This document shows positions 1 to 63,282 of a stretch of 63,282 nucleotides of DNA, one piece after another (within the stretch, counting starts at the first letter, position 1; each line of letters starts with the position of its first letter). The notes beneath the pieces were generated by a model. The model did no database searches and was not told the DNA's origin. It saw nothing but the letters and a program-made list of their open reading frames with translations. Made by a program: the position numbers and the translations under genes. Source of the DNA: an uncultured Eubacteriales bacterium. Lineage in GTDB: Bacteria; Bacillota; Clostridia; Oscillospirales; Oscillospiraceae. The stretch is taken from contig URDJ01000013.1 of assembly GCA_900546615.1 (NCBI GenBank), positions 1 through 63,282 of the forward strand, in the 5' to 3' direction.

Positions 1-116
1 CAAGGTCAGGAAGGGGGTTCAAGGGGGAAACCCTACCAAGGGGTTTCCCCCTTATCATCGCGCCGATTCAAAACCACAACGCCGGGCGGGGTGGAACCCC
101 GCCCCTACAAGGGTGC
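1..116. repeat. Intergenic hairpins downstream of murG
   Basis: No gene is visible. There is a 13-bp inverted repeat (21-33 with 41-53) and a second hairpin (84-92 with 96-104) immediately followed by CTACA. The second is nearly identical to one at 62998-63019. Neither has a clear T-run on the murG strand, so they look more like dispersed repeats than a classical terminator. Confidence 0.55.
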
Positions 117-1241
117 CTATTTCTTCTCTGCGAGGCCGAGGACTATGTCCGCGATCCTGTCCGTGGCGTCGGGGACGCCGAGGCCGAGCATTTTCTGCGA
201 CATCTCCTCAAGCCGCTCGGGGCGCTGCAGCAGCTCCGACACGAGGCCGAGGAGCGAGTCCGCCGTGAAATCCTGCTCGAGCATGACCTTCGCGCCGCCC
301 GCCTCCTCGAGCACCCGGGCATTTCGCTCCTGGTGGTTGTTCGTCACGTTCGGTGAGGGCACCAGTATCGCAGGCTTACCCATCGCAGTAAGCTCCGCGA
401 GCGTCGAGGCACCGGCCCTGCACAACACCAGATCCGCCGCGGCCATCACGCGCGGCATGTCGTATATGTAGTCCCGCACGTCCATGCCGAGGCGCGCATA
501 GTCCGGCTTCTCGCGCTCGAGCGCGTCGCGCATCCTCGAGTACCCGGCCTTGCCCGCCGAGTGTATGAGGTTGAAGAAGGGCTTTGCGCAGGCGCGCACG
601 ATGAAGTCCGTCATTATCTCATTCATGTGCGAGGCCCCGAGGCTGCCCCAGACGGAGGCCACGAGCGGCCTGTCCTCCGGGATACCCAGCTCCTTTTTGG
701 CCTGTGCCCTGCTCTGGCTCAGGAAGTCACCCCGCACGGGCGTGCCCGTGACCACGACCCTGTCCGGGTGCTTATAGTTCGCGCGGCTCTCCTCGAAACC
801 CACCATGATGGTGTCCACCGCACCCTCGAGCATCTTGGTCGTGAGACCAGGAACGGCGTTAGACTCGTGCACCGCCGTCGGAACACCCAGCTCGGACGCC
901 GCCTTGAGCACCGGGTAACACACATATCCGCCCGTGCCTACCGCCACGTTTGGGCGGAACTCGCGTATGATGCGCCTCGCCTCGCCAGTCGCCGTGATGA
1001 CGTTTTTGAGCGTCGCGAGGTTGTGCTTTATGTCTGCGGGCCTGATGCTCCGGTGCAGGTTCGTTATCTTCACCGTCTCCATATCATAGCCCGCCCTCGG
1101 CACGAGGTCGGTCTCCATGCGCCCCTCAGCGCCTATGAACAAAAACTCCGAATCCGGCGCGGCCATGGCTATACGTCCGGCTACTGCCAGCGCGGGGTTG
1201 ATATGCCCGGCGGTGCCTCCGCAGGTAAAGAGGAATCTCAT
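117..1241 (-). CDS. murG: MurG, lipid II-forming GlcNAc transferase
   Basis: Peripheral membrane glycosyltransferase that adds GlcNAc from UDP-GlcNAc to lipid I to make lipid II. At 374 aa it has the normal family length. The N-terminal nucleotide-fold loop GGTAGHINPALAVA is at residues 8-21, and the C-terminal donor-site region has RAGASTLAELTAMGKP followed by NNHQERNA. The usual GGS of the middle loop reads WGSLGA here, a mild departure. The start ATG has a GGAGG site, 17 nt after ftsW. It is the last gene of the dcw run on this strand; the next bases hold only hairpins. Confidence 0.97.
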   Translation of the reverse strand: MRFLFTCGGTAGHINPALAVAGRIAMAAPDSEFLFIGAEGRMETDLVPRAGYDMETVKITNLHRSIRPADIKHNLATLKNVITATGEARRIIREFRPNVAVGTGGYVCYPVLKAASELGVPTAVHESNAVPGLTTKMLEGAVDTIMVGFEESRANYKHPDRVVVTGTPVRGDFLSQSRAQAKKELGIPEDRPLVASVWGSLGASHMNEIMTDFIVRACAKPFFNLIHSAGKAGYSRMRDALEREKPDYARLGMDVRDYIYDMPRVMAAADLVLCRAGASTLAELTAMGKPAILVPSPNVTNNHQERNARVLEEAGGAKVMLEQDFTADSLLGLVSELLQRPERLEEMSQKMLGLGVPDATDRIADIVLGLAEKK

Positions 1242-1258
1242 CTCATTCCCTCCAGTTC

Positions 1259-2410
1259 TTATATCTTTGCGGGTATGTCCCTCGCCGCGCTCAGGACTAT
1301 GCCCATTTCCGCAAGCTGTATCATGAGCGCCGTCCCGCCGTAGGAGAAGAACGGCAGCGAGATGCCCGTGCAGGGCACCAGATTCGTCACGACAGCGACG
1401 TTCAGAAAGACCTGCATCGCCAGAAGCGTCGTTATCCCCGCCGTGACGAGGAAGCTGTACCTGTCGCGCATGTGCATGGCCAGCCAGTAGCCGCGTATTA
1501 TCAGCAGCGCGAACAGCACGAGTATGAGTATCGCCCCGGCGAAGCCAAGCTCCTCGCAGACCACCGGGAAGATGAAGTCGTTGTGCTCCTCGGGCAGGTA
1601 CAGGTACTTCTGCCTGCCCTGTCCCAGACCCAGTCCGAACAGGCCGCCGGAACCTATGGCGTAGAGCGACTGGATGATCTGGTAACCGTCCCCGCTCGTG
1701 TTCGCAAAGGGGTCGAGCCAGGTGGTGATGCGCCCGGAGGCGTAGGGGAAAAACGTGATGATAACGCCGAGACCCACGCCCGCTATGGCGAGCGCCCCGA
1801 CGAACCAGTACAGGCGCACTCCGCCCAGAAAGAGCATGACCGCGCCGATGCCGATGATTATTATGGCCGCCGAGAAATGCGGCTCCATGACGAGCAGGGC
1901 CACGACGACGACAAGCACCGCCGCAAAGGGCAAGATGCCGTACTTCACCGTGCGCATCTTCCCCCGGAACTTGCAGATGAGCGCGGCAAAGTAGAGTATT
2001 ATACCGATCTTCGCTATCTCTGAGGGCTGGAAGGTGGTAAAGCCGAGGCTAATCCAGCGTTTCGCGTCGCCCTGCGACACACCGATGAAGGGCACGAGCG
2101 CGAGCAGACCTATGGCCGCGAGCAGCACCGTCAGGCTCATGCGCCGGTAAAACTGCATGGGCATGAGTGAGAGCACGTACATAGCCGCAACGCCGGCGAG
2201 CGCAAAGCCCAGCTGCCGCATAAAGTAATACGCCGCGTTGTGGTCGGTGGCCGCGCTGAAATATGCCCTCGCGTAACTCGCGGAGAGCACCATAACGACG
2301 CCTATGGTCAGAAGCGTCAGCGTAAGCGCCAGAAAGGGCAGGTCCAGCCCTCCCCTGCGCTCCTTCACGGCTATGGCCTCAAAGCCTATCCTCTCGCCGG
2401 TATATTCCAT
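1259..2410 (-). CDS. ftsW: FtsW/SpoVE-type SEDS glycosyltransferase
   Basis: Polytopic SEDS protein of 383 aa that polymerises lipid II together with a class B PBP at the septum or, if SpoVE-like, in the spore cortex. Signature segments are VVMVLSAS near the first membrane helix, QPSEIAKIGIILYFAA in the middle, and CEELGFAGA and GISLPFFSYGGTA near the C-terminus. It lies between mraY and murG, the canonical ftsW/spoVE slot. FtsW and SpoVE cannot be told apart from this sequence, and only one SEDS gene is present in the window. Confidence 0.93.
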   Translation of the reverse strand: MEYTGERIGFEAIAVKERRGGLDLPFLALTLTLLTIGVVMVLSASYARAYFSAATDHNAAYYFMRQLGFALAGVAAMYVLSLMPMQFYRRMSLTVLLAAIGLLALVPFIGVSQGDAKRWISLGFTTFQPSEIAKIGIILYFAALICKFRGKMRTVKYGILPFAAVLVVVVALLVMEPHFSAAIIIIGIGAVMLFLGGVRLYWFVGALAIAGVGLGVIITFFPYASGRITTWLDPFANTSGDGYQIIQSLYAIGSGGLFGLGLGQGRQKYLYLPEEHNDFIFPVVCEELGFAGAILILVLFALLIIRGYWLAMHMRDRYSFLVTAGITTLLAMQVFLNVAVVTNLVPCTGISLPFFSYGGTALMIQLAEMGIVLSAARDIPAKI

Positions 2411-2443
2411 GGTATCCTCCCAGTACCGGCGAAGGGCCGGTTA

Positions 2444-3457
2444 TTAGAAGGCGTAGCGGCCGTACACCCCTACAAATGATATGACGGCGCAGACGAGAGA
2501 TATGCTGAAATATAGGAGGAACAGCTCGCGCTCGGTCCACTTTTTGCCCGTCCAGCCGCCCATTTCCAGATGGTGGTGGAACGGAGCCATCCTGAACACG
2601 CGCTTGCCGTGGCTCAGCTTGAAGTAGCCGACCTGAATGATGTCCGAGAGGGTCTCAATGATGTACATGAGGCCGAGGACTATGAGTATGAGCGGCATGT
2701 CGTAGGCGAAGGCCATGGCCGCCACCGCGCCGCCGAGAAAGAGAGAGCCGGTATCGCCCATAAATACCTTGGCGGGGTTGTAGTTGTACAGCAGGAAGCC
2801 CATAAGCCCGCCGACCAGCGCCGCGGCGTAGATGCCGAGGCTCAAATACTGCTCGCCCCAGATGTAGGCCAGCACGGAGAAGAACAGGCACACGGGGATG
2901 CTCGTCCCCGCGGCGAGGCCGTCCACACCGTCCGTCAGGTTCACGGAATTCACCGTGCCCACGATGACGAAGGCTGCGAAGATGAAGTAAACGACCTCCG
3001 GCAGGGGCTTCACAACATTCCAAAAAGGTATGTACAGGTTCGTCGTCACATAGCCTGTCCTGCGCATGAGAAAGACGAAGGCCAGCGCTGCCGCCAGCTG
3101 CAAAAGGAACTTCGCCTTGGCCGAAAGGCCGAGGTTCTGCTTCTTCCTCAGCTTCTCGTAGTCGTCCAGAAAGCCTATCGCGCCGAAGATGAGCGCGAAC
3201 ACAAAGCAGAAGATGTGGCCCCAGTCGCCGTTCGCCATCGGCTCAAAGCCCACGGTCAGGCATACCACAGCGAGCGCGACAATGAACATGATGCCGCCCA
3301 TCGTCGGCGTGCCCTGCTTGGACATGTGCCAGCGCGGGCCGTCCTCGCGTATGGACTGCCCCGCCTTTATCTTCCGCAGATACGGCACCAGAAAGGCGCC
3401 CACTAGGCTCGAGACCAGAAATGCTATCACAAAGGCCAGTATAAGGCGTATCGTCAT
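2444..3457 (-). CDS. mraY: MraY, phospho-MurNAc-pentapeptide translocase
   Basis: Integral membrane enzyme that transfers phospho-MurNAc-pentapeptide from UDP to undecaprenyl phosphate, giving lipid I. It shows the family motifs FLDDYEK, NLTDGVDGLAAG, MGDTGSLFLGG and the histidine loop PFHHHLEMGGW. The 337-aa form starting MTIRLIL is chosen because its ATG overlaps the murE stop as ATGA; a longer frame upstream has arginine-rich out-of-frame character. About ten membrane helices are expected. It is followed directly by ftsW, without murD between them. Confidence 0.96.
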   Translation of the reverse strand: MTIRLILAFVIAFLVSSLVGAFLVPYLRKIKAGQSIREDGPRWHMSKQGTPTMGGIMFIVALAVVCLTVGFEPMANGDWGHIFCFVFALIFGAIGFLDDYEKLRKKQNLGLSAKAKFLLQLAAALAFVFLMRRTGYVTTNLYIPFWNVVKPLPEVVYFIFAAFVIVGTVNSVNLTDGVDGLAAGTSIPVCLFFSVLAYIWGEQYLSLGIYAAALVGGLMGFLLYNYNPAKVFMGDTGSLFLGGAVAAMAFAYDMPLILIVLGLMYIIETLSDIIQVGYFKLSHGKRVFRMAPFHHHLEMGGWTGKKWTERELFLLYFSISLVCAVISFVGVYGRYAF

Positions 3458-4911
3458 TTGTTCATCTTCCTCTTTCTCAGGACCTCCGCGACTATCTCGC
3501 GTTCGTCCATGTGGTGCTTCACGTGCCCTACTATCTGGTAGTCCTCGTGGCCCTTGCCCGCGAGGACGATGACATCGCCGGGCAGGTGGTGCTCTATGGC
3601 CCACTCTATCGCCTCGGGCCGCGAGCAGATGACCTCCTTCGGCGTCGCGCTGTCCGACATGCCCTCGAGGATATCCGCGATGATCGCCTCCGGCTGCTCC
3701 GTACGCGGGTTATCCGAGGTCACGACCACGAAGTCGGCGCACTCGGCGGCTATAGCGCCCATGATGGGGCGCTTTTTCCTGTCCCTGTCCCCGCCGCAGC
3801 CGAAGAGGGCCACGAGCCTGCCGTCCGTCACCTCGCGCATCGACCGGAGCACGTTCTCGAGCGCGTCCGGCGTGTGGGCGTAGTCTATGAGTATGGTGTA
3901 GTCCCCGTCCGTCGGCACGACCTCGACCCGGCCCTTCACGCCCTTTGCCGAGGAGAGCGCGCCCACGGCGTCCTCGAGCTTAATTCCCAGCGCGAGGCCG
4001 ATGCCCAGTACGCCCAGGGCGTTGTATACAGAGAAATGTCCCGGTATGCCGAGCTTCACCCGGGTGCTCTCGCTCCCGTGCACGGCGGTGAAACTAACGC
4101 CCGAGGCCGTGAGCGATATATCCTTCGCATACAGCTCCGCGCCCGCGTCACGGCACGAGAAGGTATGCATGGGGCAGCCCGCGCGCTCTATCATGAAGTC
4201 CGACCACTCGTCGTCCGCATTCACGATGCCGAGACTGCACATTGTAAAGAGCTTAGCCTTCGCCGCGGCGTAGTCGGCCATGTCCTTATGGAAGTCCAAA
4301 TGGTCCTGCGTCAGGTTCGTGAACACGCAGGGGCCGAAGCTCACGCCCGCGACGCGGTTCAGTGCAAGCGAGTGCGAGGAGACCTCCATGACGACGTGGG
4401 TGCAGCCCGCGTCCGCCATCTCGCGAAAGAGGCGCTGCAAATCGCAGCTCTCCGGCGTCGTGTGCTCAGTCTTAATGAACTCGCCGCCTATCATGTTGCC
4501 GTTCGTGCCGACAAGCCCCACCTTAGCGTCGAGGCAGACCTCAAGCATGTGCTTTGTGAGATATGTCGTCGTCGTCTTGCCGTTTGTTCCCGTGACGCCG
4601 ATGACCGTCATCTCCGAGGACGGGTCGCGGAAGAAGTTGCGCGAGGCAATCGCCAGTGCGAGGCGGCTGTCCCGCACTATGACATATGGCGTCTCGCACC
4701 CCGGCGCCTCCTCGCATATGACGCAGGCAGCGCCGTTTCCCAAGGCGGAACCGATGTATTTGTGCCCGTCGGTGTCAAATCCCCGCACGGCCACGAAGAC
4801 GCTGCCCGGAGAAGCCCTGCGCGAGTCGTAGGCCACGTCGGCTATCTCCAGAGCCTCCGGCGCGTGCAGCTCCAGCACCTCAATATCCCGGAGCAGTTCA
4901 CTCAGCTTCAA
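3454..4911 (-). CDS. murE: MurE, UDP-MurNAc-tripeptide ligase (meso-DAP type)
   Basis: Cytoplasmic ATP-dependent ligase that adds the third stem-peptide residue. The P-loop is GVTGTNGKTTTTYLT, and the substrate-specificity motif is DNPR (in TSDNPRTEQP), which in known MurE proteins marks the meso-diaminopimelate enzyme. The start is taken as the TTG at 4909-4911 (protein MKLSELL), with GGGAGGC at 4921-4927 and a 9-nt spacer. An upstream in-frame TTG at 4956 would overlap the PBP gene and has no ribosome site. The length is then 485 aa. Its stop overlaps mraY. Confidence 0.95.
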   Translation of the reverse strand: MKLSELLRDIEVLELHAPEALEIADVAYDSRRASPGSVFVAVRGFDTDGHKYIGSALGNGAACVICEEAPGCETPYVIVRDSRLALAIASRNFFRDPSSEMTVIGVTGTNGKTTTTYLTKHMLEVCLDAKVGLVGTNGNMIGGEFIKTEHTTPESCDLQRLFREMADAGCTHVVMEVSSHSLALNRVAGVSFGPCVFTNLTQDHLDFHKDMADYAAAKAKLFTMCSLGIVNADDEWSDFMIERAGCPMHTFSCRDAGAELYAKDISLTASGVSFTAVHGSESTRVKLGIPGHFSVYNALGVLGIGLALGIKLEDAVGALSSAKGVKGRVEVVPTDGDYTILIDYAHTPDALENVLRSMREVTDGRLVALFGCGGDRDRKKRPIMGAIAAECADFVVVTSDNPRTEQPEAIIADILEGMSDSATPKEVICSRPEAIEWAIEHHLPGDVIVLAGKGHEDYQIVGHVKHHMDEREIVAEVLRKRKMNK

Positions 4912-4942
4912 TGATAAGACGCCTCCCGTCTTTCTCAGTGTA

Positions 4943-7261
4943 TCAGTATATTCCAAGCATCGATGTATCGTTGAGATAAAGCGTCACGTCCACGACCGTG
5001 CCGTGCGCTACGCTCTCGCCCGGCGCTATGCTCTGTCCGGAGACGAGCTGGCTGTCAGCGTCGGTGACGCTGTTTCCGGAGCTTACATAGAGGCCGATTG
5101 CTCCAAGCCGCTCCACCGCCTCGGCGTAGCTCAACCCGCGCAGGTCGGGCATGGTCTCCGTCGTCGGGGCGGGGCTTTGGCCGGCGTAGAGTATGACCTC
5201 GCTGCCGGAGGCTATCACCGCGCCCGCACGGGGCAGCTGATCCGACACCGTGTCGCCCTCGCCTATCACGCGGTACTTGAAGCCCTCGGCCGTGAGCGCT
5301 CTCTGCGCCTCAGTGATGCTCATTCCCGCCGTCTCCGGTACGGCCTTGTCTATGCTCTGAAGCTCCGAGTCAGTGTACTCCGGCTCGTGGCCCAGGTATG
5401 GCAGGATATCCGCCATCATCTTCCCGACCACCGGCGCGGCCATTTGCCCGCCGGAGATGTAGATTCCGCTCTCCGAGCTCGGGTCATCCAGCAGCACGAG
5501 TATCGCTATCTCCGGGTCGTCCGCCGGGGCGAAACCGATGAAGGAGACGATATACTCCTTGTTGCCCGCTATCTCCTCGGTGGTCTTCGTCGAGGTGCCC
5601 GTCTTGCCGCCGATGCGGTAGCCCGCGACGTAGGCGTTGTGGCCGGTGCCCTCCTTCTGGTCACCGACGACCTGCTCGAGTATGCCGCGCACTGCGGCGC
5701 TGGTTTCCTCGCTTATGACCTGCCGCACCAGCTCCGGCTCCGTCTGGGACACCAGGTTCCCGTCCGAGTCCTCCACGCTCTGCACGAGATAGGGTCTCAT
5801 GAGGTTTCCACCGTTCACGCAGGCCGAGACCGCCGTGATGAGCTGTATGGGCGTGATATTGAATGTCTGGCCGAAGGAGGCCGCCGCGAGCTGCGAGAGG
5901 TTCTCCGGGTTACAGAACACGTCCTCGCTCCACCAGATGCTTCCGCTCTCGCCGCCGAGGTCAATTCCCGTGCGCGCCGTGAGCTGCTGGCTGGTATCCT
6001 GCGTCCTGTCTATAAATCCGAATGCCTCGGCGTACTCATAAAACTTCTCCTCGCCCACGAGCTGGCCTATATTCACGAAGGCCACGTTGCAGGAGTGCTG
6101 CACCGCCTGGGTCAGCGTCTGCGAGCCGTGCCCGCCGTATTTCCAGCACTTGAGCGGAGTTCCGCGGCCTAACACGTTCATGCTGCCGCCGCAGTAGAAG
6201 CTCGAGTTCTCGCTCACCACGCCTTCCTCGAGCGCCATGGCCAGCGTGATTATCTTGAAGGTCGAGCCGGGCTCGTAGGTGTCGGAGATAGCCTTGTTGC
6301 GCCACTGCTGCTGCTGCGCGAGGGCGTACAGCTCGTTGTACTCCTCCTCCGACTGCGCTATGCTGCTTATCTCGGCCTCGGCCTCGGCGCTTATGGTCTG
6401 GTAGTCGTTGAGGTCAAAATTGCCAAGTGACGCCATAGCCAGTATAGCACCCGTGTCAACCTCCATACATATCGCCGCCGCGCCGTTTTGTATATCGTAG
6501 TCCTCCACGGCCTGCGCGAGATGTTTCTCAACATAATACTGTATAGTGCTGTCAATCGTCAAGCACAGGCTCTGCCCGTCCTCGGCGTCCACGTAGTCCT
6601 CGTAGCTCGTGTAGAGCATATCCGTGCCCGCCGCCGTCGTTGAGCGCAGCACAAAGCCGTTCTCGCCGGAGAGCAGCTCGTCGTATTTTGCCTCTATCCC
6701 GCCGAGGCCCGTGTTCTCCAGCCCGACGAAGCCAATGACATGACTTGCGAGGCTGCCGAAGGGGTAATAGCGCTTGGTGTCGGACTCTATCTTTATCCCC
6801 GAGTAGCCGCCCTCGGCCTTGAACTCACGCACCTGCTCGGTTATCTCCGGCTCCACCTTGCGCGCAACGACCTCATACCACGATTTTGTGTTCTGCGCCC
6901 TTTTCAGTATCGTCTCGCGGTCGACGCCCAGTATCTCCGACAGGCCATCGGCTATGGCCTCGGCGTCCTCGCCGCCGCGCTCTATCTCGGCGGGGCTTAT
7001 GTAGATGGTGTCCACGCCCGCGCTCATGGCAAGGATGATGCCGTTGCGGTCGTAAATCGTGCCCCGCGCGGCGCTGACCGTGGTCTCGCGCACCTGCTGG
7101 GCGATCGCCGCCGCCTCGTACTCGTCGTGGTGGATTATCTGGATGTCGTAGAGCTTCGCCGCCAGCACTATAAACGCGGCTATGCCGCACACCGAGAGCA
7201 AAAACAGTGTGCGGCGCAGCATCATTCTGTTCGGCCCTGCGCCGGGTCTGCGGTCAGTCAC
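4943..7261 (-). CDS. ftsI: Class B penicillin-binding protein with two PASTA domains (FtsI/SpoVD type)
   Basis: Septal or spore-cortex transpeptidase. An N-terminal membrane anchor is followed by a PBP dimerisation domain (GTIYDRNG) and the transpeptidase domain with SxxK in EPGSTFKI, SCN in HSCNVAF and KTG in GGKTGTSTKT. Two PASTA repeats close the protein, as in SpoVD and Gram-positive PBP2X-like enzymes. The GTG at 7259-7261 is chosen because CCTCC on the plus strand (GGAGG on the coding strand, 7270-7274) lies 8 nt upstream; this gives 772 aa. Being the only class B PBP beside the only SEDS gene, it may serve division, sporulation or both. Confidence 0.93.
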   Translation of the reverse strand: MTDRRPGAGPNRMMLRRTLFLLSVCGIAAFIVLAAKLYDIQIIHHDEYEAAAIAQQVRETTVSAARGTIYDRNGIILAMSAGVDTIYISPAEIERGGEDAEAIADGLSEILGVDRETILKRAQNTKSWYEVVARKVEPEITEQVREFKAEGGYSGIKIESDTKRYYPFGSLASHVIGFVGLENTGLGGIEAKYDELLSGENGFVLRSTTAAGTDMLYTSYEDYVDAEDGQSLCLTIDSTIQYYVEKHLAQAVEDYDIQNGAAAICMEVDTGAILAMASLGNFDLNDYQTISAEAEAEISSIAQSEEEYNELYALAQQQQWRNKAISDTYEPGSTFKIITLAMALEEGVVSENSSFYCGGSMNVLGRGTPLKCWKYGGHGSQTLTQAVQHSCNVAFVNIGQLVGEEKFYEYAEAFGFIDRTQDTSQQLTARTGIDLGGESGSIWWSEDVFCNPENLSQLAAASFGQTFNITPIQLITAVSACVNGGNLMRPYLVQSVEDSDGNLVSQTEPELVRQVISEETSAAVRGILEQVVGDQKEGTGHNAYVAGYRIGGKTGTSTKTTEEIAGNKEYIVSFIGFAPADDPEIAILVLLDDPSSESGIYISGGQMAAPVVGKMMADILPYLGHEPEYTDSELQSIDKAVPETAGMSITEAQRALTAEGFKYRVIGEGDTVSDQLPRAGAVIASGSEVILYAGQSPAPTTETMPDLRGLSYAEAVERLGAIGLYVSSGNSVTDADSQLVSGQSIAPGESVAHGTVVDVTLYLNDTSMLGIY

Positions 7262-7324
7262 GCGCCTCGCCTCCAAAGACCGGATTACGGCGAAGCGCAA
7301 AAGCGCCGGGGCCGCGCTATAATA

Positions 7325-7780
7325 TTACTCCCCGGCGGGCGCGAAATATTCCGAAACGGCGGAAACCGCGTCCGTTATCCGCTCGACGAGCCCCATTTCC
7401 TCCGCCTCATACACCACGGCATAGTCCTCCGCGGCCGGCTCCGGCGTCACCACCTGTGCGGCGCGAAGCGGCACCATGCCGCGCGAGCGTGCATACTCGT
7501 CCAGCGTGCCGGGGCTGTACAGGCTTTCGTACTCCACCATGAGCCTTGCCTGCTCGTCCCTGAGCGTCTGGAGCTGTTCCTCCAGCTCCGTCCGCTCGTC
7601 GGTCAACTTCGTAAGCTCCGCCTTGGCCAGAAGCGAGGCGATGCAGAGCACCACCGCCGCCGCGACGCCTATGACCGCCAGCGCGGTCATGCACCAACTC
7701 TTTCCGTAGCGCGCCCGCCTCGGCTCCTGATGCGCGGCGCTGTATTCCTCGGGTTCAGGATTTCTTATAACTTCCTTCAT
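7325..7780 (-). CDS. ftsL: FtsL/DivIC-like divisome protein
   Basis: Short bitopic protein of 151 aa. A basic cytoplasmic N-terminus (about 30 residues) is followed by one membrane segment (ALAVIGVAAAVVLCIASLLA) and an extracellular coiled coil rich in Leu, Glu and Gln, the standard FtsL layout. Sequence conservation in this family is low, so the call rests on topology and on position between rsmH and the class B PBP. The start codon overlaps the rsmH stop as ATGA, implying translational coupling. Expected partners are DivIB/FtsQ and the PBP-FtsW pair. Confidence 0.82.
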   Translation of the reverse strand: MKEVIRNPEPEEYSAAHQEPRRARYGKSWCMTALAVIGVAAAVVLCIASLLAKAELTKLTDERTELEEQLQTLRDEQARLMVEYESLYSPGTLDEYARSRGMVPLRAAQVVTPEPAAEDYAVVYEAEEMGLVERITDAVSAVSEYFAPAGE

Positions 7781-8706
7781 ACTCTCTCCGCGACTCTGAG
7801 TTTTGCGCTTCTCGATCTCGGGTTCAGCTCAAGCTCCTCTCCGCCTGCCGTTATCGGCTTTCGCGTGACGCTCCTGAGCGTCTGCACGAAGCCGCAGGTA
7901 CACACTGGGGCCTCTCTCGGGCAGGTACAGCCGTTCTCGCGCGAGTGTATCGCGTTCTTCACTATCCTGTCCTCCAGCGAGTGGAAGCTGATGACGCAGA
8001 GCCTGCCGCCGACCTTCAGCCTGTCCGGAGCGGTCCCCATCAGCGCCTCGACTGCGCCCAGCTCGTCGTTCACCGCTATCCTTATCGCCTGGAAGCTCCG
8101 CTTCGCCGGATGCTGCTTCTCGCGCAGCGCCGCCGCCGGCATCGCGCCCTTTATTATCTCCACCAGCTCTGAGGTCGTCTCTATCTCGCGCTCCTCGCGC
8201 CGGGACGCTATCGCCTTCGCTATCCGCGCCGCGTGACGCTCCTCGCCGTAGTCGCGCAGTATCCTTACGATCTTGTCCTCCGGCCAGCGGTTCACGATGA
8301 ACCATGCGTCGATGTTGTCCGACTTGTCCATCCGCATATCCAGCGGGGCGTCCAGCATATACGAAAAGCCCCGGCTGCCCTCGTCCAGCTGAGGCGAGGA
8401 CACGCCAAGGTCAAAAAGCATGCCGTCCACGGCCTCCACGCCCTGTTCGTCGAGTATCTCGCCAAGGTCGCGGAAGTTGCCGTGCACTATCGTCAGCCGG
8501 TCGGAATAGTCCCGCAGGCGCTCCGACGCCCGCTCGATAGCCAGCTCGTCCCGGTCTATCGAGATGAGCCGCCCCGTCGTCAGCCGCCGCAGTATCGCCT
8601 CGGAATGTCCGCCCATGCCGAGCGTCCCATCGACATAGACTCCCTCCGGCTTTATGTTAAGATACCTTATGCACTCGTCAAGGAGCACCGGGATATGGCC
8701 GTTCAT
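7777..8706 (-). CDS. rsmH: RsmH, 16S rRNA (C1402-N4) methyltransferase
   Basis: SAM-dependent methyltransferase acting on 16S rRNA position C1402, long known as MraW. The protein has 309 aa. HIPVLLDECIRYL opens the protein, DGTLGMGGHSEAIL is the SAM loop, and MLFDLGVSSPQLDE and GGRLCVISFHSLEDR are diagnostic family segments. It is the second gene of the cluster, overlapping the mraZ stop (TGATG) and the ftsL start (ATGA), so it is co-translated with its neighbours. Confidence 0.97.
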   Translation of the reverse strand: MNGHIPVLLDECIRYLNIKPEGVYVDGTLGMGGHSEAILRRLTTGRLISIDRDELAIERASERLRDYSDRLTIVHGNFRDLGEILDEQGVEAVDGMLFDLGVSSPQLDEGSRGFSYMLDAPLDMRMDKSDNIDAWFIVNRWPEDKIVRILRDYGEERHAARIAKAIASRREEREIETTSELVEIIKGAMPAAALREKQHPAKRSFQAIRIAVNDELGAVEALMGTAPDRLKVGGRLCVISFHSLEDRIVKNAIHSRENGCTCPREAPVCTCGFVQTLRSVTRKPITAGGEELELNPRSRSAKLRVAERV

Positions 8707-9122
8707 CAGAAATTAAGCTCCTTCATCATCGCCGCGATGTACTCCGGCGTCGTCTCGCCCTCGTGCACCGGCGCCCAGGCCTCGCTGTCCCACAGCTCCG
8801 CGTGGTCGTCGCAGCCTATGACCGCTACGTTCTTCACAAGCCCCGCAAAGTCCCTCAGTCCCTGCGGCACCAGCGCCCTGCCCTGCGCGTCCAGCTCACA
8901 CTTCGCCGCACAGGCGAAAAACGGGCGCATCTTCTTCCTGTCCACAAAAGACATCGAACGAACCCTGTCCACAAAGCCCTGCCAGCTCTCCGAGCTGTAC
9001 GCCCGCAGGCAGCGCTCGTCCGACACGGTCAGGTAAAACACGTCGCCAAGCTCGTCCCTCAGCTTGGCCGGTATGAACAGGCGACCCTTGCTGTCCAGCG
9101 TGTGCTGATATTCACCTGTCAC
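8706..9122 (-). CDS. mraZ: MraZ, AbrB-fold transcriptional regulator of the dcw operon
   Basis: DNA-binding protein with two SpoVT/AbrB-like half domains, seen as HTLDSKGRLFIPAKLR near the start and CELDAQGRALVPQGLR in the second half. The start is the GTG at 9120-9122 (protein MTGEYQHTL), preceded by a GGGGG site at 8 nt. A longer reading frame from 9167 would begin inside the operator repeats and is rejected. The length of 138 aa is normal. Three 10-bp-phased repeats directly upstream fit known MraZ autoregulation of its operon. Confidence 0.95.
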   Translation of the reverse strand: MTGEYQHTLDSKGRLFIPAKLRDELGDVFYLTVSDERCLRAYSSESWQGFVDRVRSMSFVDRKKMRPFFACAAKCELDAQGRALVPQGLRDFAGLVKNVAVIGCDDHAELWDSEAWAPVHEGETTPEYIAAMMKELNF

Positions 9123-9161
9123 TCCGGCCGCCCCCTTACTGCCAATTACTGTGGGGAAGTT

Positions 9162-9187
9162 CCACACTTTCCACCACTTTGCCCCAC
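9162..9187 (-). promoter_or_regulatory. MraZ operator: three 10-bp-phased boxes
   Basis: On the coding strand three related hexamers occur at exact 10-bp spacing: GTGGGG (9182-9187), GTGGTG (9172-9177) and GTGTGG (9162-9167). They lie between the predicted transcription start and the mraZ GTG, where MraZ is known to bind repeated GTGG-type boxes. Binding here is an inference from motif and position. Confidence 0.75.
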
Positions 9188-9199
9188 AAGAGCACCTAT

Positions 9200-9228
9200 A
9201 TTATATTTTCCCCTCCACCAAATTGCAA
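9200..9228 (-). promoter_or_regulatory. Sigma-A-type promoter of the dcw cluster
   Basis: The -35 element is TTGCAA (9223-9228) and the -10 is TATAAT (9200-9205) with an exact 17-bp spacer. The transcription start would fall near 9193, so the MraZ boxes sit in the start of the leader. Confidence 0.8.
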
Positions 9229-9310
9229 GGGCTTTTTTAGATTTTTTTGCGTCGCTTTTCCCTCGCTCCGCCTCACAAATAGCTGAAACCGTCATAAAAA
9301 CACAAAATTT

Positions 9311-9336
9311 GGCGCCCATCCCTGCGGATGGGCGCC
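9311..9336 (-). terminator. Rho-independent terminator downstream of the coiled-coil gene
   Basis: A perfect 11-bp GC-rich stem (9311-9321 with 9326-9336) and 4-nt loop are followed on the minus strand by AAATTTTGTGTTTTT. It separates the coaD-side transcription unit from mraZ. Confidence 0.85.
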
Positions 9337-9365
9337 AAAACGTCTATATCTAGTGTCGCCGTTTT

Positions 9366-9863
9366 TTATTGGGAAATATTTCTTTGCGCCGCAGGCGGCT
9401 CCTGAGTGCCGGCAGCCGCGCGGAACTGGCTGTGCGAGCTTCGCACCTCGCTGAGCGCTGTGGAGAGCGTTTCCTCCGTCCGTCTGAGCAGGTCCTCGAC
9501 ATAGTCGGATGCAACGCGCTTGAGCTCCGAGGTCCTGTTTTCGGCCGTCGCCATGAGCTCGCTGCTCCTGGCCCTTGCGATGCGCACGATCTCCTGTTCC
9601 TCGACCATGGCCCGGGCCTTTTCCTCAGCCGCGCGCCTTATTGACTCCGCCTCGCGCTTCGCGTTGCCGATGAACTCATCCCTGGCCGAGACCAGCCGCT
9701 TCGCCTCGGACAGCTCCACCGGCAGCTGGGCCTTGATGTCCTCTATCATGTTGAGGACCTTGTCCCGCTCCACGATGCACTTGTCGTTGCCCAGCGGCAC
9801 GCCCCACGCCTCGGATACCATCGAGTACAGCTCCTCGATGAGATCCATGACCTCGTTATCCAT
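9366..9863 (-). CDS. Coiled-coil protein of unknown function (ATPase-stalk/DivIVA-like)
   Basis: A 165-aa soluble, charged protein. Residues about 45-140 are almost entirely helical and rich in Glu, Arg and Ala with heptad character (AKREAESIRRAAEEKARAM), resembling V-ATPase subunit E/H stalks or the C-terminal part of DivIVA. No catalytic motif is seen. It follows coaD with a 3-nt gap, so it is co-transcribed with coaD, rsmD and uvrC. The segment resembles small coiled-coil proteins annotated near coaD in clostridia; a structural or division-linked role is speculation. Confidence 0.7.
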   Translation of the reverse strand: MDNEVMDLIEELYSMVSEAWGVPLGNDKCIVERDKVLNMIEDIKAQLPVELSEAKRLVSARDEFIGNAKREAESIRRAAEEKARAMVEEQEIVRIARARSSELMATAENRTSELKRVASDYVEDLLRRTEETLSTALSEVRSSHSQFRAAAGTQEPPAAQRNISQ

Positions 9864-9866
9864 ACC

Positions 9867-10358
9867 TTATCTTCCTCCCGCTCCGGCTCTCGCCAGTACG
9901 TCTTTTATTATCTCCCTCGGCAAGAACTCGGAAAGGTCCGCCCCGTAGCCCGCCAGCTCCCTCACCACTGACGAACTCAGGAAGGTGTATTTCTCGCTCG
10001 AGGTCAAAAACATGGTCTCCAGCGCAGGGTTTATCGTCTTGTTTATCTGCGCCATCTGGAACTCGTTCTCAAAGTCCGTGCTCGCGCGCAGACCCTTGAC
10101 GATTATCGCGTCCTTATACCGCTTCGCGTACTCGGCCAGAAGCCCGTCGTAGGCATCGACCTCGACGTTCTTGAACCGCGCCACGACCTTCGATATCATC
10201 TCGACCCGTTCCTCAATCGTGAACATCGGCCGCTGCTTTGCCGCATTGTACGCCACCAGCACGATGACCTTGTCAAATATCCGGGCCGTCCTCCTGATGA
10301 TATTCAGATGACCCAGCGTCATGGGGTCGAAGCTGCCGGGGCAGATCGCTGTGCTCAT
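9867..10358 (-). CDS. coaD: Phosphopantetheine adenylyltransferase (CoaD)
   Basis: Penultimate enzyme of coenzyme A synthesis: 4'-phosphopantetheine plus ATP gives dephospho-CoA. The nucleotidyltransferase loop PGSFDPMTLGHLNI is at residues 8-21; the C-terminal region keeps FLSSSVVRELA. The length of 163 aa is normal. Its start overlaps the rsmD stop (ATGA), the common bacterial rsmD-coaD pairing. Confidence 0.97.
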   Translation of the reverse strand: MSTAICPGSFDPMTLGHLNIIRRTARIFDKVIVLVAYNAAKQRPMFTIEERVEMISKVVARFKNVEVDAYDGLLAEYAKRYKDAIIVKGLRASTDFENEFQMAQINKTINPALETMFLTSSEKYTFLSSSVVRELAGYGADLSEFLPREIIKDVLARAGAGGR

Positions 10359-10897
10359 AAGTCAGATTTCCTCTTATACACGCTTATTTTGACCTTGCCG
10401 TAGTTTCTCTCGAGCGTCCTCACATAGGGCGCCCGCGGCTCAGGCAGCGACTTTTCCCGCCTGCTTTCGCACACGATTATACCACCTTCGGTCAGTATGT
10501 CAACATTTTGGATTATTTCAAGCGATTTGTCAAGCATATCCGAATCATAGGGCGGGTCGAGGAAGATCATGTCAAATTTCCCCGCGCCGCGCAGGTAGCC
10601 GATGGAGTCCGTCTGCACGACCTTCGCCGTGAAGCGGCATTTGGCGAGGTTTTCCTTTACTATACTCACGGCCTCGCGGCTCTCGTCCACGAACACGCAG
10701 TCCGCCGCGCCCCTTGACAGCGCCTCTATCCCCAGCTGGCCGGTCCCCGCAAACAGGTCGAGCACACGCCTGCCCTCGATATCGAACTGTATTATATTGA
10801 ACACGGCCTCCTTGACCACGTCAGTCGTCGGCCTTATATCCATACCCGACGGCTCACGGAGCTTCCGCCCCCGCGCAGTTCCCGTTATGACTCTCAT
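10355..10897 (-). CDS. rsmD: RsmD, 16S rRNA (G966-N2) methyltransferase
   Basis: Modifies G966 of 16S rRNA in the assembled small subunit. The protein starts MRVITGTARGRKL, carries RPTTDVVKEAVFNII and DLFAGTGQLGIEALSRGA for SAM binding, and ends its catalytic core with FLDPPYDSD, the NPPY-type motif of N-methyltransferases. It has 180 aa and overlaps both coaD and uvrC by 4 nt. Confidence 0.95.
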   Translation of the reverse strand: MRVITGTARGRKLREPSGMDIRPTTDVVKEAVFNIIQFDIEGRRVLDLFAGTGQLGIEALSRGAADCVFVDESREAVSIVKENLAKCRFTAKVVQTDSIGYLRGAGKFDMIFLDPPYDSDMLDKSLEIIQNVDILTEGGIIVCESRREKSLPEPRAPYVRTLERNYGKVKISVYKRKSDL

Positions 10898-12717
10898 TCG
10901 TCCTCTCCTCCCCCGTGATAGTGCTCATACACGGCCCGAGCCGTATTTTTCGGCACCGCCCGCTCCAGTTCCTCGAGGCTCGCGGCTTTTATGGCCTTTA
11001 TCGTACCGAAATGCCGCAGCAGTTCAGCCCTGCGCTTCTCGCCCACGCCCTTTATGTCGTCGAGCGCGGAGTGCAGCTTCGCCGTCCTGAGGCTGCGCTG
11101 GTACTCTATCGCAAACCTGTGCGTCTCCTCCTGTATCGTGCCTATGAAGGCGAAGACCGCAGGATTGCCGTTTATGCCTATCTCCTCACCCTCCGGCGTT
11201 GTGAGCGCCCGGGTGCGGTGTTTGTCGTCCTTGACCATGCCGTAAACAGGCAGCTCGAGGCCCAGCTCGCGCAGGGTGTCCAGCGCTGCGGCGGCGTGCA
11301 CGCTGCCGCCGTCTATGAGCAGCAGATCCGGCACCTCGCAGAACTTCAGGTCTCCGTCCAGCAGTCTCTGGAACCTCCGGCCCACGGCCTCGCGCATGGA
11401 GGCGTAGTCGTCAGGGCCGGAGACGTCCTTCATCCTGAACTTCCTGTAGTCCCGTTTGAGCGGCCTGCCGTGAACGAACACGGTCATGGCGGCGACTATG
11501 CCCTCCGAGCCGAGGTTCGAGACGTCAAAGGCCTCTATCCTCTCCGGCGTCGTGGGCAGCTCCAGCGTCTTTTGCAGCCACTCGAGCGTCTTGAGCGACT
11601 TCTGCGCCGAGGTCGCGGCCCGCTCGGACTCCTCCCTGGCATTCGTCACGGCGCTCTGTACGAGCTTCAGCCTGTCGCCCCGCCTGGGCGTCTCCACCGA
11701 CACCTTATGCCCCGCCTGCTCAGTGAAGAGCCGCGAGAGCGCCTCGGCATCCTCCGCCTCCGTCTGGAGCAGTATGAACTTGGGCCACGCTCCCCTCTGA
11801 GCGTAATACTGGCGGATAAGCCCGGAGAGCGCCTCGCCGTCGTCCTCAAGCGGCTCGTCCATCAGCTCGAAGTCCTTGGCCGCGAGGTCGCCGCCCACAA
11901 AGTGCAAAACGGAAAAGCAGCTCCTCGCTCCACGGTAAAAGCCCACGGCGTCCGTGTCCGCGTACACCGCAGAGATGACCCTCTGCCGGTTCCCGAGACC
12001 CTCGATGGCGCGTATTCTGTCCCGGTAGGACGCAGCCAGCTCGAACTTCCACTCCTCCGAGGCGGCGAGCATCTTCGCGTTCAACTCGTCCGTCAGCTCC
12101 TTCGTTTTCCCGCCGAGTATGAGCGCAGCGTGCTCAATGGCGGCACGGTATTCCTCCGCCGTATGTCCCTCCATGCACCAGCCCGCGCAGGCGCCCATGT
12201 GATGGTTCAGGCAGGGTCGTGCTCTGCCGATATCCCGCGGGAACTTTCGAGTGCAGGTGGGCAGCTGCAGCGCCTTGCACAGCGTATCTATTATGTCCTT
12301 CGTCACGCTGCGCCCGCCGAAAGGCCCAAAGTACCGTGCCCCGTCCTTCGCATAGCGGTTCGTCAACGTGAACCTCGGATACTCCTCCCGCTCGTCCAGC
12401 CGGATATATGGATAACCCTTGTCATCCTTTAAAAGTATATTGTAATACGGCTTGTGCCGCTTTATGAGCGAGTTTTCGAGCACCAGTGCCTCGAACTCGC
12501 TCGTCACCACTATGACGTCGAAGTCCGAGACCTTGTCGGCCATGGCCGCGACCTTGGGCAGGTGCTCGCCCCGGAAATAGCTCGACACGCGGTTTTTGAG
12601 CGCTTTGGCCTTACCGACGTAGATGACCTCGCCGCGCGCGTCCTTCATTATATACACGCCGGGCAAGAGCGGCAGGCGGTTTGCCTTTTCCCGCAGTTGC
12701 GGCAGCTTCTCGTTCAT
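10894..12717 (-). CDS. uvrC: UvrC, excinuclease ABC subunit C
   Basis: Makes the two incisions in nucleotide excision repair after UvrAB loading. Order: GIY-YIG nuclease (LLPGVYIMKD...VIYVGKA), a UVR motif (ELTDELNAKMLAASEEW), the RNase H-like domain (EAFDVSNLGSEG and DLLLIDGG) and a C-terminal helix-hairpin-helix (IKGVGEKRRAELLRHF). The ATG at 12717 overlaps the stop of the DMT transporter as ATGA and gives 607 aa; a longer frame upstream is not conserved-looking. Confidence 0.96.
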   Translation of the reverse strand: MNEKLPQLREKANRLPLLPGVYIMKDARGEVIYVGKAKALKNRVSSYFRGEHLPKVAAMADKVSDFDVIVVTSEFEALVLENSLIKRHKPYYNILLKDDKGYPYIRLDEREEYPRFTLTNRYAKDGARYFGPFGGRSVTKDIIDTLCKALQLPTCTRKFPRDIGRARPCLNHHMGACAGWCMEGHTAEEYRAAIEHAALILGGKTKELTDELNAKMLAASEEWKFELAASYRDRIRAIEGLGNRQRVISAVYADTDAVGFYRGARSCFSVLHFVGGDLAAKDFELMDEPLEDDGEALSGLIRQYYAQRGAWPKFILLQTEAEDAEALSRLFTEQAGHKVSVETPRRGDRLKLVQSAVTNAREESERAATSAQKSLKTLEWLQKTLELPTTPERIEAFDVSNLGSEGIVAAMTVFVHGRPLKRDYRKFRMKDVSGPDDYASMREAVGRRFQRLLDGDLKFCEVPDLLLIDGGSVHAAAALDTLRELGLELPVYGMVKDDKHRTRALTTPEGEEIGINGNPAVFAFIGTIQEETHRFAIEYQRSLRTAKLHSALDDIKGVGEKRRAELLRHFGTIKAIKAASLEELERAVPKNTARAVYEHYHGGGEDE

Positions 12718-13583
12718 GCGGACCTCTCCCTCTCGCGCAGGTCGCCGTGCACGCACCATGCCGTGATGGTCGCGACGACCACGACACCTCCCATGAGCGC
12801 CCACATGCCCGGGGCCTCGCCGTCAAATATGAACACCCACACGGGGTTGAGCAGCGGCTCGAGCGCGCCCAGCAGCGAGCAGGCCAGCGGCGGGCAGGCA
12901 CCGGAGGCCCGCCCCAGCAGTACATAGGGTATGCCCAGCTGCACCACGCCGAGTATAAGTATGCAAACGACCGGCTCCGTTGCAAGCTCCGGCGGCTCAG
13001 ACGCCAGAAACGGCAGGCTCACGAGGAAGGTCAGGCAGTGCGCCGTAAGTATGGCGCTCATCCGCTCGCTCTCCGTCGCCCCGCCGAGGCTCATATAGTA
13101 CAGCGCGAAGGCGATCCCGGCCGCAATGGCCACGCAGTTTCCCAGAAGGTGCCCCGGCGTGAGCTGGTCGAAGAAAAACAGCGAGATTCCCCCCATGGTC
13201 AGTACCACTGCGGCGATATCCGCCCGCGAGAACTTCTTTTTCAGAAACAGCACCGAGAACACGACGATGAACATAGGCGCAGTGAACTGCAAGACGATGG
13301 AGTTTGCCGCGGTGGTGAGCTTGTTTGCCGCGACGAAGCAGCTGAGCGTGCAGCAGAGCGCGAGGCCCCCGAGCGCGCTTCGCCTGTTCAGCGTGAAGCC
13401 TATCCTCTTATAACGCATATACGCGAACATCACGCCCCCCGCTATGAGGCTGCGTATGCCCGCTATGACCATGGAGTTCCACGGTATCAGCTTTATGAAT
13501 ATGCCCGCTATGCTCCACATTGCCGCGCACAGCAGCATTTCAAAGACGGCCCTGTTCCTGCTCAACGCTCTGTCACCCTTCAT
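12714..13583 (-). CDS. EamA/DMT-family transporter
   Basis: A 289-aa membrane protein with about ten hydrophobic helices in two related halves, typical of drug/metabolite (EamA) exporters. The first half begins MLLCAAMWSIAGIFIKLIP, and the second half repeats the pattern with LLGALEPLLNPVWVFIF. The substrate cannot be read from sequence. It lies between the HPr gene and uvrC and overlaps uvrC by 4 nt, so it is probably co-transcribed with the repair gene rather than functionally linked to it. Confidence 0.88.
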   Translation of the reverse strand: MKGDRALSRNRAVFEMLLCAAMWSIAGIFIKLIPWNSMVIAGIRSLIAGGVMFAYMRYKRIGFTLNRRSALGGLALCCTLSCFVAANKLTTAANSIVLQFTAPMFIVVFSVLFLKKKFSRADIAAVVLTMGGISLFFFDQLTPGHLLGNCVAIAAGIAFALYYMSLGGATESERMSAILTAHCLTFLVSLPFLASEPPELATEPVVCILILGVVQLGIPYVLLGRASGACPPLACSLLGALEPLLNPVWVFIFDGEAPGMWALMGGVVVVATITAWCVHGDLRERERSA

Positions 13584-13642
13584 ATTAACTGCAAAAGCGG
13601 GAGCGTGCAGAACACGCCCCCGCAGTTACTTTGTCGCGCGGA

Positions 13643-13906
13643 TCACTCGGAGAAATCGGAGTCGATAAGCTCAGACAGCGTAGCAATGGCCTCGTTCTCA
13701 TCCACACCGTCAGCCACGATGTTCACGGCAGTGCCCTTGACTATGCCGAGCGAGAGGACACCGAGCAGGCTCTTCGCATTGACGCGCCGCTCATCTCTCT
13801 CGATCCAGATGCTGCTCTTGAACTCGTTGGCCTTCTGGATGAAGAAGGTCGCCGGCCTCGCGTGAAGACCTACCTGATTGTTTATTGTTACCTCTTTGGA
13901 TATCAC
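13643..13906 (-). CDS. ptsH: HPr-family phosphocarrier protein
   Basis: Small 87-aa phosphocarrier of the sugar phosphotransferase system. The GTG at 13904-13906 is preferred because GGAG lies 9 nt upstream; this numbering puts the catalytic histidine at His15 (GLHARPATFF) and the regulatory serine at Ser46 (NAKSLLGVLSLG). Both sites present argue for HPr rather than Crh, which lacks the histidine. No enzyme I or EII gene is in the window. It has its own promoter. Confidence 0.93.
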   Translation of the reverse strand: MISKEVTINNQVGLHARPATFFIQKANEFKSSIWIERDERRVNAKSLLGVLSLGIVKGTAVNIVADGVDENEAIATLSELIDSDFSE

Positions 13907-13961
13907 TAAGAGCCACTCCTTCCACAACCCCTGCCTGTTTATTCAGGCTTCATACAATGTT

Positions 13962-13990
13962 AAGATACCAAATTTCCTTCCAAACGTCAA
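13962..13990 (-). promoter_or_regulatory. Promoter of the HPr gene
   Basis: TTGACG (-35, 13985-13990) and TATCTT (-10, 13962-13967) are 17 bp apart on the minus strand. The short leader contains a GCCTG/CAGGC hairpin at 13934-13949. Confidence 0.7.
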
Positions 13991-14046
13991 CTGCTTTTCT
14001 CGATTTCTCCGTTTAGAACAAGAGCCGGGCGGGGCAAAAGCCCGAT

Positions 14047-16422
14047 TTATTTAAGTTCGACTACGGTAACGCCGGTCTCTCCCTCGCCGTAGCGCCCCAG
14101 CCTGAAGGACTTGACCGCCCTGTTTCTTCTGAGCGACTGCTGCACCGCCTGTCTGAGTGCGCCGGTGCCCTTGCCGTGGATTATCGTCACCGTATGCAGC
14201 TTCCCCATTACCGCCGAATCCAGGTACTGCTCGAGCACGGGTATCGCTTCAATAGTCTCAAGTCCACGGAGATCCAGCTCCGCGGGCACCGCCGCCTCGC
14301 GGAAAACGGCCGAGCCGCCCGAGACGGCCGGCTGTTTTTTCTTTTGCTGCTCCGTGACGCGCACCTCGTTCTGCTTGGCCGTCACGTTCATTATACCCGC
14401 TTTGAGACTCAGCGAACCGTCCTTATTTATACCCGTTACCTCGGCTTTTACTCCCATGGAGAGAATCTCCACCGTGTCGCCGACCACCGCCGGGCGCGTC
14501 GGGCCGCGCTTTTCCTCCGGCATCACCGGCTTTTCGGCGAAGCTCTCCTCCGCCTCGTTGAGCCTTCTCCTAAGCTCCGCGCGGGCCTCGTTCGCTGCGC
14601 GGTGGTCCTCGGCGTCGTTCGCTCGCCGGCGCATCTCGTCTATCTCCGCAAAGGCGGCCTCCGCAGTCTCCCGTGCCTCGGCGATTATCCGCTCCGCATC
14701 GCGCTTTGCCTTCAGCTCTGCCTTCTCCAGCCGCAGGCTCAGCTCCACCTTGAGCTTTGCCGACTCCTTGCGGTTTTCCTCGGCCTCCCTGAGTTTTTTC
14801 TGCGCCTCGTCCCGGTCGTGCTCCAGCGACTGGCGCACGGCCTCGAGCTTCTCTATCGTCGCCTCAAAGCTCGCGCTCTCCGTGCCGACACGGCCTCTCG
14901 CGTCCTCTATGACCTCCGCAGGCACGCCCAGCCGCTCCGAGATGGCAAAGGCGTTCGACTTGCCCGGTATGCCCACCAGCAGCCTGTACGTAGGTCTCAG
15001 CGTCGCCACGTCGAACTCGCAGGAGGCGTTCACCACGCCCTTCGCCGTCGTCGCGTAGACCTTCAGCTCCGCATAGTGCGTCGTCGCGGCGATGACGCTG
15101 CCCCTCTTTCTCGCGTACTCGATTATGGATATCGCCAGCGCCGCGCCCTCCGTCGGGTCCGTGCCCGCGCCAAGCTCGTCAAAGAGGATGAGTGTATTAG
15201 GCCCGCACTCATTAAGTATGCGCACGATGTTCGTCATGTGCGAGGAAAAAGTCGATAAACTCTGCTCGATGCTTTGTTCGTCACCTATATCGGCCAAAAC
15301 CGCGTCAAATACCGGCACGCTGCTGCCGTCCCCGGCGGGCAGGTGCAGGCCGCAGGCAGCCATGACGCACATGAGGCCGATGGTCTTGAGCGCCACCGTC
15401 TTGCCGCCCGTGTTCGGGCCGGTTATGACGAGCGTGTCGAACTCGCCGCCCAGCTCGAGGTCTATGGGCACCGCCGTATCCTTCGGCAGCAACGGGTGAC
15501 GGGTCTTGCGTAGCACCACCGCTCGCTCGGATATCTCGGGCTCCATGCCCTCGTAGTCGTAGCTGAGCTTCGCCTTGGCGAAGATGAGGTCCAGCGACAC
15601 GAGTATGCCGAAGTCGCGCGAGATATCCTCCGCGTGCGCGGCGCAGTCGGCGGAAAGCTCCATCAGTATGCGCTCTATCTCCGTTTTCTCCCGCGCTCTC
15701 AGCTCGCGCAGCTCGTTGTTGGCCTTCACCGCCGCCATCGGCTCTATGAACAGCGTCGCGCCCGAGGCGGACACGTCGTGCACAAGCCCCGGCACGGCGT
15801 TTTTGAACTCTGCCTTTACCGGCACAACATAGCGCTCCGAGCGCGTCGTGATGATCGGCTCCTGAAGGGCCTTTGCATAGCTCGGAGATGAGATTATCTT
15901 CTGCAGCGCCTCGCGCACCCGCGAGGACGCCGCGCGTATGAGCCGCCGTATCGAGGCCAGCTCCGGGCTGGCCGAGTCCGCAAGTTCGTCCTCGCCCGCT
16001 ATGGAGCCGGTTATCTTGTCCTCGAGAAAGCGGTTCGTTATGAGCGAGTTGAAAAGCCCGTCTATGCAGGTCTTTTCATTCCCCCTGCCGTCGCCGGCGG
16101 CATAGCTGCGCGCCTGCCGCGCGGCGGTGAGCACGCCCGCTATATCCATAAGCTCGCGTATGTTGAGGCATCCGCCCATGTCCGCGCGCGACAGGCTCGC
16201 GCGCACGTCCTTCACCCCGGAGAACGATGGGCTGCCGCGCTTTACCATCATGCCCCGCGCGGCGCTGGTCTCTGCCAGCAGCCGCTTCGCCGCGGCTCTG
16301 TCCGTCGTTGGCGAGAGCGCCATGGCGCGCTCCTTCGCCGCCTCGCTCACCGCGCGCTTTGCGAGCATCTCCAGTATCGCGGGCAGCTCCAGCGTGGCGG
16401 CCGATCTCTCGTATTGCGTCAT
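14047..16422 (-). CDS. mutS2: MutS2, ribosome-rescue/recombination ATPase with Smr nuclease domain
   Basis: A 791-aa protein with MutS-like clamp and ATPase domains (Walker A in ITGPNTGGKTVALKTIG; Walker B in LILFDELGAGTDP), a long coiled coil (about residues 510-630) and a C-terminal Smr domain (LDLRGLETIEA, then HGKGTGALR). There is no N-terminal mismatch-binding domain, which separates it from MutS1. MutS2 proteins act on collided ribosomes and limit homologous recombination. Its start is immediately after the recO stop. Confidence 0.96.
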   Translation of the reverse strand: MTQYERSAATLELPAILEMLAKRAVSEAAKERAMALSPTTDRAAAKRLLAETSAARGMMVKRGSPSFSGVKDVRASLSRADMGGCLNIRELMDIAGVLTAARQARSYAAGDGRGNEKTCIDGLFNSLITNRFLEDKITGSIAGEDELADSASPELASIRRLIRAASSRVREALQKIISSPSYAKALQEPIITTRSERYVVPVKAEFKNAVPGLVHDVSASGATLFIEPMAAVKANNELRELRAREKTEIERILMELSADCAAHAEDISRDFGILVSLDLIFAKAKLSYDYEGMEPEISERAVVLRKTRHPLLPKDTAVPIDLELGGEFDTLVITGPNTGGKTVALKTIGLMCVMAACGLHLPAGDGSSVPVFDAVLADIGDEQSIEQSLSTFSSHMTNIVRILNECGPNTLILFDELGAGTDPTEGAALAISIIEYARKRGSVIAATTHYAELKVYATTAKGVVNASCEFDVATLRPTYRLLVGIPGKSNAFAISERLGVPAEVIEDARGRVGTESASFEATIEKLEAVRQSLEHDRDEAQKKLREAEENRKESAKLKVELSLRLEKAELKAKRDAERIIAEARETAEAAFAEIDEMRRRANDAEDHRAANEARAELRRRLNEAEESFAEKPVMPEEKRGPTRPAVVGDTVEILSMGVKAEVTGINKDGSLSLKAGIMNVTAKQNEVRVTEQQKKKQPAVSGGSAVFREAAVPAELDLRGLETIEAIPVLEQYLDSAVMGKLHTVTIIHGKGTGALRQAVQQSLRRNRAVKSFRLGRYGEGETGVTVVELK

Positions 16423-16423
16423 C

Positions 16424-17161
16424 TTATTTCCTTACCCTCTTGTAGTAGTCGAGGCTGGCGAAGCCCCGGTCCAGCTCGTATAGCAGATAGGCCTCGCAGA
16501 CCTGCCCCAGCCGCCGGAGTGCCTCGGGGTCAAGCCTGAAGGAAAATACCTTTTTCGGCTCGGCGTCCACGATATAGCGCATGGCTTCGATGACCGCGGA
16601 GTCCACCGGCAGGCCGTCCGGCCTCGGGCAGTTGGAGCAGTACAGCTCGCCGTGGGCGGGTACGATGTATCCGCTCTCCATCTCGGCCTTGCCGCACTTT
16701 GCGCAGCCCTCCAGCTCCGGCCGGTAACCGGAAAGGCACATGAGCCGCAGCTCGAAGGCTGCCTTTACCTGCTCGGGCGGGCAGATGCCCTCCGAGAGCG
16801 CATAGAGGCTGTTGAGGCCGAGCTGCAATATCTCCGGCTCCGGGCAGTCCTCGTCCGACACTGCCTCGAGCAGCTCGGCTATATAGCTGCCGAGCGCCAG
16901 CAGCTCGAGCTTGCCGCGCAGGCCCCGGAACTGCTCCACCGTCGTGGCCTCGTTTATCGTCCAGTAGCCCTTGCTGCCGAAAAGCGTCAGCTCCGAAAAG
17001 CACAGAAGCTGCGTCGCCGCAGCAAGCTTGCTCCTCGTCCTCGCCACGCCGCGGGCCTTGGCCGTCAGCTTGCCCTCCGTCTCGGTCAGGATGGTGAGTA
17101 TCTTGTCCGATTCCTTGTACTTGGCCTCGCGCAGGATGAGGCCCCTTGTCGTGTGGTACAT
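16424..17161 (-). CDS. recO: RecO, recombination mediator
   Basis: DNA repair protein that works with RecR to load RecA on SSB-coated DNA. The 245-aa protein has the N-terminal OB-fold start (TTRGLILREAKYKESDKIL) and the zinc-binding four-cysteine region CAKCGKAEMES...LYCSNCPR. A GAGGAG site lies 6 nt before the ATG. It follows yqzL and era, the conserved Firmicute order era-yqzL-recO. Confidence 0.95.
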   Translation of the reverse strand: MYHTTRGLILREAKYKESDKILTILTETEGKLTAKARGVARTRSKLAAATQLLCFSELTLFGSKGYWTINEATTVEQFRGLRGKLELLALGSYIAELLEAVSDEDCPEPEILQLGLNSLYALSEGICPPEQVKAAFELRLMCLSGYRPELEGCAKCGKAEMESGYIVPAHGELYCSNCPRPDGLPVDSAVIEAMRYIVDAEPKKVFSFRLDPEALRRLGQVCEAYLLYELDRGFASLDYYKRVRK

Positions 17162-17192
17162 ATGTATCTCCTCGCAGTCAGAATGGGGACGG

Positions 17193-17333
17193 TCAGGCTT
17201 TAGCCGCCCCCTCGTCTGTTTTCACCGGTTCTGGTCTTGCCTTTTCATTCTGCTCCTGCCTCTCCCGGCTCATGAGCCAGTAGAACGGCTCGCCCGTCTC
17301 CCGAAACAGCGCCCAGAAGCTGTCGTCCTTCAC
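17193..17333 (-). CDS. yqzL: YqzL-like small protein
   Basis: A 46-aa frame between era and recO. The start is the GTG at 17331-17333 with AGAGGTG a few nt upstream; a second GTG at 17342 is possible. The protein begins MKDDSFWALFRETGEPFY and continues WLMSRERQEQNEK. In Bacillus the gene in this exact position is yqzL, about 47 aa, with the same FxxTGxxxxYLLF-type core (here FRETGEPFYWLM). The function is unknown. The call rests on position, length and that core motif. Confidence 0.8.
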   Translation of the reverse strand: MKDDSFWALFRETGEPFYWLMSRERQEQNEKARPEPVKTDEGAAKA

Positions 17334-17389
17334 GGTTATCACCTCTGAGCCTAGTTTTTGCAGATGAGGTCTCTTTAGCTATGGTAAAT

Positions 17390-18274
17390 TTAATCGTTAA
17401 ACCCGAAATTCCTCAAAAGCGGCTGTGAGTCGCGCCAGTTCTCCTTCACCTTCACCCATGTCTTGAGGTACACCTTCGTGCCAAGAATGTCCTCCATATC
17501 CTTGCGCGCCATCTCGCCCACTTTGCCGAGCATGGCGCCGTTTTTGCCTATTATTATGCCCTTGTGGCTGGCTTTTTCGCAGTATATCGTCGCGTCCAGC
17601 TCGATGACGCCGTCCTCGCGCTCGTGAAACCTCGTTATCTCCACTGCCGTGCCGTGCGGCACCTCCTTATCGAGGCACCAGAGCAGCTTTTCGCGCAGAA
17701 GCTCGGCGCACAGCTGCTTTTCCGGCTGGTCGGTGTACATGTCCTCCGGGAACAGGTGCGGCCCAGGCTGGGCGAACTTCTCAAGCTCCGACATGAGCGC
17801 CTCGAGCCCGTCGCCCTTCTTCGCCGAGATGGGCACTATGGCGTCAAAATTGTGCGCCTGCGCGTAGGCCGAGATGACAGACAAGAGCTCCGGCTTCTCC
17901 ACCGTGTCTATCTTGTTAATAGCGAGCACCGACGGCGAGCGCGACGCGCGTATCTGCTTTATAAGCTCAGTCTCCTGAGGCCCCAAAGAGGCTATCGGCT
18001 CCACGACAAGCACGACGGCGTCCACGTCCGCGACGCTCTCGCGCACGACCTTGTCCATATACTCGCCCAGCCGCGTCCGCGCCCTGTGGAAGCCCGGCGT
18101 GTCCATGAGAACGAGCTGGGTGTCGCCCCGGTTTATTATCGCGGTTATCCTGTTTCGCGTCGTCTGGGGCTTATTCGAGACTATGGCGACCTTCTCGCCC
18201 ACGAGGGCGTTCGTCAGCGTGCTCTTGCCCACGTTGGGGCGGCCCGCTATGGTTATCATTGCATTTTTATCCAT
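17390..18274 (-). CDS. era: Era, ribosome-assembly GTPase
   Basis: GTPase that binds the 3' end of 16S rRNA during 30S maturation. G1 is GRPNVGKSTL, G3 is DTPGFH, G4 is NKID and G5 is in ISAKKGDG; the C-terminal KH domain includes IIIGKNGAMLGKVG. The length of 294 aa is standard. The start overlaps the rarD stop by 8 nt. Confidence 0.97.
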   Translation of the reverse strand: MDKNAMITIAGRPNVGKSTLTNALVGEKVAIVSNKPQTTRNRITAIINRGDTQLVLMDTPGFHRARTRLGEYMDKVVRESVADVDAVVLVVEPIASLGPQETELIKQIRASRSPSVLAINKIDTVEKPELLSVISAYAQAHNFDAIVPISAKKGDGLEALMSELEKFAQPGPHLFPEDMYTDQPEKQLCAELLREKLLWCLDKEVPHGTAVEITRFHEREDGVIELDATIYCEKASHKGIIIGKNGAMLGKVGEMARKDMEDILGTKVYLKTWVKVKENWRDSQPLLRNFGFND

Positions 18275-19160
18275 TGCTGCATCCCACCTTTGCCCGTCTC
18301 CTTGCTATCTCCCCGCCGGCGACGAAGACTATCGTCGCGAGCCACACGCACACGAAGGCCACGGTCATGGCCGGGCTCATCGTCTCATCATACAGCAGCA
18401 CGCCGCACAGCAGCTGCAGGGTCGGGTTAATGTACATCAGTATGCCCGAGAGCGACATCGAGGTCGTCCTTATGCCCGCCGAATAGAGGAACAGCGGCAG
18501 ATAGGTCACCGCCCCGGCCAGCGGGAGCAGTATGAGCCGCCATCCCGCGACCTGGCCCGTGCTCAGCGGCCCGCCCTGTACCTCCATGGCCACGATGACC
18601 GCCAGCGCTATGGGCGAGACCAGCAGCGTTTCGAGGAACATCGACACGTCCCCGGGAACGTCGGCCTTTTTCTTTATCGCGCCATAGATGGCGAACGACA
18701 GGCCGATAAGCACCGCGAGCAGTGGGAACTCTCCCTCGATCACCATGGGCGCGGCCACGCCCGCCGCCGCCAGCGCCACGGCCGTCCACTGTGCCGCCGT
18801 GAGCCTCTCGCGGAACACGACAAAGCCCATGAGTATCGCCAGTATCGGGTTTATGTAGTAGGCCAGACTCGCGTCCAGCACCCGGTTCGAGGCCACGCAG
18901 TAGATGAACGCGCCCCAGTTAAAGCTGATGAACAGCCCGCAGGCGAGCATATACCGCCGCAGCCGCCGGTCCCTCAGCACCCGCATGGCCTCGCCCCACT
19001 TGCCGCAGGACGGCACCACTATCAGACTCACCACCAGCGAGAACACGATGCGGCAGCAGAGCACGTACACCGAGTCCACATCCGCCAGCAGCTTCCAGTA
19101 TATCGGGAACACGCCCCAGAGCACATAGCTCAGGAGCACGGCCCAGGCCCCTTTTTTCAT
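18267..19160 (-). CDS. rarD: RarD-type EamA transporter
   Basis: A 297-aa ten-helix DMT-superfamily protein. The N-terminus (VLLSYVLWGVFPIYWKLL, then CRIVFSLVV) and the NRVLDASLAYYINP segment are characteristic of the RarD group, often annotated as chloramphenicol-sensitive protein; the physiological substrate is not known. It occupies the place where dgkA and cdd usually lie between ybeY and era in Firmicutes, suggesting local gene replacement. Confidence 0.88.
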   Translation of the reverse strand: MKKGAWAVLLSYVLWGVFPIYWKLLADVDSVYVLCCRIVFSLVVSLIVVPSCGKWGEAMRVLRDRRLRRYMLACGLFISFNWGAFIYCVASNRVLDASLAYYINPILAILMGFVVFRERLTAAQWTAVALAAAGVAAPMVIEGEFPLLAVLIGLSFAIYGAIKKKADVPGDVSMFLETLLVSPIALAVIVAMEVQGGPLSTGQVAGWRLILLPLAGAVTYLPLFLYSAGIRTTSMSLSGILMYINPTLQLLCGVLLYDETMSPAMTVAFVCVWLATIVFVAGGEIARRRAKVGCSNG

Positions 19161-19187
19161 ACCTCTCTCTTTCTCCCAAAAAACGGC

Positions 19188-19673
19188 TCATACGCCGAGC
19201 CGCGACATTATTATATCCTCTCTCCCGCGCATCTGCCGCTTCATCTCCGCCTCGTCCGCGTGGTCGTAGCCGAGCAGGTGCAGCGTGCTGTGTACGGTCA
19301 GGTACATAAGCTCTCTCTCAAAGCTGTGTCCATATTCTACCGCCTGCGCCTCGCATTTTTCAAGCGATATCGCCATATCGCCGAGGAACAGCCGCCCCGT
19401 CTCCGGGTCCTCTTCACAAAGCGCCGCGTCAAACTCCCCCGGCGCGAGCTCGTTTGCCGGGAAGCTCAGGACATCCGTGGGCCTGTCCACGCCGCGGTAG
19501 TCGCGGTTTAACTCGTGTATGCCCTCGTTGTCCGTGAGCAGGACGCTGACCTCGCAGTCGGCCGGGACGTTCTCCTCCCGGAGCGCCGCCGTTATCGCGC
19601 GCTGTATGAGCCGCCGGGCCTCGTTGTGGCCGAGGCCGGGCCGCGTGCGGCTGAGCATTATCTTCACGTCCAT
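19188..19673 (-). CDS. ybeY: YbeY, rRNA-maturation endoribonuclease
   Basis: Zinc-dependent RNase needed for 16S rRNA 3'-end processing and ribosome quality control. The metal site H-x3-H-x5-H is visible in HSTLHLLGYDH near residue 135, and DVLSFPANE is the conserved central motif. It has 161 aa. The start overlaps the peptidase stop by one base (TGATG). Confidence 0.96.
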   Translation of the reverse strand: MDVKIMLSRTRPGLGHNEARRLIQRAITAALREENVPADCEVSVLLTDNEGIHELNRDYRGVDRPTDVLSFPANELAPGEFDAALCEEDPETGRLFLGDMAISLEKCEAQAVEYGHSFERELMYLTVHSTLHLLGYDHADEAEMKRQMRGREDIIMSRLGV

Positions 19674-21169
19674 CAGAACCTGTACACCTCTTTCATTCTC
19701 GCCTCGAGATGGTCCGTATAATACGCCGGGTCAAGCGGCCCGCCGAGCGCCGCCTCCATGAGCTTCGAAGGCTCGGTGAGCGCGCCGTGCCGCCATATCC
19801 TCTCGCAGAGCCAGTCATTTATAGGCGAGATATCGCCCGAAGCGACGGCGGCGTCTATGTCCACATCCCCGCGCATCTTCGCGGCGAGCTGCGCGCCGTA
19901 GGCGCTGCCGAGGGCGTAGCTCGGGAAATAGCCGAACTGCCCTCCCGACCAGTGCGAGTCCTGCAGGACGCCCCGCGCATCGTCCGGCACCTCCACGCCG
20001 AGATATTCGCGATACAGCTCGTTCCAGCGCGCCGGCAGGCCCTTCGCGTCAAGCCGCCCGTGGAGCAGCTCTCGTTCCAGCTCGTACCTTATCATGATGT
20101 GCAGGCTGTATGTAAGCTCGTCCGCGTCTATCCTGATAAACCCCGGCCTCGCCGCGTTCACCGCGCGCCAGAAGGAGTCGGCGTCGTACCGGTCCAGCTC
20201 GGGGCAGAGCCGTACAAGCTCCGGCCACACAAGGCCGCAGAAGGCCCGCGAGCGGCCGATGATGTTCTCGTAAAACCGCGACTGGCTCTCGTGTACGCCC
20301 ATGGAAACGCCCCGGCCGAGCTGCGTGAATGCGTAGTCCTCCGCAGTGCCCAGCTCATAGAGCGCGTGCCCGCCCTCGTGTATGACGCTGAACATGGACG
20401 ACGCGAAGGCGGTTTCATGATACTTCGTCGTTATCCTGACATCGTGCCGGGAAAAGTGGATGGTAAAGGGGTGTTCGGTGGTGGTGAGGGCACAGCGGTC
20501 GGGGTCGAGCTGCAGGAAGCGCATGAGCCAGCCGGAAAGCTCCGCCTGTTTATCGAGCGGAAAGCGGACATTTAGAAGCTCCGCATCCGGCTGCTCCGCC
20601 GCGCCTGTGCGGGCTATGAGCGGCACGAGTTTTTCGCGCAGTCTGGCGAAAAAGCGGTCGCAGAACGCCTGTGTCATGCCCTCCTCGAAGTTGTCGAGCC
20701 AGAAGTCGCAGGGGTCCATGTCCGGCTCCACCAGCCCGGCAAAGCGTCGGCAGGCGTCGACGATCCGCTGCAGCAGCGGCTCGAACATGGCATAGTCGGA
20801 CTTGTCCTTTGCCTCGCGCCAGACGGTGGAGGCGGTGTTGAGCAGTTCCTGATACTCGACGTATTCCCTTGCCGGCACGCGGGAGCGGAAGCGCAGGGTC
20901 TTTTCTCTGAGCCGAAGGAGTCTGCTCTCGGCGGGCGAAAGCTCGTCCCGGCGCTCGGCGAGCACGCGGAGGGTCTCATGTGCAGCCTCGCTGCTCGTGA
21001 GCCTGTACATCTCCTCATTGAGCACCGAGAGCGTCCTGCCGCGTGAGACAAAGGTTCCCCGCGGTGCAGCCGTAACGCCGTCGAAATACAGCATCCCCGC
21101 CGCGTGGTCATACGCGAACTCACGCAGCTCGAGGTCTATGAGGTTTTTCCTGGCTTCCTCAAACGTCAT
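19673..21169 (-). CDS. M32-family metallocarboxypeptidase (Taq type)
   Basis: Cytoplasmic zinc carboxypeptidase, 498 aa. The zinc motif is HEGGH (in VIHEGGHALYELG), with GVHESQSRFYENIIGRS downstream; both are M32 hallmarks. The N-terminal half is helical and charged as in the family. It sits between phoH and ybeY, where a PgpH-type phosphodiesterase (yqfF) is common in other Firmicutes, so its membership in this operon is unusual. It is probably involved in general peptide turnover (inference). Confidence 0.93.
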   Translation of the reverse strand: MTFEEARKNLIDLELREFAYDHAAGMLYFDGVTAAPRGTFVSRGRTLSVLNEEMYRLTSSEAAHETLRVLAERRDELSPAESRLLRLREKTLRFRSRVPAREYVEYQELLNTASTVWREAKDKSDYAMFEPLLQRIVDACRRFAGLVEPDMDPCDFWLDNFEEGMTQAFCDRFFARLREKLVPLIARTGAAEQPDAELLNVRFPLDKQAELSGWLMRFLQLDPDRCALTTTEHPFTIHFSRHDVRITTKYHETAFASSMFSVIHEGGHALYELGTAEDYAFTQLGRGVSMGVHESQSRFYENIIGRSRAFCGLVWPELVRLCPELDRYDADSFWRAVNAARPGFIRIDADELTYSLHIMIRYELERELLHGRLDAKGLPARWNELYREYLGVEVPDDARGVLQDSHWSGGQFGYFPSYALGSAYGAQLAAKMRGDVDIDAAVASGDISPINDWLCERIWRHGALTEPSKLMEAALGGPLDPAYYTDHLEARMKEVYRF

Positions 21170-21226
21170 GTGTCTGTCCTCCAGGTGAATGATACGGCGC
21201 CCCCTCAGTCGGCTGCCCTTGCGTGT

Positions 21227-22228
21227 TTATTTCTTCTTCCTGAACTTCGAAGGGTCGAGCTTGGGCGGGGGATTGCGGCGCTTTTCATCCTTTTCGTAGG
21301 CTTCTATTATCTTCTGCACCAGCTCGTGGCGCACTACGTCCGCGCCGGTGAGCTTGCAGATGGCGATGTCGTCTATGCCCCCCAGCACCCGCATGGCTTC
21401 CTTCAGGCCCGACACCTTATCCCCCGGCAGGTCTATCTGCGTCACGTCGCCCGTGATGACCACCCGCGAGCCGAAGCCTATGCGCGTCAGGAACATCTTC
21501 ATCTGCTCGCGCGAGGTGTTCTGCGCCTCGTCGAGGATGATAAAGCTGTCGTCCAGCGTCCTGCCCCTCATATACGCCAGCGGTGCGACCTCGATGTTTC
21601 CCCGCTCGAGGTATTTATTATACGTCTCCGGTCCCAGCATCTCAAAGAGCGCGTCGTACAGCGGCCGCAGGTATGGGTCTACCTTGCTCTGCAGGTCGCC
21701 GGGCAGGAAGCCCAGGCGCTCGCCCGCCTCCACCGCCGGGCGCGTCAGGATTATCCGGTTCACCTTCTCCGACCTGAACGCTGCCACGGCCTCGGCTACG
21801 GCGAGATAGGTCTTGCCAGTGCCCGCCGGGCCGACACCCAGTGTTATAGTATTCTTATTCATCGCGTCCACGTAGGCCTTCTGCCCCAGCGTCTTCGCCT
21901 TTATGGGCTTGCCCTTCGCCGTTATGCACACGACGTCGCCCGAGAGCTCGGAGATCTTCGCCTCCCTGCCCTCGGACACCAGCTTCAGTATATACCTCAC
22001 GTTCTGCGCGTCTATCGCCTCGCCCCGCGAGGCCAGCTGCAAAAGGCCGTTTATCGCCTTCTCAGCCGCCATCACGTCCTCGGCCTCGCCCGAGATGCGC
22101 AGCTGGTCATCCCGGTCCGTGACGCGCACGCCCAGCTCCGTCTCGATTATCCGCAGGTTCTGGTCGAACGACCCGAACACGCTTATGACGTTCTCCATCC
22201 TGTCTATCGGCAGGGTCCTCTCTATCAT
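21227..22228 (-). CDS. phoH: PhoH-family ATPase
   Basis: A 333-aa P-loop protein: Walker A GPAGTGKTYLAVA, the ERLGFLPGD loop, and Walker B IILDEAQNTS followed by ITGDVTQIDLPG. PhoH/YbeZ proteins act with YbeY in RNA metabolism, and ybeY lies two genes downstream. An N-terminal KH-like region precedes the ATPase. The C-terminal tail is lysine-rich. Confidence 0.95.
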   Translation of the reverse strand: MIERTLPIDRMENVISVFGSFDQNLRIIETELGVRVTDRDDQLRISGEAEDVMAAEKAINGLLQLASRGEAIDAQNVRYILKLVSEGREAKISELSGDVVCITAKGKPIKAKTLGQKAYVDAMNKNTITLGVGPAGTGKTYLAVAEAVAAFRSEKVNRIILTRPAVEAGERLGFLPGDLQSKVDPYLRPLYDALFEMLGPETYNKYLERGNIEVAPLAYMRGRTLDDSFIILDEAQNTSREQMKMFLTRIGFGSRVVITGDVTQIDLPGDKVSGLKEAMRVLGGIDDIAICKLTGADVVRHELVQKIIEAYEKDEKRRNPPPKLDPSKFRKKK

Positions 22229-22243
22229 CTGTACACCTTCCGT

Positions 22244-23416
22244 CTATTCCGCCCTCGTCTCGGCTATATCCTCCAGGCACTCGGCCCTGAGCGTCACGTA
22301 CAGGACACCGCCCGATTCGCTCGAAGTGTATGTGTGCGACAGCGGCTCGCCCCGGCCGTCCAGCAGTTCCTCGAGCTTTTCGTCCAGCGCCTGCTCCAGC
22401 CTCTCGGTCAGGGCCTCCACATCCGCTGTTTCGACTACAACATCATACTCCAAAATCCGCTCATGCACAAGAGTAACCGGCAAACTAAACACTCCCGGCC
22501 ACTCGAGCCTGTGCTCCGTCGTCTCCTTCACGCTGTTCTCCGGCAGCTCGGAGCCGCCGAAGTAGAGGTTCAGCCGCTCGTTCCCTATTACGAGCGCCCA
22601 GCGGCTGCGGCCGCCGTGCTCCTCGGTGAAGTACTGCTCCGTCGGCGCGGCTATGGTCAGCTCGTAATACGTCCTTGCCTCTATCTTCGCCGAGGCGTGG
22701 ACATAGCGCACCGTGCCGAGCGTACTCTCGACCCGACCCGAGACCAGCGTCTCGCCCTCAAGCACCGCGTCGCCCGGCTGCACCAGCGGCGCACCGAGGT
22801 ATACCTCCATACCCTCTATTATGCCCGTTCTGCGCGCCCTTACCGAGTGCGGCGCGTCGTTGTCGATAAGCTCAGGCGCCTCCTGCCTCTCGCGCACGCG
22901 TACCGTGGCCTTTGAGCTGTCCACGCTCACGCCGACCCATGCCAGCTCCGGCAGCTTCAATATGACCTCGTTTTTTATCGTATCCGCCGACCACGAGGGC
23001 CAGAAAGAGCCCGGTTCCACGCCGCTCTCCGCGAGGGCGCGCAGGATCTCGCCGCGTGTCAGCGTCTCGTTGCCCTCGACCTCTATCTCCCAGACAAAGA
23101 GCCGCGAGATACCAAGCACGGCGAAGCAGACCGCAAGCCCCGCCATGAGCGCGAGCCTGCGCCGAAGCCGCCGCTTCACTGTCGGGACGCCGCCGGTCTT
23201 CAGTACCCTGAGCGTACACTGGCAGCGCGCCGCAAGGCTCTTTGCCGTCTCCAGCTCCCGCAGTTTGAGGGCAAACCTGATGGTGAAGTCGTCCACCGGC
23301 TCCGCGTCCCAGAAGCTGAGGCCGGCCTCGGTGAGCCGGTTCAGCAGCCGCGAGGGCTCCGCGCCCTGCACCTCGAGCCAGAGATTGCCGCGGAGCATCA
23401 ACCTGGGCCGCCTCAT
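22244..23416 (-). CDS. yqfD: Sporulation protein YqfD
   Basis: A 390-aa bitopic protein. A cytoplasmic N-terminal part (about 100 residues) is followed by one membrane helix (LALMAGLAVCFAVLGISRLF) and an extracytoplasmic region starting with a POTRA-like stretch (EIEVEGNETLTRGEIL). It overlaps yqfC by 4 nt. In Bacillus the yqfCD pair is part of the sigma-E mother-cell regulon; the exact role is not established. Confidence 0.92.
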   Translation of the reverse strand: MRRPRLMLRGNLWLEVQGAEPSRLLNRLTEAGLSFWDAEPVDDFTIRFALKLRELETAKSLAARCQCTLRVLKTGGVPTVKRRLRRRLALMAGLAVCFAVLGISRLFVWEIEVEGNETLTRGEILRALAESGVEPGSFWPSWSADTIKNEVILKLPELAWVGVSVDSSKATVRVRERQEAPELIDNDAPHSVRARRTGIIEGMEVYLGAPLVQPGDAVLEGETLVSGRVESTLGTVRYVHASAKIEARTYYELTIAAPTEQYFTEEHGGRSRWALVIGNERLNLYFGGSELPENSVKETTEHRLEWPGVFSLPVTLVHERILEYDVVVETADVEALTERLEQALDEKLEELLDGRGEPLSHTYTSSESGGVLYVTLRAECLEDIAETRAE

Positions 23417-23679
23417 TGGAACTCCACCGAGAGTATCCGCCCCGTGACCAGCAGGGCCTCCCTGTCCATCGCCGCGAGCGTCAGGCCCTCGCCGTGTATG
23501 GTGAGCCTCATCTTCCCGGCCTTCACGTCTATCCTCTGGCTCGTGTATCCCGCGAGTCCTCTGTGATCCTCGATCAGCGCGCGGCTGCTGCCCATGACCG
23601 TCAGCTTAGCAAGCCCCGCCGCGCCCGCCGGAAGCTCCAATCTGTCTGCGATATTCTCCCGGAAGCTCTTGCCGGACAT
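23413..23679 (-). CDS. yqfC: Sporulation protein YqfC
   Basis: An 88-aa protein, first gene of the yqfC-yqfD-phoH run. The segment IADRLELPAGAAGLAKLTVMG and the later ALLVTGRILSVEF fit the YqfC family, whose members are short and co-encoded with YqfD. It is divergent from ylbJ. On the coding strand upstream, GAATTAT and CATAAAAT lie 14 nt apart and resemble a sigma-E promoter, though the match is partial. Confidence 0.88.
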   Translation of the reverse strand: MSGKSFRENIADRLELPAGAAGLAKLTVMGSSRALIEDHRGLAGYTSQRIDVKAGKMRLTIHGEGLTLAAMDREALLVTGRILSVEFQ

Positions 23680-23757
23680 TATATCACCCCCGTAAGGTGA
23701 TTTTATGTCCCGGCCTCAAATATAATTCTGAGACAAGGCTTCTTTGGGGGTGTTACC

Positions 23758-24714
23758 ATGAAAAAGGGCGCGTCCGCGCTCATGACCACGGCCGCCGTCT
23801 GCGCCGCGCTGGGCCTCATCGTCTGCTCGGCCGAGGCGATGGAGGGCGCGAGGCGCTCGCTTGCGCTCTGCTGCGAGGTGCTCATACCCTCGCTGTTCCC
23901 GTTTTTCGTAATATCCGCGCTCGTGCAGGAGCTTGGCATCCCCTCGAGGCTGGGGCGGCTGGCGGCTCCGGCCATGTCGCGGCTGTTCGGCGTCTCCGGC
24001 TCGGGCTGTGCGTCGCTCATCCTGGGCTTCATGGCCGGGTATCCCCTCGGCGCGGCCTCGGTCGCTGGCCTCGTGCAGCGCGGCGAGCTTTCCAAAGCCG
24101 AGGGCGAGAGGCTCCTCGGCTTCTGCAACAACTCCGGGCCGGCCTTCATTCTCGGGGCAGCGGGAGCCGGGGTCTTCGGCTCGGCGAAGCTGGGCTTCCT
24201 GCTGTATTTTTCTCACATCGCCGCCGCGTTATTATCAGGTCTTCTGCTCTCCCGCGGCCACCGGAGCCGCACATACACGCTGCCGGAACCGGCGCCCATG
24301 GGCACGGGCGCGCTGCCCGCGGCAGTCACAGGCTCCGTGCGGAACATGCTGAACGTCTGCGGCTTCGTCGTGGCCTTCGGCGTCGTCGTCGCGGTGCTCG
24401 ACACCGTGGGCTTTCTGCCCTCGCTGGCGCTGTGGCTCTCGGAGCTGACGGGCCTCGAAGTTTCCGCCGCCCGCGCGCTCATGGTCGGTTTCTTCGAGCT
24501 GGGCAGCGGGGTCGGGGCCATGCGCGGCCTCGCGGCGACGCCCGTGAACCTCGCCGTCTGCGCCGCCGTCATCGGCTGGGGCGGGCTCTCCGTACACTTC
24601 CAGACCTCGGCGGTGGCCGGAAATATGAACACCGCCCGGCATTTTATCGGGCGGTGTCTGAGCGCTGTATTCTCTTTTATACTGGTCCTCAGTCTGGCCC
24701 CTGCAGTGCTCTAG
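23758..24714 (+). CDS. ylbJ: YlbJ, sporulation integral membrane protein
   Basis: A 318-aa polytopic protein with about eight helices. Diagnostic stretches are CEVLIPSLFPFFVIS, SLILGFMAGYPLGA and FCNNSGPAFILGA, all typical of the YlbJ/nucleoside-recognition fold. In Bacillus ylbJ is sigma-E dependent and needed for normal spore formation. It is divergent from yqfC across an 78-bp gap and converges on the CHR pair, sharing the tetranucleotide CTAG as both stop codons (24711-24714). Confidence 0.93.
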   Translation: MKKGASALMTTAAVCAALGLIVCSAEAMEGARRSLALCCEVLIPSLFPFFVISALVQELGIPSRLGRLAAPAMSRLFGVSGSGCASLILGFMAGYPLGAASVAGLVQRGELSKAEGERLLGFCNNSGPAFILGAAGAGVFGSAKLGFLLYFSHIAAALLSGLLLSRGHRSRTYTLPEPAPMGTGALPAAVTGSVRNMLNVCGFVVAFGVVVAVLDTVGFLPSLALWLSELTGLEVSAARALMVGFFELGSGVGAMRGLAATPVNLAVCAAVIGWGGLSVHFQTSAVAGNMNTARHFIGRCLSAVFSFILVLSLAPAVL

Positions 24715-25298
24715 GCCCCGGCGAAGGAGAACGCTATGCCCACCACCGCCGAGGCGGCGATGAACACGACGGGGTGCAGCTTCTTAGTCGGCTTCACGAC
24801 GTTAGTCAGCACCCACAGCACTGCGGCGAGGGCGACGGCCTTTATCGACACAAGGTCGGTGAGCTTCCCCGTCACGGCGTAAAGCTCCGTATTGAGCAGC
24901 GCGATGCCCACGACGGAGACGCCCGCGGCGGCGATAAGCCCGGTCGAGGCCGGGCGCAGGCCGTAGAAGGCCGCGTCCACGTATTTATTTCCCCGGAATT
25001 TGTCCAACATGCTGGCGATGATGAGCACGATGACGGTGCCGGGCAGTATCGTACCCAACGTGGCGAGCACGGCCCCGCCGAAGCCGCCCACGGTATAGCC
25101 CACATAGGTTGCCATGTTGATTCCCACAGGGCCAGGCGTGGACTCGCTTACGGCGAGCATGTCCGCGAGCTGGGCGTAGGTAAACCAGCCTGTGCTGTCG
25201 GAAAGGTCGTACAAAAAGGGCAGCGTGGCCATGCCTCCGCCGACGGAGAACAGGCCGATCTTGAGAAATTCCCAGAAAAGCTGCAAAAGTATCATCAT
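24711..25298 (-). CDS. CHR-domain transporter subunit, second half
   Basis: A 195-aa membrane protein of the short-chain CHR family. FLKIGLFSVGGGMATLPFL and SESTPGPVGINMATYVGY are the duplicated family motif. Short-chain CHR proteins are encoded as pairs that together match one long ChrA. The ATG at 25298 overlaps the stop of the partner (ATGATGA), so a much longer frame upstream is rejected. Chromate export is the annotated role of the family, but in gut clostridia the true substrate is uncertain. Confidence 0.9.
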   Translation of the reverse strand: MMILLQLFWEFLKIGLFSVGGGMATLPFLYDLSDSTGWFTYAQLADMLAVSESTPGPVGINMATYVGYTVGGFGGAVLATLGTILPGTVIVLIIASMLDKFRGNKYVDAAFYGLRPASTGLIAAAGVSVVGIALLNTELYAVTGKLTDLVSIKAVALAAVLWVLTNVVKPTKKLHPVVFIAASAVVGIAFSFAGA

Positions 25299-25858
25299 TT
25301 GCCGCCCTCCTTCTTCGCCCTGTGCCACTTTATCTGGCTGAACACTATGCCCAGCACGGCAGCGGCGACGACAAGGATGACGGGGGATATCTTCGTAAAC
25401 AGCGAGAGCGCGCACACCGGCGCGAAGATAAACACGAGGCTCAGCCAGTCCACGATGGCGCTTTTCCAGAGCTTCACCACCGCGTTCACTATGAGCACGA
25501 CGACGCAGACCCGTATTCCCGCGAAGGCGTTCTTCACCACGGGGTAGTCCGCGAAGGCGTTCAGGCACATGGCGATGATCGTGATGACGACGAGGCTGGG
25601 CAACGCGGAGGCCACGCCCGCTACGACGCCGCCGAGCGTCCCCTTGTGCTTGCGGCCTATGAACACGGAGGTGTTAATCATGATAATGCCGGGCAGGCAC
25701 TGGGCCATGGCGTAGTAGTCCATGATCTCCTCCTCGCTGGCCCAGCCGTAGCGCTCGACTATGTCCTTCTGTAATATCGGCAGCATGGCATAGCCCCCGC
25801 CGAAGGTAAGGGCCCCCACTTTCATGAAGGCCCATAGGATTTTCAAATATTCTCTCAT
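25295..25858 (-). CDS. CHR-domain transporter subunit, first half
   Basis: A 187-aa partner of the next gene, with FMKVGALTFGGGYAMLPIL and MAQCLPGIIMINTSVFIG, the CHR motif set. Five to six helices are expected. The two halves are translationally coupled and probably form a heterodimer of opposite topologies (family inference). Confidence 0.9.
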   Translation of the reverse strand: MREYLKILWAFMKVGALTFGGGYAMLPILQKDIVERYGWASEEEIMDYYAMAQCLPGIIMINTSVFIGRKHKGTLGGVVAGVASALPSLVVITIIAMCLNAFADYPVVKNAFAGIRVCVVVLIVNAVVKLWKSAIVDWLSLVFIFAPVCALSLFTKISPVILVVAAAVLGIVFSQIKWHRAKKEGGK

Positions 25859-25873
25859 TTGCAGGCTTTTATG

Positions 25874-27607
25874 TCAGTTCCTGAGGCTCTTCGCGAATTC
25901 CGCATACCTCGTGATCTTCGCCTCACAGTCGGCGCTGTCCGCGCCCTGCGCGAGGATATAGACCTTTATCTTCGGCTCAGTGCCCGAGGGCCTGATTATG
26001 AACGCCGTGCCATCCTCCAGCTCAAAGTAGAGCACGTTCGAGCCGGCGATATGAGTCTTGCCCACGACGCCCAGCTCCGCCACGGATACCGTGCCGCTCA
26101 GATAGTCGCGCATGCCGAGCACCGCGGCCCCTCCTATCTCGCGCGGCGGCTTCGCCCTGAGGCTCGCCATCAGGTTCTTCATCTTCTCCAGACCATCCAG
26201 GCCCGGCATGACGAGGTTCAGCGTCTTCTCCATGAACCAGCCGTACTTCTCGTACAGGCCCTGCAGCGCGTCCGCGAGGGTCATGCCCTTGGAGAAATAG
26301 TAGGCCGCCATCTCAGCTATCATCATCGAGGCCGTCACCGCGTCCTTGTCGCGCACGTAGTCGCCCATCATGTAGCCGTAGCTCTCCTCGTACGCGAGGA
26401 TGTACTCATAGCTTCCGTCCCTCTTGTACTCGGCCAGCTTCTCGGCCATGAACTTGAAGCCGGTGAAGGTCTCATCCACGTGCACGCCGTTTTTCTCGGC
26501 TATCTCGCGTCCCATGTTTGTCGTGACGATGGTCTTGAGGAAGGCGGCGTTCGCGGGCAGCTTGCCCAGCTCGCGTTTTGCGGTAATAATGTAATCGAGC
26601 AGCAGCACGCCCATCTGGTTGCCGGTGATGGTCCTGTACTCCCCGTCCTTGCCCCTGACCATGGTGCCGACGCGGTCGGAATCCGGGTCGGTGCCGATTA
26701 TTAGGTCGCTGCCGACCTGCTTGGCGAGGTCCACGGCGAGATAGAAGCCCTCCGGGTTCTCCGGGTTGGGGCTGGCGACCGTCGGGAAATTGCCGTCGAT
26801 GACCATCTGCTTCGGCTCGGGATAGAGGTGCTTCACGCCCAGACGCCTGAGCGCCTCCGGCACCAGCTTGTAGCCCGCGCCGTGGAAGGGCGTGTAGACT
26901 ATCTTGAATTCGTCCGCGACCTGCTCCACAATGGCCTTGTTGACGGACATCGCCATGACGTTCTCCAGGAAAGCCTCGTCCGTCTCGGCGCCGATGACCT
27001 CGACCAGCCCGCTGGCCATGGCCTCGTCAAAGCTCAGGCGCTTGACGTCGTGGAAGATGTCGATCTTCGCCATCTCGGCCGCGACCGCCGCCGCGTGCTG
27101 AGGCGGCAGCTGGGCGCCGTCGGACCAGTAGACCTTGTAGCCATTGTACTCCTTCGGGTTGTGGCTGGCGGTGATGTTGATGCCCGCCGTCGCGCCGTAG
27201 TGGATGACGCCGAAGGAAAGCTCCGGCGTGGGCCGCAGCGCGTCGAATATCCGCACCCTGATGCCGTTGGCCGCCATGACGCCCGCGGCCTCGCGCGCAA
27301 ACTTCTCGCTGTTCAGGCGGCAGTCGTAGCAGACCACCACACCCTTTTTGCAGGCTTCCTCGCCCTCGTTCTTTATAACCGTCGCGAAGGCCTGCGTCGC
27401 CCACCTTATTACGTGGATGTTCATGCGGTTCAGGCCCGTGGCCATTATGCCCCTCAGTCCCGCCGTGCCGAACTCCAGCGGCGCGAAAAAGCGGCTCTCT
27501 ATCTCCTTCTCGTCCTCAGCTATCGAGGAAAGCTCCTTCCACTCCTCCTCGCCGAGCGCGGGGCTGTCCAGCCAGTACTGGTATTCTTCCTTATAGCTCC
27601 TCTTCAT
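25874..27607 (-). CDS. pgm: Phosphoglucomutase/phosphomannomutase (alpha-D-phosphohexomutase)
   Basis: Interconverts hexose 1- and 6-phosphates, feeding nucleotide sugars and glycolysis. The catalytic phosphoserine is in TASHNPKEYNGYKVYW, the metal loop is IGTDPDSDRVG, the sugar loop AYEESYGY and the phosphate-binding loop RPSGTEPKIKVY. The ATG at 27607 (protein MKRSYKEEYQYW) gives 577 aa, the length of the Firmicute PgcA type. It overlaps the preceding gene by 17 nt. Confidence 0.95.
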   Translation of the reverse strand: MKRSYKEEYQYWLDSPALGEEEWKELSSIAEDEKEIESRFFAPLEFGTAGLRGIMATGLNRMNIHVIRWATQAFATVIKNEGEEACKKGVVVCYDCRLNSEKFAREAAGVMAANGIRVRIFDALRPTPELSFGVIHYGATAGINITASHNPKEYNGYKVYWSDGAQLPPQHAAAVAAEMAKIDIFHDVKRLSFDEAMASGLVEVIGAETDEAFLENVMAMSVNKAIVEQVADEFKIVYTPFHGAGYKLVPEALRRLGVKHLYPEPKQMVIDGNFPTVASPNPENPEGFYLAVDLAKQVGSDLIIGTDPDSDRVGTMVRGKDGEYRTITGNQMGVLLLDYIITAKRELGKLPANAAFLKTIVTTNMGREIAEKNGVHVDETFTGFKFMAEKLAEYKRDGSYEYILAYEESYGYMMGDYVRDKDAVTASMMIAEMAAYYFSKGMTLADALQGLYEKYGWFMEKTLNLVMPGLDGLEKMKNLMASLRAKPPREIGGAAVLGMRDYLSGTVSVAELGVVGKTHIAGSNVLYFELEDGTAFIIRPSGTEPKIKVYILAQGADSADCEAKITRYAEFAKSLRN

Positions 27608-27911
27608 CTTCTGACTCTCCTTCAAGTATGTTCCTGGCATCCTCCAGCATGGTTTCGGGCACGAATATGTCCACGCCCTCTGCGCTTATTCCAAGCATGA
27701 GATTTCCAAATCCGCCGTAATGCGGGAATTTCTTCACATACGGGATCTCAAAGGAGTCCAGCATCCCCGTGACGATGGCGTCACTCATGTCGATCTGCGA
27801 GCAGCTCGTGAGATACGCCGCCGGGACGTACTCGCCCCGCTCATCCCTCGGCCATATCTTCGCCATCCTGCCGGGCAGATCACGCGCCCAGTCCAGTTTA
27901 GGCCCTTCCAT
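27591..27911 (-). CDS. DUF2007-like small protein
   Basis: A 106-aa protein whose C-terminal half (SFEIPYVKKFPHYGGFGN, then GVDIFVPETMLEDARNIL) fits the DUF2007 pattern of an alpha/beta ACT-like fold, sometimes labelled putative signal-transducing protein. There are no membrane segments. It is acidic at the end and coupled to the phosphohexomutase gene. No specific function is proposed. Confidence 0.65.
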   Translation of the reverse strand: MEGPKLDWARDLPGRMAKIWPRDERGEYVPAAYLTSCSQIDMSDAIVTGMLDSFEIPYVKKFPHYGGFGNLMLGISAEGVDIFVPETMLEDARNILEGESEDEEEL

Positions 27912-27927
27912 TTCAGTGCTTCCCCTC

Positions 27928-28395
27928 TCACTTGTGATAGCGTCCGCCGTTCATTATCGTGAACGCCCTGTATACCTGCTCCGCCAGCATCACCCGCGCA
28001 AGGTGGTGCGGGAAGGTCATCTTCGACATCGAAAGCCGCAGGTCCGCCCGCCGCTTCACGCTCTCGTCCAGCCCGAAGGAGCCGCCGACTATGAAGCACA
28101 GCTTCGGCTTGCCCTCGATCGCCAGCGCCAGCTCCTCGCTCGACATCGCCCGGCCCTCCACGCAGAGCGCGACCGTATAGGCGCCGCGCGGCACGGCCTT
28201 CAGTATCTCCCCGGCCTCTCTGCCCAGCGCCTGCGATATCTCCTTTTCCGAGGGCTGCTCCGGCAGCCGCTCCTCGGCTATCTCGCGCAGCTCCGGCTTC
28301 GTGAAAGCCCCGAGCCGCTTGTAATACTCCTCGAACGCGTCGATATAATACCGCTCGCGCATCTTTCCCACGAACACGAAAGTCAGGCCCGGCAT
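27928..28395 (-). CDS. rlmH: RlmH, 23S rRNA (pseudouridine1915-N3) methyltransferase
   Basis: SPOUT-class methyltransferase acting on 70S ribosomes. The 155-aa form starting MPGLTFVFVGKMRE is chosen because it matches family length. The SAM knot includes FIVGGSFGLDESV and SMSKMTFPHHLARVML; the C-terminal ...NGGRYHK ending is the family signature. It follows walJ with a 13-nt overlap, the same neighbourhood as in Bacillus. Confidence 0.96.
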   Translation of the reverse strand: MPGLTFVFVGKMRERYYIDAFEEYYKRLGAFTKPELREIAEERLPEQPSEKEISQALGREAGEILKAVPRGAYTVALCVEGRAMSSEELALAIEGKPKLCFIVGGSFGLDESVKRRADLRLSMSKMTFPHHLARVMLAEQVYRAFTIMNGGRYHK

Positions 28396-29171
28396 CGCGC
28401 GGCCGCCTCCATACACACAGCGCCCAGCGGAGGCGCAGCCGTCAGTTCCAGCCTCTCCCCGGCGGCCTCGAGCGCCGCCCCGACAGCCCGCAGCGCCAGC
28501 TCCGGGCGGTTGTTTTCCCGGCTGAGGTGCCCCAGCACGACACTCCGCGCGCCGCCGCGCGCCAGATGCACCGCCAGCCTCCCCGCGTCCTCGTTCGACA
28601 GATGCCCGTGGTCAGACAGTATCCGCCGCTTCAGATACACGGGATAGTACCCGTCGCAGAGCATCCGCTCGTCGTAGTTCGACTCTATCACCGCCAGCTC
28701 AACCCCGGCCATGGCTTCGAACACCTCGTCCGTCAGGCAGCCGAGGTCGGTGCAGTAGCCGAAGGAACCGCCGTATTCCTCAATCCTGTAGCCCACGCTC
28801 TCATCAGTATCGTGCAGCGTGTGGAACGCGCAGACCTCCGCCCCGCCTGTCATGAAGCTCTCGCCCGCGCGTATCGTCTCTATGTAATCTTCCGTCGCAG
28901 GCAGCGCGCCGCGGAGCCTCGCCGCAACCGTCCTCGGCGCGAGTATCCGCAAACCGTGCTTGCGCGTGAGCATATCAAGCCCCGAGACATGGTCGCCGTG
29001 CTCGTGCGTTATGAGCACCGCCGAAAGGTCGCCAGGCCTCAGCCCCTCCGCTGCGAGAAAGCCCGTAAGCCTCCGCAGGGAGATGCCCGCGTCTATGAGC
29101 AGCCGCTCGCCCCCGGCCTGCACCAGCGTGCAGTTGCCGGTCGAGCCGCTGGCAAATACCGTTACGCGCAT
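28383..29171 (-). CDS. walJ: WalJ (YycJ), metallo-beta-lactamase-fold exonuclease
   Basis: A 262-aa MBL-fold hydrolase: GSTGNCTLV near the start, the metal motif THEHGDHVSG, then CAFHTLHD and SDHGHLSNEDAG. Length and motifs fit YycJ/WalJ, a 5'-to-3' DNA exonuclease implicated in repair and in coordinating division with replication. It is part of the wal locus but is separated from yycI by murA here. Confidence 0.9.
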   Translation of the reverse strand: MRVTVFASGSTGNCTLVQAGGERLLIDAGISLRRLTGFLAAEGLRPGDLSAVLITHEHGDHVSGLDMLTRKHGLRILAPRTVAARLRGALPATEDYIETIRAGESFMTGGAEVCAFHTLHDTDESVGYRIEEYGGSFGYCTDLGCLTDEVFEAMAGVELAVIESNYDERMLCDGYYPVYLKRRILSDHGHLSNEDAGRLAVHLARGGARSVVLGHLSRENNRPELALRAVGAALEAAGERLELTAAPPLGAVCMEAAARCRA

Positions 29172-30472
29172 CAGCCGGCGTTCACCGATTTCATGCGCTC
29201 CGGCTCGTCAGGCTCGTGCACCAGCGCTATGTCCGCGCCAAGTCCGCGCAGCTTGCCGACAAAGTCCTCATACCCGCGCTCGATATAGTGCACATCCTCG
29301 ACCTCGGTCGTGCCCTCGGCAGTGAGACCCGCTATGACCATGGCCGCGCCCGCCCTGAGGTCGCATGCCGCCACCGGCGCGCCGCAGAGCCTGTCCACGC
29401 CCTCGATGAGAGCAGTACGCCCGTCCACCTGCACCTGCGCGCCCATCTTGCGCAGCTCCGTCAGGTACTTGAAGCGGTTGTCGTAGATGCCCTCGGTTAT
29501 CGTGCTCATGCCGCCCGCGAGACACAGTGCAGCAGCAAACTGCGGCTGCATGTCCGTCGGAAAGCCCGGATAAGGCATGGTCTTGATGTTGACCTTCCTG
29601 AGCCTCCCTGAGCTTTTAACCGTCACCGAGTCCTCACCCGCAATGACGTTCACGCCCATCTCGCGCAGCTTGGCAGAGATGGACTCGAGGTGCCTCGGTA
29701 TGACGTTGTTTATCTTCACCTCGCCGCCCGCGGCAGCAGCCGCGACCATGTAGGTGCCTGCCTCAATCTGGTCGGGGATTATTGTATACGTCCCTCCATG
29801 CAGGCTGTCGGTGCCGTTTATCTTTACCGAATCAGTACCCGCGCCGCGCACGTCCGCGCCCATGGAGTTGAGGAAGTTCGCCAGATCGACAATGTGCGGC
29901 TCCTTCGCCGCGTTCTCGATGACCGTCCTGCCCCGAGCCATGGAGGCCGCGAGGATTATGTTCATGGTCGCGCCGACGGAGACCTTGTCGAGATATATCC
30001 GCGTGCCGTGGAGCTTGCCGTCCGTCGCCGTGGCATAGACGAAGCCGCCCGTGACCTCGACCTCCGCGCCGAGGGCGGTCATGCCCTTGATGTGCTGGTC
30101 GATGGGCCGCACACCGAAGTTGCAGCCGCCGGGCATCGTCGTCTTTGCGGAACCGAAGCGGCCCAGCATCGCGCCGATGAGATAGTACGAAGCGCGGATC
30201 TTCCTCATGAGGTCGTAGGGCGCGTCCGTGTACCGGACCTCCGTACAGTCAATATCGACCGTATTTTTATTCACGAGCCGTATTTTAGCACCCAGATGCT
30301 CCAAAATGGTCATGAGCATGTCCGCGTCGCTTATCTGGGGTATATTTTCCAGCCGGCAAACCCCGTTCACCATCAAAGCGGCCGGGATGATCGCCACCGC
30401 TGCGTTTTTAGCGCCGCTGACCTCCACTTCGCCGTAGAGAGGCTTGCCGCCCTTGATTATATATTTATCCAA
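29171..30472 (-). CDS. murA: MurA, UDP-GlcNAc enolpyruvyltransferase
   Basis: First committed step of peptidoglycan synthesis. The 433-aa protein starts with a conserved GEVEVSGAKNAAVA segment; the fosfomycin-target cysteine is present in MPGGCNFGVRPIDQH. It has its own promoter and overlaps walJ by one base. Placement between yycI and walJ puts a cell-wall enzyme inside the cell-wall stress locus. Confidence 0.96.
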   Translation of the reverse strand: MDKYIIKGGKPLYGEVEVSGAKNAAVAIIPAALMVNGVCRLENIPQISDADMLMTILEHLGAKIRLVNKNTVDIDCTEVRYTDAPYDLMRKIRASYYLIGAMLGRFGSAKTTMPGGCNFGVRPIDQHIKGMTALGAEVEVTGGFVYATATDGKLHGTRIYLDKVSVGATMNIILAASMARGRTVIENAAKEPHIVDLANFLNSMGADVRGAGTDSVKINGTDSLHGGTYTIIPDQIEAGTYMVAAAAAGGEVKINNVIPRHLESISAKLREMGVNVIAGEDSVTVKSSGRLRKVNIKTMPYPGFPTDMQPQFAAALCLAGGMSTITEGIYDNRFKYLTELRKMGAQVQVDGRTALIEGVDRLCGAPVAACDLRAGAAMVIAGLTAEGTTEVEDVHYIERGYEDFVGKLRGLGADIALVHEPDEPERMKSVNAG

Positions 30473-30560
30473 AAAATCTCACCTTCCGCTGACAGCGCGG
30501 CCGCGCCGCCGGATAGATCTCAGAGATATTTTATCCCTTTGCGCACCATACTAACAAAAC

Positions 30561-30589
30561 ATTTTAACACAAGGCTTCCATTTTTTCAA
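30561..30589 (-). promoter_or_regulatory. Promoter of murA
   Basis: TTGAAA (30584-30589) and TAAAAT (30561-30566) are 17 bp apart on the minus strand. The start site near 30554 leaves an 80-nt leader before murA. The region 30590-30681 up to yycI shows nothing else firm. Confidence 0.7.
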
Positions 30590-30681
30590 GAGCATTAGCC
30601 AAACGGCCGCGACATTCCGGGTATTCCGCCACGCCGCCCGCGGGGAACAGTCGACGAGGCCGACTGAGGGGTCGCATGCTG

Positions 30682-31509
30682 TCAGCTGACGGACTCCTCT
30701 TTCCCGGTGATGGCGTTTATATAGAAGTAACCCGTATCCGTCCGCAGCTGCCACACAGGACTGAGGCTGCCGCCGCCTGAGGCCGTGCCTGAGTACAGAT
30801 AGCACAGCTCCAGCTCCTCCAGCATGCTGCACACGTGGCCCTGCTGCTGGGTCAGCTCGATGAATCTCATGAGCACCGTCGGCACGTCGATTATCTCCTC
30901 CAGCCGCTCCGACGAACTCTCGCCCAGCGGTCGCGAACCGCTCACGTACAGCAGCTTGCCGCCCTTGAAGGTATAGTTAAGCTCACAGTTCACTATCCGC
31001 GAGCCCATCCACGAGCAGCCGACGCTCACGGTGGTCGTTTCACCCTCCGTCACCGAGGAGATATCCTCGCTGTACGCCTCCGCGCCCAGAGTACGGCTCA
31101 TTTCCAGCGCGAGCTTCTCCGGCTCGTCGGTCTCAGGCGCGCTTATCCCGTAGTACTGCATCTCCAGCCCGCCGGCGCCCCGGAACGTGACCTCGCCGGA
31201 CACGGCGCTGTACATCACTATGCCGCCGCCGCGGTCTATGACCTCAACCTCGCCGAAGATCGCCTCAGCTGCGAGCCGCTCCGCCTCGTCGCTTCTCGAT
31301 ACGCTGTAGCTGCTGCCCTCGCGCTCCCCCAGGTCAGCGTCCTCCGACACGCTTATACCGTGGCTGAGCAGCACCTCACGGGCGCCCTCGATGGCCTCCT
31401 TCCTCTGCTCGCTGCCGCGGGCGGCGTCCCGCACGACAAGCACCAGCAGCGCAAGGTCCACGATGACAAGCACGAGTATTATGAAATTCTTGACCTTGAC
31501 CGAATCCAT
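30682..31509 (-). CDS. walI: YycI (WalI), regulator of WalK
   Basis: A 275-aa bitopic protein: short cytoplasmic N-terminus, one helix (NFIILVLVIVDLALLVLVV), then an extracytoplasmic domain. In Bacillus, YycI and YycH bind WalK through their membrane helices and restrain it. Sequence similarity in the family is weak; the call rests on topology, length and the position directly after yycH. Confidence 0.85.
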   Translation of the reverse strand: MDSVKVKNFIILVLVIVDLALLVLVVRDAARGSEQRKEAIEGAREVLLSHGISVSEDADLGEREGSSYSVSRSDEAERLAAEAIFGEVEVIDRGGGIVMYSAVSGEVTFRGAGGLEMQYYGISAPETDEPEKLALEMSRTLGAEAYSEDISSVTEGETTTVSVGCSWMGSRIVNCELNYTFKGGKLLYVSGSRPLGESSSERLEEIIDVPTVLMRFIELTQQQGHVCSMLEELELCYLYSGTASGGGSLSPVWQLRTDTGYFYINAITGKEESVS

Positions 31510-32808
31510 CTACACGATCCTCCACTCCGCGGACATGCCCTCCGGCCTGTCGACGTAGCAGAGCCTCGGCTCCCCGCCGCCCTGCGACTGCACCAGCGTC
31601 GCCGCGATGAGGCTCGGGTACGGCGACGGCGTGACCGGGCTCGACAAAAGCTCGTAGCTCCTGAACAGCATGGCCGCCGACACGATCGAGTCCCCGTATA
31701 TGACTATCTCGACCGCATTGTCGCGCCCCTGTATGCTCACTGGCAGGCCCGAGAGCACATAGTCGAAGTTCAGAGTATACTCCTGCGTCTCATGGTCGAA
31801 ATATATATATGACAGCCACAGCTCCGCGTCGCCCGCTGCGCTTCCGGCGGTAGCCTCCACCAGCTGTCTTGCCAGCTCGATTGCGTCCGTCGGGGAGAGG
31901 CGCGTGCCCTCCTCGCTCTCGAGCACGCGGCGGGAATATCTCAGCTCCCCGTCCACGCCCAGTTTCAGCGTGGCGTCGCCCTCGATCTTCACCGTGCCGC
32001 CGTCCGATTCGGGGTAGCTGAGAGCCAGATAGCTGTTCATGCCCAGCTTCGACATGATATCATCTGTATCCGCCGAGGGCAGGGAGTTTGATGCGCTCGC
32101 GGACTCTATGTTCACATCGCTGCTCAGGATGACCATGTACCTGTCGATATCCGAAAGCGGCTCGTCCAGCTCGAAGTTATACTCCGCGCCGTTGGGCATG
32201 CTCTCGGACACGCGTCCGAGCAGGTCAGCCGCCGACACCGCCGTGGCGCAGCGGTAGTATCCTCCCTCGCCGCGCTCCCGGATATAACAGAGGTACACGT
32301 CCTCGCCCTCTATGGCGAGGCAGAACCTTCTGGCCGTGTGCCCGGAGGCCTCGCCGCTCATCTCCGTACCCAGCCAGATGGCGAGTATCGAGAGCTGGTA
32401 GTCCCCGTAATAGTCGAAGTACACCCCCGGCCCTGAGAGCGCCGCCTCCCACTGCTCCTGCGTTATCTGCTCCGGCTCGCCGGAGGAGCCGAGCGCCTCG
32501 GCCAGCGTGGAGGAATAGCGCTCATAGGCCAGCTCGAGCGCGTCAGCCTCGTACATTATCGCGCTGTGCATGCCGCTCTCCGGCGTGAGCACGACGCACA
32601 TGGGCTTTGCCGCGGCGGTATAGGCCGCGTGCCTGTCCACTGAGTTCTGCTCCGAGCCCGCGCCCTTCACGGCGCTCAGGTCCAGCATCCCGCTCTCAGC
32701 CACCAGCGCCACGGTCGAGACCAGAAGCAGCACGATGACCAGGTTCTGAGCCCAGCCCAGCAGATGCCGCCTGAGCCTCTGCTTTGAGCCTTCGTCGCGC
32801 TTACGCAT
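31510..32808 (-). CDS. walH: YycH (WalH), regulator of WalK
   Basis: A 432-aa protein with one N-terminal membrane helix (NLVIVLLLVSTVALVAESG) and a large extracytoplasmic domain with repeated beta-strand-rich segments. It directly follows walK (8-nt overlap) and abuts yycI (TAG then ATG). YycH proteins hold WalK in an inhibitory ternary complex with YycI in Bacillus. The individual residues are poorly conserved. Confidence 0.85.
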   Translation of the reverse strand: MRKRDEGSKQRLRRHLLGWAQNLVIVLLLVSTVALVAESGMLDLSAVKGAGSEQNSVDRHAAYTAAAKPMCVVLTPESGMHSAIMYEADALELAYERYSSTLAEALGSSGEPEQITQEQWEAALSGPGVYFDYYGDYQLSILAIWLGTEMSGEASGHTARRFCLAIEGEDVYLCYIRERGEGGYYRCATAVSAADLLGRVSESMPNGAEYNFELDEPLSDIDRYMVILSSDVNIESASASNSLPSADTDDIMSKLGMNSYLALSYPESDGGTVKIEGDATLKLGVDGELRYSRRVLESEEGTRLSPTDAIELARQLVEATAGSAAGDAELWLSYIYFDHETQEYTLNFDYVLSGLPVSIQGRDNAVEIVIYGDSIVSAAMLFRSYELLSSPVTPSPYPSLIAATLVQSQGGGEPRLCYVDRPEGMSAEWRIV

Positions 32809-34243
32809 CCTGCGGCCCCTCCACCGGCAGCCACATCGTTATCCGCGTGCCCTTGCCCAGCCTGCTCTGCAGTTCTATCCTTCCGCCGTGCCGCACGACT
32901 ATCTCCTGCGCTATCGAAAGGCCCAGGCCCGTGCCGCCCGACTCGCGGCTGCGCGCCTTGTCAACGCGGTAAAACCTGTCGAACACCTTCTCCGCATCCT
33001 CCTGCGGGATGCCGATGCCGTTGTCCTTCACGCTGCACCAGGCCATGCTGTCCTTCCACCCCGCCGTCATGCTTATCCTGCCGCCGTCTTTCGTATACTT
33101 TATCGCGTTCGACACCATGTTGATGAGCACCTGCTCTATCCTCTGCTTGTCGCCGCGCACCTTCGGCAGCGGTATCTCCAGCTCAAGCGAGAACTCGTGC
33201 CCGTGCGCCTGCGCTTCCATGCGCATGGCGTTATACACGTCGCGCACGGATTTCTCGAAGCTGAACTCCTCGAAACTGAACTCTATGCTGCCCGCGTCGA
33301 ACCTCGAGAGTGTCAGCAGGTCCTGCACTATCTTCGTCATGCGGTCGGACTCGTTCAATATGACTCCCAAAAACCTCTGCCTGACCTCCTCCGGCATCTC
33401 CGGCTCGCCCTCGAGAGTCTCTGCATAGCTCTTGACGCTCGTTATGGGCGTGCGCAGCTCGTGCGAGACGTTCGCCACGAACTCCCGCCGCATCTGCTCT
33501 GATTTCTTGAGGTCGGAGAGCGTGTCTTCCAGCTGCACGGCCATGTCGTTGAAGGTGCGCGTGAGGACGCCTATCTCGTCCTTTGACTCGTTGTCCACCT
33601 TGTCTGTGAAGTCGCCGCCCGCGACCTTCTCGGCCGCGCGGGTCAGGTCCTGGATGGGCGCTATCATGGTCTTTGCCAGCAGCAGGCTGAGAAGCGCCGA
33701 GATGATGAGGCCGACGCCCATCGCCTCGAGGATGATGGTCAAAAGCTGGCTGTTCAGGTCACGCATCGTGGCGCGGTTGTCGATGATATACACGATATAT
33801 CCCGTTGCGCCGCCCTCGATAGGCAGGGCCACATCCATGTAATCCGCAGACGGGTCGCTCTCGTAGCCGCTCTCGCCTGAGATGGCGGTGATGATGTTGG
33901 GAGTTATCTCTATCATGCCGTTTTCCGGCTCGGTGCTGCCCGTTATCCAGGCGCCGGTGTCTCCGGTGAGGATGTGGTAGTTGCGCGTGCCCGTGTCGAT
34001 GCCGAGGCGTCCGGCATAGGCGGCCAGCACCTCGTCCATGTGCCCGGGGTCGTCCGCGGCGGCGTCGGCCCGCAGCTCCGCGGCCAGCTCCGCGCTGGAA
34101 AACACCTCCTGCATCCGGTCATAGAATTCGTTCAGATAGAAGCTCCGCACTCCCCTCGTCAGGAACACGCCCGTCACCGTCGTGAGCGCTATGATGAGGA
34201 AAATTATGATGAGCACGAGCTTCGAGTACAGGCTCCGGTTCAT
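32801..34243 (-). CDS. walK: WalK-type sensor histidine kinase
   Basis: A 480-aa membrane kinase. Two helices (about residues 9-30 and 165-190) flank an extracellular sensor domain. A HAMP domain (APIQDLTRAAEKVAGGDF) leads directly to the phosphoacceptor HisKA motif FVANVSHELRTPITSVKSYA, and then to HATPase boxes (NMVSNAIKYT, DNGIGIPQEDA, GTGLGLSIAQEIV). The cytoplasmic PAS domain of Bacillus WalK is missing, which explains the shorter length. The partner is the adjacent WalR. Confidence 0.93.
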   Translation of the reverse strand: MNRSLYSKLVLIIIFLIIALTTVTGVFLTRGVRSFYLNEFYDRMQEVFSSAELAAELRADAAADDPGHMDEVLAAYAGRLGIDTGTRNYHILTGDTGAWITGSTEPENGMIEITPNIITAISGESGYESDPSADYMDVALPIEGGATGYIVYIIDNRATMRDLNSQLLTIILEAMGVGLIISALLSLLLAKTMIAPIQDLTRAAEKVAGGDFTDKVDNESKDEIGVLTRTFNDMAVQLEDTLSDLKKSEQMRREFVANVSHELRTPITSVKSYAETLEGEPEMPEEVRQRFLGVILNESDRMTKIVQDLLTLSRFDAGSIEFSFEEFSFEKSVRDVYNAMRMEAQAHGHEFSLELEIPLPKVRGDKQRIEQVLINMVSNAIKYTKDGGRISMTAGWKDSMAWCSVKDNGIGIPQEDAEKVFDRFYRVDKARSRESGGTGLGLSIAQEIVVRHGGRIELQSRLGKGTRITMWLPVEGPQDA

Positions 34244-34253
34244 GCTCAGCCCC

Positions 34254-34952
34254 TCAGTCGGCGAAATAGTAGCCCGCGCCGCGCTTGGTCATGACGTAGA
34301 CCGGCTCGGACGGGTTGTCCTCCAGCTTCTCGCGCAGCCTGCGCACCGCCACGTCCACGGCCCGCAGGTCGCCGAAGTAGTCGTACTGCCACACGGAGCC
34401 CATGAGTTCCTCCCGAGACATGACTTTCCCCGGCTCCTCCGCGAGGAATTTTATAAGCTCATACTCACGCTGAGTCAGTTCCAGCTCGCGTCCGTTCTTG
34501 TAGACCGCGCGGCGTGTGCGGTCGATGACTATGTCCTTTATCCGTATCTGGTCGCCCGGCTCCTCGGGCGCGGCGGGCGCCATGGACGCCGCCCTGCGCA
34601 TATTCGTGCGCACCCGCGCCAGCAGCTCGCGCATCGAGAAGGGCTTCGTGATGTAGTCGTCCGCGCCCAGCTCGAGGCCGAAGACCTTGTCCGTCTCCTC
34701 CTCGCGCGCGGTTATCATGATGATGGGCACGTTGTTGCCCTCAGCCCGGAGCGTCCGGCAGACCTCGAAGCCGTCCATCTGAGGCAGCATCACATCCAGC
34801 AGTATAACGTCCGGGTCGCTCTCGCGCGCGAGACGCAGGCCCTCCGCACCGTCGTAAGCGCAGATAGCCGTCATGTCGTTCTTTTCCAGATTGTAGCGCA
34901 GTATATCGACGATGGAGCGCTCGTCATCGACGATGAGCACCTTTCTGTTCAT
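34254..34952 (-). CDS. walR: WalR-type response regulator (OmpR family)
   Basis: A 232-aa two-domain regulator. The receiver has DDE near the start, the phosphoacceptor Asp in DVILLDVMLPQMDGFE and the KPF signature (ADDYITKPFSMREL). The winged-helix DNA-binding domain includes LTQREYELIKFLAEEPG and AVDVAVRRLREKLE. In Firmicutes WalR controls autolysins and wall metabolism. It overlaps the Nudix gene as ATGA. Confidence 0.95.
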   Translation of the reverse strand: MNRKVLIVDDERSIVDILRYNLEKNDMTAICAYDGAEGLRLARESDPDVILLDVMLPQMDGFEVCRTLRAEGNNVPIIMITAREEETDKVFGLELGADDYITKPFSMRELLARVRTNMRRAASMAPAAPEEPGDQIRIKDIVIDRTRRAVYKNGRELELTQREYELIKFLAEEPGKVMSREELMGSVWQYDYFGDLRAVDVAVRRLREKLEDNPSEPVYVMTKRGAGYYFAD

Positions 34953-35488
34953 TTCCTGTCCTCCAGATATCTCCTTGCCTTGAGCACGGCGATGATGGTT
35001 TTCGCGTCGTCTATCTCGCCGGACATGACCTTCTCGGTAAGTTCGTCGAGGCTGTACTTCTCGACGTTCAAAAACTCGTCCGGGTCCAGGTGCATGCTGC
35101 CCTGATGCAGCCCGAGGGCGAGGTAGATGTGCAGCACCTCGGTAGAGAAGCCCGGCGAGGTGCAGCAGGGACCGAGATAGATAAACTCGTCCGCCGTAAG
35201 GCCCGTCTCCTCGGAAAGCTCGCGTATGCCGCAGTCATAGGGGTCCTCGCCGCGCTCGAGCTTGCCGGCCGGGACCTCGAGCATCTCGCGCCCGAAGGGA
35301 TAGCGGAACTGCCGCACGCACCAGACGGTGCCGTCCGGCTCGACGGGGATGACCGTCACGCCGCCGGGGTGCTCCACCACCTCGCGGCCCACGACGCTGC
35401 CGTTCACAAGCTCGGCCTTATCCCTGCGGACATTGACGATGACGCCCTCGTAGACGGTGTTCTGCTCTATAGTTTTCTCGTATGACAT
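34949..35488 (-). CDS. Nudix hydrolase, ADP-ribose pyrophosphatase type
   Basis: A 179-aa hydrolase with a full Nudix box (GKLERGEDPYDCGIRELSEE plus TG). The upstream VPAG and the downstream YLGPCCTSPGFSTEVLHIYLA with Pro and Gly-Phe fit the ADP-ribose pyrophosphatase (NudF) subgroup. The ATG at 35488 has GGAGGC at 7 nt. It is the first gene of the walRK transcription unit, which is not a usual partner. Confidence 0.9.
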   Translation of the reverse strand: MSYEKTIEQNTVYEGVIVNVRRDKAELVNGSVVGREVVEHPGGVTVIPVEPDGTVWCVRQFRYPFGREMLEVPAGKLERGEDPYDCGIRELSEETGLTADEFIYLGPCCTSPGFSTEVLHIYLALGLHQGSMHLDPDEFLNVEKYSLDELTEKVMSGEIDDAKTIIAVLKARRYLEDRK

Positions 35489-35614
35489 TATAACGCCTCC
35501 GTAGTGCACATATTGATACGCACATCATATTACCATATATTACGCCGCATTGCCAGCATTTTTGACTTGACCGCGCGGGGCGGGCGGGCCATGATGGTTT
35601 AAGGAGGCGGGAAG

Positions 35615-35851
35615 ATGGAGATACAAATGATAGGCAAGGACTGCGTGACCATAAGCGTACATATGCGGATCGAGGGTCCCGGGGCGGCGGCGGAGCTGGT
35701 GCGAGCGGCGCTCCGGCTGCGCGGGCTGGAGCCGTGGAAGCGGATGGAGCTGGAGCTTTTCGGCTCGGACGGGGACACGCTGATACTGGCGCGGCCCGCG
35801 CCGGAGCTGAGGGTCGAGATAGCGGATTGGGCGCTGCCATTATTCGGTTGA
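35615..35851 (+). CDS. Small hypothetical protein upstream of smpB
   Basis: A 78-aa frame with a strong ribosome site (AAGGAGG) and plausible composition. It alternates beta-type hydrophobic residues ([25 protein letters not shown]) with a helical middle. No family is recognised. It ends just before the smpB promoter, whose -35 overlaps or abuts its stop codon. Confidence 0.6.
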
Positions 35852-35887
35852 AAGGCGCTTGACAGGCATGGTATACTCTATTAGAAT
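35848..35887 (+). promoter_or_regulatory. Two overlapping promoters of smpB
   Basis: TTGAAA (35848-35853) pairs with TATACT (35872-35877) at 18 bp, and TTGACA (35859-35864) pairs with TAGAAT (35882-35887) at 17 bp. The first gives a leader that keeps the whole ribosome site; the second would start transcription inside it. Confidence 0.65.
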
Positions 35888-35903
35888 GAAAGGGGATGTG
35901 GCC

Positions 35904-36368
35904 GTGGCGCGCGCACAGGGAATTAAACAGATAGCGCAGAACCGCAAGGCGTTCCACGACTATTTCGTCCTGGAGCGGTACGAGGCGGGCATAGAGCTGT
36001 TCGGTACCGAGGTGAAGTCGATAAGGGCCGGCACGGTGAACCTGAAGGACTCGTTCTGCACGGTAAAGGACGGGGAGCTTTTCGCGCGGGGGCTGCATGT
36101 AAGCCCCTATGAGAAGGGCAATATCTTCAACAGGGACCCCATGCGGCCGAAGCGCCTGCTGATGCACAAGCGTGAGATAATGAAGCTGAACGCGAGGGTG
36201 ATGCAGGACGGCGTCGCGCTGATACCGCTGTCGCTGTACTTCAAGGACGGGCGCGTGAAGGTGGAGCTGGGCCTGTGCAAGGGCAAGAAGCTCCACGATA
36301 AGCGCGACGCCGAGGCCGAGCGCCAGGCGAAGCGCGACATGGACAGGGTGATGAAGGAGAGGAACTGA
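35904..36368 (+). CDS. smpB: SmpB, tmRNA-binding protein
   Basis: Partner of tmRNA in rescue of stalled ribosomes. The 154-aa protein from the GTG at 35904 (AGGGG 8 nt upstream) contains [30 protein letters not shown] and the basic tail [21 protein letters not shown] longer frame from 35859 would start upstream of the promoter's -10, so it is rejected. ssrA is 1.9 kb downstream on the same strand. Confidence 0.97.
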
Positions 36369-36411
36369 GCGAGATAACCATGCTGTGCCGAAACGGCAGG
36401 AGGGACAACAA

Positions 36412-37641
36412 ATGAAAAAATTGATATCCCTGGCGATGGTCCTGGCGCTTATTCTATCGCTCGGCGTGCCCGCGCTTGCGGCGTCGAGCCTGAGCGACGT
36501 GAATCCCGGAAACTGGTTTTACAACGAAGTGAGCGAGATGGTCGCCTCCGGCGCCATCGAGGGCTATGAGGACGGAACGTTCAAGCCCGACAAGCAGGTG
36601 ACGGTCGTGGAGGCCGTGTCAATGGCGGCGCGCATGGTAGGGGCTCCCACCGGCGCGAACGAGACGCACTGGGGCGGCGTGCAGATGGAGCACGCCTATT
36701 CCTCGGGCTGGATAACCGAGGCCGAGGTCTCGCGCAGCGAGTACGGCAAGCTGGTCAGCCGCGAGCTGGCGTGCAAGATAATAGCCTCCGCGCTGGAGCT
36801 GAAGGCGGTTGAGGGCGTGGAAGTGAGCTATGCGGATATCGGCTCCGTGAGCGAGGGCTGCAAGGCGAGCGTGCTCGCCATGTGTACGAACGGGCTGCTG
36901 ACGGGATATGAGGACAATACCTTGAGGCCGCAGTCCATCCTGAAGCGCTCCGAGGCCGCGGCGCTGCTCTACCGCGCGGCGCATCTGGGCGAGCCGGCGG
37001 TGGACGACAGCCTCATAAGGGCCGCGGGCTATACGAAGCAGCAGATAATCGACTACTACCTGGAGGTCGGCGTCGGCTCCATGTACGGCGACAAGGGCCA
37101 GTCGGTGAAATGGGGCGTGCCCATCCGCTATTACATCAAGGGCAGCCCGACACAGGCGGACACCGAGCGGGTGGAGACCATCATCGCCGCGCTGAACGGC
37201 GTGCCGAACTGCCCGGGCATCAGCAAGGCCGAGAGCGAGAGCGAGGCCACGCTGATAATAAACTTTGAGCCCTTAGAGGTCGTGAACGCGGCTTTCGCCG
37301 AGTACCTGAAACTGGATCCCGGAGACGGTATAAACGGTTTCACGTACTTAAGCGAGAATCCCATGACCTCCTGTAAGGTCTATATCAGCAGCGAAGCGAC
37401 GCAGACGCTGCGCGATTTCATCATTTTAACGAACCTGTTCAGCAGCGTGGGCCTGTTCAATTCCAGCACCAAGTACGCGGACAGCGTGTTTTACAGGGGC
37501 GAAATGAGCGAGGGTCAGACCTTGCCGGCCTGGCCGAGCACGCTGGACTGGGCGCTGGTGCAGCTCGTATTCAGCGACAGCGTGCGCGCCGGCATGGGCG
37601 CAAGCACGGCCCGCAGCGTGGTGCAGAAACTTGTAGCGTGA
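36412..37641 (+). CDS. Secreted SLH-domain protein with DUF2927-like C-terminus
   Basis: A 409-aa exported protein. Signal peptide residues 1-23 end in ALA. Two SLH domains follow ([20 protein letters not shown] with [10 protein letters not shown], then [20 protein letters not shown]), anchoring it to wall polymer. The C-terminal 200 residues end in [20 protein letters not shown], preceded by [17 protein letters not shown]. This layout resembles DUF2927 putative proteases, but the usual Glu before the GL motif is not seen. Start: ATG with AGGAGGG. No operon mate is clear. Confidence 0.8.
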
Positions 37642-37666
37642 ACAAAATAAGAAAGGAACAGATGAT

Positions 37667-38188
37667 ATGGCAAACCCGGTAGTTACCTTTGAGATGGAAA
37701 ACGGCGGTGTGATAAAGGCGGAGCTGTACCCGGAGATCGCGCCGAACACGGTGAACAATTTCCTGAGCCTTGTGAACAAGGGGTTTTATGACGGCCTCAT
37801 ATTCCACAGGGTCATCCCCGGGTTCATGATACAGGGGGGCGACCCGCAGGGCACCGGCATGGGCGGCCCGGGCTACAGGATAAAGGGCGAATTCAAGCAC
37901 AACGGGTTCAGCCAGAATAACCTGAAGCATGACCGGGGCGTGCTGTCGATGGCGCGGTCGATGATGCCGGACACGGCGGGCAGCCAGTTTTTCATCATGC
38001 ACGCGAAGGCGCCGCATCTGGACGGCGAGTACGCGGCCTTCGGCAAGGTCATAGAGGGCATGGAGGTCGTGGACGCGATAGCGAATACCGCGACGGACTA
38101 TAATGACCGCCCGAAGACGGAGCAGAAGCTGAAGAAGGTAACGGCCGAGACCTTCGGCGTGGAATACCCCGAGCCGAAGAAGTTCTGA
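37667..38188 (+). CDS. Cyclophilin-type peptidyl-prolyl cis-trans isomerase
   Basis: A 173-aa cytoplasmic prolyl isomerase with no signal peptide. The cyclophilin core is clear: [19 protein letters not shown], with the catalytic Arg in FHRV, then GSQFFIMH and [17 protein letters not shown]. There are 25 bases from the SLH gene and a GAAAGGAAC site before the ATG. It lies 40 nt before ssrA. Confidence 0.95.
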
Positions 38189-38228
38189 GCAGAACCTGCC
38201 CGGCCCGCTGGCCGGGCAGCTGCAATAA

Positions 38229-38576
38229 GGGGTCGTACTGGTTTCGACGGGGGTGTAGAGACGGGGATAGCGGGCGGATGCGCCTGGCATCCTAAAAACG
38301 GGCAATTATAAATTAAAGAACAGCAATAAGACTGCTCTTCTCGCTGCCTAAGCAGTGAGCGTCTCCTCCGGGAGGGCCGCGGCCCGGATGTGAGGCGTCG
38401 ATCAGCGGCGAACGTGAGTGCGCAAAGCTTTGAGCGCACCATGCACAATGAAGCTACCGACCCCGTGAGTGTGAGCGTCCACGCTCGGGGAAGGGAATAA
38501 AAAGGACTCTCTGCGCCCGGAGAGGTCCCCGAGGAAGCACTTTCGGACGGGGGTTCGATTCCCCCCGACTCCACCA
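38229..38576 (+). ncRNA. ssrA: Transfer-messenger RNA (ssrA)
   Basis: One-piece tmRNA, 348 nt. The acceptor stem pairs GGGGTCG (38229-38235) with CGACTCC (38566-38572); the 5' consensus continues TACTGGTTTCGACGGG, and the T-arm GGTTCGATTCC and encoded CCA close the 3' end. The tag frame, if it resumes at the GGC at 38301, encodes GNYKLKNSNKTALLAA and stops at TAA 38349-38351. The terminal LAA fits ClpXP recognition. smpB is upstream on the same strand. Confidence 0.97.
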
Positions 38577-38583
38577 TATGAAC

Positions 38584-38624
38584 GAAGTCCGTTTTTCGAA
38601 CATTTTTATCGAAAAACGGACTTC
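38584..38624 (+). terminator. ssrA terminator hairpin 1
   Basis: A perfect 16-bp inverted repeat (38584-38599 with 38609-38624) and a 9-nt loop are followed by TCATTTTT. It is placed 8 nt after the mature tmRNA end. Confidence 0.85.
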
Positions 38625-38633
38625 TCATTTTTG

Positions 38634-38659
38634 GAAAGCCTTGTTGTATCAAGGCTTTC
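38634..38659 (+). terminator. Second hairpin terminator behind ssrA
   Basis: A 10-bp stem (38634-38643 with 38650-38659) followed by TCTTTTTATATTTT. The tail ends at the first base of the IS3 element. Confidence 0.75.
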
Positions 38660-38676
38660 TCTTTTTATATTTTGGA

Positions 38677-39960
38677 TGGTCCACTTCAAAAATCCCCAAA
38701 TGGAAAAGTATTATTTTCACTCCATGACGCTATTTGAACACCCGTTTTCGATAAAACTTGCATAATACTTCTCCTCAAAAGTCTGCGGCGTCTGGTATTT
38801 GAGTGTTTGGTGCGGACGAACTTCATTATAGAATCGAATATATTGCTCAACGCTTTTGAAAAAGCTTTGCTCTGAGGTATACTCTCTGCGGTATGCATCT
38901 TCTTTTTTGAATGTTGCAAAAAAGGTTTCAGCAACTGCGTTGTCATGTGGGCGGCCAGTAGCAGAAAAAGACTGTTTGACTCCATTCTTTTGAAGAAGCA
39001 GCGCAAAAGCAGCAGAGGTGTACTGCTTTCCTCGATCACTATGAAATGTAAGATTTTTCGGCTTGCCGCGTTCCTGATAAGCATTTCGAAATGTGGCAGT
39101 AACCAAGTTGGTACTGGCGTTACGAGATACTCTGTAACCTACGATCCTGCGGGCATAGAGATCCAAAATGATGCAGAGATATACCCAATAGTTGTTGACC
39201 CTAAAGTATGTAATATCGCTGACCCATATCTGGTTTGGACGTTCCGCAGTGAATTCTCTTTCGAGTAAATTGCGTTTTGCGTATTGCTGCCGCTTTTTAT
39301 ACTGCTTTTTTGCATCGGAACGAATACTTCTGAGATCTAATTCCTGCATGATCGCAGAGATTCGTTTGGCGCTGACCTTCATCCCATTTTGCGCTAAAAT
39401 GCTTCTGATCTTCTCGGCACCAAAGCGCTGCTGGCTGTCATCAAAAATCTGCTGTACCTTCAACATCAGCTCCGCCTGCTCTTCTTCCCGTTTACTTCGA
39501 TCTACACGTCGAAATATGTGATTATAGAAAGTGCCCCGGGCAACACCCAGGGCTTCGCACAACTCATGTACACTGAATTGCTGGTTTTCATGGTATATCT
39601 TTTCCAGCACTTCAAGTTTCCTGAGGAGCGGTACTTTGGCAAGAAATCCAGAAAGGCGAATGATCTCCACTTCATGTTCCATCTTCTCAAGCTTTCTTGA
39701 AAGCGTATCAATCTCTTTGGGCGTGTAGGTATGCTGCGGCGTCCGAATAGAACAGAATAGCTTACGCCAATGGTAAATCGTACTCTGTGCAATATGAAAC
39801 TCTTGACTAAGATCCTTGATGGACTCACCTTTTTCGTAGCGTTGAATGACTTTGGTTTTAACCTCCACAGGATATTCTGTTGGCATGATTCCATCCCCTT
39901 TCAAATATTCAGGATAAAACCATGACAGATGATTGTCGAGTAGTTGAGAAAACATGAATG
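38677..39960 (-). mobile_element. IS3-family insertion sequence
   Basis: The left end is placed at TGGTCCACTTC (38677), inferred by alignment with a related terminus at 41355. The right end is not resolved; a poorly matching GGCTCCAG near 39980-39990 is one option. The element carries a single transposase gene and is much more AT-rich than its surroundings. No target duplication could be confirmed. Confidence 0.75.
38717..39886 (-). CDS. IS3-family transposase (fused OrfA-OrfB, DDE)
   Basis: A 389-aa transposase in one continuous frame; most IS3 elements split this into two frames joined by -1 slippage. An N-terminal helix-turn-helix (SIKDLSQEFHIAQSTIYHW), a leucine-rich linker, a second HTH (SVHELCEALGVARGTFYNHI) and the DDE core are visible. 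The catalytic residues are in WVSDITYF, FHSDRGKQY and VAETFFATF, with exactly 35 residues between the second Asp and the Glu. All three are intact, so it may be active. The start is taken at MPTEYPVEV behind AAAGGGG; an upstream in-frame ATG exists at 39955. Confidence 0.93.
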   Translation of the reverse strand: MPTEYPVEVKTKVIQRYEKGESIKDLSQEFHIAQSTIYHWRKLFCSIRTPQHTYTPKEIDTLSRKLEKMEHEVEIIRLSGFLAKVPLLRKLEVLEKIYHENQQFSVHELCEALGVARGTFYNHIFRRVDRSKREEEQAELMLKVQQIFDDSQQRFGAEKIRSILAQNGMKVSAKRISAIMQELDLRSIRSDAKKQYKKRQQYAKRNLLEREFTAERPNQIWVSDITYFRVNNYWVYLCIILDLYARRIVGYRVSRNASTNLVTATFRNAYQERGKPKNLTFHSDRGKQYTSAAFALLLQKNGVKQSFSATGRPHDNAVAETFFATFKKEDAYRREYTSEQSFFKSVEQYIRFYNEVRPHQTLKYQTPQTFEEKYYASFIENGCSNSVME

Positions 39961-40052
39961 TTGTGATATATTTTTTCTAAGCTTTCTGGAGCCTTCGATA
40001 GAAATCTGTTAATAGAGTAAGAACCGAAAACAGATAAAGGGTGGTGTGCAAA

Positions 40053-41267
40053 GTGGGTGCATTTAATGTATTTTTAGACTCAAATGAATACAAGCGGTGC
40101 GGGCATAATTTCTCATGCACGCCGATGAAAAAGTTAAAAGAATTATCCCAAAATGGAACTATTCAACTCCTAATAACGAATGTCGTTGAGGGCGAAGTAT
40201 CTCAACATATAAAAAAGGATGTTCAGTCGTTTTTAGAGGGGCAGCGGAAACTGTCGAAAAACGCCGGTGTCATTCGAAATATTCCTGAATTTTCAGATAT
40301 TATTCGGAAAGTAAATGAAGCAGAGGTGTACGCAAGTGCAGAGAAGGCCTTTCAAGACTTCATTACAGAAAACTGTTTTGAAAAACTATCTTCTAATGGC
40401 ATAAATAATGACGCATTGTTGTCAGATTATTTTGTGCGGCGTCTTCCATTTGAAGATAATGCAAAGAAGGCAGCCGAATTTAAAGATGCGTTTATCGTTT
40501 ATACTCTTAGAAAATATGCTGATGATAATAATGTAAAAATCCATGTGGTCTCCAACGACTCTGGAATTCGGGGTTCGCTCTCAGAGGATCCGCACTTCAT
40601 GGTATTTAATCGTTCTGAAGATTTATTTGGATATATAACCAGTATATTGGAAAACGCAGCAGCAGAAAATACCCGTACCGTACAGGCGTTCATTAAAGAA
40701 GTTTACAACGAAATTGCAGATAGAATTATAGCAGAGATTAACGATTTTGGCGTTTGGGTTTCGGATGCAGAAGATGACTGTGATATACACGAGGTCAAAG
40801 TTCAAAGCATTGTACTTTCGTATGTAGATGAAATTGATGAATTTGAGATATTACCTACCCACATCCAAGCTGTGGTAGATCTCACGGTAGACTGTACCTG
40901 CATTGATGAGGACAATTCTTATTGGGATAAGGAAGACGGTACATATTTGCTTTTGGTCACACATGAATTGCGGCTGACCAAGACTATGGATTTCGATTTC
41001 AAGCTTACCTTAAATGTGGACTCAGATGAATATGGAAAAGCTGTTAGAATTGCAGGAATAGACGAATGCAGCTTAGATGGTATTCAAGGATCGATAGAGC
41101 TGGATGTGGAAGATGCTGATGATGTTGAAGTACTCCATTCATCCATGGATGACTATCATGATGAGTGTCCGGGTTCATATACAACATGCCCAGATTGCGG
41201 TTGTAAAATTAACTTTGAGAATGATGGCGGTAATGGTTTTTGCACGCGATGTGCACATAAACACTAA
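40053..41267 (+). CDS. PIN-domain (DUF4935-like) protein with C-terminal zinc ribbon
   Basis: A 404-aa protein from the GTG at 40053 (an in-frame GTG at 40041 is the alternative). The N-terminal half looks like a PIN nuclease: NVFLDSNEYKR supplies the first Asp, EFKDAFIVYTL the second acidic pair and VVSNDSGIRG the third. The centre is beta-rich and acidic. The last 35 residues form a CxxCxC...CxxC zinc ribbon (CPDCGCKIN, FCTRCAHK). The gene is AT-rich, unlike the host, and lies between an IS3 element and an IS3 end relic, so it was probably acquired. Ribonuclease activity is a family inference. Confidence 0.75.
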   Translation: MGAFNVFLDSNEYKRCGHNFSCTPMKKLKELSQNGTIQLLITNVVEGEVSQHIKKDVQSFLEGQRKLSKNAGVIRNIPEFSDIIRKVNEAEVYASAEKAFQDFITENCFEKLSSNGINNDALLSDYFVRRLPFEDNAKKAAEFKDAFIVYTLRKYADDNNVKIHVVSNDSGIRGSLSEDPHFMVFNRSEDLFGYITSILENAAAENTRTVQAFIKEVYNEIADRIIAEINDFGVWVSDAEDDCDIHEVKVQSIVLSYVDEIDEFEILPTHIQAVVDLTVDCTCIDEDNSYWDKEDGTYLLLVTHELRLTKTMDFDFKLTLNVDSDEYGKAVRIAGIDECSLDGIQGSIELDVEDADDVEVLHSSMDDYHDECPGSYTTCPDCGCKINFENDGGNGFCTRCAHKH

Positions 41268-41465
41268 GCGACGTACCCTTTTTGACGGTTTATGTTGAAA
41301 ATTTGACTCCTTATTTTCTTAATACTTTATGCACAAGGATTTCCTCTTTCACTGCCAATGGGTACTTTCCTCAAAAATTGAATAATGGAAAAGTATGCTT
41401 TTACTCCCTAAACTATTTAAGTTTAAGTACTTATTTTCGAGAAAGAATACCGGCATCTATAGTGT
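41268..41465. mobile_element. Relic of a second IS3 terminus in AT-rich DNA
   Basis: No gene. From about 41355 to 41450 the sequence aligns with the left end of the IS3 element at 38676-38755, including the shared AATGGAAAAGTAT and TATTTTCGA/GTTTTCGAT segments, at roughly 70 percent identity by eye. Frame-breaking stops show that the transposase end is decayed. AT-rich sequence ends near 41465. Confidence 0.6.
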
Positions 41466-41495
41466 TGCGATGCTCCAGGCGGCGAGCCGCCGCAG

Positions 41496-41521
41496 CCAGA
41501 TCGCGCATTTACGCGGTCTGG
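41496..41521 (+). terminator. Hairpin terminator without an upstream gene
   Basis: A 10-bp stem (41496-41505 with 41512-41521) followed by seven T. A smaller GGCGGC/GCCGCC hairpin lies just upstream at 41478-41491. The nearest plus-strand gene ends 230 bases earlier. Confidence 0.75.
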
Positions 41522-41594
41522 TTTTTTTACGTTCCCGCCCGCGTTTGTGGGTTTAAAGTGACCAAAGAGTATAGCACAAGCCGGCCTGTCAAAA

Positions 41595-41634
41595 GGGCCG
41601 CGGCCCTGATACGACGTGTATCGGACCGCGGCCC
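41595..41634 (+). terminator. Long hairpin terminator, convergent with the RHH gene
   Basis: A 40-nt hairpin (GGGCCGCGG arm at 41595-41603, CCGCGGCCC arm at 41626-41634, with inner pairs GATAC/GTATC) followed by TCTCTTTTTT. The T-tail is on the plus strand; it may also end the minus-strand RHH transcript. Confidence 0.7.
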
Positions 41635-41656
41635 TCTCTTTTTTATTCCAAAGCTC

Positions 41657-41860
41657 TCAGTTTTTCCTTGCGGGTTTGACGTTCAAGTCCGGGCGTATGC
41701 TGCCTGTGATCTCGCCGTGCTCCCGCTCAAAGTTTTTGATGCTCTCCCGTATCGGCACCAGGATATGGCTGTTGACAGAACGGCCCTCATAATCAGCCAC
41801 AAAGCCCAGCTTCTCCAGCATTTCTTCCTCAATGCGGATGGACACGCTCTTGATTGCCAT
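41657..41860 (-). CDS. Ribbon-helix-helix regulator, solitary
   Basis: A 67-aa protein with the RHH layout: a beta strand (KSVSIRIEEEML), then two helices with GRSVNSHILVPIRESIKNFE. Such proteins are Arc/MetJ-like DNA-binding repressors, often antitoxins. No toxin gene adjoins it. A GAGGTG site precedes the ATG. Three related AT-rich palindromic sites upstream (41876, 41903, 41928) suggest autoregulation. Confidence 0.8.
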   Translation of the reverse strand: MAIKSVSIRIEEEMLEKLGFVADYEGRSVNSHILVPIRESIKNFEREHGEITGSIRPDLNVKPARKN

Positions 41861-41875
41861 AAAAACACCTCAATG

Positions 41876-41943
41876 GATATATTGTATGTTTATTCTATGG
41901 CTGATATATGACAATATGTCTTAAATAGATATACCGTATATCT
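41876..41943 (-). promoter_or_regulatory. Repeated palindromic operator-like sites upstream of the RHH gene
   Basis: Three GATATA-initiated elements are spaced 27 and 25 bp apart: 41876-41890, 41903-41920 and 41927-41943. The last is a perfect 17-bp palindrome (AGATATACCGTATATCT) and the other two are imperfect. They cover the promoter region of the RHH gene and are the likely binding sites of its product (inference). Confidence 0.55.
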
Positions 41944-41976
41944 ACAAGGGCTCGCTGTGCTTATGCGGTGTTGAAA

Positions 41977-42096
41977 ATGCGCGTCGCTGTTGTGGGTTCC
42001 AGAGAGCTGCGTGTGACCGAGCTGGGCACAAGGCATGTCATCGACAACTGCAAAAGCCGCGAGTGTCCCCCGACCCGCCGTCGGCATAGAATGTGA
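41977..42096 (+). pseudogene. Truncated SLOG/DUF2493-like N-terminus
   Basis: A 39-codon frame beginning [17 protein letters not shown], which looks like the N-terminal Rossmann strand and GSR loop of DUF2493/YpsA-like SLOG proteins, then loses similarity and stops. Intact members are over 100 aa, so this is read as a remnant. The match is short and made by eye. Confidence 0.35.
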
Positions 42097-42127
42097 CAAG
42101 GCTCAAAAGCTTGGGGGTTCAGGTCAT

Positions 42128-43027
42128 ATGAAGCGTTACAACTGCAGAGGCGGCTGCCTTATATGCACCGTCACAGGCCCGACCGGGCCCTCGGGCGCAT
42201 CCGGGCCCACGGGACCTACAGGGCCGACCGGCGCGGCAGGCGTCACAGGGCCGACAGGCCCGGCGGGCGTCGCCGGCGCGGTGGGACCCACGGGGCCTAC
42301 CGGCGCTACAGGCAGCGTTCAGCCGAACCCCTATGACCTGTACGTACAGGCCGGAGCCGCCCCCGGTGGTGTCGGCAGCCAGGCTGCGCCCTTTCAGACC
42401 ATCGCGGAGGCACTCGCGGCAGTGGAACCCGACGGCGTTATAAACGTCCTGCGCGGCACATATCCCATCACGCAGCAGCTTGCGGTCAGCAAGCCCGGCG
42501 TAACTGTCCGGGGCGCAGCCGGGGCGGAGGTACTGCTCGAGGCCCCCGTGGTGCCCTTCCTGCTCAGCGGCGGAGACGATGTCATCGAGGGTCTCACGAT
42601 CACCAGCGACCAGCCCTACCCCGTCGAGTTCATACAGATCGGCAGCGACGGCTGCCAGATACTGGACTGCGACATCTACGGTCCCGCTCAGGCGGGCGAT
42701 TCCTCGACCTGGGTGGTAAACCGGGGTTTCGTGACCCAGACGGGTGTCTCCGGCCTGCTCGTGCGCGGGAACATCTTCCATAGTCTCAGGCAGCCGGCGT
42801 ATCTGAACCCCGGCTCCGTCGGCACCATCATGGGAAACGTCTGCTACGACACACGCGGCTATGTGGTTGACCGGGCGATCTTCGTCTTCTCCGGCAACTC
42901 ATGGGGTCTTCCGGCGAACGCGGTGGACATGGCCCTGCTCTCCGGCACGCTCACGGGAGCACCCTACGACCCTCTCTCCGCGCTCGAGGCCAGCAACAGC
43001 TCTGCCTCCATAAGCGACCAGCGCTGA
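42128..43027 (+). CDS. Collagen-like surface protein with beta-helix domain
   Basis: A 299-aa protein. After a 16-residue N-terminus with three cysteines come 16 Gly-X-Y triplets (mostly GPT), then a C-terminal region of about 225 residues. The latter looks like a right-handed beta-helix: [48 protein letters not shown] and [11 protein letters not shown]. The layout resembles BclA-type exosporium glycoproteins, though those carry a different C-terminal domain. There is no signal peptide, as expected for mother-cell-made spore surface proteins. The frame is opened upstream by unrelated codons; the ATG at 42128 is chosen. Confidence 0.8.
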
Positions 43028-43039
43028 GTTTTTTGGCCC

Positions 43040-43068
43040 TGTTCACCCGGCCGGGGCTGTGTTATACT
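43040..43068 (+). promoter_or_regulatory. Candidate promoter of the helicase gene
   Basis: TATACT (43063-43068) has a good -10 form; the -35 at 17 bp is the weak TGTTCA (43040-43045). The gene starts 24 bases downstream. Confidence 0.4.
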
Positions 43069-43091
43069 GGTCGAAATGGGAGGTGCGGAGC

Positions 43092-45251
43092 ATGGAAGAC
43101 ATCTTATCAGGGCTGAACGCGGCGCAGAGAGAGGCTGTGACGAGCACCGAGGGCTTCGTGCGCGTCATAGCCGGGGCAGGCTCGGGCAAGACCCGCGCGC
43201 TCTCGCGCAGGTTCGCCTTCCTCGTGAACGAGCTGGGCATACTCCCCGGGCACATCCTCTGCGTGACCTTCACGAACAAGTCCGCCGCGGAAATGCGCCA
43301 GCGCATACACAACCTCACCGGCGACAACGATACCGGCTACATCAACACCTTTCACGGCTTCTGCGTCTCAGTTCTGCAGGAGGATTCCCACGCCGTCGGC
43401 TATCCAAAGAGCTTCCTCGTGCTCGACAACTCCGACATAGACTCGATGCTCCAAATTATCTACGACGAGCGCGGCCTCTCCCTGCGCGACATGACCTTCT
43501 CCGCCGCGCGGGACATGATAGAGATTCAAAAGCTGTTCAAAAAGCCCGAGTACTACCGCGACCTCGTCTCCATGTCGCTGGAGGCCCTGCGGGACAAGTA
43601 TCTCGGCGCGGTCTCGGCGCAGGACATCATCTTCTACGGCTATCTCTATCAGGAAAAGAAGTGCTTCGGCCTCGACTACAACGACCTAATCATCTTCTCG
43701 CTGCACATCTTCGAGACGCACGAAGACATACGCCTCAAGTGGCAGGAGCGGCTCGAGTACATCATGATAGATGAATTTCAGGACATCGACGAGCTGCAGT
43801 ACCGGCTCATGAAGGCGCTGTGCGGCTATCACCGCAACCTGTTCATAGTCGGCGACCCGGACCAGACCATCTACACCTGGCGCGGCGCGAACGTGAAATT
43901 CCTGCTCGACTTTGACCGGGATTTCCCGGGGACGAAGACCGTCATGATGATGGAAAACTACCGCTCCACACCGCAGATACTCGCCGCGGCGAACTCGCTC
44001 ATCGACACGAACGAGTTGAGGATTAAAAAATCGCTCATCCCCACCCTGCCGGACGGAGGGCCGGTGCTCTGCCACTTCGCGGAAAATCAGGAGGCAGAGG
44101 CGGGCTGGATAGCGATGCAGATAGAAAAGCTGCACGGCGAGGGCGTGCCCTACCGCGACATGACGGTGCTCTACCGGGCGCACTACGTGACGCGCTCTGT
44201 GGAGGAGGTCTTCCTGCGGCTGAAGCTGCCCTATGTCATCTACAGCGGGGTACAGTTTTTCGCGCGTGCGGAGATAAAGGACGCGCTGTCGTACCTGCGC
44301 ATGGCGGCGTACAGGGACGACCTGTCGTTCCTGCGGATAGCGAACAGGCCAAAGCGGAACCTCGGCAAGCAGCGGATGGCGTTTTTGCAGGGCTACGCGG
44401 CGGAGCGGGGCTGCTCGCTCTACCGGGCGCTCGTCGATAATCTGGACTCGCCGGAGCTGAAGGGCACGAAGGCGCGGCAGTTCGCGGAGCTTATTGAGGG
44501 CTACGCGCAGGAGAGCGCAGGCAGGCCGGTGTCCGAGCTGCTGTCGGAGCTGCTGGACAGGAGCGGCTACGAGCACCAGCTGCGCACGGAGGGCGCGCAG
44601 GACAGGCTGGACAACCTCGCGGAGCTGAAGCAGTCGGTGTACCAGTACGAGACGGGCTGCGGCGAGGAGAGCACGCTGGAGCGCTACCTGAGCCACGTGG
44701 CGCTGTTCACGAACCAGGACGCGGACGCGGGCGGCGACAGGGTGAAGCTCATGACGGTGCACGCGGCCAAGGGCCTCGAGTTCCCGCACGTCTTCCTCTG
44801 CGGCATGAACGAGGGCATCTTCCCGTCCCGGAAGGTGCGGACGCAGAAGGCCATGGAGGAGGAACGACGGCTGGCCTTCGTCGCCCTGACGCGGGCGCAG
44901 CGCGGGCTGTACATCACCGAGTCGGCGGGCAGGAACATCGACGGCTCGCCCAGATACCCCTCGAGGTTCATACTGGACATCGCGCCGGGGCTGCTGGAAT
45001 ACACGGAACCGCCCCGCGATGGGCTTATAAGGGAGGCGCGTGACTACATCCGCTCGAGCGCGTCGCGCCTGCCGGAGGACGAGCAGACCCCGCAGTTTTC
45101 CCCGGGCGACAGGGTGCTCCACTCCCACCTCGGCCCCGGCACGGTCATGGAGACGGACGCGGAGAACGAGGCTTACCTCATCCATTTCGACGTCCTGCCG
45201 ACGCCGAGGAAAATATCCTTCAAAGTAAAACTCTCACCCGACGGAAAATAA
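43092..45251 (+). CDS. UvrD/PcrA-type superfamily 1 helicase
   Basis: A 719-aa 3'-to-5' DNA helicase. Motif Q/I: LNAAQREAVTSTEG and IAGAGSGKTRALSRR; motif II DEFQDIDELQY; motif III GDPDQTIYTWRGAN; motif V/VI LMTVHAAKGLEFPHVFLCG and ALTRAQRGLYITES. The C-terminus ends with a small beta-rich tail (SPGDRVLHSHLGPGTVMETD) as in PcrA. The ATG at 43092 has GGAGG. A role in repair or replication-fork restart is inferred; whether it is the housekeeping PcrA is uncertain. Confidence 0.9.
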   Translation: MEDILSGLNAAQREAVTSTEGFVRVIAGAGSGKTRALSRRFAFLVNELGILPGHILCVTFTNKSAAEMRQRIHNLTGDNDTGYINTFHGFCVSVLQEDSHAVGYPKSFLVLDNSDIDSMLQIIYDERGLSLRDMTFSAARDMIEIQKLFKKPEYYRDLVSMSLEALRDKYLGAVSAQDIIFYGYLYQEKKCFGLDYNDLIIFSLHIFETHEDIRLKWQERLEYIMIDEFQDIDELQYRLMKALCGYHRNLFIVGDPDQTIYTWRGANVKFLLDFDRDFPGTKTVMMMENYRSTPQILAAANSLIDTNELRIKKSLIPTLPDGGPVLCHFAENQEAEAGWIAMQIEKLHGEGVPYRDMTVLYRAHYVTRSVEEVFLRLKLPYVIYSGVQFFARAEIKDALSYLRMAAYRDDLSFLRIANRPKRNLGKQRMAFLQGYAAERGCSLYRALVDNLDSPELKGTKARQFAELIEGYAQESAGRPVSELLSELLDRSGYEHQLRTEGAQDRLDNLAELKQSVYQYETGCGEESTLERYLSHVALFTNQDADAGGDRVKLMTVHAAKGLEFPHVFLCGMNEGIFPSRKVRTQKAMEEERRLAFVALTRAQRGLYITESAGRNIDGSPRYPSRFILDIAPGLLEYTEPPRDGLIREARDYIRSSASRLPEDEQTPQFSPGDRVLHSHLGPGTVMETDAENEAYLIHFDVLPTPRKISFKVKLSPDGK

Positions 45252-45257
45252 TAAAAC

Positions 45258-45288
45258 GCCGCCCCGTCCCACGAGAGGACGGGGCGGC
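45258..45288. terminator. Bidirectional terminator between the helicase and lipoprotein genes
   Basis: A 12-bp GC-rich stem (45258-45269 with 45277-45288). The minus-strand tail GTTTTATTATTTT serves the lipoprotein gene; the plus-strand tail is weaker. Confidence 0.85.
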
Positions 45289-45303
45289 ACAGCATTTTAT
45301 CCC

Positions 45304-47667
45304 TTACCGCTGTTCGTTCACGTACAGGGACACGCGGTCCTGTATGAGCGCGGCGGTCTGCTCGGCGGTCTTCACGTTCGAGGTGAAAGCCTGCAGCTCC
45401 TCGTTTATGATGTCCAGGATGTTCTTATCGTAGGCGGCGGTGCGGGTCGTGGAGTCGATGAGCGCCCGCAGGCCCTGCGCCTCCTCCTTCGTCATGGCGT
45501 AGAAGTCGATGGTGAAATCGCCCCAGCCGATGGTGCCGGCGGGCAGTTCCTCCTCCTTGCCGGTGTCCGGGTCCTTCCAGGTGTCCTTCTTCATGGCCTC
45601 GGCCTCGGCGGCGTCGTAGGCCCGGCGGTTGAGCGGCAGGCCGTCGATGTACTGCGCGCCCTTTGCGTAGTCCTCGGTGAGCATGCCGCGCACGAAGCTC
45701 CACGCCGCGTCCATGTTCCGGCAGGTGGCGCTGATGCTCAGCGGATCGCCAGAGAGGGTGATGAGGTTGCCCACGCCCTCCGCCGTGGGATAGCCCTTGA
45801 AGGTCGCCCCGCCCTTCGTGACCGCGACGCAGGTCTGGTAGTCGCGGAAGTCGCGCAGCTCGTAGGGCATAAGCAGCTGGCGGCCCTCGGCCATGAGCTG
45901 GTATGGGCTGACTCCCAGTTCCTCATACACGAATTCCTCCGAAAACAGTCGGCTGAAATTGAGCACGTCGATGAAATCGGGGCTGTTGAAGCTGCACTCG
46001 CCCTTCTGCCAGTCCACATAGCGGTCGAGGCCGTAGCGGAGCATGCTGTCGAGCACCGAGCTGCGTGTCATGCCCTGTCCGAGGATGTACTTCGCCTCGG
46101 GGTGGGCCTTGACGACCTCCTGCATCTGCGCGAGCGTCCAGCCCGGCTCCCTGCCCACGACTTCGCTCTTGCCCACGAGGGTGGTGATGCCGAAGCCCGG
46201 CGCAACGGAATAGAGCTTTCCCTCAGTCTCGACTGCCCTGAGAACCGGGGCCATGAAGCTGTCGCGGCTCAGCTCGGAGTCCTTGTCAATCAGCTCGTAA
46301 ATGTCCTTGAGCAGCCCCTTGGCTGCGTACCTAGCCATGGGCAGGTCGGTGGTCACGAACAGGTCGGGCACGTTGCCGCTGAGTATCTCGGTGTTCAGCT
46401 TCGTGACGCCGGCCGAGTAGTCCTCGTCCGTGGCGTACTGCGAGTAATCCGTCACCTCTATGCGCGCGCTGCGGCTGCTGGTGTTAAACTCGAGCACCGC
46501 CTTGCTGAGGCTCGGGCTGAGATAGTTGCAGGCGAGCCGGAGCGTCACCAGCTTCGCCGCCTCCTCCGCGCTCAGCTCCGAGAGACGGTACAGCTCGGAT
46601 TTCTCGGTGTCATAGTCGTTCACGACGCAGTACAGCTCCCCGCCCTCGTCGAAGTATACCCCGGCGAGCCGGTTCGCGTCTATGCCGCAGTCAAGCAGCC
46701 CGGCCAGGCGAGTGCTCTTGCCGGTGCCCGCGTCCAGCCCGTAGATGTAGAGGCCGTCCACACAGCTGAATGAATGGCCGCCTCCGCCGGACCATACGTT
46801 GTCGGCGTTTCTGGGCAGGGCGATGTCCGGCCCCAGGGCCTTCGCCTTGAAATCCACGGGCCGGAGCACATGGCCCTCGTCCCCGCGGCCCGCTATTGCG
46901 GCGCGGCCGTCCGCAAGACTGAGCGCCGTGTCCCACCAGCCGGGCACTGCCTGCGCTCCGAGGAACTCGCCCTGAGCGTCAAACAGCGCCGCCGCGCTCT
47001 GGTCGTACAGCACGCAGAGGTTGCCTTCCGCGTCGGAGCACATCGCAGACATGTTCACGCTCTCGCCCGCGTCCTGCTCCGCAGTTTTCACCGCCTCGAG
47101 CGCCTTGTCCAGCTCGACGCTCAGCTTCTCCTGCGCCGTGTCCCTGTCCAGAAGGAGCAGTCGGCTCGACGTGACCTCCTTCGCGTACTCATATTTGTCC
47201 GCCTCGTCGCCCGAAAAGCCCTCCGGCAGCTCGTAGCGCGTGCCGTTTACCGTCTCGTAGAGCCACAGCCCGTCCTTAGCGGGCGCGATGGCGTTTATCT
47301 GCACCCGGTAGTCCTCAAGGCCCTCCGGCCGCTCGGGCGCGCTGTAGCCCGACAGCTTCTCCGCCTTGCCGCCCTCCAGCGGCGCCGACCACAGCTCCTC
47401 CGGCGAGATGCTGCCGTCGTCCTGCCAGACGCCGCCCGAGGAAAAGTACAGCCTGCCGTCCACGAGGGTGCGGGCGCTCATGTATCCGTCCGGGCCGTCA
47501 ATCTTCAGACGCTCCGCCTTCCAGACGCTGCCCGTGCCCTCCGACGCACCGCCTCCCGGCCCCGCCGTCGGCCCCGAGCCGCCGGCCGCCGTCCCGCAGC
47601 CCGCCAGCAGGCCGACCGCCAGTACCGCCGAGCCGGCCAGCGCCAATGCTCTCTTTCTATTTTTCAT
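45304..47667 (-). CDS. Lipoprotein joining a propeller-like domain to a family 1 solute-binding domain
   Basis: A 787-aa lipoprotein. Signal peptide with lipobox LLAGC (mature Cys at about residue 24). Residues about 50-350 consist of repeating beta-strand units with RLYFSSGGVWQDDG-like motifs, resembling a propeller. The second half is a solute-binding domain: LRLACNYLSPSLSKAVLEFN, VPDLFVTTDLPMARYAAKGL and the hinge GWTLAQMQEVV. It is a paralogue of the 52610 gene. No ABC permease or ATPase adjoins it, so the transport role is uncertain. Start: ATG with GGAGG at 8 nt. Confidence 0.85.
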   Translation of the reverse strand: MKNRKRALALAGSAVLAVGLLAGCGTAAGGSGPTAGPGGGASEGTGSVWKAERLKIDGPDGYMSARTLVDGRLYFSSGGVWQDDGSISPEELWSAPLEGGKAEKLSGYSAPERPEGLEDYRVQINAIAPAKDGLWLYETVNGTRYELPEGFSGDEADKYEYAKEVTSSRLLLLDRDTAQEKLSVELDKALEAVKTAEQDAGESVNMSAMCSDAEGNLCVLYDQSAAALFDAQGEFLGAQAVPGWWDTALSLADGRAAIAGRGDEGHVLRPVDFKAKALGPDIALPRNADNVWSGGGGHSFSCVDGLYIYGLDAGTGKSTRLAGLLDCGIDANRLAGVYFDEGGELYCVVNDYDTEKSELYRLSELSAEEAAKLVTLRLACNYLSPSLSKAVLEFNTSSRSARIEVTDYSQYATDEDYSAGVTKLNTEILSGNVPDLFVTTDLPMARYAAKGLLKDIYELIDKDSELSRDSFMAPVLRAVETEGKLYSVAPGFGITTLVGKSEVVGREPGWTLAQMQEVVKAHPEAKYILGQGMTRSSVLDSMLRYGLDRYVDWQKGECSFNSPDFIDVLNFSRLFSEEFVYEELGVSPYQLMAEGRQLLMPYELRDFRDYQTCVAVTKGGATFKGYPTAEGVGNLITLSGDPLSISATCRNMDAAWSFVRGMLTEDYAKGAQYIDGLPLNRRAYDAAEAEAMKKDTWKDPDTGKEEELPAGTIGWGDFTIDFYAMTKEEAQGLRALIDSTTRTAAYDKNILDIINEELQAFTSNVKTAEQTAALIQDRVSLYVNEQR

Positions 47668-47722
47668 CAATGTATCCTCCATGACTGTATTGCGCTACTG
47701 TATGAGGTGTAGTAGCACAGTT

Positions 47723-47751
47723 AGGGTATCATCCGTCCTTTGCTTAGTCAA
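47723..47751 (-). promoter_or_regulatory. Promoter of the first fusion lipoprotein
   Basis: TTGACT (47746-47751) and TACCCT (47723-47728), 17-bp spacer, minus strand. A perfect inverted repeat (GAATATTA-cat-TAATATTC, 47764-47782) lies just upstream of the -35 and may be an operator. Confidence 0.6.
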
Positions 47752-47805
47752 GGAGGCTGCTGTGAATATTACATTAATATTCCTTAAGACAAATGAAGAA
47801 ATGTG

Positions 47806-48363
47806 CTAGTCGAAGGTGTGCTCCCAGCCGAGACCGTGCAGGTGCGAGATATCCGTCCCGGGCCGGGCGATGGCCCATAGGCGGTCGGGCGTGTCGTCGG
47901 AGTGTGCGCCGCAGAGCGCGGCAAAGTCCCGCCAGCTGTCCGGGAAGCTGACGCCCGCGCCGCCCTTGCGGAACAGCGGACGCATCCCCAGACGGCTCTC
48001 GTACCACGCGCAGAGGCCCTCGTCCGCCGGCAGGGTCGCTACGACCTGCGCGCCCGCACGGAACGCACCCTCGATGAGCCTGCGGCCCAGCCCGGCCGCT
48101 ATGCCAAGACCCCGGTGCTCCGGCGCGGTGGCCATGGCGTAGATATAGCCGCAGTCGAGGCCCGCCGCCCGCGGCCCCAACAGGCAGTGGCCCATGGCGC
48201 AAAGCTCGCCGTCAAGCTCCGCTGCGATGCAGCTCTCGGGTGTCCAGAGCAGCCTGAAATAGCCCGCCACCAGCTCCTCGCTGTCGCCAAAGACCTCGCA
48301 CCAGAGCCGGGTGAGCGGGGCTATATCCTCTATAGTCGAATATCTATACAATATTTCAGACAT
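47806..48363 (-). CDS. GNAT-family acetyltransferase
   Basis: A 185-aa single-domain acyl-CoA transferase. The acetyl-CoA loop is in APEHRGLGIAAGL, preceded by the strand YIYAMATAP and followed by ALCAWYESRLGMRPLF, the standard GNAT layout. The substrate is not predictable. It overlaps the DUF2156 gene by 8 nt, so the two are probably made together. Confidence 0.88.
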   Translation of the reverse strand: MSEILYRYSTIEDIAPLTRLWCEVFGDSEELVAGYFRLLWTPESCIAAELDGELCAMGHCLLGPRAAGLDCGYIYAMATAPEHRGLGIAAGLGRRLIEGAFRAGAQVVATLPADEGLCAWYESRLGMRPLFRKGGAGVSFPDSWRDFAALCGAHSDDTPDRLWAIARPGTDISHLHGLGWEHTFD

Positions 48364-49258
48364 CCGAGCGCTCCCTCACGGTGTATTTCGTCAGCAGGAA
48401 CTCGGGGTAGTATTCCCCCTTGGCAGCTCTCAGGTTCTCGTGCCCCATGTCGTCCTCGCGGTTGAGATAGACGATGTTCGGGTGGTCTCGCAGGACCTGC
48501 CTTGCGAACTCACGGCAGACCATCGGATAGGCCCCGGGCATGGAGGCAAAAGCCTTTTCGAAGTGAATATCAAAGGTGTCGGAGGATATGACCTCGCCCA
48601 CGGTGAAACCGACGAGCCTGCCGTCCGCGAACAGGACGCCCCCCTCAAGCCCCAGCTCCTTCCAGCGCATGAAGCCGCGCACTATCGCCGCGTGCTCGTC
48701 GTCGAGGCCGTCGGGCGGCGTCTCATAGACGCCCTGCCACTCGCCCAGCATACCCATGCACCATGGCATCAGCTCAGGTGTGAGCCGCCTGAACTCCCAT
48801 GAATGCTCCTTTTCAAAGCGGTTGCAGAAGTTGCGCTTGCCGTGCAGCTTCTTGCCGGCGAAGGTGGAGAGCTTTTCGGCCGAGTAGATGTAGTCGAAGC
48901 AGTCACGGTCCTCGGCGAAGCAAAACCTTCCGGGATATGCCAGCTCGAGCAGTTCTCGGTGCTCCTCGGTCACTCCGCGGATGGCAAGTGGATAGCCCCT
49001 GTGCGCGGCAAATTCCGTGAGCGCGTCCACGGCGGGGCGCACATCGCCCGAGCCTATTGGGAAGGCGAAGAAGGGCATGTCCTCATACCTGAGCTTGGTC
49101 AGCAGCCGCCCGTCTACTGAGGCCAGATGCTGCCTGTAGGCGCCGTCCCACATGTAGATGTTGCCGAAGTTGTAGTCTGCCGAGCGCGAGTCCTCGGCAC
49201 GAATGAAAGGCTCTGCCCATGCCCTGTCGGAGATAGAGAGCCTGCGGAATCGAAGCAT
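48356..49258 (-). CDS. DUF2156 (LPG-synthase-like) acyltransferase domain protein
   Basis: A 300-aa protein with the phosphatidylglycerol lysyltransferase C-terminal fold, a double-GNAT arrangement. Key stretches are GNIYMWDGAYRQHL, KKLHGKRNFCNRFEKEH and YLNREDDMGHENLRAAKGEY. There is no membrane domain, so unlike MprF it is a soluble stand-alone version; the function of this group is not established. It lies between UDG and the GNAT gene. Confidence 0.85.
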   Translation of the reverse strand: MLRFRRLSISDRAWAEPFIRAEDSRSADYNFGNIYMWDGAYRQHLASVDGRLLTKLRYEDMPFFAFPIGSGDVRPAVDALTEFAAHRGYPLAIRGVTEEHRELLELAYPGRFCFAEDRDCFDYIYSAEKLSTFAGKKLHGKRNFCNRFEKEHSWEFRRLTPELMPWCMGMLGEWQGVYETPPDGLDDEHAAIVRGFMRWKELGLEGGVLFADGRLVGFTVGEVISSDTFDIHFEKAFASMPGAYPMVCREFARQVLRDHPNIVYLNREDDMGHENLRAAKGEYYPEFLLTKYTVRERSDV

Positions 49259-49276
49259 AAATATGCGCCTTTCTGT

Positions 49277-49843
49277 TTAATAGGTGTGGTCGCAGACGGA
49301 ATGTATCTCCGCCTCGAGCCGCTTGAGGTCGTCGAAGGTCTCCGGCCTCTTGCCCGGGTCGCGCAGCAGCGCCGCCGGGTGGTAGAGCGCCATGACTCGT
49401 CTCCCGTCCACCTCGAACCACTTGCCGTGCTCCTTCGTTATCTTGAAATCCGGCTTTATGAAGGTCATGGCCGAAATACGGCCCAGACAGACGATGAGCT
49501 TCGGGTCAAGCAGCTCGATCTGCCGGTTCAGCCAGTCGGAGCAGGCCTCCTGCTCGGTCGCAGACGGGTCGCGGTTCTTCGGCGGGCGGCACTTCACCAT
49601 GTTCGCGATGTATACCCGGCTGCGGTCGAGGTATATAAGCTCCAGCATATCGTCGAGCAGCTTGCCGCCGCGCCCTACAAAGGGCTCGCCCTTCAAATCC
49701 TCCTGCTCGCCGGGGCCCTCGCCTATGAAAAGCACCTCGGCATTCTCCGGCCCCACGCCGAACACCACGTTGTGCCGCGTCTCGCACAGCCCGCAGCGGC
49801 GGCATTCCAGGCACTCGCTCCTCAGCTTCTCCCAACTGTCCAT
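49277..49843 (-). CDS. Uracil-DNA glycosylase, family 4 (Fe-S)
   Basis: Base-excision repair enzyme of 188 aa. The [4Fe-4S] cysteines are CxxC in CRRCGLC and a later pair in VKCRPPKNRDPSATEQEAC. Motif A is GEGPGEQED and the second active-site motif is HPAALLR. The start overlaps the cca stop by one base (TGATG), suggesting coupled translation. Confidence 0.93.
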   Translation of the reverse strand: MDSWEKLRSECLECRRCGLCETRHNVVFGVGPENAEVLFIGEGPGEQEDLKGEPFVGRGGKLLDDMLELIYLDRSRVYIANMVKCRPPKNRDPSATEQEACSDWLNRQIELLDPKLIVCLGRISAMTFIKPDFKITKEHGKWFEVDGRRVMALYHPAALLRDPGKRPETFDDLKRLEAEIHSVCDHTY

Positions 49844-50982
49844 CAGTTCTGCACCTTTCTCTCTGCAAGTTTACATAATATTTCTCTATGATTATCCTCC
49901 GGGTGGTCGATGACATGCTCGAGCATTCTATCGAGCTCCCGGCCCAGTTCCGCTCCGCCGTAGCCCATAGCCTGCAGCTCATGGCCTCCAATCGCCAGAG
50001 CTGACAGGCTCCAGCACTCACCCGAGCGCAGGACGGCGCGGAGCGCGGGATTTTTAGGGTAAGCTGCAAGCACAGCCCGCTCGCCATGGTCGCGCAGCAG
50101 GCGCTTCCAATCCCGGCTGCCGGAGCGGAGCACCTCGACCGCCGAGGCGTTCAGCCGCACGGCGGCGCCGTCGAGCCGCAGGGATATCAGAAGTTGCTCA
50201 GTAGACATAATATAACCGCATTGCTCGAGCCAGAAGCAAAAGTGTGCGAGCCGCGCGTATTTGGGCAGGGTACGAAGGCTGGGCGCCGGGGCCTCCTGAG
50301 CATCTCGGAGCAGGTATTTGTCCAGCAGGCCCAGGGACACCAGCGAGCGCGCCAGCTCCGGTCCGGGGCTGGCCAGCGTCTTGAGCAGCTCATCCCGCAC
50401 GCGCTCGGCCGAGAGCGTCCGGGCGAGCGGGGCGAGGTGGCGTATGGCCTCGAGCGCGGCGGGGTCGATGTCGAAGCCGAGCTGGGCCGAGAAGCGCAGG
50501 GTTCTGAGCATACGCAGGGCGTCCTCATTGAAGCGGCGCTCCGGCTCTCCGACGCAGCGCAGGAGGCGGCGTGAGAGGTCCTCCCTGCCGCCGAAGGGGT
50601 CGGTTATGTTCCCGGCGGCGTCCATGGCCATGGCGTTCACGGTGAAATCCCGCCGGGCGAGGTCGGCCTCGAGCGGGCAGCCGAACTCGACGCTGTCGGG
50701 TCGGCGGTGGTCGGAGTAAGCACCCTCGGCACGGAAGGTTGTTACCTCTACGGGCCTGCCGAAGTCCAGCACTGTGACGGTGCCGTGTCTCATGCCCGTA
50801 CATACGCAGCGCCGGAACAGGCCGAGCACCTCCTCCGGCCGCGCGGAGGTGGCCACGTCCCAGTCCGAGGGCCTCCTGCCGAGAAGACTGTCGCGAACGC
50901 AGCCGCCCGCCAGCACCGCAGTATGATCATTTTGACCGAGCCTGTCCAGTATTTCAAGTACAAATTTAGGCGGGTGTTTCAT
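49843..50982 (-). CDS. cca: CCA tRNA nucleotidyltransferase
   Basis: Adds or repairs the CCA end of tRNAs. A 379-aa class II enzyme: AVLAGGCVRDSLLGRRPSDWDVATSA is the catalytic head, with DxD in DWD; RDFTVNAMAMDAAGNITDPF and RFNEDALRMLRTLRFSAQLGF follow. The ATG at 50982 has AGGAGC. The gene heads the cca-UDG-DUF2156-GNAT operon and is divergent from murC. Confidence 0.95.
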   Translation of the reverse strand: MKHPPKFVLEILDRLGQNDHTAVLAGGCVRDSLLGRRPSDWDVATSARPEEVLGLFRRCVCTGMRHGTVTVLDFGRPVEVTTFRAEGAYSDHRRPDSVEFGCPLEADLARRDFTVNAMAMDAAGNITDPFGGREDLSRRLLRCVGEPERRFNEDALRMLRTLRFSAQLGFDIDPAALEAIRHLAPLARTLSAERVRDELLKTLASPGPELARSLVSLGLLDKYLLRDAQEAPAPSLRTLPKYARLAHFCFWLEQCGYIMSTEQLLISLRLDGAAVRLNASAVEVLRSGSRDWKRLLRDHGERAVLAAYPKNPALRAVLRSGECWSLSALAIGGHELQAMGYGGAELGRELDRMLEHVIDHPEDNHREILCKLAERKVQN

Positions 50983-51002
50983 TGAAGCTCCTGTTTTAAT
51001 CC

Positions 51003-51031
51003 TTGTATTGTTAAGCATAATGTATTATAAT
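51003..51031 (+). promoter_or_regulatory. Promoter of murC
   Basis: TTGTAT (51003-51008) and TATAAT (51026-51031) with a 17-bp spacer. Its -10 lies on the same ATTATAAT octamer as the -10 of the divergent cca promoter. Confidence 0.7.
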
Positions 51032-51053
51032 CGCAGGGAAATGACAAGAACAA
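51024..51053 (-). promoter_or_regulatory. Promoter of cca
   Basis: TTGTTC (51048-51053) and TATAAT (51024-51029) on the minus strand with an 18-bp spacer; overlaps the murC -10. Confidence 0.6.
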
Positions 51054-51075
51054 TTTTCGAGGGCTTGGAGTATAT

Positions 51076-52446
51076 ATGGCAGACTTTGAACAATACCTGA
51101 AGCCGGGCAAGCGCGGGCATCTCATTGGAGCGGGCGGGGTCTCGATGGCGCCGCTGGCGGAGGTGCTGGCGGGCATGGGCCTCGTGATAGACGGCTCGGA
51201 CATGGCTGAGAGCGAAAAGACGAGGTACCTGCGCACACTGGGCATAGACATCAAGATAGGCCATTCGGCCATGAACGTTGCGCCGGACATCCAGTTCGTG
51301 GTAAGGACCGCGGCTGTGCATGACGACAATCCTGAGATCGTGGAGGCGAAGGCGAGGGGCGTGCCTGTGTTCGAGCGCGCGCAGGCCTGGGGCGCGATCA
51401 TGTGCGACTATGACAACGCCCTGTGCATCGCGGGCACGCACGGCAAGACCACGACGACGAGCATGTGCACGCACATCCTCATGGCCGCGGAGCGCGACCC
51501 GACCGTGATGATAGGCGGCACGCTGCCGCTGCTGCACGCCGGCCACCGCGTCGGCGGAGGGGACACGATAATTCTCGAGAGCTGTGAGTACCACGACTCG
51601 TTTTTGTATTTCTGCCCGACGATAGCGGTTATACTGGACATAGAAGCCGACCATCTGGACTATTTCAGCGGGCTGGAGGACGTAAAGCGCTCCTTCCGGG
51701 AGTTTGCCTCGAAGGTACCGGAGCACGGGAAGATCGTCGCGAACATTGACGACCGGAACACGATGGATGCGCTCGAGCCGCTGGGCCGGGAGCTTTTCAC
51801 CTTCGGGCTGACCGACCGTGCGGACGTGTACGCGCGGAACATCCGCAGCGTGGGTGCGAACAGCGAGTTCGACATCTACTGTCACGGCAAGCTCTTTACG
51901 AGCGTGACGCTGCACATCCCGGGCATGCACAACGTGAAGAACGCCCTCGCGGCGACGGCGGCCTGCATCTGTCTCGGCGTGAGGCCGAACGCGGTGAAAT
52001 ACGGCCTCGCGGGCTTTAACGGCGCTGGCCGGAGATTCGAGTTTAAGGGCAAGTACAACGGCGCGGACATCTACGACGACTACGCGCACCATCCGGGCGA
52101 GCTGAAAGCCCTGCTGGACGCGGTGGAGCCGCTGGGCTACAAGCGGACGATACTGGTGTTCCAGCCGCACACCTACACGCGCACAGCGGCGCTGTTTGAC
52201 GATTTCATCGAGCAGCTGCAGCGGCCCGACCTCACCTATCTGGCGGAGATCTACGCCGCGAGGGAGAGCAACACGCTCGGCATCTCGTCCGCCGACCTCG
52301 CGCAGCATATCGACGGCTGCCGCTTCTATCCCGCCTTTGAGCAGATAGAGCAGAGCCTCAGGGAAACCGCCCGCCCCGGCGACATCATACTCACAGTCGG
52401 TGCAGGAGATATCTATAAAATAGGAGAGCGTCTGGCGAGCGACTGA
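51076..52446 (+). CDS. murC: MurC, UDP-MurNAc L-alanine ligase
   Basis: First amino-acid addition to UDP-MurNAc. A 456-aa Mur ligase: GAGGVSMAPLAEVL in the N-terminal Rossmann domain, P-loop AGTHGKTTTTSMCTHIL, and IYDDYAHHPGELKALL in the C-terminal domain. A GGAG site precedes the ATG. It lies 42 kb from the dcw cluster and is monocistronic, with its own terminator. Confidence 0.96.
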   Translation: MADFEQYLKPGKRGHLIGAGGVSMAPLAEVLAGMGLVIDGSDMAESEKTRYLRTLGIDIKIGHSAMNVAPDIQFVVRTAAVHDDNPEIVEAKARGVPVFERAQAWGAIMCDYDNALCIAGTHGKTTTTSMCTHILMAAERDPTVMIGGTLPLLHAGHRVGGGDTIILESCEYHDSFLYFCPTIAVILDIEADHLDYFSGLEDVKRSFREFASKVPEHGKIVANIDDRNTMDALEPLGRELFTFGLTDRADVYARNIRSVGANSEFDIYCHGKLFTSVTLHIPGMHNVKNALAATAACICLGVRPNAVKYGLAGFNGAGRRFEFKGKYNGADIYDDYAHHPGELKALLDAVEPLGYKRTILVFQPHTYTRTAALFDDFIEQLQRPDLTYLAEIYAARESNTLGISSADLAQHIDGCRFYPAFEQIEQSLRETARPGDIILTVGAGDIYKIGERLASD

Positions 52447-52460
52447 CGCGCCGGCTGAAT

Positions 52461-52495
52461 AAATCCCCCGAAATCCGTTGGATCTCGGGGGATTT
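52461..52495 (+). terminator. murC terminator
   Basis: Inverted repeat of ten base pairs (52461-52470 with 52486-52495) plus an inner ATCC/GGAT pair, followed by TTTTGCAG. Confidence 0.75.
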
Positions 52496-52538
52496 TGCAG
52501 CTTAAATAAAACTTAATTGAATAATAATCCGTCTCACA

Positions 52539-52567
52539 TTGACAGGAAGGGAAAATTGAGCTAAAAT
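52539..52567 (+). promoter_or_regulatory. Promoter of the second fusion lipoprotein
   Basis: A consensus TTGACA (52539-52544) and TAAAAT (52562-52567) with exactly 17 bp between them. Confidence 0.8.
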
Positions 52568-52609
52568 ACCCGTGTTATCACACTTAATACGGCTAACGGA
52601 GGACAGGAA

Positions 52610-54979
52610 ATGAAAAAGCATACACGAATCGCGGCGCTGCTCATGGCGGCGGCGCTCATGCTGACGCTTCTGGCAGGCTGCGGAGGCGGGCCGGAGGGCG
52701 AGCAGACGACGGACGAGCCGGGCGGCGAGGCTTCCGGCCTTGTCTGGGTGTCTGAGTTCACCAATGTGAACGGCATTGATGATTATATAAGCAATCCCGT
52801 TATTTCCGACGGCAAGGCCTATGTTTCCCAGAGTGGTTACGACGAGACCACCGGCACCTGGACGCCCAGCATCTGGGCCATCGACCTGACCACCGGCGAG
52901 GCGTCCAAGCTGGAGGGCTATACTCCCTCTGTCGGGCCTGATGGCTATGAGGATGTGTATGTCAGCATCAACAGCCTTTCCGCTGCTGCCGACGGCGGCT
53001 TCTGGGTGAGCGAGAGCATAAACGCCACCCGCTTCAATCTGCCCGAGGGCTTCAACGAGGAGACCGGCGACCGCTATCAGTACGCCGAGGAGTACAGCTC
53101 CGCCGCTCTGCGCCATCTGGACTCGACCGGCGCGGAGGTGAGTTCTATTGACCTCAGCGCTGCCCAGGCGGCTGCCGAGGCCAACTCCCAGGCCACTGCC
53201 GACATGTACGGCGGCTCCGTCTACCTGAGCAGCTCCGGCTCCGACGCCGAGGGCAACATCGGCCTTCTTTACAACCAGAGCATACTGGTCATGCTCTCCA
53301 ACACCGGCGAGGTGCTCTACTCTGGCTATCAGGATGGCTGGTGGGACAGGTTCATGACCCTCCCGGACGGCACCCTTGCGATGACAGGCAGAGGCAGCAG
53401 CGGCTATGTGCTCAGGCCTCTTGACTTTGCCGCGAAGGGCTTTGGCGAGGACATTGAGCTTCCACAAGATGCATACAACATCTACTCCGGCGGCGGTGAC
53501 TACACGCTCAGCTACATAAACAGCTCCTGTGTCTACGGCTTCAAGGCAGAAACAGGCGAGTCCGTGCAGCTTGCCTCTCTCATAAACTGCGACGTCAACG
53601 AGGAGAACATCAATGCTCTCGCGCTCACGGATGACGGTGGCATACTCTGCCTGCTCTTCAGCTATGACGACAACAGCGCAGAGATCGCCCATCTCGTGCA
53701 GAAGGACGCCTCCGAGATACCCGAGACCAAAACCCTGCGCCTCGCCTGCAACTATCTGAGCCAGGAGCTCAGAAGGCAGGTGCTCGACTTCAACCGCGCC
53801 AACACCGGCGTGCGCATCGAGGTCATCGACTACTCCCAGTACGCCACTGAGGACGACTATTCCGCGGGCATCACCAAGCTCAACACCGAGATAATCAGTG
53901 GCAACGTGCCCGACCTCTTTGTCGCCGACGAGCTGCCCATTGAGCAGTACGGCGCGAAGGGACTGCTCTACGACCTCTATGAGCTCATCGATTCCGATGA
54001 GGAGCTCTCCCGCGACAGCTTCTTCCCCAATGTCCTAAAGGCCATGGAGACGGACGGCAAGCTCTACTCCATAACCTCTGCGTTCGGCATCGTGAGCCTT
54101 GTAGGCAACGCTGATGTCGTGGGCGAGGAGATGGGCTGGACACTGCAGGAGATGATGGACGTTGCAAATGCCCACCCGGAGGTGCAGTACCTGCTTGACC
54201 CCTACACCACCAGGGCCAGCATGCTCCAGACCATGCTTGCGCTCAACCTCGGTGATTACGTCGACTGGGCCACGGGCGAGTGCAGCTTCACGGGGCAGGA
54301 CTTCATCGACGTTCTGAACTTCTGCAACATGTTCCCGGAGAGCTATGACTACAACAGCAGCAATTCCGAGAGCACCCCGGCCCTCATTTCCAGCGGGCGT
54401 CAGCTGCTCTCGACCTATTCCGCCAGCGATTTTGAGCAATTCCAGATGTACGAGGCCATGTTCGGCGGACAGCTGGCCTTCAAGGGCTTCCCGACCAGCG
54501 AGGGCGTTGGCAACGTAGTCGTCCCAAACGGCAGCCGCCTGAGCATCAGCTCCACCTGCGAGGACGTTGAAGCTGCCTGGAGCTTCGTGCGCGAAATGCT
54601 GACTGAGGAGTATTTCAGCGAGGATAACTACTACGTATACGGCTATCCGCTCAACAAGGCTGCCTTCGACAAGCTCGAGGCCAAGGCCATGGAGAAGCAG
54701 TATGAGACCGACCCCGAGACCGGTGAGCAGGTGGAGGTATCCACCGGCGGCTGGGGCTGGGATGACTTCTACATAGACATATATGCCATGACCGAAGAGC
54801 AGGCTCAGCAGCTCGAGGAGCTCATCGCCTCCGTCGACCGCTCCTACTCCTACGACCAGAATATCATGGACCTCGTCACGGAGGAGTGCGCCGACTTCTT
54901 CGCCGGCAACAGGACCGCCGAGCAGGCCGCTTCGCTCATCCAGGACCGCGTGTCCACCTATGTGAACGAGCGGAGGTGA
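52610..54979 (+). CDS. Second propeller/solute-binding fusion lipoprotein
   Basis: A 789-aa paralogue of the gene at 45304. Signal peptide and lipobox LLAGC lie at the start, then a Gly/Glu-rich linker. Propeller-like strands (GKAYVSQSGYDETTGTWTPS, SEYSSAALRHLDSTG-like units) cover roughly residues 40-380, and a solute-binding domain closes it: LRLACNYLSQELRRQVLDFN, VPDLFVADELPIEQYGAKGL and AAWSFVREMLTEEY. The AASLIQDRVSTYVNERR ending is shared with the paralogue. Its third-position base use is less GC-rich than that of its neighbours. It has its own promoter and terminator; no permease is present. Confidence 0.85.
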   Translation: MKKHTRIAALLMAAALMLTLLAGCGGGPEGEQTTDEPGGEASGLVWVSEFTNVNGIDDYISNPVISDGKAYVSQSGYDETTGTWTPSIWAIDLTTGEASKLEGYTPSVGPDGYEDVYVSINSLSAAADGGFWVSESINATRFNLPEGFNEETGDRYQYAEEYSSAALRHLDSTGAEVSSIDLSAAQAAAEANSQATADMYGGSVYLSSSGSDAEGNIGLLYNQSILVMLSNTGEVLYSGYQDGWWDRFMTLPDGTLAMTGRGSSGYVLRPLDFAAKGFGEDIELPQDAYNIYSGGGDYTLSYINSSCVYGFKAETGESVQLASLINCDVNEENINALALTDDGGILCLLFSYDDNSAEIAHLVQKDASEIPETKTLRLACNYLSQELRRQVLDFNRANTGVRIEVIDYSQYATEDDYSAGITKLNTEIISGNVPDLFVADELPIEQYGAKGLLYDLYELIDSDEELSRDSFFPNVLKAMETDGKLYSITSAFGIVSLVGNADVVGEEMGWTLQEMMDVANAHPEVQYLLDPYTTRASMLQTMLALNLGDYVDWATGECSFTGQDFIDVLNFCNMFPESYDYNSSNSESTPALISSGRQLLSTYSASDFEQFQMYEAMFGGQLAFKGFPTSEGVGNVVVPNGSRLSISSTCEDVEAAWSFVREMLTEEYFSEDNYYVYGYPLNKAAFDKLEAKAMEKQYETDPETGEQVEVSTGGWGWDDFYIDIYAMTEEQAQQLEELIASVDRSYSYDQNIMDLVTEECADFFAGNRTAEQAASLIQDRVSTYVNERR

Positions 54980-54994
54980 CCTTCTCAATAACAT

Positions 54995-55027
54995 ACACCG
55001 GCCCGTGCAGCATGCATGGGCCGGTGT
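54995..55027 (+). terminator. Terminator of the second lipoprotein gene
   Basis: ACACCGGCCC (54995-55004) pairs with GGGCCGGTGT (55018-55027), followed by seven T. Confidence 0.9.
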
Positions 55028-55051
55028 TTTTTTGCGGATCTCCAGTTTTCA

Positions 55052-55078
55052 TGCAACATGCGGCCCGGTTTTGGTGTC
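55052..55078 (+). promoter_or_regulatory. Candidate ECF-type promoter
   Basis: TGCAAC (55052-55057) and TGTC (55075-55078), 17 nt between AAC and TGTC, resemble the AAC...CGTC pattern of ECF promoters. They lie 35 bases upstream of the sigma gene, which would allow autoregulation. The match is partial. Confidence 0.35.
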
Positions 55079-55112
55079 TTTAAGGGTGAAGGGCCTTTCG
55101 GGAGGGACGTCA

Positions 55113-55673
55113 ATGGACGACAGGGTGATAATACAGCTGTTCCGTCAGCGGGACGAAGCGGCGATATCTGCCGTACGCGAAAAATACGGGGCATACTGCC
55201 GGGCCGTTGCGCTTGGCATCACCGGCGACGAGCAGGATGCCGAAGAGTGTGTCAGCGAGGCGCTATACCGGCTCTGGGACTCCATCCCGCCCGCCGAGCC
55301 GGAGAGCCTGCGCGCCTTCGCGGGCAGGGTAGTGCGCAATATCTCCATAAACCTGCTGCGCGGCGCCTCACGCCAAAAGCGAGGCGGCGGCGAAACCGTA
55401 CTTGCTCTATGCGAGCTGGCCTCCTGCGCCGACAGTGCCCCCTCGCCCGAGCGCAGGGCCGAGGACGCCGAGATAACCGCCTGCCTCAACCGCTGGCTCG
55501 ACACGCTGCCCCGTCAGCACCGCGTCGCCTTCGTGCGCCGCTACTGGTACCTCGACTCCATCGAAGCCCTCTCCGCGCGCATGGGCTGGTCCAAGCCTAA
55601 AACCACCTCCCTGCTCGCGCGGCTGCGCGCCTCGCTCAGGGAAAAGCTCAACTCGGAGGGTATCGAAATATGA
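55113..55673 (+). CDS. ECF-type RNA polymerase sigma factor
   Basis: A 186-aa two-domain sigma factor. Region 2 contains AVREKYGAYCRAVALG and DAEECVSEALYRLWDS, and region 4 contains LDTLPRQHRVAFVRRYWYL with the helix-turn-helix SIEALSARMGWSKPKTTSLL. The ATG at 55113 has GGGAGGG at 6 nt. The stop overlaps the next gene as ATGA, the standard sigma/anti-sigma arrangement. Confidence 0.9.
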   Translation: MDDRVIIQLFRQRDEAAISAVREKYGAYCRAVALGITGDEQDAEECVSEALYRLWDSIPPAEPESLRAFAGRVVRNISINLLRGASRQKRGGGETVLALCELASCADSAPSPERRAEDAEITACLNRWLDTLPRQHRVAFVRRYWYLDSIEALSARMGWSKPKTTSLLARLRASLREKLNSEGIEI

Positions 55674-56581
55674 ACGAAAACAGGCTCTCAGACTGCCTCG
55701 GCTCCATCGACCCGCGCTTCATTGACGAGGCTGCCGACTGCAAAAAGAAAAACCGCGGGCGCGGCGTACTCTATCTCGCCGCCGCACTCGCAGCCTGCGC
55801 GCTGCTATTTTTCGCAACCTACCACCCCTACGGCGTCTCCGACACGCTGCCCGGAGTTTCCGTCTCGCCCTCTGCCCCGGTCCCGGTCTCCGGCGTATAC
55901 GTCCCGGCCATCGAGCTGCCGGAGCCGGACAGCGGCTTCACCGTGGACATGATAGCCTGCGTGGTATACGACGGCGCGGTATACACCCAGGGCGAGTGGC
56001 TGGGCGACGCCTCGGCCCTCGTCGGCGAATACCTCGGCCACGCGACGGGCAGCATCGACGAGTGGTCGGACGAGTCCGAGTACTACGTCGAGTTCGCGGG
56101 CACCATGTCCGGCGACATCTACTCTGTCACCGGCTACGACCCGGGCTTCCGCATCTGCTGCCTTTATGACGACGGCTCGGTCATGCTGCTTGAGCGGCTC
56201 AACAGCATCAGCCTCGACACCGGCGCAGACCTCTTTGAAACGCGCCTGCACCTCGCCGAGCGCATGGAATCCATCAGCTATCTCACTCATGAGGACTGGA
56301 ACGAGAACGCTGACAGCTTCAGGGACCTCCCACTCTCCGAAGACACCGTCTCCGCTTTCCTCGCCGAGCTCTGCGCCGGGGGCTTTGAGTATGTCTGGGA
56401 GACGGACCGCGACATCTACGACCGCGCCGTGCAGGGGCACCTGTTCTTCTCCATGTCCGACGGCACTACGGTTGAGCTGCGGCTCATTGAGGGCGGCTAT
56501 GTGGGCTATCAGGGTCTGGGCTGGTACTTCGTGAAAATGCCCGGCGAGGTCTTCGACGCCGTACTCGCCGCCTGCCAGTGA
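55670..56581 (+). CDS. Probable membrane anti-sigma factor
   Basis: A 303-aa bitopic protein. A 31-residue cytoplasmic N-terminus with LSDCLGSIDPRFIDEAA (a motif common in ECF-linked membrane proteins of Firmicutes) is followed by one helix (VLYLAAALAACALLFFATY) and an extracytoplasmic domain of about 250 residues with no recognised fold. Coupling to the sigma gene is the main evidence for the anti-sigma role. No other gene of the regulon is evident nearby. Confidence 0.7.
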   Translation: MNENRLSDCLGSIDPRFIDEAADCKKKNRGRGVLYLAAALAACALLFFATYHPYGVSDTLPGVSVSPSAPVPVSGVYVPAIELPEPDSGFTVDMIACVVYDGAVYTQGEWLGDASALVGEYLGHATGSIDEWSDESEYYVEFAGTMSGDIYSVTGYDPGFRICCLYDDGSVMLLERLNSISLDTGADLFETRLHLAERMESISYLTHEDWNENADSFRDLPLSEDTVSAFLAELCAGGFEYVWETDRDIYDRAVQGHLFFSMSDGTTVELRLIEGGYVGYQGLGWYFVKMPGEVFDAVLAACQ

Positions 56582-56601
56582 GCCTGCGGGCACAAAAACA
56601 T

Positions 56602-56630
56602 GGGACGCCTCGCTTCATGCGGGGCGTCCC
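56602..56630. terminator. Bidirectional terminator between convergent units
   Basis: A 12-bp stem (56602-56613 with 56619-56630) and 5-nt loop. The minus strand continues CATGTTTTTG after the RiPP precursor, and the plus strand ATTATTT after the anti-sigma gene. Confidence 0.85.
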
Positions 56631-56646
56631 ATTATTTCGCTTCACT

Positions 56647-57048
56647 TCACCATTTTGGCATCCAGTCGTCCGCGAACAGGCCGCCGTCGTCCGTGCCGTT
56701 GCCGACGCTCGCACACCAGCAGCGGACGGAACTTGTCACGCTGCCGTCCTCGCCCTCGCTGAAAAGCTCGCCCAGGCCGTTGAGCGGGCAGGAGCAGCTG
56801 TGCGCCGCGCCCTCGTTCCCGTCGCCGGTGCCGCCGCTCATGCACATGCAGGCCGCGCCGCCCGCGACCGCGTTCAGCTCATCGTCGTCCAGTTCACACT
56901 CTCCCGCGCCGAAGTCGGCCTGCGTCAGTGTAATGCCATACTCCGCCGCAAGGGCGATGGCCGCCGCCATGGTTTCATCCTTCAGCCGCTCGCCCAGCTC
57001 GGGCTTTGCGCTCAAAAGCTCGTAGAACTCTTTCAGCTTCTCTGTCAT
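56647..57048 (-). CDS. Nif11-like leader RiPP precursor with CxC-rich core
   Basis: A 133-aa precursor. Residues 1-64 are a Nif11-type leader: FYELLSAKPELGERL, then ELDDDELNAVAGG ending in the Gly-Gly cleavage site. The core (65-133) is rich in Gly, Ser and Cys and has three CxC motifs at Cys67/69 (CMC), Cys85/87 (CSC) and Cys110/112 (CWC); its end is Asp/Trp-rich (FADDWMPKW). The start overlaps the radical SAM stop as ATGA, with AAAGGAG 8 nt upstream. The leader family is known; this core is not recognised. Thioether-type crosslinks are predicted from the partner enzyme, not seen. Confidence 0.85.
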   Translation of the reverse strand: MTEKLKEFYELLSAKPELGERLKDETMAAAIALAAEYGITLTQADFGAGECELDDDELNAVAGGAACMCMSGGTGDGNEGAAHSCSCPLNGLGELFSEGEDGSVTSSVRCWCASVGNGTDDGGLFADDWMPKW

Positions 57049-58469
57049 CGCTCATTCTCCTTTATTTGAACTTGGTTATTCAGCTTTGATATCGCGCCCT
57101 CGGCGGCGGCCCTGATCCTCGGCGCCCAGCCGCCCCTGAACAAACTGCAGGCATATGGGTCCGGGCCGAACAGCGCCTCCGGGTCGCTCTCCAGCGCCGA
57201 GGCCCGGCAGCCGCCAGCGCAGATATGGGAGTATTCGCACTCTGCACAGGCCGGATTATGCTCCATATACTCGGACACGCGCGTATCGATAAAGCGCATG
57301 TAGCGCGAGTCGTCGAGGCATTTCGCGAGGCCCAGCTCGGTGATGAGCGGGAACTCATTCTGCAGCTCCATGCCCGAGAGCGCCATGCAGGGCAGTGCCC
57401 GGCCCTCGGCCGAGATATACATGACCTGCCGCGCGTGGCCGCAGATACAGCTCGTCTCCGGCTCGCCGCAGGGGCGCATCAGCGGGATATCGTACTGCCC
57501 CGGCCACCTTGGGCTGGCGGCAAAGAAACCGCCCAGCTGTATCGTCAGCGGCATGCCGTCCTCGTAGTACTGCGGGATATAGTCGAGGTACAGCCCGAAA
57601 AGCTCCTCCATGCCTATGGCCTGCCCGTAGCCGCCCTCCTTCCAGGCGCCCACGTTTCCGACCGGGTTCACCTTCAGGCTCCGGCAGCCCCAGTTTGCCA
57701 GTCGCCGCACGCTCTCGCGCAGGCTGTTCTTGTTGTCACCGAATATGCACATCTCCGCCCCGGTCGGGAAACCCCGCTCCCGGCAGCGCAGGAAGGCGGC
57801 CTCGGCATAGCCCTCCGCCCCCGGCACGCCGCGCAGCCAGTCGTGATAGTCCGGGCCGTCGTAGCTCATGTTGAACTCCGGCCGTATGCCACGCGCCTCA
57901 AGCGCGTCCAACAGCTCATCCGTAACCAGCCGGCCGTTCGAGTAGATCGTCGGGATCATTATTCCCCGCTCCAGCAGCGCGTCCACTATCTCAAGGAAGT
58001 CCCGCCTCACCAGCGGCTCGCCGCCCGTGAGCGTCACGCTCCGCACCCCGCACTCGCCCAGCTCCTGCACTATTCCCATCACGCTCTCGTGGTCGAGCTC
58101 GCCCAGTTTGGCATCCGGCGCGGACATGTAGCAGTGCCGGCAGCGGTAGTTGCACCGGCCCGTCACCGACCAGTGCGCCGTGCGTATGTATCTTGAGGGA
58201 TAGAGACGGTACTCCTGCCCCGGCGCGAGCACCGTACCCGGCTCGCAGCGTTCCACGACGCCGAGCCGCTCGAAACGCAGGGCCTGCTCGCGCGTGACAG
58301 CTGGGATGATGCCCATATCAAGATCCACCCGCCCGTTGCAAAGCCTGAGCGCATCCATCTCATCCCGCCTCAGGAACTTAGGCGAGAGCGCGCGCCTGTC
58401 CACCAGGGCGTAGGGCAGCTTTTTCCAACCGCGCAGCTCGAAGCGCTCCTTCAGCCTCATATACAGCAA
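57045..58469 (-). CDS. Radical SAM/SPASM RiPP maturase
   Basis: A 474-aa enzyme from the TTG at 58469 (AAGGAG 9 nt upstream; ATG 58460 is a close alternative). Residues about 10-80 resemble a PqqD-like leader-recognition domain (EMDALRLCNGRVDLD, EQALRFERLGVVE). The radical SAM cluster is CNYRCRHC (Cys106, 110, 113), then LTGGEPLVRRDF. The SPASM region has cysteines in MRPCGEPETSCICGH, LPCMALSG, PACAECEYSHICAGGC and YACSLFRGG, enough for two auxiliary Fe-S clusters. Coupling to the Nif11 precursor marks it as a RiPP-modifying enzyme; the linkage chemistry is unknown. Confidence 0.88.
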   Translation of the reverse strand: MLYMRLKERFELRGWKKLPYALVDRRALSPKFLRRDEMDALRLCNGRVDLDMGIIPAVTREQALRFERLGVVERCEPGTVLAPGQEYRLYPSRYIRTAHWSVTGRCNYRCRHCYMSAPDAKLGELDHESVMGIVQELGECGVRSVTLTGGEPLVRRDFLEIVDALLERGIMIPTIYSNGRLVTDELLDALEARGIRPEFNMSYDGPDYHDWLRGVPGAEGYAEAAFLRCRERGFPTGAEMCIFGDNKNSLRESVRRLANWGCRSLKVNPVGNVGAWKEGGYGQAIGMEELFGLYLDYIPQYYEDGMPLTIQLGGFFAASPRWPGQYDIPLMRPCGEPETSCICGHARQVMYISAEGRALPCMALSGMELQNEFPLITELGLAKCLDDSRYMRFIDTRVSEYMEHNPACAECEYSHICAGGCRASALESDPEALFGPDPYACSLFRGGWAPRIRAAAEGAISKLNNQVQIKENER

Positions 58470-58489
58470 TCCGCACCACTCCTTCTTTG

Positions 58490-58518
58490 AGCGTAGCACC
58501 GTTTCCGGCTATTGTCAA
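58490..58518 (-). promoter_or_regulatory. Promoter of the RiPP locus
   Basis: TTGACA (58513-58518) and TACGCT (58490-58495) with 17 bp between. The transcription start would fall next to the AAGGAG ribosome site, leaving a very short leader. Confidence 0.7.
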
Positions 58519-58603
58519 AGCCTTTCATCTCTTTATACGACTGAGCGGTGCAAAGGGACAGTACCGTGGTGTAAAAACTTTTCTCAGACAGGCGGGCGGC
58601 AGG

Positions 58604-59434
58604 TCATATGCTTTGCTGCGTCCTTTTCTTCCTTCTGAGCGTGAGCGCCGTCGTGAGCGGGCGCTTTTCGCTCTTGCACTCAAAGAAGGCCGCGACCGAG
58701 AACACCACAGCGCCCACGAAGTTCACGAACAGGTCCTCCATCGTGTCGTACAGACCTATGTCCAGAAAGCCGCCGAGGCCCAGCGGCTGCTCGCCCGAAC
58801 CCGTGACCAGTATCACGTCCTCAATGTCTTTCACCGTGATGGAGATATTACTGTTCGTCGGGTCGAGGCTCACTGAGCTTATCTGGCTCACGATGGTGTC
58901 CTTCTGCATGTCGAGCAGGAACAGACGGTCGGCGGAGAACTCTATGAACTCCCAGAGCACGCCGATGGTCATGGAAAAGCAGAAGGCCGTCAGCGCAAGG
59001 TAGCCCGGCGAGAGCTGCACCTTCACGCTGTCGCTGCGGTTGAGCAGGTCCACCAGCGAAAAGCCCACCGCCGCGCACAAAAAGCCCGAGGAGGTGTGCA
59101 GGATGGTGTCCCAGTTAGAGTATTTGATGAAGTACGACTGTAACTCGCCAAGTATCTCCGCCGCAAACACGAAGACGAAAATGATGACCTCGAGCGCGGT
59201 CGGGATGTCTATGTTCAGCTTGTTCTCGACGAGCTGGGGCAGCGTATAGATGATCAGCACCAGCACGCAGACGAAGGCGCTCTCAATGTCGCCGCGCAGT
59301 ATGCAGCGGATGAGGATGAGTATGACGATGAACCGCAGGACGACATAGGTCCAGAACGCCGCCGGTTCCTCCTTCCTCTTGCGGAGCAGGGCCTGACGCT
59401 TCGATTCCCTGCCCTCAGAGAGCTTTCTCCTCAT
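58604..59434 (-). CDS. Membrane protein resembling YjdF/DUF2238
   Basis: A 276-aa polytopic protein with about six to seven helices. The stretch NWDTILHTSSGFLCAAVGF followed by a conserved WEFIEFSAD helix is typical of DUF2238/YjdF membrane proteins. The N-terminus is basic and the C-terminus ends in arginine/lysine. Function is unknown. It overlaps the DedA-type gene by 20 nt, so they form a pair; no link to the RiPP genes downstream is demonstrated. Confidence 0.6.
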   Translation of the reverse strand: MRRKLSEGRESKRQALLRKRKEEPAAFWTYVVLRFIVILILIRCILRGDIESAFVCVLVLIIYTLPQLVENKLNIDIPTALEVIIFVFVFAAEILGELQSYFIKYSNWDTILHTSSGFLCAAVGFSLVDLLNRSDSVKVQLSPGYLALTAFCFSMTIGVLWEFIEFSADRLFLLDMQKDTIVSQISSVSLDPTNSNISITVKDIEDVILVTGSGEQPLGLGGFLDIGLYDTMEDLFVNFVGAVVFSVAAFFECKSEKRPLTTALTLRRKKRTQQSI

Positions 59435-60083
59435 TTTGTTTCCCCTTTCTCTTTTTCCTGAGCCTCAGCACAAGCCAGGCCGCCGCTATACAGAGCACAT
59501 CGACGCCAAAGCAGATCATGACCGGCCCGCTCGTCAGGTCGAGATCGTTGCCCAACACCGTGTAGAGCACCATCGTCGGCAGTATGCCGATGAAACTGCT
59601 GGCGAGATACTGCCAGTAATTCATCCTCAGCGCGCCGAAGAACAGACCGAGGATGTCGTTTGAAAGATTCGTCACGCGCAGGACCAGCGAGACGAGGAAA
59701 AGGTTGTCCCGGTTGTCCTCGTACACCTCGCCTATGCGCCTGTATTTTTTCAGAAGCCTCTGCGCCGCCTCTCCGCCCGAGGCGCGGCCCGTGAAATACG
59801 GCACGCTGATGCAGATGACCGAGCCGACCGCGTTCACCATGAGCGACAGCGGCGGCTCAAACACTATGCCCACCGCCGTCGCCACGACGCCGTAGAGCAC
59901 GAACACCGTCTGGCTCTTGACCGCATAGGCCAAAAGCGCCACCACCACCGCCAGCGCCGTGTTCTTCGGCGCGTAGCTCGTCAGCATCTCGACCGTCACG
60001 CCGTCGCCCGTCAGCACCAGCACCGCCGCCCCGACCGCAAGACAGAGCATTATTATGATTGGAACGTACCGTCTGAACTTCAT
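59415..60083 (-). CDS. TVP38/TMEM64-family (DedA-like) membrane protein
   Basis: A 222-aa SNARE-associated Golgi-type protein of the DedA superfamily. VLYGVVATAVGIVFEPPLSL and the re-entrant segment with GRASGGEAAQRLLKKYRRIG, then LVSLVLRVTNLSNDILGLFFGALRM, are family features. DedA proteins influence membrane lipid flipping and envelope stress. It has its own promoter upstream. Confidence 0.85.
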   Translation of the reverse strand: MKFRRYVPIIIMLCLAVGAAVLVLTGDGVTVEMLTSYAPKNTALAVVVALLAYAVKSQTVFVLYGVVATAVGIVFEPPLSLMVNAVGSVICISVPYFTGRASGGEAAQRLLKKYRRIGEVYEDNRDNLFLVSLVLRVTNLSNDILGLFFGALRMNYWQYLASSFIGILPTMVLYTVLGNDLDLTSGPVMICFGVDVLCIAAAWLVLRLRKKRKGKQNEEKAL

Positions 60084-60112
60084 TTAACGCACCCGTCACA
60101 GAAATTAAGCTT

Positions 60113-60141
60113 ATTCTAGCAGACGCTCTGCCAAAATGCAA
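60113..60141 (-). promoter_or_regulatory. Promoter of the DedA/YjdF-like pair
   Basis: TTGCAT (60136-60141) and TAGAAT (60113-60118) with a 17-bp spacer on the minus strand. The gap 60142-60320 to the divergent gene holds only AT-rich sequence with no firm promoter call. Confidence 0.6.
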
Positions 60142-60320
60142 CACTGCTATCTGAAAATGCCGGTTTTCGTGCATATGGTCTCTGAAACATACGGTCTGGC
60201 TTCACCGGGCGATATCATCAAGAATTTACAAATTACCGCATTTTAATACTTTAAGTTTTGCTTCATATATGTTATATTGGTATCCGTATCTTTGCGCCCG
60301 CGCAAGAGAGGATTTTTGAT

Positions 60321-62837
60321 TTGACCGACAATGGAATCACCTTTGATGATAAACTGAATGCAACCGACGACATCTCCGTCGAGTCCATACTGGCCGAGTA
60401 CGGGGACTTCGGCCTCGGCGTGCCGCCGGAGGATGAGGTCTCTGCCCGCTCGCGGCGCATCGTCATGGAGGCCATAGGCGAGACCTTTTCGGGCGGCTCC
60501 GTCGAGAGCGACGAGGCCGACGATACCTTCGAGGAGGAACCGGCGCGCGAATACAAGCCCCGGCGCGCCCGCAGGGAGCGTTCCCGGCGGCGTGAGCGAG
60601 AGCGCGAACGAGAGGATGTGCGCGAATACAGGCCGAGATATATGCCCGAGCCGGAGTATGAGCATCACCGTGAGCCCGCTCCCGCCGACTTCGACGAGGA
60701 CGAGGACGTCAAGGTCTATCGCCCCGGAGCGGCGGCGAGCCTGCCGGAAGGCGACGAGGACGTCAAGGTCTACGACCTCGGCAGCATAATCGCCGAGGCA
60801 GAGAGGCGCTCGGCCAACTGGCGGGTCCCGAGGCCCGCGGACATCCCGCGCTTCGTTGAGGAAGCGCCGGAGCCTGAGTCCGAGCCGGAAGCTGTGCCAG
60901 AGCCGGAGTACGAGCCGGAGGCAGAGCAGTTTCCCGAGTTCGGCGCGGAGACGGAAACGGAGCAGTACATACCAGCTGCCGACGAGGACATCCGTGTCGG
61001 CGGCTACTCCAGCTATGAGGACGAGGACGAGGACTACGCCGACGAGGGCGCGGAGGACATGGAGCCGCCGGAGCCGCGCCGCAGGCGCAGGAGGGTCTCC
61101 GAGCGTCAGGCCGGTCCGGTGCTCGGAACGCTTGCGATAATCGGCTACAAGCTCCGCCGCGCGATGAACGCCGGCGAGGCCAGGGTCATGGAGGACGAGG
61201 TCGAGGAAGGCCCCGAAATGGCCCCGGACAGGGCCGCGAAGTATTACGCCGGCTGTGCGGCGTCGCTGAAGCTGAGGTTCAGGCTGGCGGCGTTTTTGGC
61301 GATAATACTCTGCTGGATATCCTTCGGGCTGCCCTGCTTCGGCGCGCTCGGCTCCGACCTCAAGGTGACCTCGCTCACCTGTCTCGTGCTGGAGCTGACG
61401 ATCGTCATGCTGGGGCTGGACATATTCACAAACGGCATAATGTCGCTGCTGCGCAACAGGCCGGGGCTGTGGACGATGGTGTCATTCAGCTGCGTTGCCG
61501 CGGCGCTGGACGCCGTGGTGAGCTATGCCGTGGGCACGGCGGGCTGGGGCCTGCCCTTCTGCGGCGCGGCGGGGCTGTCGATGACCTTTGCGCTCTGGGG
61601 CGCGCTGCTCACGGCGAAGGGCCTGAGGCTCTCGTCAAAGGCACAGGAGCTGGCCGAGGACCCCTTCTGCGTCAGCGCTGAGACCGGCGTGCTTGACGAG
61701 GGCGCGGCGCTCATAAAGCGCAAACGCGGCACTGAGGGCTGGCTCAGGCGCTGTGAGGAGCCGGACGCGGCGGAGAACATTTTCTCGAGCCTCGCGCCCT
61801 GGTTCATTGCCGCCTGCCTGCTGCTCTCGCTCGTCGCGGCGGCGGTCACAAAGAGCTGGACGAGCTTTTTCAGGATACTCGCGGCGATATCGGCCTGCAC
61901 CGCGCCCTTTGCGGCGTTTTTGTCCTGCGCCATGCCCTACGCGATGATGGCCCGGCGCGTTTTCCGCTCCGGCGCGGCCGTCGCGGGCTGGCCGGGGATA
62001 CGCGACGTGGGCCGGGCAAGCCGGCTGGTGGTGACGGATACCGACCTGTTCCCGAGCGACGCGGTGTCGATAGAGAGCATACGCATACTCGACGGCATGA
62101 AGCCGCAGAGGGTCATAGCTGCGGCGGGCAGCCTGGTCTGCGCGTCGGGCAGCGGGCTTTCCCCGGCGTTTCTGGAGCTGATGCGCAAAAACGGCTGCAC
62201 CATGCTCAGGGTCGAGGATTTCTGCTGCCACGAGGGCGGCGGGCTTACCTCGCTTATCGAGGGGCTTGAAGTCATCTGCGGCAGCGCGGGTTTCATGCGG
62301 CTGATGGGCATAATGATACCGCAGAAGCTGGCGTCGAGAAGCTCCGTGTTTATAGCCATGAACGGGGTGCTGACGGGTATCTTCAACATCAAGTACGAGC
62401 CGCAGGGCGCGGTCAGGGCGGCTCTCGCCGGGCTGCTGCACTCGCGGCGCGACCCGCTGTTCGCGGTGAGGGATTTCCTCGTCACACCGCTGATGCTCAG
62501 GCAGAAGTTCCGCATGCCGACGGACGGCTTCGATTTCCCGCCCTTCGCGCGGCGCTACGAGGTCTCGGGCGCGGAGCCGGGCGAGGACAGCGTGATATCC
62601 GCCCTGCTCTCCCGCGAGGGCCTCGGCTCCTTTGTCGAGGTCGCCGACTGCGGGCGGCGGGCTTACCTCGCCTCTGCGCTCGGCACGGCGCTGTCCGTAG
62701 TCTGCGCCGTCGTGGGCGTGGCTCTGTTCTTCGTGCTGACGGTTACGGGCGGCGCGGTGACGGTCTCGAACGTGATGCTGTATATGCTGCTCTGGCTCGC
62801 GCCGGTGCTGGTGGCGGATATCGCTTCCGCCGTGTGA
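60321..62837 (+). CDS. P-type ATPase-like membrane protein lacking the DKTGT motif
   Basis: An 838-aa protein from the TTG at 60321 (AGAGAGG 9 nt upstream). Residues 1-270 are a low-complexity, acidic and arginine-rich tail, probably disordered. Six or more membrane helices follow in the P1B-type order; the sixth segment, with ACTAPFAAFLSCAMPYAMMA, leads into VGRASRLVVTDTDLFPSDAV, exactly where DKTGTLT should be. Asp573 remains but Lys, Thr and Gly are lost. No TGES actuator loop and no hinge motif (GDGxNDxP) were found. It is read as a pseudo-ATPase; an intact transport role is unlikely. Confidence 0.75.
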   Translation: MTDNGITFDDKLNATDDISVESILAEYGDFGLGVPPEDEVSARSRRIVMEAIGETFSGGSVESDEADDTFEEEPAREYKPRRARRERSRRREREREREDVREYRPRYMPEPEYEHHREPAPADFDEDEDVKVYRPGAAASLPEGDEDVKVYDLGSIIAEAERRSANWRVPRPADIPRFVEEAPEPESEPEAVPEPEYEPEAEQFPEFGAETETEQYIPAADEDIRVGGYSSYEDEDEDYADEGAEDMEPPEPRRRRRRVSERQAGPVLGTLAIIGYKLRRAMNAGEARVMEDEVEEGPEMAPDRAAKYYAGCAASLKLRFRLAAFLAIILCWISFGLPCFGALGSDLKVTSLTCLVLELTIVMLGLDIFTNGIMSLLRNRPGLWTMVSFSCVAAALDAVVSYAVGTAGWGLPFCGAAGLSMTFALWGALLTAKGLRLSSKAQELAEDPFCVSAETGVLDEGAALIKRKRGTEGWLRRCEEPDAAENIFSSLAPWFIAACLLLSLVAAAVTKSWTSFFRILAAISACTAPFAAFLSCAMPYAMMARRVFRSGAAVAGWPGIRDVGRASRLVVTDTDLFPSDAVSIESIRILDGMKPQRVIAAAGSLVCASGSGLSPAFLELMRKNGCTMLRVEDFCCHEGGGLTSLIEGLEVICGSAGFMRLMGIMIPQKLASRSSVFIAMNGVLTGIFNIKYEPQGAVRAALAGLLHSRRDPLFAVRDFLVTPLMLRQKFRMPTDGFDFPPFARRYEVSGAEPGEDSVISALLSREGLGSFVEVADCGRRAYLASALGTALSVVCAVVGVALFFVLTVTGGAVTVSNVMLYMLLWLAPVLVADIASAV

Positions 62838-63282
62838 GCGCGAGGCCATCGTTTGCACCCGGCGCGGCGGAAGCCGTGAGCGCCGACCCGGAACCCCCAC
62901 GGTTTCCACCGCGTACAAACCAACGCACACGGTCGGGGAACGCGGCGCACCGGGGTCGGTGCGCCCTACGATGGGGCTCTCCGGTGAACCGGCGTCCGGG
63001 CGGGGGGTGGAACCCCGCCCCTACATGCAGTCCAAACGCCGCAGGCGTTTCACCGCTTCCCGTGAGACTGCGGGAGGAGATGGAGTCTTGTTTCTCCATC
63101 GACGACGTCAGTCGATATTTCAAATAGACGCCGCCCAAAGGGCGGCCGCTACCTTGTTCTCAATCGTTACCCAGGACGGCCAACGCCGTATATTTCAGCG
63201 CAGGAACCTCACCGCGCCCAAACGTCTGATAGGACTTCCATGGTTCGTGGGAGAGGCGGGTGGGACGCTGCCGGTACGATGG
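62838..63282. repeat. Intergenic hairpin repeats, no supported gene
   Basis: Several hairpins share one design, a GC palindrome followed by CTAC: 62944-62965 (8-bp stem, then CTACG), 62998-63019 (then CTACA, matching the copy at 84-104), and 63130-63146 (7-bp stem, then CGCTACC). Short frames here have shadow-like composition. The last 120 bases may hold the end of a minus-strand gene continuing outside the window. Confidence 0.55.

Follow-up and report, generated by a model that had tools for sequence, protein, structure and literature searches.

What does a radical SAM enzyme make of a small peptide that carries three CxC motifs behind a Nif11-type leader? The question is raised by a minus-strand locus of two genes in a contig of an uncultured, gut-type Eubacteriales bacterium (URDJ01000013.1; the whole stretch analysed, 63,282 nucleotides, is called the window here), in which an open reading frame (ORF) for a radical SAM/SPASM enzyme (58499-57045) adjoins one for a precursor peptide (57048-56647). 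The locus is laid out as follows.

57045..58469, minus strand: radical SAM/SPASM maturase, about 474 residues (likely extent)
58200..58469, minus strand: N-terminal RRE-like (PqqD-type) domain, presumed to bind the leader
58131..58154, minus strand: CxxxCxxC, radical SAM 4Fe-4S site
57147..57443, minus strand: SPASM domain with seven cysteines, two auxiliary clusters predicted
56647..57048, minus strand: precursor peptide, 133 residues
56857..57048, minus strand: Nif11-type leader, residues 1-64, ending AVAGG
56824..56850, minus strand: module 1, CMCMSGGTG
56770..56796, minus strand: module 2, CSCPLNGLG
56695..56721, minus strand: module 3, CWCASVGNG
56600..56632: stem-loop of 14 pairs, terminator-like, past the end of the precursor gene (listed by the scan on the plus strand only; the T-run of the minus strand was seen by eye)

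The enzyme gene ends and the precursor gene begins within a single ATGA at 57048-57045. An earlier note on this DNA called the genes fused; the overlap is real, and it joins two separate genes. The same note extended the enzyme to 58518, which is too far out: homologues begin with MLYxRLK or MxYxLK, about 10 residues downstream of the listed ORF start, matching a TTG at 58469. An AAGGAG lies 9 nt ahead of this TTG on inspection by eye, and together with the homologue starts it gives an enzyme of about 474 residues. On these sequence features TTG 58469 is the likely start codon, and the listed ORF extends to a GTG at 58499. The stem-loop is notable for its stem length alone, because the scan returned 3 sites vs 2.7 expected from shuffles.

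Elsewhere in the window, an ECF sigma factor gene and an unassigned gene for a 303-residue protein (55005-56581, plus strand) are convergent with the precursor gene. Upstream of the enzyme gene and on its strand (58604-60083, minus) are a weakly DUF2238-like membrane gene, under the cut-off, and a VTT-domain gene, and an integrase-core (rve) transposase-like gene lies at 38717-39955 (minus). For comparison with relatives we used 80 homologous loci, the best of 190 stretches in GTDB-type genomes that hold a relative of the enzyme; 13 of them have an ECF sigma cluster no more than 7 kb from the enzyme.

The enzyme matches PF04055 with 78.8 bits, and its CxxxCxxC (C116-C120-C123), already recognised in the earlier note, is present in all 81 rows of the family alignment. 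What that note had seen as an extended cysteine C-terminus is a canonical SPASM pattern, C353-x12-G-x4-C371 ... C418-x2-C421-x5-C427-x3-C431 ... C451, with a Pfam SPASM score of 19.8 bits, just below the cut-off of 21.5. In the 79 rows that remain when two truncated ones are left out, C353, C371, C418, C427, C431 and C451 are aligned in every row and C421 in 78; a regular expression with rigid spacing for all seven matches 71 of the 81. The proposed PqqD-like N-terminus survives as a weak match to RRE-type folds and finds no support in sequence, and the VIA-align rows for this domain do not single out RREs. By fold, the best Foldseek match of the enzyme is SkfB (5.3e-15), with SuiB, PqqE, anSME, ChlB and CteB also found, and SkfB is again the best sequence match among solved chains (1.5e-18).

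The statement that the system matches no family holds for curated models. None of the best 25 of the 74 NCBIfam models that matched at E <= 0.1 comes near its cut-off, be it the sactisynthases StsB (71 vs 625 bits) and AlbA (43.7 vs 850), the ranthipeptide enzyme PapB (NF047865, 47.4 vs 340) or TIGR04103, by name the nif11-class peptide radical SAM maturase 3 and thus a Nif11-linked maturase as here (77.2 vs 725). Outside curated models the enzyme does have close relatives: of the 7998 candidates scored in a protein search, 1086 passed E <= 0.001, and identity is 60-98% among the 120 relatives listed. Plasmid and phage records held no match to the enzyme at E <= 1e-60. In 6 of the 80 loci (L008, L011, L041, L044, L051 and L080) a further radical SAM gene of this kind is nearby, all six falling in one cluster.

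The Nif11 assignment of the leader was borne out by TIGR03798 (35.5 bits, cut-off 32.3) and by Pfam Nif11 (24.2 bits, cut-off 23.8), and the leader does end in AVAGG; among 30 aligned precursors, 26 match TIGR03798 at E <= 0.01. CMC, CSC and CWC are all present in the 69-residue core, as reported. The repeat itself is longer than the earlier note had it, which took CxC as the motif and overlooked a paired GxG: all three modules of the window read C-x-C-x3-G-x-G, numbered C1 to G9 below. Among 200,000 shuffled versions of the window core, three such units never arose vs 681 versions with three CxC, and 'three CxC' was on this ground rejected as the unit. Trypsin would be expected to part module 3 (CWCASVGNGTDDGGLFADDWMPK) from modules 1 and 2.

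The same grammar runs through the relatives. Motif-selected ORFs number 110 in 50 of the 80 loci, all on the strand of the enzyme, and 96 have exactly three strict modules; this count comes from selection by the motif itself, and one member, L028:10521, lacks a leader and is probably spurious. A second selection, by a leader regular expression and then by at least two CxC, was blind to glycine. It gave 153 ORFs in 60 loci, of which 99 in 44 loci passed the CxC step, and in their 289 modules G7 is present in 284, G9 in 279 and both in 277, with no residue exceeding 49% at positions 4, 5, 6 or 8. In a wider set, selection by leader gave 266 distinct cores; loci supplied 159 and protein searches 107, the latter biased because most were retrieved by a profile built from such cores. 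At least one module occurs in 210 of the 266, and three in 200 of the 210. CxC and GxG are separated by three residues in 614 of 620 modules, by four in 5 and by two in 1, the GxG shifting as a unit. A profile built from 30 precursors finds 435 of 7993 scored proteins at E <= 0.001.

Do enzyme and precursor belong together? Module-bearing loci occur in Bacillota, Actinomycetota, Synergistota and, with Bullifex porci (L070), Spirochaetota. No motif ORF was found in the stretch searched at 30 of the 80 loci, several of which end at contig ends; the genomes of L007, L010, L012 and L020 do have a three-module precursor, which for L012 is some 12 kb off and for the others on a different contig. Whole genomes were searched for 18 of those behind the 80 loci, chosen by us and including five without a nearby motif ORF as well as L073, which has a variant core. 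All 18 match the precursor profile, and 16 have a precursor with at least three strict modules, the other two (G007 and G016) having a variant core.

Two whole classes served as background. In that of the nearest relative of the window, G004 (391 genomes), the enzyme is present at E <= 1e-100 in two, G004 itself and the distant G131, and a precursor match covering the core occurs in G004 alone and in 0 of the 389 genomes without the enzyme. Eight of the latter give 13 hits to the leader part, none beyond profile position 84, and modules are absent from the 9 hits inspected. G131 has the enzyme and an exporter, and the genome search found no precursor in it. In the class of the Synergistaceae relative G017 (180 genomes) the enzyme is present in 17; the precursor match reaches profile position 100 or beyond in 12 of these and is shorter, on the leader side, in 5. 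Among the 163 without the enzyme, 15 match the precursor profile and one, G488, matches to the core, with an ORF of three strict modules that ends 281 bases before a contig end, so that the assembly may just not include the enzyme gene. The earlier note had set a refuting pattern, enzyme homologues always found apart from Nif11 precursors; what is seen instead is strong co-occurrence, in loci and in genomes alike. The two genes almost certainly encode a maturase and its precursor.

Several cores depart from the triple module. That of L073 has a single cysteine with GxG, and those of the Synergistota loci L064, L068 and L074 have two cysteines and end in CDxVTW or CDxVTF. A leader-like ORF that adjoins the enzyme in L054 (6737-7198) has a collagen-like Gly-x-x core. 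L106 (2599-3671) and L107 (1961-3014) have tandem Nif11-type peptides beside a sister radical SAM enzyme (E ~1e-114 to 1e-117); five of the six neighbouring cores are free of cysteine and one has a single one. These sister loci probably perform a different chemistry, and their cores imply that the wider enzyme family is not bound to thioethers. On a tree of 74 of the 81 rows (six tblastn ranges with a stop near one end and one short row were dropped), loci with and without CxC cores are scattered, with 20 changes and 42 of 500 shuffles of the CxC label as low; the scatter arises partly because the class 'none' also takes in loci on truncated contigs and loci with the precursor in trans.

Conservation of the core differs among the loci. 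When the window is compared with L001, the enzyme has a dN/dS of 0.17, the leader one of 0.15 and the core one of 0.63, the last from 69 codons with few changes. Six related loci in Clostridia, three of them from named ruminant samples, show a core identity of 88-96% vs 51-77% for the leader, the opposite of the usual RiPP pattern. These are L009:7603-7953, L011:7590-7937, L014:7592-7957, L100:4655-5005, L101:14539-14886 and L102:5563-5928; in the last three the enzyme is not adjacent to the precursor. Their core, DVSCACxxGGGGTK...RCVCGFAGYGYD, has dN/dS of 0.035-0.211 over 15 pairs. Such conservation suggests a fixed target there, in contrast to L023 (9423-13307), where twelve tandem precursors differ in their loops. 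The leaders of the latter are shortened (MSEEEKKEVLxQEKxL...DAVAGG type), apparently lacking most of the Nif11 domain.

An exporter is commonly encoded in the genomes that hold the enzyme. NHLP-type transporters over the cut-off are found among locus neighbours (TIGR03797, 724 vs 709 bits; TIGR03796, 865 vs 853), and the ABC cluster containing the TIGR03797 transporter is present at 36 of the 80 loci. All 18 enzyme genomes have a TIGR03796 exporter at E <= 1e-100, 17 of them over the cut-off, compared with 20 over the cut-off among the 391 genomes of the G004 class, two being the enzyme genomes; the comparison is rough, because the 18 span several classes and the background is one. No exporter was found among the 20 ORFs scanned in the window, which include all six of at least 700 residues, and in G004 TIGR03796 is on another contig (935.6 bits). 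Judged from these relatives, the window peptide is probably exported.

Which chemistry would such a grammar serve? Glycine is achiral and lacks a beta-carbon. If the conserved glycines are modified, only alpha-carbon chemistry fits. In the scheme that we propose, enzyme and precursor would be co-translated through the ATGA overlap and the Nif11 leader would dock on the enzyme, probably at the N-terminal RRE-like domain. The radical SAM site would take the alpha-hydrogen from a conserved glycine, and oxidation by way of the auxiliary clusters would allow the matching cysteine thiol to add, giving an S-C(alpha) thioether. We infer that positions 1 and 9 and positions 3 and 7 share one hairpin register. 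In C1-x-C3-x-x-x-G7-x-G9 a C3-G7 bridge would be nested within C1-G9, the module forming a beta-hairpin stapled twice. The three modules would hold six bonds, and the loss of 12 H would take the core from 6961.826 to 6949.732 Da; the whole precursor, calculated at 13,778.13 Da, would lose up to 12.09 Da. An NHLP-type peptidase/ABC exporter, presumably encoded elsewhere in the genome, would cut after Gly-Gly and release a product with three rigid loops and at most 69 residues. That the mature, exported peptide carries both nested Cys-to-Gly alpha-carbon thioethers in each module strikes us as an evenly balanced proposition. Slightly less assured, and put forward tentatively, is the fuller reading: these peptides would be a new class of RiPPs with members in Bacillota, Actinomycetota, Synergistota and Spirochaetota, and a single radical SAM enzyme would follow the strict repeat grammar, tie each CxC to its GxG by these two thioethers and so form a row of three similar hairpins, each stapled twice, with variable loops.

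The most serious competitor of the nested scheme, though an unlikely one, keeps the same gene pair and sets the thioethers elsewhere, on residues at positions 4-6 or 8 or in the linkers, or pairs C1 with G7 and C3 with G9, the GxG serving mainly as a turn. The conserved glycines could indeed serve turns while the acceptors lie elsewhere, and the acceptors of known sactipeptides, as far as the account in PMC8326336 extends, are of many residue types; streptosactin, in the material drawn from PMC8172795, is unnested. Two glycine positions conserved at 97-98% amid variable neighbours nevertheless seem beyond the needs of a turn, and the loop-length variants (6 of 620 modules), including all five with four spacer residues, preserve CxC and GxG as units. 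Ranthipeptide-type acceptors at beta- or gamma-carbons would require other partners than those conserved here, which are glycines and have no beta-carbon, and the acceptors may lie on such other residues. Losses in natural variants are mixed and do not resolve how the residues pair: three cores (L032, L044 and L046) have neither C1 nor G9, L027, L030 and L073 have dropped C1 but retain G9, as the competing reading would allow, and L030, L038, L044, L061 and P0170 retain C1 without G9. A Fisher test of C1 against G9 was set aside, being inflated by unrelated zinc-ribbon-like ORFs.

Bufferins are Cys-rich. Such copper-chelating, cysteine-containing RiPPs (PMC12452194, in the part consulted) lend some colour to a less probable reading, in which the enzyme makes a change other than a thioether (a C-C bond, an oxidation or the epimerisation of a residue other than glycine) and the six free cysteines form disulphides or bind metal, perhaps as a metal-buffering peptide. 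The mostly Cys-free Nif11-type cores beside the sister enzymes of L106 and L107 also favour it. It leaves the conservation of glycine unexplained, glycine cannot be epimerised, and in the module-bearing cores 1240 of 1307 cysteines are locked in the CxC-GxG grammar. That the precursor is not the substrate of the adjacent enzyme, or is a chance ORF, is very improbable: long-flank loci such as L007, L010, L012 and L020 lack a precursor in the stretch searched, but their genomes hold one, strand bias, co-occurrence and the purifying selection on the L009-group cores all count against it, and a chance ORF is rejected by the motif-ORF counts, the glycine conservation and the selection on the core.

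The preferred reading, that of nested Cys-to-Gly thioethers, has partial precedents. In the available text of PMC8172795, streptosactin (GggA/GggB) has a Cys31-Gly34 alpha-thioether made by one enzyme, as predicted here; unlike the window peptide it is a streptococcal 14-mer with unnested rings and one Ser acceptor. Ruminococcin C (RumMC1/RumMC2), from the gut bacterium Ruminococcus gnavus, is according to the same excerpts made by a radical SAM maturase from a CxC donor pair, with nested alpha-thioethers (in RumC2, Cys22-Asn35 and Cys24-Glu31) of the kind predicted here. It differs in having non-Gly acceptors, larger rings and only two hairpins, which derive from CxC and CxxxC; the likeness is one of architecture. 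SkfB, the SKF maturase, also combines an RRE, a radical SAM domain and an auxiliary cluster (PMC6231123, as excerpted), but it has a Twitch domain with one such cluster, where the window enzyme has the full seven-Cys SPASM pattern. The N11P family (TIGR03798) with TIGR03794/03796/03797 export shares the leader, the GG site and the exporter of related genomes; in PMC2887384 it is paired with TOMM or LanM enzymes, and a count of the words 'radical SAM' in that text gives 0. The earlier note raised the possibility of a new class of product; the sequence favours a new variant of the sactipeptide sort over a chemistry that is entirely new.

The Nif11 leader, the radical SAM/SPASM maturase and NHLP export are each of a known kind. 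In titles and abstract openings of open-licence papers, reached by topic searches that did not query the grammar itself, neither the repeat grammar C-x-C-x3-G-x-G nor the predicted double Cys-Gly staples appeared. Haft and Basu (2011) or the radical SAM RiPP atlas of Clark and Seyedsayamdost (JACS, 2022) may list the family.

Our guess is that the product is a narrow antibacterial or signalling peptide. The peptide family is large and unstudied, and comes mostly from gut-sample genomes; relatives also occur in strain-titled, non-MAG records (Collinsella tanakaei An791, Bullifex porci NM-380-WT-3C1 and Bacterium D16-51). Its grammar is strict and testable, and a single enzyme would work on six positions in modules whose loop residues differ. 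If the chemistry is as predicted, the family would offer a genetically encoded route to rigid, multi-loop peptides and a natural scaffold for displayed loops.
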